Positions 1 to 22,933 of a stretch of 22,933 bases of DNA are shown piece by piece (the first letter of the stretch is position 1; every line of letters begins with the position of its first letter). This stretch comes from a virus, in IMG/VR virus record IMGVR_UViG_3300030329_001682, positions 1 through 22,933 of that record, one strand, 5' to 3'. Position numbers and translations under genes: made by a program. Under the pieces are notes generated by a model. That model searched no databases. It was not told where the DNA came from and saw only the letters and a list, made by a program, of their open reading frames with translations.

Positions 1-1205
1 TCTGGTATGTTTTAACCCGCTACCCGGTCAAAGTGGTCGTAACGGCCCCCACGGCCTCGCAATTGTACGACGCGCTCTTATCGGAAGCAAAGCGCCGGCT
101 GAAGGAAATGCCCCCGGCATTGCGTAATTTGCTGGAAGTGACCACAGACAGGGTCGTCTTGAAGGCAAGTCCCACAGAGGCGTTTGTCTCTGCCAGGACA
201 TCGAGCAAGGAAAAGCCGGAAGCGCTTGCAGGCGTACATAGTGAACACGTTTTATTGATTGTAGACGAAGCCTCTGGCGTGCCGGAAGAGGTGTTTGAAA
301 GCGCCGCAGGCAGCATGAGCGGCCACAGCGCCACAACGCTGTTGCTAGGCAACCCAGTGCGCGGCAACGGCTTCTTTTACCGCACGCATCACGAGCTTGC
401 GCCCGATTGGTGGACGCGCAAGGTCAGCTGCGAAGACAACCCGCTGGTAGCGGAAGACTTTTTGCGCGACATGGCGCTGCGCTACGGCGCGGAAAGTAAT
501 GCTTATAGAGTTAGGGTTTTGGGGGAGTTTCCCCAGGCCGACGAGGATACGCTTATCCCGCTGCACCTGGTCGAATCTGCGATCACACGCGACATTGAGG
601 TATCGCCTTCAGCTGCCGTTGTATGGGGCGTGGATTGCGCGCGCTACGGCTCTGATAAATCTGCTCTGATCAAGCGCAAGGGCGCAACGCTGATCGAGAA
701 GGGCAAGACATGGCGCGACAAGTCCACGATGGAGTTGTCCGGCATAATACTGAATGAATACGAGAGCACGCCGGTCATCGACCGCCCTGCGGAGATATGC
801 GTGGATAGCATTGGCATAGGCGCCGGCGTTGTAGATCGGCTCATCGAGCTTGACCTGCCTGCACGGGGCGTCAATGTCGCGGAAAGCTCCAGCATGAACC
901 AGAAGTATCTGCGCTTGCGCGACGAGCTTTGGGGCAAGGCACGGGAATGGTTTGAGTCCCGTGAATGTGTAATACCGGACGACGCCAACATGGTTGCGGA
1001 ACTTACCGCACCCAGGTTTGCGTTTACCTCGACCGGAAAAATTAGAATTGAATCCAAGGATGAAATGCGAAAACGCGGCATATCATCCCCCGATATCGCG
1101 GATGCGTTTTGTTTGACCTTTGCCAGCAATGCGATTGTTGGCGTGCACGGCAATAAGTACGGATGGCAGACCGCTGTAGAGCCGGATATTAAATACGTCG
1201 TTTAG
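1..1205 (+). CDS. terL: Terminase large subunit (3' part, 5' end outside window)
   Basis: ATP-driven DNA-packaging motor and headful/terminus nuclease. The frame is open to the first base of the window, so the gene starts upstream; the GTG at 33 is internal and the Walker A region lies outside. Visible are a Walker B motif LLIVDEA (nt about 252-272) with the catalytic Glu, a coupling-like segment TTLLLGNP, and a C-terminal RNase H-like nuclease. The nuclease acidic residues are in VWGVDCARYGSD (Asp near nt 633), EICVDSIG (Asp near nt 804) and SPDIADAF (Asp near nt 1092 and 1101). The order ATPase then nuclease is standard for TerL. The stop TAG at 1203-1205 is part of a TAGGAG sequence that serves as ribosome binding site for the next gene. 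No small terminase gene was seen in the window. Confidence 0.95.
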   Translation, partial: WYVLTRYPVKVVVTAPTASQLYDALLSEAKRRLKEMPPALRNLLEVTTDRVVLKASPTEAFVSARTSSKEKPEALAGVHSEHVLLIVDEASGVPEEVFESAAGSMSGHSATTLLLGNPVRGNGFFYRTHHELAPDWWTRKVSCEDNPLVAEDFLRDMALRYGAESNAYRVRVLGEFPQADEDTLIPLHLVESAITRDIEVSPSAAVVWGVDCARYGSDKSALIKRKGATLIEKGKTWRDKSTMELSGIILNEYESTPVIDRPAEICVDSIGIGAGVVDRLIELDLPARGVNVAESSSMNQKYLRLRDELWGKAREWFESRECVIPDDANMVAELTAPRFAFTSTGKIRIESKDEMRKRGISSPDIADAFCLTFASNAIVGVHGNKYGWQTAVEPDIKYVV

Positions 1206-1215
1206 GAGAATGTAG

Positions 1216-1719
1216 ATGCCTGGTCATTATCACAATATGGGTTCTATTTTGGGCCAAAACTACGGCCTGCTGGGCAGCGCAATGCCGCAAATGGGTGCAG
1301 GCATGGGCGTAGGCATTAACCCTGCCGCTGCGGGAAACCCGCTTGGCGACGCCGTCGCGGCGCTCCGCGCAAGGTCAGTCGCTGCAACGCCGCCAGCGGC
1401 GCCGATAGGACCAGGCCGTATGCCACAACCGATGTCTCCCCCGCCAATGATAGACCTGGATGGCGGTCAGCCGCCTGCGCCGACTATGCCGGCTACGGGT
1501 ATGGGCGGCAAGCCGCCACCCCCGTTGTTCTTTGGTGAAAACGCAACATTCCCCGAAACCGGCGCAAATATCAGCAACGCCTGGAAAAACTTATTCTCTA
1601 ATATTGGCGGTTTCTTTGGAGGCGGCGGCTCGCAGTTCCCCAACTGGACCGGCAGCGGCAACACCGCCCTAACTCCCCTGGCCGGCGGAAGAACCGGCAC
1701 TGGGTTCTTTAATTTCTAA
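1216..1719 (+). CDS. Gly/Pro/Met-rich small phage protein, function unknown
   Basis: 167 residues of low complexity, rich in Gly, Pro, Ala and Met, with no enzyme motif. GGAG at 1205-1208 gives a good ribosome binding site seven bases before the ATG. The N-terminus carries the motif NYGLLGS (about residues 14-20), which recurs almost exactly as NFGLLGS at the C-terminus of the 684-residue protein ending at 18732. The C-terminal third has FFGGGGSQFPNW and GRTGTGFFNF. The composition resembles the Gly-rich protein at 18743-19225. Its position between terminase and portal suggests a minor virion or assembly protein; this is inference from context. The stop codon overlaps the next start (TAATG, 1717-1721). 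Confidence 0.75.
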   Translation: MPGHYHNMGSILGQNYGLLGSAMPQMGAGMGVGINPAAAGNPLGDAVAALRARSVAATPPAAPIGPGRMPQPMSPPPMIDLDGGQPPAPTMPATGMGGKPPPPLFFGENATFPETGANISNAWKNLFSNIGGFFGGGGSQFPNWTGSGNTALTPLAGGRTGTGFFNF

Positions 1720-1895
1720 TGGACCCCAACGGCTTCTATGCGGCCTATTGCCGCAAAGTTGGCGATGGTTTCGAGCTTGTGCTGGTCGTAAACGGCTTTA
1801 CCAGCCGCAAGGAAGCGGACGAGTGGCTCATCGATATGATGTCACCCTACCACGACGATATGATGTTACCTGGCCCTACAGACAGCGTTCACTGA
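1719..1895 (+). CDS. 58-residue ORF of unknown function
   Basis: A short reading frame, MDPNGFYAAY...DSVH. Its ATG at 1719-1721 overlaps the stop of the upstream gene (TAATG) and its stop TGA at 1893-1895 overlaps the ATG of the downstream gene (TGATG). Such coupling at both ends is the main evidence that it is real. It fills what would otherwise be a 175-base gap in a tightly packed genome. The sequence has a central hydrophobic strand (FELVLVVNGF) followed by an acidic helix-like segment (SRKEADEWLIDMM), the pattern of a small beta-hairpin plus helix protein. No family was recognised. Probably translationally coupled to both neighbours. Confidence 0.7.
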   Translation: MDPNGFYAAYCRKVGDGFELVLVVNGFTSRKEADEWLIDMMSPYHDDMMLPGPTDSVH

Positions 1896-2773
1896 TGGAA
1901 AACTGGAGATATTACACCGGCCCACACCTTGGCGCCGCCATTGAAAGCATTCCACCCGCATTACATGGATTGCTAACGCATTTCTCGCCGTCTGCGGACA
2001 TGAACGCAATGGTATCCGATGCGCAAAGCGCGGGGCGCAACCTTCGCGCAGGCAATACGGCGCAGGGCTTGCTTGACCTTGGTTATGCGGCAGCAGCGCC
2101 GCTGGGCTTGCTGTTCCCTGGCACCATAAAAGATGTGCGGCGTTTAACTAAGGAAGCCTACGAACAACTCCCTGGTGGTGCATTATTTAAGCCAAGCAAA
2201 AAACGAAGCAAATGGCCTGCTGAAAGGCGGGAGCAATATGCGGATAATTTAGAGTACGTTACAACGCTTCGCCAGGAACGTGATGCCGCGAGAAGAGCAA
2301 GCAGCGATCCTTTAGGGCCAAACCCGTCTACCAATTGGCTAACGGGCGGAGATAGGCTGAAACATAAGCTCGAACAGCAACGTGCAGCATCGTCTGCGGC
2401 CACAAATTTGCAGCGTCTTGATCCTGGGAATTTATGGAACGCCGCGAGGAGAGAAGATGTTAAGCACTGGGCAGATGCTGGAATGGCAAACGCGGCTGTT
2501 GATTATGTCAATCGTGCAAACCTGGAAGCGGTGCCAAGGATTTTGAAGAAAGAAGGGTGGACACTTCGACATAGTTCTGTGGATAAGTCGGGCCGTAAAT
2601 CGAGCCGCTACCTTGTCGCGCCTGACGGCACTGAAGTGCGCTTATCCAACCATTACTTGCCGCCGACTCCGGCGCGAAACCAAAATCCTCGTTGGCATGG
2701 CGAGATCGTGCTTAATGGAGATGAGCCTGTACAGGAAGTGCTGGCGGCAGTCCGAAATTTTTGGGAAAAATAA
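1895..2773 (+). CDS. Modular phage protein; shares N-terminal module with the adjacent ART protein
   Basis: 292 residues from the ATG at 1895, which overlaps the upstream stop; a longer frame from TTG 1748 is rejected because it would run through the 58-residue ORF. Residues about 19-78 (IPPALHGLL ... DLGYAAAAPLGLLFPGTI) resemble residues 39-122 of the next protein (IPPELRGLI ... AAALPMMAFPGTI), so both carry a common N-terminal module ending in FPGTI. The middle is charged and probably helical (residues about 100-190). The C-terminal 75 residues contain SSRYLVAPDG, TEVRLSNHYLP and WHGEIVLN. I compare these tentatively with small domains found in phage and plasmid large polyvalent proteins, whose pattern is S-x-Y ... 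V-R-(I/L)-S-(D/N)-H. The function is unknown. By analogy with its neighbour it may be a virion-carried effector; this is inference. Confidence 0.8.
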   Translation: MENWRYYTGPHLGAAIESIPPALHGLLTHFSPSADMNAMVSDAQSAGRNLRAGNTAQGLLDLGYAAAAPLGLLFPGTIKDVRRLTKEAYEQLPGGALFKPSKKRSKWPAERREQYADNLEYVTTLRQERDAARRASSDPLGPNPSTNWLTGGDRLKHKLEQQRAASSAATNLQRLDPGNLWNAARREDVKHWADAGMANAAVDYVNRANLEAVPRILKKEGWTLRHSSVDKSGRKSSRYLVAPDGTEVRLSNHYLPPTPARNQNPRWHGEIVLNGDEPVQEVLAAVRNFWEK

Positions 2774-2883
2774 AAGTGGGGGAACGAGCGCGGTTTGTTA
2801 CTGCGGGGATTCCCCTTTAGACAGCAACTCCGACGCACCCGAACGCCCAGAAGGCATTTTAAGGTAACCACTGGTAAACAGCA

Positions 2884-4332
2884 ATGGCGAATTTTTTACC
2901 AAACAATAATGCGGGTTTGCTGCAGCCGCCGGTAAATGCGCAACCGCAGGGCTTGTTTGCAAAGCCACGCACGACGTATGAGTCTCTGGAGAGGTTTATA
3001 CCGCCCGAATTGCGCGGCCTTATTCCAAGCTGGCCTAAAGCGTTCCAAAGCCCAGAGAAGACCGCGCTGCTAGGGGCGCAAACGCTTGGGCCGCAAGCTG
3101 ATTTGGCTGCTGGCCTGACAAGTTGGAATAACGCTTGGCGGGGCCTGTTAGATTCAGAGCAGCCGCTATCAAAAAGATTACAGGATTTTGGGGTAGGCAG
3201 CGCATACACCGCTGCGGCCCTACCTATGATGGCTTTTCCTGGCACAATAGCATGGCATGGCACGCCGCATAGATGGGCTGCTGAACCTGGATACCCGCAT
3301 GGTCGCCCACGGCTGGATAAGATGGGTACGGGCGAAGGTGCGCAAGCGTATGGGCGGGGGTTCTACAGTGCGAAAGCGGAAAAGGTAGGCAGGGAATATG
3401 CAGATGCACTCGCGCAGCGCAAGCTGTTGGTCGATGGCGAGGTAGATGATTCGCAAATTTTAAGAACAGCAATAACAAGCTCTGGCAGCCCAGAGGCGCA
3501 CATTCGACGAATAAAAAAAGGTCTAGTAAATAAAAGGCAAAAACTGGAAGAAGCTGATCGTACAGATTTGGGTGGGTTCAGCGAGTACAGTTTATATAAG
3601 CATGAAATTGATTATCTCGAAAACAATATAAAAACCCTTGAACCTTACATAGGTAAAAAAATTGGATTCGGCCAAAGTTCTAACCTCTACAAACTCGACA
3701 TACCTGACGCGGACACGGCTAAGTTTCTTGACTACGACGCGCCGCTGGATGCCCAGCCGCAGGTTGTTAAAGACGCTTTGAAAAAAGAAGGACTTTGGCC
3801 TGACGGGGATACAGACAGAATCAGAGGTGGCGACATATTTCATAATATGAAGGCGCAATTAGGAGAAGACGGTGCAACCGCAGCTTTGCGCGATGCTGAT
3901 GTTCCTGGCTTGCGTTTTCAGGATCAACTGAGCCGTGGCAAGGCTGTTGATTACCCAGGAACTATGAACGCCGTTCGCATAGGATCGAAAACGGCTGAAG
4001 ATTATGGAGTGGGCTACTGGGAAGAATTGAGAAATCTTGTAAGCAAAAGCAGACATTCATTAGAAGAATCGCAGGGAAGAATCCTGAAGGTTATTCGGGA
4101 AAGGCGCAAAGGATGGGATGATCTGAGTACAGACCCCTCTTACCAATACCAAGATTATGCAAAAGACCAAGCTAAAAAATGGCGGTCAATGGAAATTGAC
4201 GCTCAAAGTAAGGGGGTAGCATATGGTGACCCGAGCATAACCCACAACTATGTAACGTGGGATCAGGACGTGCTGAACCGCACCAAGATGTTAGAAATTG
4301 ATGACCAACCCGTTGGATTGCTAGGTAACTAG
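2884..4332 (+). CDS. Probable ADP-ribosyltransferase-domain protein (diphtheria-toxin-like fold), modular
   Basis: 482 residues. Residues 1-122 are a Gly/Pro-rich leader plus the module shared with the preceding protein, ending FPGTI. A putative ADP-ribosyltransferase domain follows. HGTPH places a His at 125, as in the HGT motif of diphtheria toxin. GFYSAKAEKVGREYA places Tyr161 and Tyr172 eleven residues apart, the same spacing as the two NAD-site tyrosines of that toxin. A strand NLYKLDIPD, then DVPGLRFQDQLSRG and, after an insertion of about 90 residues, HNYVTWDQDVL complete the pattern I know from phage polyvalent ART domains. A charged coiled-coil-like insertion (residues about 200-255) follows the Tyr motif. 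The acidic catalytic residue is not assigned; WDQD is the candidate. The C-terminus is VGLLGN. A 110-base gap precedes the gene and no strong ribosome binding site is seen. Targets are unknown. Confidence 0.75.
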   Translation: MANFLPNNNAGLLQPPVNAQPQGLFAKPRTTYESLERFIPPELRGLIPSWPKAFQSPEKTALLGAQTLGPQADLAAGLTSWNNAWRGLLDSEQPLSKRLQDFGVGSAYTAAALPMMAFPGTIAWHGTPHRWAAEPGYPHGRPRLDKMGTGEGAQAYGRGFYSAKAEKVGREYADALAQRKLLVDGEVDDSQILRTAITSSGSPEAHIRRIKKGLVNKRQKLEEADRTDLGGFSEYSLYKHEIDYLENNIKTLEPYIGKKIGFGQSSNLYKLDIPDADTAKFLDYDAPLDAQPQVVKDALKKEGLWPDGDTDRIRGGDIFHNMKAQLGEDGATAALRDADVPGLRFQDQLSRGKAVDYPGTMNAVRIGSKTAEDYGVGYWEELRNLVSKSRHSLEESQGRILKVIRERRKGWDDLSTDPSYQYQDYAKDQAKKWRSMEIDAQSKGVAYGDPSITHNYVTWDQDVLNRTKMLEIDDQPVGLLGN

Positions 4333-4333
4333 A

Positions 4334-6364
4334 ATGGCAAAAATGGACGACACAGAGTTTCACACGATTGTGCGCGGAGAGATCGAGCAGTCGGTCAACT
4401 ATCACGATACCGAACTGCAAAACGACCGCATCGATGCAATGAACTATTACCTGGGGGAACCGCTGGGTAATGAGATCGAGGGCCGCTCGACTGTAATTGC
4501 GACCGAAACGTCGGACGTGATCGAAATGATTATGCCCTCGCTTATGCGTGTGTTTACTTCTACAAACGACTTTGTGCGCTTTGCTCCACGCGGCCCAGAG
4601 GATGTCGCGGCTGCAAAGCAGGCAAGCGACTACGTTAATTTTATTCTGAACAACGATAACGACGGGTTCGTTATTCTGCACAACTGGTTTAAGGATGCGC
4701 TGCTGTTCAAAACCGGAGTTGTGAAGCACTACTACGATGAGAGCGAAGAGCACCACGAGGACAGCTACGAAGGGCTGACCGAACAGGAGTTGACGGCGCT
4801 TCTTGTCGATGACGATGTCGAAGTTCTCGAACAGGACACCCGCATCGAGGGCGAGGAAGTCTTGGATGAGATGGGCAACATCATCCAGCCTGCCCTGGAA
4901 TTATACGATGTTAAAATTCGCAAGACCACACGCAATGGCCGTGTGCGAATTGAAAACGTACCGCCCGAAGAATTTTTATTTAACCAGCACGCCAAAAGTT
5001 TGGATGACTGCCGCTTCACTGCGCACCGCACTTCGATGACAGTCAGCGACCTGGTTGAGATGGGTTACGACCGCGACATGGTTGAAGACCACGCCGGAGC
5101 AAACGAACTGGACAACGACAATGAGCGCCTTGCCCGATTTGAGAACCTTGAAAGTACGGCGCCAGGTTCGCAGTCCAGTGACCCAACGCAGCGCGAGGTG
5201 CTGGTAACAGAGGTATACATCCGCTCCGACTATGACAACGATGGCAAGGCAGAATTGCGTCGTGTTGTATGCCTGGGCGATAGTTATGAGATCGTGGACA
5301 ACGAGCCGTATTACATGATGCCGTTTAGTGTGCTCTCCCCGATACTAATGCCGCACCGCATGGTCGGTCGTTCTTTCGCGGATCTTGTTAAAGATTTGCA
5401 GCAGATCAAAACCGCTTTGACGCGGCAGCTGCTCGACAATGTGTACCAGACAAACAACGCACGCATGGCCGCAGTTGAGGGGCAAGTTAATCTTGATGAC
5501 CTGCTAAGCTCGCGCCCTGGCGGAGTAGTGCGCATGAGAGCGCCGGGAATGGTGCAGCCTATCGCGCCGCCAAGTGTCAGCGATACCGCAATGCCAATGC
5601 TTGCCTACATGGACCAGGTGCGCGAACAACGCACGGGTTTATCAAAAGCGAGCATGGGGCTGGACCCTGACGCGCTGCAAAGCTCAACAGCTACGGCGGT
5701 GGCCGCGACTGTATCGGCTGCGCAGTCAAAGCTCGAAATGGTTGCGCGAGTATTCGCAGAGACAGGTGTGCGCCGCCTAATGACGTGCATATTGCAGATC
5801 GTGCAAAAGAACCAGCAAGGGCCGCGCATGGTTCGCTTGCGCAACGAGTTTGTGAACATGGACCCGCAGATGTGGGAAAATGAATTTGATGTCGAGGTTG
5901 AGGTCGGTCTTGGCACCGGCGCGATTGAGCGGCGCATTGCAGTGCTTGGCGAGATTGCCGATAAGCAAGAGCAGATCATTATGCAGCAGGGGCCGAACAA
6001 TCCCCTGGTTACATTGTCTATGTGGCGCAACACATTAAGCAAGGCCATCGAGCTTGCCGGCTTCAAGGAATCGGATGCGTTCTTTATGGATCCCGATAAT
6101 TTGCCGCCCGAAGTTCAAATGAGATTGGAACAGAAGGCGCAGCAACCTGCTGTAGACCCGGAAGTTGAGGCAGAACGTATGAAAGCCCAGGCAGAGATTG
6201 AACTGAAGCGCGAGAAGCTGAAGGCAGAAATGGAACTGAAGCGCGAAGAGTTGCAAATGAAAATGCAGCTTCGGCAGCAAGAGATGCAGATGGAGGCTCA
6301 GCTGCGCGGCATCGAGGCCCAGGTTGGCGCTAATGTGTCCAGCAACTTGCCCCGTACGCAATGA
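4334..6364 (+). CDS. Portal protein (P22-like)
   Basis: 676 residues, close to the P22 portal (about 725). It forms the dodecameric ring at the head vertex through which DNA is packaged and ejected. The N-terminal half has the typical segments SVNYHDTELQNDRIDAMNYY, GRSTVIATETSDVIEMIMPSL and FVRFAPRGPED, followed by an acidic stretch and the clip/wing/stem region (HRMVGRSFADLV, QIKTALTRQLLDNVY, TGLSKASMGLDP). The last 90 residues form a strongly heptad-like coiled coil (EIELKREKLKAEMELKREEL), comparable to the helical barrel of P22-type portals; a 14-base direct repeat (6200-6213 and 6233-6246) encodes part of it. The start ATG is one base after the upstream stop with no clear ribosome binding site, so coupling is likely. 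The end overlaps the next start by four bases (ATGA). Confidence 0.93.
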   Translation: MAKMDDTEFHTIVRGEIEQSVNYHDTELQNDRIDAMNYYLGEPLGNEIEGRSTVIATETSDVIEMIMPSLMRVFTSTNDFVRFAPRGPEDVAAAKQASDYVNFILNNDNDGFVILHNWFKDALLFKTGVVKHYYDESEEHHEDSYEGLTEQELTALLVDDDVEVLEQDTRIEGEEVLDEMGNIIQPALELYDVKIRKTTRNGRVRIENVPPEEFLFNQHAKSLDDCRFTAHRTSMTVSDLVEMGYDRDMVEDHAGANELDNDNERLARFENLESTAPGSQSSDPTQREVLVTEVYIRSDYDNDGKAELRRVVCLGDSYEIVDNEPYYMMPFSVLSPILMPHRMVGRSFADLVKDLQQIKTALTRQLLDNVYQTNNARMAAVEGQVNLDDLLSSRPGGVVRMRAPGMVQPIAPPSVSDTAMPMLAYMDQVREQRTGLSKASMGLDPDALQSSTATAVAATVSAAQSKLEMVARVFAETGVRRLMTCILQIVQKNQQGPRMVRLRNEFVNMDPQMWENEFDVEVEVGLGTGAIERRIAVLGEIADKQEQIIMQQGPNNPLVTLSMWRNTLSKAIELAGFKESDAFFMDPDNLPPEVQMRLEQKAQQPAVDPEVEAERMKAQAEIELKREKLKAEMELKREELQMKMQLRQQEMQMEAQLRGIEAQVGANVSSNLPRTQ

Positions 6365-6630
6365 ACGAAGGCAAATTGCGCCAGGAAGTAGAGCGCGGCA
6401 ATAAAGCCGAACAGCTGCTGAAAAACGAAATATTTACAGAGACTTTTGACGTGTTGCACCAGCGCTACATCGATGAGCTTGTGTCCACCAAGTCCGATGA
6501 AAGCGAGAAGCGCGAGCGTTTGTATAATGCCGTCACTGCATTGCAGCACGTCAAAGCACATATCGAGTCGGTTGCAACGACCGGCACGATGGCTGCGCAA
6601 CAGATAAATGAAATGTTTAAGCGCAGATGA
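6361..6630 (+). CDS. Small helical phage protein between portal and scaffold
   Basis: 89 residues, charged and predicted almost entirely helical (EGKLRQEVERGNKAEQLL; SEKRERLYNAVTALQHVKAHIES). It overlaps the portal gene by four bases (ATGA), typical of coupled expression. Small helical proteins of this size, with a (D/E)ER.RLY-type segment, are regularly found between portal and scaffold genes in podovirus-like phages. Their role is not known to me. No catalytic motif, membrane segment or signal peptide is visible. It could be an assembly cofactor; that is inference from position only. Confidence 0.8.
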   Translation: MNEGKLRQEVERGNKAEQLLKNEIFTETFDVLHQRYIDELVSTKSDESEKRERLYNAVTALQHVKAHIESVATTGTMAAQQINEMFKRR

Positions 6631-6674
6631 CCAAGCCTACGGGCAGTCCTTGCAACCAAACTGGAGAATAAATT

Positions 6675-7703
6675 ATGGCGGAAGCAATCCCTGATACTGG
6701 GCCTTCCCTTTTAAGTACGGCTGATGCCGTCGAAGAACTTCTCAGCCGAAACGCCCCCACAGAAGAGGATACGGCGCAAAGCGAGGAGACAACTGTTGAG
6801 GAACCGCAAGAGGATTCAACAGAGTTAGAAGCCGACGCCGACGATGAGGCAGAAGCGACCGAAACAGAAGATGCGGAAGAGGAGGACATCGATGACGATG
6901 AACCCGAACTGGAAGCAGCGCCTGTTGAGGTAGAAGAACCCGCACCACCAACCTATCGCGTGTCCACACCGGACGGCGAAGTTGATGTGAGCGTAGACGA
7001 ATTAAAAAGTTCGTATATGCGTCAGGCGGATTACACTCGCAAGACTCAACAAGTCGCGGAAGATCGTAAAACAGTCGAAAGTGAACTTGAGTATGTGCAG
7101 GGCGAGCGAGCACGCTACGCCCAGGGGCTGGAAGAATTGGAGCAAGCCTTAACACAAACGGAACCGGACCAAGCATACTGGGATGGCCTCTATAAGCAGA
7201 ACCCTCTGGAGTACACACGACAGAAGGATTTGATGCGCGACCGGAAGGAAGCACTAGAGAAAGTCCAGGGTGAAAAGCAGCGTGTCCAGATGGAGCAGGC
7301 GCAGCAGTATCAAAAGCAGGCGCGTGACCATATGGAACAACAGCGTGCGCTTTTGCCCGAAATAATCCCAGAATGGCGTGACGCAACTGTCGCGCAAAAC
7401 GAGAAAAAGGAAATCTTTACGCACGCGACCAAGTACGGATTCTCTGAACAGGAGTTGAATAACATATCGGACAGCCGCGCCGTTGCGGTGTTACGCAAGG
7501 CGTATTTGTTCGATGCCTTAATGGAGAAAAAACCGGCAGTGCAGAAGAAAACCAAACAGGCTCCGAAGATGGCAAGGCCAGGCCAACCAAAGTCCAAGCG
7601 CCAAGTCTCTCAAAAGCGAAAGCGTCAGTCTCTCGCTAACGTATCTAAAAACAGTCGCGGCAAGAGCATCGACGCAGCCGTCGATTACTTGCTGCAAAAA
7701 TAG
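6675..7703 (+). CDS. Head scaffolding protein
   Basis: 342 residues with the classic scaffold layout. The N-terminal region is very acidic (residues about 25-95, long Glu/Asp runs), the central part is a coiled coil (residues about 115-240, with QKDLMRDRKEALEKVQGEKQ) and the C-terminus is basic and helical (residues about 280-342, KSKRQVSQKRKRQSLANVSK). In P22-like phages the basic C-terminal helices bind coat protein and direct procapsid assembly. Its location directly before the major capsid gene fits this role. GGAG at 6663-6666 lies nine bases before the ATG. No protease motif was seen, so the scaffold is probably released rather than cleaved by a partner encoded here. Confidence 0.9.
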   Translation: MAEAIPDTGPSLLSTADAVEELLSRNAPTEEDTAQSEETTVEEPQEDSTELEADADDEAEATETEDAEEEDIDDDEPELEAAPVEVEEPAPPTYRVSTPDGEVDVSVDELKSSYMRQADYTRKTQQVAEDRKTVESELEYVQGERARYAQGLEELEQALTQTEPDQAYWDGLYKQNPLEYTRQKDLMRDRKEALEKVQGEKQRVQMEQAQQYQKQARDHMEQQRALLPEIIPEWRDATVAQNEKKEIFTHATKYGFSEQELNNISDSRAVAVLRKAYLFDALMEKKPAVQKKTKQAPKMARPGQPKSKRQVSQKRKRQSLANVSKNSRGKSIDAAVDYLLQK

Positions 7704-7718
7704 AAAGGGGGTGCCGTT

Positions 7719-8927
7719 ATGGCAACCTATACAACAGCGAACGCTATTGGCGAAAGGGAGGATTTGGTTGATGTAATTACTCGCATCGATCCAGATGAAA
7801 CACCACTTTTCTCTAATGCGAAACTGGAAACCACAAAAGGTGTTTTCCATGAATGGCAAGTGCAAGAATTGGCCGCAGCTAATTCGGGCAATGCAGTTAA
7901 CGAAGGCATCGACTTCAGTTATGTCAACCCGACCGCAACTACCCGCCTCGGGAACTTAGTGATAGGCTCCCCCACAGTACATTAGTGCTGCGGAAAAAAT
8001 AATCGGGTGAATTGCTGGGAAGCCCAGAAGTGGGTAATCAGCAGCCAAGCCAGTGAAGGACAAAAGTATCTGGAAGGTTCAACGACTAGGCAGTGAGTAG
8101 TCCAAACGATAATCTGCCCAAGAGCGCCCGACACGAAAGTGATGATATAGTCTGGTCTATCGATAACTTGAAATAAAGCGATAGAAGCAAATCATAAACA
8201 GGTTTGCGATAACAAAAACGATCACCAAATAGCTGTTAACGCCGCGAGCGTCAGTGGCACTTTGGATAGTGTTGACAAGGCAGGCCGTGACAAGGAAACG
8301 GCGTATGTGAAAGTTCTTAAAGGGCTGGAGCAACGTCGTGACATTGAAAAGGGCCTGGGTGCTAACGAAGCTCGCAATGCTTCCGACACCCGTAAAGCCG
8401 GTAAAATTATGAGCTACATGACGAACCAAAGCGTGGTTTCGCCATCTACAACACCGACCGGCGATGGCACTAATGTATCGGATTTGGCAGGCACCAATGC
8501 TGCGCTGACCCTAGCCAAGATCGATACAGCCATGCAATTGGCATACACCGATGGGGGCCAGCCGGACATAATGGTCCTGTCACCTACCAACAAGGTCAAC
8601 TTCAGTGACCTGAACAGTGGAAGCGCTGTAACTAATCAGTTGCATATGACTTCCCCAAAAGAAGCAACGATTATTGGATCAGTTTCCATGTATCTTACGG
8701 ATTTTGGAATGTTGAATGTAACGATTGACCGCTTCACAGAAGACGACCGCATTTTCCTGATGGATAGTAACTACTATTCTATCGGGCATCTGCCTGGTCG
8801 GATGTTTAGTGTCCAAGATGTAGCACCTACTGGGGATGCGACCAAATTTGCTATCCTGAGTGAGTGGACCTACATACCGAAGGCGCCGAAAGCGCACGCT
8901 ATCGTCGCTGACCTGAACGGGTCGTAA
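7719..8927 (+). CDS. Major capsid protein, split by a group I intron (join 7719-7956 with 8221-8927)
   Basis: Joining 7719-7956 to 8221-8927 gives 945 bases and a 314-residue protein of the DUF5309-like phage coat family (HK97-type fold assumed from the family). Exon 1 encodes 79 residues (MATYTTANAIGEREDLVDVI ... TTRLGN). Tyr80 is formed across the junction (T plus AT). Exon 2 continues HQIAVNAASVSGTLDSVDKAGR, then KETAYVKVLKGLEQRRDIEK, LSPTNKVNFSDL and GHLPGRMFSVQDVAPTGD. The joined sequence RLGNYHQI restores the continuous coat sequence expected. Without splicing, translation would run nine codons into the intron and stop at 7985, giving an 88-residue fragment. A strong ribosome binding site (AGGGGG) precedes the ATG. 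A hairpin terminator follows the stop. High expression is expected. Confidence 0.92.
7957..8220 (+). ncRNA. Group I self-splicing intron (subgroup IA-like), 264 nt, no ORF
   Basis: The 5' exon ends in U (7956) and the intron ends in G (8220), as group I splicing requires. P1 pairs GGGAACU (7950-7956) with GGCUCCC (7965-7971), with a U·G at the splice site and one A-C mismatch. P10 pairs GUGAU (7959-7963) with the first five exon-2 bases AUCAC (8221-8225). Other helices read by eye: P2 7975-7980/7985-7990; P3 8003-8009/8125-8131; P4 8012-8017/8039-8044; P5 8023-8026/8031-8034; P7 GACUA 8084-8088/UAGUC 8148-8152; P7.1 8089-8093/8114-8118; P8 8132-8134/8139-8141 with a GAAA loop; P9 8156-8162/8179-8185; and a distal hairpin 8187-8191/8203-8207. 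The core strings UUCAACGACUA and GAUGAUAUAGUC are typical of IA introns such as those of phage T4. P6 was not modelled with confidence. There is no room for a homing endonuclease. Confidence 0.93.
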
Positions 8928-8941
8928 AACACAAATGGGGA

Positions 8942-8963
8942 GGGCGGCGAAAGCCGCCCTTTT
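8942..8963 (+). terminator. Rho-independent terminator after the capsid gene
   Basis: GGGCGGC (8942-8948), loop GAAA (8949-8952) and GCCGCCC (8953-8959) form a perfect seven-base-pair GC stem with a stable tetraloop, followed by TTTT (8960-8963). It lies 14 bases after the capsid stop codon. It probably ends or reduces transcription between the capsid gene and the next block, which is common after the most highly expressed structural gene. Confidence 0.88.
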
Positions 8964-8981
8964 CGTTACGGGGATTGAAGA

Positions 8982-9269
8982 ATGGAATGGGCAATAATGA
9001 CATTTGGCGCGAAGTTCTGCTGTATAGGAGCTTCCGGCGTCGGCGGTCTAGCCAATTGGGCCGTTAAGAAGTCCATAAGCTGGAGAGATTTAATTCTAGC
9101 GATACTCGTAGGCTGGGCGGCAGCAGAGTTTTTCATTCCACCAATAATGAAACACTGGCAACTTGATGTTACCTGGGGGCCAGCCATAGCTTTTATGATT
9201 GGCTTTTGCGGGATCAGGCTACTGCCGGTGATCGAGCAGGCCATCACAAGCAAGGTTAAAGGTAGCTAG
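8982..9269 (+). CDS. Small three-helix membrane protein, holin-like
   Basis: 95 residues with three hydrophobic segments: about residues 7-27 (FGAKFCCIGASGVGGLANWAV), 36-55 (LILAILVGWAAAEFFIPP) and 66-90 (GPAIAFMIGFCGIRLLPVIE). The third segment ends in a short Lys-rich tail (SKVKGS). Size, three-helix topology and the GPAIAF.IGF.G-like last helix resemble phage holin-type membrane proteins. It is not in the lysis cassette but directly after the capsid terminator and before two DUF2589-type genes. The ATG at 8982 follows GGGG at 8970-8973. The stop overlaps the next start (TAGTG). It could instead be a membrane partner of the DUF2589 proteins. The membrane assignment is firm; the holin role is a guess. 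Confidence 0.75.
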   Translation: MEWAIMTFGAKFCCIGASGVGGLANWAVKKSISWRDLILAILVGWAAAEFFIPPIMKHWQLDVTWGPAIAFMIGFCGIRLLPVIEQAITSKVKGS

Positions 9270-9709
9270 TGGCGTCGTTCTCTTTGAGCGCCATGTTTGG
9301 CGCAGTGCATGAGGCCATTGTTCATGCAGCCCAGGACGTTGAACAGTCCGCGTGGGAAACATTAAAAGAGCGATATTTTATAGAAACCGGCGACGGCAGT
9401 TTCACGCCGAAGACCATAAGAATTAAATTGCCGCACGCGGAAAACGGCAAGGTTACCCAGTCGCCTGTAGATGTGCCGCTGTTTTCGCTGAGCAAGCACG
9501 GCTCGCTGGTGATCGATGAACTTAATATGAAGTTCGACGTTGATCTCAGGGGGCTGGATAAAAAAGAAAAACACCTGGTTGGCTCTCTGCCCAGAAAGTT
9601 TTTAAGCCGCAAGGCAACCGCCAAAGTAGAGATCAGATTTAAGGGCGCCGAAGCAAGCGAAGGCGTCATGTTAATTAACGATAAAATTCACCAGACTTTT
9701 CCACGATAG
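9269..9709 (+). CDS. DUF2589-like protein, short form
   Basis: 146 residues starting at a GTG that overlaps the upstream stop codon (TAGTG). The segment DVPLFSLSKHGSLVIDELNMKFDVDL (residues about 68-93), together with KATAKVEIRFKG and EASEGVMLINDKI near the end, parallels the core of the next protein (EVPILAIVNTPSLCIKETEVKFTMSV ... PPEGLMKVLDML). I therefore read it as a shorter, diverged relative of the same DUF2589 family. It lacks the Ser/Asn-rich HGSIATHSSNTRKSDNSAKY region. The function of the family is unknown. No signal peptide is present. It lies in a coupled block with the membrane protein before it. Confidence 0.6.
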   Translation: MASFSLSAMFGAVHEAIVHAAQDVEQSAWETLKERYFIETGDGSFTPKTIRIKLPHAENGKVTQSPVDVPLFSLSKHGSLVIDELNMKFDVDLRGLDKKEKHLVGSLPRKFLSRKATAKVEIRFKGAEASEGVMLINDKIHQTFPR

Positions 9710-9718
9710 GAGATAGAG

Positions 9719-10324
9719 ATGTCGGACGAATTGGTAAAAATGAGCGGACAGTTCAGTGGCCTCCCAATGAAGGATTTAATTGGTGGGCCGCTTCAAGCAT
9801 CGTGCGATGCGCAGACTTTGCTTGCCACTGCCACTTACAAGTTTATCAGAGAGGTTGGTTTGACCGGCAAGGACGCGGATACCAAAGCGCTCACTGTTGA
9901 CTTTTCTTTTGACCGCCCTGGAGCACCGGACCCCGCGACAGGCAAGTCCGACATGGAAACAGTCAAGCTGGAAGTGCCAATTCTCGCCATAGTGAACACG
10001 CCAAGTCTCTGCATAAAGGAAACAGAGGTTAAGTTTACTATGTCGGTCGCATCGAGCAGCGTGGATCAAAACTCAAAAGACAAGGAAGGCGACGTGACCG
10101 CCGAAGCCAAGTTTGGCTGGGGGCCGTTCTCTGCCAAGGTCAATGTGCATGGATCGATTGCCACGCACTCTTCCAACACGAGGAAGTCGGACAACTCAGC
10201 AAAATATGACGTGAAGGTTCTAGCCAGGGACGACGGGCCACCGGAAGGACTAATGAAAGTGCTCGATATGTTGCAAACAGCAATTGCGCCTGTGCCTTTG
10301 CCTGCTCCAGCGAAAGGGAACTAG
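9719..10324 (+). CDS. DUF2589 family protein
   Basis: 201 residues. It matches the remembered DUF2589 pattern: an N-terminal FSGLPMKDLIGGPLQASCDAQ (residues 12-32), then LTVDFSFDRPG, a core LEVPILAIVNTPSLCIKETEVKF (residues 84-106), GSIATHSSNTRKSDNSAKYDV (145-165) and PPEGLMKVLDML (174-185). The family is of unknown function and is better known from bacterial genomes than from phage head modules. It starts at ATG 9719 after GGAG at 9708-9711. It is followed without a gap by the next gene (TAG then ATG at 10325). The pairing with a shorter relative just upstream suggests that the two form a complex; this is inference. Confidence 0.75.
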   Translation: MSDELVKMSGQFSGLPMKDLIGGPLQASCDAQTLLATATYKFIREVGLTGKDADTKALTVDFSFDRPGAPDPATGKSDMETVKLEVPILAIVNTPSLCIKETEVKFTMSVASSSVDQNSKDKEGDVTAEAKFGWGPFSAKVNVHGSIATHSSNTRKSDNSAKYDVKVLARDDGPPEGLMKVLDMLQTAIAPVPLPAPAKGN

Positions 10325-10645
10325 ATGAAAAAACTTTTAAGCAAAGACCCCATCCTCAAAAAGAAGACGTACTTCACGCATGAGGTGGGGGAGCACGGCA
10401 TTGTCACGGAGCAGGATGTCAGTCCGGTGCTGGATCAGGCGAAGCAAAAAGAGTCACTCTGGCGTCCAGGCCAGATGATTGGCAACACGCAAAGGCATCA
10501 GCAGAAGGTCGCGGAAATACCGACTGCGGTGTACTTCGATCTGTTGAAGAAATACGGCCAGCCGAAAAACAATCCAAAGCCGTGGAAGAAATGGCTGAAC
10601 GATCCTGACAACAAATACTTTAGAACAACCGGCGGAAATGTGTGA
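10325..10645 (+). CDS. Conserved small phage protein preceding the adaptor
   Basis: 106 residues, basic. The pattern TYFTHEVGEHGIVTEQDVSPVLDQAK ... AEIPTAVYFDLLKKYG ... WLNDPDNKYFRTTGG matches a small protein family that I recall as widespread in podovirus-like and other tailed phages, usually between capsid and connector genes. The most conserved part is the ending, W-L-N-D-P-D-N-x-x-F-R-T. Its function is not established; a role in head maturation or connector assembly is suggested by position alone. The ATG directly follows the upstream stop and the stop overlaps the next ATG (TGATG, 10643-10647). Confidence 0.8.
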   Translation: MKKLLSKDPILKKKTYFTHEVGEHGIVTEQDVSPVLDQAKQKESLWRPGQMIGNTQRHQQKVAEIPTAVYFDLLKKYGQPKNNPKPWKKWLNDPDNKYFRTTGGNV

Positions 10646-11277
10646 TGGCGATATCAACCTATGCAGAACTGAAAACGGCAGTCGATAACTGGCTGGCCCG
10701 AACAGATTTGACCAGCCGCGTGCCGGAGTTCATTTCCTTGGCGGAAGCGCGTATGTCCCGCGAGATCGAGGCATTGAGCCGCGACAAGCGCATCACTGCG
10801 ACTTTGGTCGCCGACGACGAATACGTTTCCCTACCCACCGACGTGCGGAAGATTAGACACGTCCGTTTGAACACGAACCCGATAACTATTTTGCGCTACC
10901 TGACGCCCCAGGCAATTGACCGCGAATATCCATCGACCGGCACAGGCAAGCCAAGGGTTTATTCTGTTATCGGTTCTGAGATTTATTTTCGCCCTGCACC
11001 AGATTCAGGATACACGGCGGAGATTTTATACAATGCGGGGATGGATTTGCTGACCAGCGACTCGCAGACGACCACATTACTGACACGGCACCCCGATTTA
11101 TATTTGCACGGCGCTCTTAGTGAGGCGTATGGCTTTTTGCTTGATGAGCAACGCCAAGTTCATCACGACACAATTTTCACGCGGGTTCTGAATGAAGTGC
11201 AAATGGAAGAGGACCGCGTCCATTACGGCGGCTCGCCGCTTACTCTACAATCTGACTATGGAGAACTAAGAACATGA
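10645..11277 (+). CDS. Head-to-tail adaptor (SU10 adaptor / P22 gp4-like)
   Basis: 210 residues from ATG 10645, which overlaps the upstream stop; a GTG three bases earlier is less likely. The N-terminus ISTYAELKTAVDNWLAR, followed by FISLAEARMSREIE, is the usual start of podoviral adaptor proteins that bind the underside of the portal. A beta-rich middle (YVSLPTDVRKIRHVRL; PRVYSVIGSEIYFRPAPDSGYTAEI) and the final helices (HPDLYLHGALSEAYGFL) also fit. In such phages twelve copies extend the portal channel and hold the nozzle. The overlap with the next gene is four bases (ATGA at 11274). Confidence 0.87.
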   Translation: MAISTYAELKTAVDNWLARTDLTSRVPEFISLAEARMSREIEALSRDKRITATLVADDEYVSLPTDVRKIRHVRLNTNPITILRYLTPQAIDREYPSTGTGKPRVYSVIGSEIYFRPAPDSGYTAEILYNAGMDLLTSDSQTTTLLTRHPDLYLHGALSEAYGFLLDEQRQVHHDTIFTRVLNEVQMEEDRVHYGGSPLTLQSDYGELRT

Positions 11278-11660
11278 GCGCTCTATCTGATTACGCTGAA
11301 CTAAAAGTGCTCGATCACATTTTGGGAACTACAGCGTACACCCACCCCTCGACAGTTTACCTGGGCCTCGCGGCGGAAAGTCTTGCCGATGCCGGATCTG
11401 GCACAGAGCTATCGGGCAATGCCTATGCTCGTCAGAGCATGAGTTTTGCTGCTGCGAGCAGCGGCTCTGCTGCCACCAATGCGACTATCACGTTCCCGAC
11501 CGCCACCGGCTCCTGGGGTACTGTCAGCCATTGGGGAATCTTTGATGCCAGCACGTCCGGCAATCTTATTGTCCACGGAGCGTTTTCTGCATCGAAGGCC
11601 ATAGGAACTGGCGACATATTGCGGGTTAATTCTGGAGATCTGACAGTTACAGCTGCTTAG
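11274..11660 (+). CDS. Small beta-rich phage structural protein (tail fibre-like)
   Basis: 128 residues: an N-terminal helix (YAELKVLDHILG), then THPSTVYLGLAAESLAD, AYARQSMSFAAASSG, ATITFPTATGSWGTVSHWGIFDA and GNLIVHGAFSASKAIGTGD. This is a familiar phage virion domain, all-beta after the first helix, often annotated as a tail fibre or minor tail protein. Its place between adaptor and nozzle genes fits a tail or head-decoration role. No enzymatic motif is present. It is coupled to the adaptor gene by ATGA. Confidence 0.8.
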   Translation: MSALSDYAELKVLDHILGTTAYTHPSTVYLGLAAESLADAGSGTELSGNAYARQSMSFAAASSGSAATNATITFPTATGSWGTVSHWGIFDASTSGNLIVHGAFSASKAIGTGDILRVNSGDLTVTAA

Positions 11661-11755
11661 CAAGGCGCAATCTGACGCACCTGGTGGGTGATAGTACCTA
11701 TCAGTGACAATGAAGCGCCTGAGAATCGCCCTTATTTTATCGGAAATGAAGCAAA

Positions 11756-12385
11756 ATGGCCGAAATTAGCGGACCTACACTAGACCAGCTGGATGCCTGG
11801 GGTGACCTGGACAGCCTGCCCTACAGCCTCGATAGCTCTGTATGGGAGACCGCTGACCTGCGGGAAGGCTCTGGTAGTGCGGCCACGGCTATCACGGCCA
11901 CCGCCTCATGCGGCGTGCAGCGTCACGCAAGCGGCAGCGCGGCTACGGCTATTACGGCAACCGGCACTGCCACGGAAGTCTTCGATGTCAGCGGCACCGG
12001 CGCCATCGTATTTAGCGGAACGGCGTTTGCAGGTTGGTCGGCAGATGTATCGATAGCCATAACTGCAAGCGCGACGGCGCAGCATATTGAGCCGGTTTCC
12101 GGCAGCGCCTCTATCGCTCTAACGGAAACTAGTGCAGCGCTTGGCACGTTTGCTGGGTCAGGCAGTGCGGCCCTGGCATTCACGGAATCGTCCGCTGCCC
12201 TAATTACAGCAAGCGGTGGCGGCACGGCATCGATATCTGTTAGCGGTACATCGACCGGCGAAGAACTGGGAGAAAGTTGGTCTGCGGTTGCAGCTGGCGG
12301 AGAGAGTTGGTCAGCAGTATCAGCAGGAAGCGAAACATGGTCGGCGGTTAGCGCTGTAAGTGAAGAATGGAGATCGGCAGCATGA
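11756..12385 (+). CDS. Repeat-rich structural protein with a Trp decapeptide array
   Basis: 209 residues. After an N-terminal 37 residues (LDQLDAWGDLDSLPYSLDSS), residues about 38-170 are imperfect repeats of roughly 18-20 residues around a core SGSAxxAITxT (for example GSGSAATAITATA, SGSASIALTETSAAL, GSGSAALAFTESSAAL), expected to form beta strands. Residues 173-209 are a separate array of a ten-residue unit, E-(S/T)-W-S-A-V-(S/A)-A-G-x, in about three and a half copies. The gene is preceded by a 95-base gap (11661-11755) that contains a short GATAG/CTATC palindrome at 11690-11702 and no gene. Its composition and position suggest a fibrous tail or decoration protein; the function is not recognised. 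Confidence 0.75.
   Translation: MAEISGPTLDQLDAWGDLDSLPYSLDSSVWETADLREGSGSAATAITATASCGVQRHASGSAATAITATGTATEVFDVSGTGAIVFSGTAFAGWSADVSIAITASATAQHIEPVSGSASIALTETSAALGTFAGSGSAALAFTESSAALITASGGGTASISVSGTSTGEELGESWSAVAAGGESWSAVSAGSETWSAVSAVSEEWRSAA
12272..12382 (+). repeat. 30-bp coding tandem repeat (decapeptide ESWSAVSAGx)
   Basis: Three full and one partial copies of a 30-base unit encode the Trp-containing decapeptide at the C-terminus of the protein above. The copies differ at synonymous sites and in a few residues (ESW, ESW, ETW, EEW), so the array is not freshly duplicated. The sequence then runs into the ATGA overlap with the nozzle gene. Confidence 0.85.
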
Positions 12386-13851
12386 TGAAGTTCGGGGAGT
12401 GGTTGCCGGATCAGCCAGCGTTTCAGAACCCTGGCGTGACCGAAGCGAAAAATGTCATTCCGGCGTTGGGCGGATATCGAAATCTGAAGGGCTTGTCGGA
12501 AGTCTCCGGCGCTGCCACAAACGATATTCTTGGAATGTTTGCAGGGCGCGATGACCAGGGAAACCATGCTTTGTATGCCGCCGATAGCGGAAAGATTTAC
12601 AAGTTTAATAAAGCGGATAGTTCCCTTGCAGATAAAAGCAAGGCCGGCGGCTACTCGACCGCAGCCGGTGATCGATGGAACTTTGTGCAGTTTGGCGAAA
12701 TTTTGCTTGCCACGAATTTTACTGATGTAATTCAAGCCCAACAGGTGGGCAGTGCTTCGGTCTTTGCGGATCTTACAGGCTCGCCGCCCAAAGCAAAATA
12801 CATGGCGGTCGTCCGCGATCAGCTGATTACTGGCTTTACAAATGATAGTGACGGAATCAAGCCATATCGACTGCGCTGGAGTGCGATCAACGACCACACC
12901 GCTTGGACTGCCGGCACCAATTTGTCAGACTTTCAAGATGTGCTAGACGTTGGCGACTGCACTGGTTTGATCGGCGGAGAACACGTTACAGCTTTTTTTG
13001 AAAAGGCGATTGTGCGCGGTACTTTCGTTGGCGCTCCGCTTATCTACCGATTTGAGCAGCTGACCAATTCGCTTGGTTGTCCATACCCTGGCAGCATTTG
13101 TGCTGCTGGCTCGCAGCAGATGTTTTTTCTATCCGAAGACGGCTTTTATATGATCCAGGGCAATCAACTTAGCCCGATTGGCGCAGAGAAGGTGGACGAG
13201 TATTTTTTTGCTAGATTAAAAAGCGCCAATAGCGAAAACATAATAAGCGCCGTTGATCCAACCAATCAGCTGGTTGTCTGGGCCTATCCCAGTGTTGACA
13301 GCGGAGATGGCAGCAACGACGAGCTAATAATCTACAATTATCGATTGAACCGCTGGAGCCGTGCTGTTGTGGAGTGCGATGACTTGGCGCCACTAAACAC
13401 TGCCGGTTACACCCTGGAAGAGCTTGACGCGATCAATAGCAGCATCGATGCGCACACCACCAGTTTTGATAGTTCAATATATAAAGGCGGCACGTTCTTT
13501 TTCGCCGGCGCCAAGGATAAAAAGATACAAAGTTTTACCGGCACAGTTTTGGATGCGATAATCGAAAGCAGCGAGTTCGTTTCAGGCGCAGGTCAGCGCT
13601 CGATAGTTAACTCAGTGCTGCCCTATTGCACGCATCCCGATTCAGTGTCGCCAACTATTTCTATATCGGTCGGCTCTCGTTTACGGCAGATCGATCAGCC
13701 GGTGTTCACGACGGCGACAACACAAACTGCTGATGGTTACTGTCCGCAGCGCTCGCACGGGCAGTTTCACCGAGTGCGAATGTCGGTCAGCGGAACATTC
13801 GACATTGCGCAGGGCATCGATGTCAACGCGATGCAGCTTGGTATGCGCTGA
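12382..13851 (+). CDS. Tail nozzle/hub protein-like (P22 gp10-type position)
   Basis: 489 residues from ATG 12382. This start is chosen over ATG 12367 because GGAG at 12369-12372 is well spaced from it and because ATGA overlaps the upstream stop; ATG 12385 is also possible. The opening FGEWLPDQPAFQNPGVTEAKNVIPALGGYRNLKGL is typical of podoviral nozzle/hub or stabilisation proteins. Later blade-like segments (DRWNFVQFGEILLATNF; FFLSEDGFYMIQGNQLSPIG; ELIIYNYRLNRWS) suggest a beta-propeller. By analogy with SU10 and P22 it would sit below the adaptor and close the tail channel. It is coupled to the next gene by TGATG. Confidence 0.8.
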   Translation: MMKFGEWLPDQPAFQNPGVTEAKNVIPALGGYRNLKGLSEVSGAATNDILGMFAGRDDQGNHALYAADSGKIYKFNKADSSLADKSKAGGYSTAAGDRWNFVQFGEILLATNFTDVIQAQQVGSASVFADLTGSPPKAKYMAVVRDQLITGFTNDSDGIKPYRLRWSAINDHTAWTAGTNLSDFQDVLDVGDCTGLIGGEHVTAFFEKAIVRGTFVGAPLIYRFEQLTNSLGCPYPGSICAAGSQQMFFLSEDGFYMIQGNQLSPIGAEKVDEYFFARLKSANSENIISAVDPTNQLVVWAYPSVDSGDGSNDELIIYNYRLNRWSRAVVECDDLAPLNTAGYTLEELDAINSSIDAHTTSFDSSIYKGGTFFFAGAKDKKIQSFTGTVLDAIIESSEFVSGAGQRSIVNSVLPYCTHPDSVSPTISISVGSRLRQIDQPVFTTATTQTADGYCPQRSHGQFHRVRMSVSGTFDIAQGIDVNAMQLGMR

Positions 13852-14171
13852 TGGCGACGACGATTTCGTTTCAGCCGATTACGGAATACACGACTCCGTT
13901 TGAACTAGCTACGGCGTTCAATAATTTACTTGCAGGCAAAAGTAACAATGTCGGTACTGTTACGCTAACCAATAGCGCAACCTCGACCGCCGTTTCGGAT
14001 TATCGAGTAGGCCCAGAAAGTGCAATTTTATTTATGCCCACGACTTCCCATGCAGCAACGGAACTAGCTGGCGGTGGAATGTATGTGAGCGCGAGAGCAA
14101 GCAACAGTTTTACAATCACTCACTCATCTGCAACGACCAGCCGCATTTTTACTTATGTGGTTGTCGGTTAG
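13851..14171 (+). CDS. Small beta-sandwich phage structural protein
   Basis: 106 residues. The pattern VGTVTLTNSATSTAVSDYRVGPESAILFMPTTSHAATEL ... YVSARASNSFTITHSSATTSRIFTYVVVG matches a small all-beta phage protein that I recall next to nozzle and tail genes in many podovirus-like genomes. Alternating hydrophobic residues and many Thr/Ser support a beta-sandwich. Probably a minor tail or fibre-attachment component. ATG 13851 overlaps the stop of the nozzle gene. Confidence 0.75.
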   Translation: MATTISFQPITEYTTPFELATAFNNLLAGKSNNVGTVTLTNSATSTAVSDYRVGPESAILFMPTTSHAATELAGGGMYVSARASNSFTITHSSATTSRIFTYVVVG

Positions 14172-14183
14172 AAGGATAAAATC

Positions 14184-15074
14184 ATGGGGTTTTTAAGCAG
14201 TCTTTTTGGCGGTGGCAGCAGTAGACCACAAGTCCAACAGGTTCCGGTTCAATCCACGCAGAGGTCGGAGCCGTGGGAGCCGACGCACTCCTTTTTGACG
14301 GAAGACATTTTGCCAAAAGCGAGAACTCTTTCGGAAAGACCAAAACAATTTCCTGATTTTAATACCTTTACAGATTTTGATCCTGTTCAGCTGGAAGCAT
14401 TTAACCGCACGCTTGATATTGCAAGAGGCGGAACGCCACTGATTGATGCTAGTCAGGCGGAAGTATTACGCCAGATCGGCGGCACGACGAATCCGGCGTT
14501 GGAATATTTTACGCCGACTGCTCGCGGTGATTTTCTAAACGCGAACAATCCACTGTTGCAAGAGGCGCTTGGGTCTGTTTACGACACCATCAACTCCCAG
14601 TTCGCTGGTTCAGGACGATATGGCAGCGGTTATCACGCCGGCGCGATGGCGCGGGGTGCTGCGCCTGCCGTTTTACAAAATCTACAACAAGAGCGACTGA
14701 ACCAGCTGGCCGCTGCTGGCAATGTGGGGAATATAGCGCAAACAGATATAGCCAATCGTTTTGCAGCTGCGCAATCGGCACCGCAAATGCAGGCGGCAAG
14801 CCTTTGGGCGCCAGGAGTTCTTGAAAACGTCGGCTCAAAATTTGAGGGCAAAAGTGCGGAACAGCTTGCGCATGATCTTAATAAGTTCAATTTCTTGCAA
14901 AGCGAGGAAGACCGAAGACTCGATGAGTTCTTGAACCGCGTTGGCCGAGTCGGCGGCATGGGCGGTACGACCAGTGGTGTTGCCAATCAAAACCTTGTCA
15001 GGTCGCCAAGCAGTCCGCTTGGTCCGATTGCCAATTTGCTGGGCGGTGTTGCTTCAATTGCGAGTATTTTTTAG
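14184..15074 (+). CDS. Probable internal virion / DNA-ejection protein A
   Basis: 296 residues: an N-terminal hydrophobic, glycine-rich tip (MGFLSSLFGGGSS), a Pro-rich linker, then mostly helical sequence. It includes SVYDTINSQFAGSGRYGSGYHAGAMARGAAPAVLQNLQQERLNQLAAAGN (residues about 133-183), a segment I associate with virion proteins of podovirus-like phages, and a hydrophobic C-terminus (NLLGGVASIASIF). It is the first of three consecutive large genes that occupy the place of the ejection-protein cluster (compare P22 gp7, gp20 and gp16 or T7 gp14-16). GGA at 14174-14176 serves as ribosome binding site. The assignment is from context plus composition. Confidence 0.65.
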   Translation: MGFLSSLFGGGSSRPQVQQVPVQSTQRSEPWEPTHSFLTEDILPKARTLSERPKQFPDFNTFTDFDPVQLEAFNRTLDIARGGTPLIDASQAEVLRQIGGTTNPALEYFTPTARGDFLNANNPLLQEALGSVYDTINSQFAGSGRYGSGYHAGAMARGAAPAVLQNLQQERLNQLAAAGNVGNIAQTDIANRFAAAQSAPQMQAASLWAPGVLENVGSKFEGKSAEQLAHDLNKFNFLQSEEDRRLDEFLNRVGRVGGMGGTTSGVANQNLVRSPSSPLGPIANLLGGVASIASIF

Positions 15075-15086
15075 AGGAATTTAATT

Positions 15087-16685
15087 ATGGCTGAATGGTG
15101 GAATCAGGCGACCGATTGGCTGGGCGACACGTTCAAACCAGGCGGGTATACCGGCGCTTTAATGGACGCCGGCTATCTCGATTGGTCGGACATACTTGGA
15201 GCAGCCGGTCGCGGTTTGCTGGACTATGGTGCGCAAGAAAGAGCGCGTAGCGCATGGCGCCCCATAAACGCCCCAGAGCCGATTGTAGATCCAGGGCGGT
15301 CCTTCGATTTGTATAACGCATCGATCGGCAACACAGTAAACCAACGCGCTGCATTGCAAAAACTGCAATCAGATGCGGCGATGCGCAAAATTTTTGGGGA
15401 TCTTCTACCAGGAGCAGCGCCGGTGTTGCCTGTTACGCAGACGCAAGTTTCACCTGTTACGCAGACGCAAGTCTTACCTCCGGCGCCTGCTCTTGACCCT
15501 GTGCTTGATCGTCATATTACAGACCCAGTTATCGCTGATGTGATGGCCGGCGTGGGCCAAGTTGATTCTGCGCCGGCTTCAGCAACGATTGTTCCCGAAC
15601 ATTTATACACACCTGTTAGCGCTTCACCCGTATCTAATCCAGTTGTCGATATGTTTGGGGATATGCCGCCAGAGCTTCGGCAATACATGGGCCTTGTTGG
15701 CTCAACGAATCCGACTGCGGCGATGCAAATATGGGGAAACTACCTCACTGGTCAGGCAAACAAGGAAGGCAGCTGGCACACGTTGGATATGGGCGACGGC
15801 AACACCCAGGACGTTTACTTGACTGACAAGCAGGTGAGGGGGCTTCAGCAGTGGGCAATGGAGAATAATGTGCCGAGCCCTATTACCAAGTATCAAGCGC
15901 CACTGGCCGATAAGTGGGCTGAATCTGGTTATTTTGTTGACGGCGTTCCATTTACAGGTACGCGGCAAGAGCTACAGGCGCTTTCACAACTACGCGACCC
16001 AGAAGGCAAGCTAGTACATACCATCACCAAGCCGCCGCAACAGACTATTATGCAAACGGGGCAAAAACTAGGATTTGAGGCCGGCAAAGATTGGCTTGCG
16101 GATTATTCAGCGGCCCAGAAGGGCATTAAAGGGGATCACACCCGCCTTGCTGATATGCAACAATTGCACTCACTTCTCAGTCATGGTCTGCGCACTGGCT
16201 GGGGAACCGAAGTGATGACCAACGCCAAAAAATTCCTGGCAAGGTTTAACCCTGGTTTTATGGAGAGCGATGCTTACAAAGATGTAGCCGGTGCCGAAGG
16301 TTTCAACTCTGTCGCCTTGGGCGTTGTCGGCCCGATGTTGAAAGAGTTGGGTAGCAATCCAACAGATGCTGATTTGAAAATGCAGTTGGCACGTTTCCCG
16401 AATTGGAACACGAGTACCGAAGGCAACCGCTTTATCATTGAGCTTGTTGCGAGACAGGCGCAGCGCAATATCTGGGTGGCGGAGTTCCAAAGGAAGTTCG
16501 TCAGCAACCCAGAGAACCAGGCATTGCTTAAATCCGATCCGCTGGATTTCACACTTAAATACGACAGGGAATTTGCCGCTCAAATTGCAGAACATCCGTT
16601 GTGGAGAAACCCAGTTCCGCCTCCATCAGATTTGAACGCGGTACCAGTACCTGAGCAATTTAGAGGAGGGCGAGGAAATGGCTGA
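15087..16685 (+). CDS. Probable internal virion / DNA-ejection protein B
   Basis: 532 residues, no recognised enzyme motif. The N-terminus (WWNQATDWLGDTFKPGGY, DILGAAGRGLLDYGAQERAR) is amphipathic and resembles the preceding class of virion proteins. A Pro/Val/Thr-rich linker at residues about 110-200 contains two copies of an eight-residue unit, PVTQTQVx. The C-terminal 300 residues are mostly helical (QQLHSLLSHGLRTGWGTEVM, AKKFLARFNPGFM, AALGVV-like segments). The order and size fit the second protein of an ejection-protein cluster. AGGA at 15074-15077 precedes the ATG. The end overlaps the next gene by eight bases. Confidence 0.6.
   Translation: MAEWWNQATDWLGDTFKPGGYTGALMDAGYLDWSDILGAAGRGLLDYGAQERARSAWRPINAPEPIVDPGRSFDLYNASIGNTVNQRAALQKLQSDAAMRKIFGDLLPGAAPVLPVTQTQVSPVTQTQVLPPAPALDPVLDRHITDPVIADVMAGVGQVDSAPASATIVPEHLYTPVSASPVSNPVVDMFGDMPPELRQYMGLVGSTNPTAAMQIWGNYLTGQANKEGSWHTLDMGDGNTQDVYLTDKQVRGLQQWAMENNVPSPITKYQAPLADKWAESGYFVDGVPFTGTRQELQALSQLRDPEGKLVHTITKPPQQTIMQTGQKLGFEAGKDWLADYSAAQKGIKGDHTRLADMQQLHSLLSHGLRTGWGTEVMTNAKKFLARFNPGFMESDAYKDVAGAEGFNSVALGVVGPMLKELGSNPTDADLKMQLARFPNWNTSTEGNRFIIELVARQAQRNIWVAEFQRKFVSNPENQALLKSDPLDFTLKYDREFAAQIAEHPLWRNPVPPPSDLNAVPVPEQFRGGRGNG
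15429..15476 (+). repeat. 24-bp direct tandem repeat, two copies
   Basis: CCTGTTACGCAGACGCAAGT followed by four more bases occurs at 15429-15452 and again at 15453-15476, identical over the first 20 bases. It keeps the frame and encodes two copies of P-V-T-Q-T-Q-V in the Pro-rich linker of the surrounding protein. This looks like a recent slippage duplication. Confidence 0.9.
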
Positions 16686-18732
16686 GCAAGTAAACATTCC
16701 TGGCGCCTTGCAAAGTTTGCGTGCGCTGGAACAGGGTTTGGTACAGCAGTCCATGACAGAGGAAGGTCTGTCTGAACTAGGCCAACAAACCTTGGATACC
16801 ATACGAACAGGCGGCGTAGGCGAAGGCGGCTGGGATACGTTTTTGCAGGGGCTTACCCTTAATTTTAGCGACGAAGCCATCGCTGGTGTGCAGTCTTTTC
16901 TAGGCACCGACGACGAGTTTGTGAAGGCACTGAACCAATACCGCGCCTTGCCAGAAGGCGGTGAGCTTCCCCCTGTAAGCCCTTATGAGGCTTCGCTTGC
17001 GTTGGAACGCCACGGCATTGCCACAACCAGGGAACAGCATCAAGGCAGGGCATTGGCGACCGAAATAGCTGGCGCAGCGTTGCCGGGTATAGTCGCGGGG
17101 CTGTTTACGGGCGGGGCTACTGTGCCGGCTACGTTGGGCCGTGCAGCTGCAATCGGCGCAGGCTATGGCGGACTTTCGGGCTTCGGCCAGGGAGAAGGCG
17201 CAAAAGATCGTTTGGTAGACACTGGCGTTGGCACGGCGCTTGGAACCGCTGCTGCCCCCGTGTTCAATGTTGGTGCTCGCATCCTTGGTTCTGGCTGGAA
17301 GGGGCTGGCTGGGTACGGGCCGGAAACCCGTGCGTCGCTGCAAGCGGATAAGATATTGCGTGAAGGAATGGAAAGCGAAGGCTTATCACCGGCACAGATT
17401 ACGAGCGCTATGGGGGCAGCGGATAAGCCTCTCTCGCTGATTGATGTAGGCGACAGCTTTACCTCGATGGCGAGGGCCGTCAAAAGTATGCCAGGAGAAG
17501 GTAAGTCAATAGTTGCAGACTTTCTAAAGGGCAGGGATAGGGAATATTTCAACCGCGTCACCTCTGATCTGCACGCCGCTTTTGGCAAAAAGGCGCGTCT
17601 GTTTGATGAGCTTGAGGCATTGAGCCTTGCGCGGCAACGTATGGGAAACAAGCTCTATGGCGAGGCGTTCAAACACAAGATTCCTGTAACAAAAGACCTT
17701 TCTGTTCTTCTGAGTCAACGGCCCTCAATAAATCGTGCCTGGAGCAATGCTTATGAACTCGCCGCAGAGGAAGGCGTGAAGCTCCCCAGGCTGGCCCTGA
17801 ACGATAGAGGAATGTTGGTGGATTCTGCCGGCGATGTTGTCACCCATGTGGACACCCGCTTTTTGCATTATCTAAAAATGGGCTTAGATCGAGAAGTGTT
17901 CACCGGAAAAATGCCAACTTCCGGCGTAGATAGGACGTTGCTGGGGGCGGTAAAGAAAACGCGCAAGGAATTGCTTGAGCACATGGATAGCAATAATCCG
18001 GCTTATACGCGAGCGCGTAATAAGTGGGCTGGTTCCATGCAAATAGAGGAGGCTATGGATACAGGCCGCAGTCTCTATAAAGCCGACGTGGACACTTTGC
18101 GCAGAGAAATCCAAGACATGAGCGTCAATGAGCGCGAGGCATTTCGGATCGGCGCCATGCAGGCGATGTTTGATAAGATTGAATCGGCTGTTGAAACTGG
18201 CAACATTGCAAAGGGGCTGCTTCGTTCAAGAAAGCACAAGCAGCTGCTTGCCCTAAGCTTCGATCAAACGGAACATGGTCAGAAAGCAGCCAATCGCTTT
18301 ATCAATAATCTGGAGCATGAGATCGACATGAAGGCTCGATCTGGTTTTGTCTTGGGCCAATCCGCGACGGCGGAAACGCAGGCTTTTCAGACAATGTTGC
18401 GAGAGGGGGCGCAGCGTGACGTAGCACTCCCCGATAACCTGGGCGGCAGCGTTATCGCTATGCTGCGGGAAAACGCGGCTGAACTAGAAGAGCAGCAGCT
18501 GCGCAGGGTCAATAAGCTGTTAGCGGAAGCCTTAACTGAGACAAACCCCGCCGTCGTGAACCGGCTTATGGGTGAAGCGGAGAGTCCTGGCAAATGGAAA
18601 ACGCTTCTAGGCTTGATCAGAGAGAAGCCGGCATGGCTGGTCGATGCTTTAACGCAACCCCGCGTTGCTGGGCAGTTAAGCGGCAGTTATGCACCCCCGG
18701 CTCTTGAGAACTTCGGTCTTTTAGGATCATAG
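16678..18732 (+). CDS. Probable internal virion / DNA-ejection protein C with glycine-zipper segment
   Basis: 684 residues. Residues 51-70 (GWDTFLQGLTLNFSDEAIAG) match a segment seen in large phage virion proteins. Residues about 127-200 are a long Gly/Ala-rich hydrophobic stretch (EIAGAALPGIVAGLFTGGATV, AAAIGAGYGGLSGFGQGEGA, GVGTALGTAAAPV) with repeated GxxxG spacing, suited to membrane insertion. The rest is helical and charged. The C-terminus is LENFGLLGS. As the largest protein of the cluster it could form or line the trans-envelope conduit during DNA entry; this is inference. A strong ribosome binding site (AGAGGAGG, 16662-16669) lies inside the previous gene. No lytic transglycosylase motif was recognised. 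Confidence 0.65.
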   Translation: MAEQVNIPGALQSLRALEQGLVQQSMTEEGLSELGQQTLDTIRTGGVGEGGWDTFLQGLTLNFSDEAIAGVQSFLGTDDEFVKALNQYRALPEGGELPPVSPYEASLALERHGIATTREQHQGRALATEIAGAALPGIVAGLFTGGATVPATLGRAAAIGAGYGGLSGFGQGEGAKDRLVDTGVGTALGTAAAPVFNVGARILGSGWKGLAGYGPETRASLQADKILREGMESEGLSPAQITSAMGAADKPLSLIDVGDSFTSMARAVKSMPGEGKSIVADFLKGRDREYFNRVTSDLHAAFGKKARLFDELEALSLARQRMGNKLYGEAFKHKIPVTKDLSVLLSQRPSINRAWSNAYELAAEEGVKLPRLALNDRGMLVDSAGDVVTHVDTRFLHYLKMGLDREVFTGKMPTSGVDRTLLGAVKKTRKELLEHMDSNNPAYTRARNKWAGSMQIEEAMDTGRSLYKADVDTLRREIQDMSVNEREAFRIGAMQAMFDKIESAVETGNIAKGLLRSRKHKQLLALSFDQTEHGQKAANRFINNLEHEIDMKARSGFVLGQSATAETQAFQTMLREGAQRDVALPDNLGGSVIAMLRENAAELEEQQLRRVNKLLAEALTETNPAVVNRLMGEAESPGKWKTLLGLIREKPAWLVDALTQPRVAGQLSGSYAPPALENFGLLGS

Positions 18733-18742
18733 GAGAAAACCT

Positions 18743-19225
18743 ATGCCAACAAGCGCAGTATCTGGGGGGTTCTCCCCGTCTGGCAATGCTCCGGCGGGTG
18801 TTACCGGCACCAGCGGCGGATCTGGATTCGGCTTCAGCGTTGCGCCTGGGACTTTTGGGCAATCGGGATCGGTGGCGGCGTCTTCCCCAGGGCTTTTCGG
18901 TAACCCGCCGACTGTAACCCCTACCGCCGATGGCGGACATTTAGGATTTATGTACGGAGAAAACCCTGGTCTGTTAGGCGATGGCGGCGGCTATATGGGG
19001 CCGTTTGGCCTCGACTTTGGCAGCGATACGGCGAACTCGCTTGCGCATTTTGTGAGCGATTTTGGAATCCTTCCAATGGTCTTCAATTTAATTTCAGACT
19101 TTGGGCCTCAGAACGCAATCGTGATTCCCGATGCGCAGAAGGGGATTGCAACACTTCCGCCTAGTACAATTCAAGGCACTTTATCACCGACGCCGCCTGC
19201 CGGATTACTACAGACTTTTAGTTAG
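18743..19225 (+). CDS. Gly-rich small virion-type protein with GLLG motifs
   Basis: 160 residues, low complexity in the first 100 (Gly, Ser, Pro, Phe). It has SPGLFGNPP (about residues 49-57), NPGLLGDGGG (about 73-82) and PAGLLQTFS at the very end. A short helical part, NSLAHFVSDFGILPMVFNLIS, lies near residue 95-115. The composition resembles the protein at 1216-1719. TAGGAG at 18730-18735 joins the upstream stop and the ribosome binding site. No family was recognised. Its place between the ejection cluster and the tail fibre suggests a minor virion protein. Confidence 0.7.
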   Translation: MPTSAVSGGFSPSGNAPAGVTGTSGGSGFGFSVAPGTFGQSGSVAASSPGLFGNPPTVTPTADGGHLGFMYGENPGLLGDGGGYMGPFGLDFGSDTANSLAHFVSDFGILPMVFNLISDFGPQNAIVIPDAQKGIATLPPSTIQGTLSPTPPAGLLQTFS

Positions 19226-19236
19226 GAGAAAAAATT

Positions 19237-20217
19237 ATGGCTAAAGATAATGTAACTGAATGGGATGCCACTGCCAGCAATAATACAGTAATTGCTGACA
19301 TCAATATCGCGGAATCGTGTCCGCCTTCGGGAATCAATAATGCTATTCGCGAAATTATGGCCCAAATTAAGGACGTCGATGCCGGAACGCAGGCGCTTAG
19401 TCGGCTGAAAGTTGACAACGTCGATATCAACGGCGCCACTATAGGTCACACTTCCGACACGGATCTACTAACGCTCGCTGACGGCAATTTGACAGTGGCA
19501 GGCACTGTGACGACGACAGGCGCAATTGAGCTAGGTAATGCAAGTGACACAACTGTGGCGCGTTCTGGCGCCGGCGACATAAGTGTCGAAGGCAATGCGA
19601 TTTATCGCGCCGGCGGAACCGATGTGCCGGTTGCGGATGGCGGCACCGGCGCAAGCACGCACACGGCCAATGCAGTGCTGGTGGGTGCTGGGACTTCCGC
19701 AATTACGAGCATATCCCCTTCGACGAGCGGAAATGTTTTGACGAGCAATGGCTCAACGTGGAGCAGCGCCGCGCCTGCCGGCGGCGGAAAGATGCTGCAA
19801 GTTGTTTCCGCAACAACAACGACGAGCACCCAAACAAGTTCTACTTCGTATGTGGATGCTACTAATCTGACGGCAACGATAACTCCCTCCGCTGCAACCT
19901 CTAAGATTTTGATTCTGCTTTCTGTGTCGGTTTTCACAGATCCCGACAACCGTGCTGTAGGCGAATTTAAATTTGTAAGGACGATTGGCGGGACTGCTGC
20001 TGATGTTTCTAACAGCGTTTTCTCTGGGATAAGTCATAACGCCCGTCAAAATGGAAACCATTTCTTAATGGTTTTGGACAGTCCTTCAACGACCAGTGCC
20101 GCAACCTATAAGGTGCAATTCTTCAAAACCGACCAATCTGGCTATGTGGAAGTTAATCGAAACGACTTCGCTGATATATGCCGGTCTGTTATTACCCTGA
20201 TAGAAGTGGGAGCTTAA
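19237..20217 (+). CDS. Tail fibre protein
   Basis: 326 residues. The first 65 residues (NNTVIADINIAESCPPSGINNAIREIMAQIKDVDAG) match the head-proximal part of many phage fibres. The middle has repetitive beta segments (DTDLLTLADGNLTVAGTVTTTG; GTDVPVADGGTGASTHTANAVLVG; SPSTSGNVLTSNGSTWSS), including the VADGGTGAS motif typical of trimeric fibre shafts. The last 130 residues (SYVDATNLTATITPSAATSKILILLS ... KVQFFKTDQSG) look like a compact beta-rich tip that could bind the receptor. TAGGAG precedes the ATG. It is followed at once by a fibre-assembly-like gene. The tip is the part expected to vary with host. Confidence 0.88.
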   Translation: MAKDNVTEWDATASNNTVIADINIAESCPPSGINNAIREIMAQIKDVDAGTQALSRLKVDNVDINGATIGHTSDTDLLTLADGNLTVAGTVTTTGAIELGNASDTTVARSGAGDISVEGNAIYRAGGTDVPVADGGTGASTHTANAVLVGAGTSAITSISPSTSGNVLTSNGSTWSSAAPAGGGKMLQVVSATTTTSTQTSSTSYVDATNLTATITPSAATSKILILLSVSVFTDPDNRAVGEFKFVRTIGGTAADVSNSVFSGISHNARQNGNHFLMVLDSPSTTSAATYKVQFFKTDQSGYVEVNRNDFADICRSVITLIEVGA

Positions 20218-20218
20218 T

Positions 20219-20551
20219 ATGCAATATCAAATAATCCACGCCATTTTATCTCTACGCCCTGGTGCAGAGGTTTCTATTGTAGATAACGCTCTTTCGGGGA
20301 TTACTTGGCATGACGAAGAGCAAGATCGTCCGACTGATGGAGAGATCAACGCCGAACTTGCAAGACTAACGGCAGCGGAACCAATGCGGCTTCTCAGAGT
20401 GGAGCGGAATAAACTGCTGGAAGAAAGCGATTGGTGGGTCATGCGTGGCGACGCCACTGAAGCGCAATTGAATTACCGCCAATTATTACGAGACTTACCA
20501 GCAAATACGGCTGATGCAAGCAACCCAGTGTGGCCGACCAAGCCCGAATGA
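20219..20551 (+). CDS. Tail fibre assembly-like / tail assembly chaperone-type protein
   Basis: 110 residues. The C-terminal half (LLRVERNKLLEESDWWVMRGDATEAQLNYRQLLRDLPANT ... NPVWPTKPE) has the RDxLLxxSDW ... YRQALRDLP pattern of phage tail (fibre) assembly chaperone-like domains. The N-terminal half is short and has no recognised motif. It starts one base after the fibre gene's stop, as assembly genes often do. It may help trimerise or fold the fibre, or may be part of the fibre complex. It ends in an ATGA overlap with the next gene. Confidence 0.75.
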   Translation: MQYQIIHAILSLRPGAEVSIVDNALSGITWHDEEQDRPTDGEINAELARLTAAEPMRLLRVERNKLLEESDWWVMRGDATEAQLNYRQLLRDLPANTADASNPVWPTKPE

Positions 20552-20781
20552 TCCACGCCATGCACATAATCTGGGAAGATTCCGCCGGCAGCGATGCCAC
20601 CTGGGACCATGAGCCTGAGAAGCTCACGCCGGCGATTATCAACTCAGTTGGAATCTTAGTGCGAGAAGATGACCAGGCCGTCGTGCTCGCCGTCAGCGCA
20701 GATGATAATGAGCCGCCCAGCTATGACGGCTTGCTCGCTATTCCCCGCAGCGCGATTAGGCAGCGGCGACGATTGGAGTGA
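20548..20781 (+). CDS. Small conserved-type phage protein of unknown function
   Basis: 77 residues from ATG 20548, which overlaps the upstream stop; a GTG at 20530 would also be in frame but lies inside the previous gene. The sequence IIWEDSAGSDATWDH ... SVGILVREDDQAVVLAVSADDNEPPSYDGLLAIPRSAIRQRRRLE has the beta-rich pattern S-x-G-x-L-V-x-x-D ... V-(V/L)-A ... I-P-x-x-x-I. I recall this in small phage proteins near tail and lysis genes. No function is known to me. It has no membrane segment or signal peptide. Confidence 0.7.
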   Translation: MIHAMHIIWEDSAGSDATWDHEPEKLTPAIINSVGILVREDDQAVVLAVSADDNEPPSYDGLLAIPRSAIRQRRRLE

Positions 20782-20786
20782 ATCCA

Positions 20787-21191
20787 ATGAAAACTTTTAG
20801 TTTGTATCTGTGGGTCGCATTGGCGGCCCTTTTTATTTCTGGGAAGCCTGCCGCCCAGGTAAACAACGAGGTCTATGAAAACGCCTGCGCTGGTGGGACC
20901 CAAGATTCCCTGGCAGTCTTGGAGCAATATTTTGCGCAATACAATCCTAGAAGGGCAGAACTCAAACCAGACGCTGCGGCCAATTATCTCGCGCATCATG
21001 GAATTATCGATGGCGAGATTTCTGTTTTCGTTTTTGCCAGCCAATTGTTCCCCAGCTACGCGGTCGTTGCCGCGAAGAAAACAGGACCGGATGCTATCTG
21101 GTGCATCGTTAGGATTACCGGCCAGGCCCATAAAGAATACAGCGTTGATGCTCTGGAAGTAATTTTGAAAAGTAAGGACGGCGCAGCGTGA
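20787..21191 (+). CDS. Secreted (Sec signal peptide) small phage protein
   Basis: 134 residues from ATG 20787, chosen because GGAG at 20775-20778 is eight bases upstream and because it places a classic signal peptide at the N-terminus: Lys2, hydrophobic core LYLWVALAALFISG, and a likely cleavage after KPAA or KPAAQ near residue 23-24. The mature part has two Cys (NACAGG and IWCIV) that could form a disulfide in the periplasm, and a beta-rich second half (GEISVFVFASQLFPSYAVVAAKK). No lipobox Cys is present. Family not recognised. Just before the lysis cassette, it could modify the envelope, block superinfection or regulate lysis; none of these is shown. Confidence 0.75.
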   Translation: MKTFSLYLWVALAALFISGKPAAQVNNEVYENACAGGTQDSLAVLEQYFAQYNPRRAELKPDAAANYLAHHGIIDGEISVFVFASQLFPSYAVVAAKKTGPDAIWCIVRITGQAHKEYSVDALEVILKSKDGAA

Positions 21192-21192
21192 A

Positions 21193-21465
21193 ATGGAAGT
21201 GTTTGAGTTTGTTAATGCAAGTTACCTTACGCTGGCCGCAATCGTTGGCGGCGTTGTAATAGCCACGCGGCTCCGCGAACAGCTCCATGAAACGCGCAAG
21301 GATTTAGAAGCTCTAGAAAAGCAGCTGGAGCGCAGAGATACATACATAACAGTGATGCGCCTGGAAGCGGATCACCTGGCTTTCAAGGAAACGACGAAGA
21401 GCCAGATTACGGAGCTGTGGCAATTTTCCAATAAAACGCGAGATCGACAGGACGATTTGAAATGA
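21193..21465 (+). CDS. Single-helix membrane protein with coiled coil (lysis-region accessory)
   Basis: 90 residues. One N-terminal membrane segment (SYLTLAAIVGGVVIATRL, residues about 9-27) is followed by a charged coiled coil (REQLHETRKDLEALEKQLERRDTY). This topology, one N-terminal anchor and a helical outside or inside part, occurs in Rz-like and other lysis accessory proteins. A better i-spanin candidate lies downstream, so I do not call it a spanin. It starts one base after the upstream stop and ends in an ATGA overlap. Confidence 0.7.
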   Translation: MEVFEFVNASYLTLAAIVGGVVIATRLREQLHETRKDLEALEKQLERRDTYITVMRLEADHLAFKETTKSQITELWQFSNKTRDRQDDLK

Positions 21466-21662
21466 AGAAAACTCCCACGCAATTGGCGCTCGACGCGCTG
21501 GAACGCATTGATCGACACGAAAAGATATGTGGTGATCGTTGGGCCGAAGCGCACCAGGAGATACGCGCCCTGCGAGAGCGTTGGGAAAAACTAGCTTGGA
21601 AAATTATTTCCGCGTTGGGCTTGGCGATTGTGACAGTCGGGCTCGACATACTACTAACCTAA
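21462..21662 (+). CDS. Small tail-anchored membrane protein (holin-accessory/XhlA-like topology)
   Basis: 66 residues. About 45 charged helical residues (LALDALERIDRHEKICGDRWAEAHQEIRALRERWEK) are followed by one C-terminal membrane segment (IISALGLAIVTVGLDILLT). This layout is shared by XhlA-like and other phage lysis accessory proteins and by some single-helix holins. The ATG overlaps the upstream stop (ATGA). The paired coiled-coil regions of this and the previous protein could interact at the inner membrane; that is inference. Confidence 0.7.
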   Translation: MKKTPTQLALDALERIDRHEKICGDRWAEAHQEIRALRERWEKLAWKIISALGLAIVTVGLDILLT

Positions 21663-21676
21663 CCAAAAGGACTAAC

Positions 21677-21841
21677 ATGAATAAATATCGCAAACTGATT
21701 GTGGCGGTCATTGGCCTGGGGCTTTTGATTGCCAACGATTACATGGGCCTTCCTATTCCAGGTGATGCCAGCGGCATTGCAGATGTTGTCATTTCGCTAG
21801 GCACCGCTGCCGGTGTTTGGGGCTTGAGAAACGAAGCATGA
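21677..21841 (+). CDS. 54-residue two-helix membrane protein, holin candidate
   Basis: The ATG at 21677 follows AAAAGGA (21665-21671). The frame stays open further upstream, but that would overlap the previous gene by about 120 bases, so the short form is preferred. The protein has two hydrophobic segments: LIVAVIGLGLLIAN (about residues 7-20) and a weaker one, GIADVVISLGTAAGVWGL (about 33-50). A short Lys/Arg-rich N-terminus precedes them. Small two-helix proteins of this type next to spanin and endolysin genes are common holin or pinholin candidates. The stop overlaps the next ATG (ATGA). Confidence 0.7.
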   Translation: MNKYRKLIVAVIGLGLLIANDYMGLPIPGDASGIADVVISLGTAAGVWGLRNEA

Positions 21842-22065
21842 CATTCTTAAAACTGCTGAGTGGCCTCGTCGGCTTATTTAAAACGCTGGCGGGGCTGGTT
21901 AGAGATGAGAAGTTAATGAAGGCGGGAGAGGACCGATATGCAGGCAAGCAGCAAACACAGCGCATGGATATCATTCGGAAAGCTCACGCCGCTCGCCGCG
22001 CTATGGTTCATTCCGATGATGACGGGGTGCCTGGGGATCGGTTCAACCGCGACAATAACGGATAG
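21838..22065 (+). CDS. Inner-membrane spanin (i-spanin, Rz-like)
   Basis: 75 residues from ATG 21838, overlapping the upstream stop. An N-terminal hydrophobic/amphipathic segment (FLKLLSGLVGLFKTLAGLV) acts as anchor. It is followed by a helical, charged region (KLMKAGEDRYAGKQQTQRMDIIRKAHAARRAM) and the tail DDDGVPGDRFNRDNN. The pattern ARRAV..D.......D.(Y/F)NRD is typical of short Rz-like proteins of phages of Gram-negative hosts. The outer-membrane partner starts within this gene in another frame. Together they join inner and outer membrane to finish lysis. Confidence 0.8.
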   Translation: MTFLKLLSGLVGLFKTLAGLVRDEKLMKAGEDRYAGKQQTQRMDIIRKAHAARRAMVHSDDDGVPGDRFNRDNNG

Positions 22066-22186
22066 CGGCTGCGTGATATTTCAGCCGATATTTTATAGCG
22101 AAAGCCAAGATTCAACAGAAACTGTGCAACAGATCCGCGCACATAATAACGTATGGGTAACAACTTGCGATGCTCCCTCTGACTAA
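21938..22186 (+). CDS. Outer-membrane lipoprotein spanin (o-spanin, Rz1-like), nested in the i-spanin gene
   Basis: 82 residues starting inside the i-spanin gene in a different frame and running 121 bases beyond its end. GGGAGAGGA just upstream of ATG 21938 is a good ribosome binding site. The N-terminal signal (LTPLAALWFIPMMTGC) ends in a lipobox with Cys31 as the lipidated residue. The mature part (SGCVIFQPIFYSESQDSTETVQQIRAHNNVWVTTC) has the P-I ... D-T ... Q-I-x-x-H-N pattern I know from small phage o-spanins. The embedded arrangement is typical of lambda-like and P2-like lysis modules. It overlaps the endolysin start by 17 bases. Confidence 0.87.
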   Translation: MQASSKHSAWISFGKLTPLAALWFIPMMTGCLGIGSTATITDSGCVIFQPIFYSESQDSTETVQQIRAHNNVWVTTCDAPSD

Positions 22187-22613
22187 GATTTTTGATAGTT
22201 TAAAAATGGAGGAGGGCTTTCGCGCTAATCCATACAAATGCACGGCCAATCGCCTCACTATCGGCTACGGGAGAAATCTCGATGACATGGGCCTCAGTGA
22301 ACCGGAGGCCACATACCTGCTCGTCAACGACGTAAACCGTTGCGTGCTGGAATTAAAAAAAGCCTTCGATTGGTACGCCGATTTGAACCCAGAATTGCAG
22401 GCCGTGCTTGTCGAATTGAACTTCTGGCTGGGCCTTACAAGATTGAGGGGATTCAAAAAATGTCTGGCCGCAATGAAAGCCGGCAATAGGCCGGAGGCGG
22501 CAGCAGAGTTGCTTAGCTCGCGGCTGTACCGCCAAGTGCCAGGTCGATGCCAGCGTTATGCAGACCGTATCAAGGGAGATGATCAAAATGGCAGCAAAAC
22601 CGCTCGACGATGA
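22170..22613 (+). CDS. Endolysin, T4-type lysozyme (GH24)
   Basis: 147 residues, close to T4 lysozyme (164). The enzyme cleaves the glycan strands of peptidoglycan. The catalytic motif E-G-F-R-A-N-P-Y-K-C-T-A-N-R-L-T-I-G-Y-G gives Glu15, Cys24 and Thr30, with the same spacing as Glu11, Asp20 and Thr26 of T4. The Asp is replaced by Cys, a variant found in other GH24 phage lysozymes. LNFWLGLTRLRGFKKCLAAMKAG and YRQVPGRCQRYADRI fit the C-terminal lobe. There is no signal peptide, so release depends on a holin. The start lies within the o-spanin gene. The end overlaps the next gene by about 26 bases. Confidence 0.92.
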   Translation: MLPLTKIFDSLKMEEGFRANPYKCTANRLTIGYGRNLDDMGLSEPEATYLLVNDVNRCVLELKKAFDWYADLNPELQAVLVELNFWLGLTRLRGFKKCLAAMKAGNRPEAAAELLSSRLYRQVPGRCQRYADRIKGDDQNGSKTARR

Positions 22614-22933
22614 GGTGCTACTGGCGACGCTCGCCGCTTTAGAGAAGCACGGCACCATTGCTGCGAGCTCACGCGCAATGGGTATCCCACGATCTACATT
22701 CGAGCATCGTATTCGGTTGGCTCAAGAAAGAGAACTGGAAAACCAGACCAACGACGAGCCTATTCTGCCGACCTTCCCCCCCTCAGACCTTCCCACCGAA
22801 CAGCTAATTCAAAGCCTTTCCGCTCGTTTTGAAAAGCGGATTGAGCACCAAAACGCCAAGCGCTATTTCGATATCGTTCTCCCAGACGACCGTCCACGGC
22901 TTTTGGCTACAGTCGGTGATCCACATCTAGGCG
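22588..22933 (+). CDS. HTH protein with probable metallophosphoesterase domain (5' part only, runs off the window)
   Basis: The frame is open from ATG 22588 to the last base (115 codons). GGGAG at 22574-22578 is well spaced for this start; ATG 22579 is in the same frame but too close to it. Residues about 8-45 (LLATLAALEKHGTIAASSRAMGIPRSTFEHRIRLAQ) form a clear helix-turn-helix. A charged linker follows, then RPRLLATVGDPHLG at the window edge. The GDPHLG string resembles the first metal-binding motif (D-x-H) of calcineurin-like phosphoesterases. I recall phage proteins that fuse such an HTH to a phosphoesterase. The second half is outside the window, so the enzyme call is tentative. Confidence 0.65.
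   Translation, partial: MAAKPLDDEVLLATLAALEKHGTIAASSRAMGIPRSTFEHRIRLAQERELENQTNDEPILPTFPPSDLPTEQLIQSLSARFEKRIEHQNAKRYFDIVLPDDRPRLLATVGDPHLG

Follow-up and report, generated by a model that had tools for sequence, protein, structure and literature searches.

The question raised by this locus is why a gene for a small membrane protein and two genes for proteins of the family DUF2589 (PF11655) are located between the capsid gene and the connector genes of a phage, and what their products might do there. The window, by which the whole stretch of DNA analysed is meant, is a virus record of 22,933 bases and of the SU10 type, with Pfam matches for the portal (PF23899, E 5e-215), the capsid (PF17236, E 1.3e-39) and the adaptor (Table 1). 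No function is known for DUF2589, to our knowledge an orphan family. The number PF11655 was not found in the openly licensed literature of PubMed Central, in which a single paper names DUF2589: the available text of PMC3949148 mentions it in passing, for the up-regulated short genes AF0414–AF0417 of Archaeoglobus.

Table 1. Positions of the inserted genes, their flanks and the lysis genes in the window.
Feature	Position	Strand	Basis or remark
Terminator-like hairpin and T run 3' of the capsid gene	8943..8963 (approx.)	+	by eye
MEM, holin-like membrane protein, 95 aa	8982..9269	+	phrog_2359 holin, E 8.8e-7; three hydrophobic segments
A, first DUF2589 protein, 146 aa, GTG start	9269..9709	+	PF11655, E 2.8e-15
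B, second DUF2589 protein, 201 aa	9719..10324	+	PF11655, E 1.8e-40; predicted amphipathic beta-hairpin, about residues 124-147
p106	10325..10645	+	phrog_3982; small protein normal here in SU10-type phages; outside the cassette
SU10-type adaptor (flank)	10642..11277	+	PF24175, E 5.5e-33
Rz-like spanin of the phage	21938-22186	+	distant from the cassette
Endolysin of the phage	22170-22613	+	distant from the cassette

The insertion site and its three genes

The three reading frames exist as the preliminary description had placed them, at 8982–10324 between capsid and connector genes. With the adaptor as query 11 candidate stretches were obtained and no relative was confirmed, and the portal was used instead. 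The 80 portal relatives fetched have identities of 42–79%, and 36 of them show both the capsid and the adaptor gene; the contig of the closest one (L212, 79%) does not reach this site. In all 36 p106 lies between the two genes, in agreement with the expectation that a small protein and the adaptor should follow the capsid directly, and in none does the interval contain DUF2589. The triplet is thus not standard in close relatives, and no DUF2589 protein or relative of MEM was detected anywhere in the 80 stretches. The window is like the SU10-type podoviruses in its portal, capsid, p106 and adaptor families but differs from these 36 in having two DUF2589 genes at the site, and also from a further SU10-type contig, L198, which was found via the MEM search and has the membrane gene alone, in the order scaffold-capsid-MEM-p106-adaptor without DUF2589. 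Many SU10-type relatives (L234–L290) carry an unrelated gene of about 217–234 aa between p106 and the adaptor, indicating that the interval from capsid to adaptor varies.

The capsid gene of the window contains a group I intron at 7969–8174 (RF00028, 70.4 bits, E 2.9e-16), which probably extends from about 7956 to 8240, the splice sites being approximate; the capsid is encoded from 7719 to about 7956 and again, in the same frame, from near 8245. The hairpin downstream of this gene (GGGCGGC-GAAA-GCCGCCC-TTTT) was read by eye and is absent from the output of the hairpin scanner.

Both DUF2589 assignments held in the HMM search that had been proposed: A scores 57.4 bits over profile positions 2–153 of 154 and B 139.3 bits over positions 1–153, the curated cut-off being 23 bits, and both were recovered again as DUF2589 in a genome-level search. 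The coupled starts are likewise present, since the TAG stop of MEM shares one base with the GTG start of A, the gap between A and B is 9 bp and includes a GGAGA stretch, and the end of B abuts the ATG of the next gene at 10325. Between the window and L003, a viral contig with the same triplet, dN/dS of MEM is 0.02, and for A and B pN is 0.17–0.18 with a saturated pS of about 0.9; this purifying selection indicates that the triplet is more than chance. Recent import was looked for by base composition and gave no signal, the GC content of the cassette being 0.49–0.52 and that of the window 0.524. Saturated synonymous sites, conserved proteins and a window-like composition suggest that the acquisition of the triplet looks old and that its genes are under selection. 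Neither A, B nor MEM has a match in NCBIfam, there is no convincing PHROG family match for A or B, phmmer against PDB sequences gave 0 hits for A and 0 for B, and PADLOC, which covers anti-phage defence, gave 0 families for each of the four proteins searched.

MEM was rightly described as a three-helix membrane protein in so far as its 95 residues contain three hydrophobic stretches, with peaks of 19-residue hydropathy that begin at residues 5, 37 and 66. It matches the holins of PHROG 2359 over residues 10–90, and resembles them in this profile match, in size and in the three segments, and also in that relatives of MEM occur in lysis neighbourhoods: the relative in L209 adjoins an endolysin gene (phrog_894, 1.8e-29) with a holin gene (phrog_3427) further on, that in L188 is one gene from a holin gene, and that in L167 is one gene from an endolysin gene (phrog_465, 3e-48). 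It differs in its position in the window, outside the lysis cassette (spanin and endolysin, 21938–22613) and 11.6 kb from these recognised lysis genes, and in its start-stop overlap with a DUF2589 gene. Relatives of MEM were found in 57 viral loci, with A and B in only one (the L003 contig), although several of the other 56 contigs end too early to judge; the pair conversely occurs without MEM in 79 of 80 viral loci. A protein search of the annotated phage collection gave no relative of MEM and none of A. Judged by these neighbourhoods, MEM is an independent gene of the lysis type, with a putative hole-forming product, that joined the pair at least once.

In AlphaFold2 models A (21 sequences, pLDDT 72) and B (25 sequences, mean pLDDT 58) have the same order of elements, namely an N-terminal helix, a four-strand core and a C-terminal helix, and neither protein has a clear membrane segment. 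The B model is poor, with pLDDT below 50 over residues 112–159, and its extra hairpin falls in this region of lowest confidence. All 29 sequences compared have strong amphipathicity in the strands of this hairpin (mean z against shuffled sequences 2.98 and 2.81), a feature that hairpins of soluble beta proteins commonly show as well. Foldseek found no match at E <= 0.001 for A or B among solved structures, or for A among viral models. A second look with VIA gave Z of at most 3.9 for B (flagellar rod and hook proteins) and 2.8 for A, which we treat as no evidence.

Distribution and mobility of the pair in viruses

The triplet constitutes the sole genes that L003 has in common with the window. 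Identities are 92% for MEM, 74% for A and 75% for B, and at the DNA level a single block of 70% identity joins window positions 8982–10270 to L003 positions 6459–7743, beginning at the first base of MEM and stopping near the end of B. The pair is located between a head-protein gene and a connector-like gene in L003. The suggestion that the genes are an acquired moron is supported by this exact block, shared with an unrelated contig, together with the absence of the triplet from the sites of all 36 relatives.

With B as query, IMG/VR yielded 144 candidate stretches; a relative is encoded in 140, and 80 were kept; ORF calls in the loci are mechanical. A and B are on one strand, with A upstream, in 77 of the 80, and in the other three (L017, L025 and L050) B starts at most 161 bases from the contig end and A is off the contig. 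In this survey of genome neighbourhoods, which had been recommended, the full MEM-A-B triplet was found elsewhere only in L003, and the earlier view of one unit stands for A-B and only weakly for MEM, whose loci include the pair in 1 of 57 cases. The gap between A and B is 6–23 bases in 67 of the 77 loci, and 279–783 bases with an inserted ORF in ten. These ORFs are of several kinds and of about 85–248 aa (L011, L015, L022, L031, L047, L060, L061, L062, L065 and L078), nine of the ten loci were scanned against Rfam with no match, and the A-B junction seems to be a place where insertions occur.

Grouping the 80 loci by at least two shared other genes gives 8 backgrounds (of 67, 4 and 4 loci, and five singles), and by one shared gene 5. 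In the largest group, with 67 loci, the pair follows RecE-/RecT-like genes and points against the lysis genes, indicating that it is probably not co-expressed with them there. Phage_lysozyme is encoded a few hundred bases downstream of the pair in one phage locus, L009. In L012, L018 and L037 a very long ORF ends ahead of the pair (2,512 aa in L018, where the locus edge truncates it), and a reversed gene follows the pair; the copy of this gene in L012 has a match to a moron-class PHROG.

The tree of 29 B proteins places the eleven phage ones, from the window and ten loci, in one clade (96/97), with the window and L003 as sisters (99/97). This clade and the 140 of 144 IMG/VR stretches suggest that the source of the pair need not be a bacterial chromosome, and the statement that DUF2589 is known mainly from bacterial chromosomes was incomplete. 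Among annotated phages a relative of B was found in 1 of 50,697 records (35% identity, unannotated), so that work on isolated phages would miss it; the plasmid collection has relatives of B in 5 records.

Bacterial relatives and neighbouring wall hydrolases

In the sample of bacterial genomes, DUF2589 was found in 9 of 398 genomes of Pseudomonadota (the phylum of G001, a Vibrio), in 10 of 150 of the family of G001, and in 2 of 200 and 2 of 78 genomes of two orders. All 22 genomes or records checked via fetched loci have at least two matches, while G036 and G576 have a single one each. The order is mostly A-B, with B-A in L093, L098, L100 and L101. Phage and bacterial members both belong to DUF2589, A and B being above the cut-off over the whole profile, but the phage ones form a separate clade and are without a third gene seen in many bacteria, for a protein of about 90–120 aa after or between the DUF2589 genes (L083–L092, L096, L098, L144 and L146). 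The L083 copy of this small protein has no match in Pfam or NCBIfam, and the gene had no match at E <= 10 among the ORFs of the window and 217 viral loci. By eye, a Vibrio/Marinomonas variant has, in place of that small protein, a zinc-ribbon-like protein of about 64–105 aa after the pair (L145, L147, L149, L151, L150, L153 and L120), followed in several loci by a lipoprotein-like gene, and the distant bacteria of L115 and L120 share a wider neighbourhood with methyltransferase-like and substrate-binding/permease-like genes. Tandem A-B-B copies were likewise seen by eye in L150 and L153.

When 31 bacterial loci were scanned with 13 hydrolase queries, peptidoglycan hydrolases were found in 11, ten of them within 2.1 kb of the pair, nine of these ten on its strand, and one at 5.2 kb, with none in the other 20 loci; the scan is partly circular, as 7 of the 11 matches are query proteins and the new ones are those of L089, L093, L115 and L118. 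Six families are represented, namely GH24, GH19, Amidase_3, M15, Pesticin and Muramidase. Pfam confirms Phage_lysozyme in L117, Amidase_3 in L112, GH19 in L114, Pesticin in L087 and Muramidase in L090, and PHROG an endolysin in L116 (phrog_465, E 1.3e-25), which we take to be of the M15 type. In 25 DUF2589-bearing genomes, Phage_lysozyme is within 5 kb of the pair in 2 of 14 cases (G352 and G487; 0.036 expected) and GH19 in 2 of 26 (G181 and G188; 0.063 expected). The joint Poisson P of 4e-6 is optimistic because the two families were picked after L114 (G181) and L117 (G352) were known, and L153 (G487) had already been spotted by eye, so that only G188 is new; each near match remains rare by chance. 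An origin of this link in prophages was considered and is argued against by the terminases, since none of 17 matches, from 12 of the 25 genomes, is near the pair, indicating that the hydrolase-linked bacterial loci are not plain prophages. Among the matches listed there is no integrase within 30 kb of the pair.

Two known systems can be compared. The R-body (reb) loci are alike in that RebB is encoded near some pairs, the distance being 1–2 kb in two Vibrio, roughly 7 kb in Marinomonas MED121 and roughly 17 kb in V. penaeicida (L088, L089, L119 and L120), but they differ from the phage loci, RebB being found in 0 of four phage records searched (the window is not among these). Nine proteins of the window, compared with Pfam, gave no RebB match either. 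A general link with R-bodies was rejected, as the 9 DUF2589 and 10 RebB genomes among the 398 Pseudomonadota have zero overlap. The term 'DUF' is absent from the main text, as available, of the R-body papers PMC3583457, PMC8322103 and PMC13430693. Type 10 secretion systems are, according to the available text of PMC13284979 and PMC9527704, phage-derived holin/endolysin release cassettes in bacteria. The bacterial DUF2589 loci resemble them in that uncharacterized, cytoplasmic-looking proteins are paired, outside prophages, with wall hydrolases of phage type, but no DUF2589 is seen in what is available of these two papers. In terms of this cassette, the window has a holin-like gene without an adjacent hydrolase gene, and 10 of the 31 bacterial loci have a hydrolase gene at most 2.1 kb from the pair, with no holin or cargo identified in the bacterial loci.

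A tentative function and its alternatives

From the observed gene company, gene order, mobility and selection, the reading we prefer, with a probability of about 0.4, is that A and B are a mobile and obligatory pair that would act at the cell envelope beside wall breakdown, as an accessory lysis-type module. The pair and a holin-family membrane gene would have been inserted between the capsid and the p106-adaptor genes of this phage. A and B, soluble and with no signal peptides, would assemble late in infection into a hetero-oligomer, the holin-like protein or the regular holin of the phage would open the inner membrane and let them reach the envelope by an endolysin-like route, and there they may help to disrupt or cross it, perhaps via the amphipathic beta-hairpin of B. 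We infer the complex, its entry via a holin lesion and its action on the envelope; the module would be accessory because the phage encodes its own endolysin and spanin. A host-envelope function had been among the first suggestions and is the one that the gene company favours: MEM matches holins and has relatives near lysis genes (L209, L188 and L167), hydrolases of six families are found in 11 of 31 bacterial loci with a genome-wide excess of two of them, these loci are not plain prophages, L009 has Phage_lysozyme just downstream of the pair, and A and B have the same topology, are always together in phages and are without a clear membrane segment. Against this stand the 11.6 kb to the recognised lysis genes of the window, the 67 of 80 loci with the pair after RecE-/RecT-like genes and directed against the lysis genes, the 20 of 31 bacterial loci without a hydrolase and the post hoc choice of the two families counted genome-wide, the separate occurrence of MEM (56 of 57 loci) and the pair (79 of 80), and the lack of a fold match for any activity together with the poor B model. 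A bolder form, which we regard as doubtful, is that A and B constitute a previously unrecognised two-component envelope-breaching system of phages and bacteria, soluble relatives forming a membrane- or wall-spanning complex with the hairpin of B inserted and any hydrolase as partner; such free partnering would explain the six unrelated hydrolase families alongside.

Among the rival readings, an unlikely one is a moron for host takeover, superinfection exclusion or counter-defence, to which sites near lysis genes would be permissive insertion spots. Mobility between unrelated phages, the position after RecE/RecT-like genes and outside the lysis operon in 67 of 80 loci, and the gene of a moron or host-takeover class PHROG beside the pair in L012 and its relatives agree with it, but none of the four proteins has a PADLOC match, and the link with several families of wall hydrolases in non-prophage bacterial loci is left unexplained. 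The RebB genes near the pair in Vibrio, Marinomonas MED121 and V. penaeicida, the tandem A-B-B copies and the helix-sheet-helix model of B, weakly like flagellar rod proteins (Z at most 3.9), would fit a self-assembling body or filament, cytoplasmic or envelope-spanning, in which A and B polymerize, a hydrolase serves passage or release and, in bacteria, R-body genes are sometimes linked. This is improbable, given that RebB is missing from the four phage records and does not overlap with DUF2589 in the 398 genomes, and that Z values under 8 mean little by the tool's own note. Least probable is a virion component among the head genes, as a decoration, internal or ejection protein, which is what the site between capsid and adaptor in the window and between head-protein and connector-like genes in L003 would suggest; the 36 SU10-type relatives share these head genes but lack A and B, the largest background has them with RecE/RecT-like genes, the family is also found in bacteria without phage genes, and no evidence was found for the decoration system that had been proposed.

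If the link of the envelope-acting pair to wall hydrolysis is true, it would give DUF2589 a first testable role, and the family would include an accessory device for lysis or for crossing the envelope, passed among unrelated phages and also in use in bacteria outside prophages.
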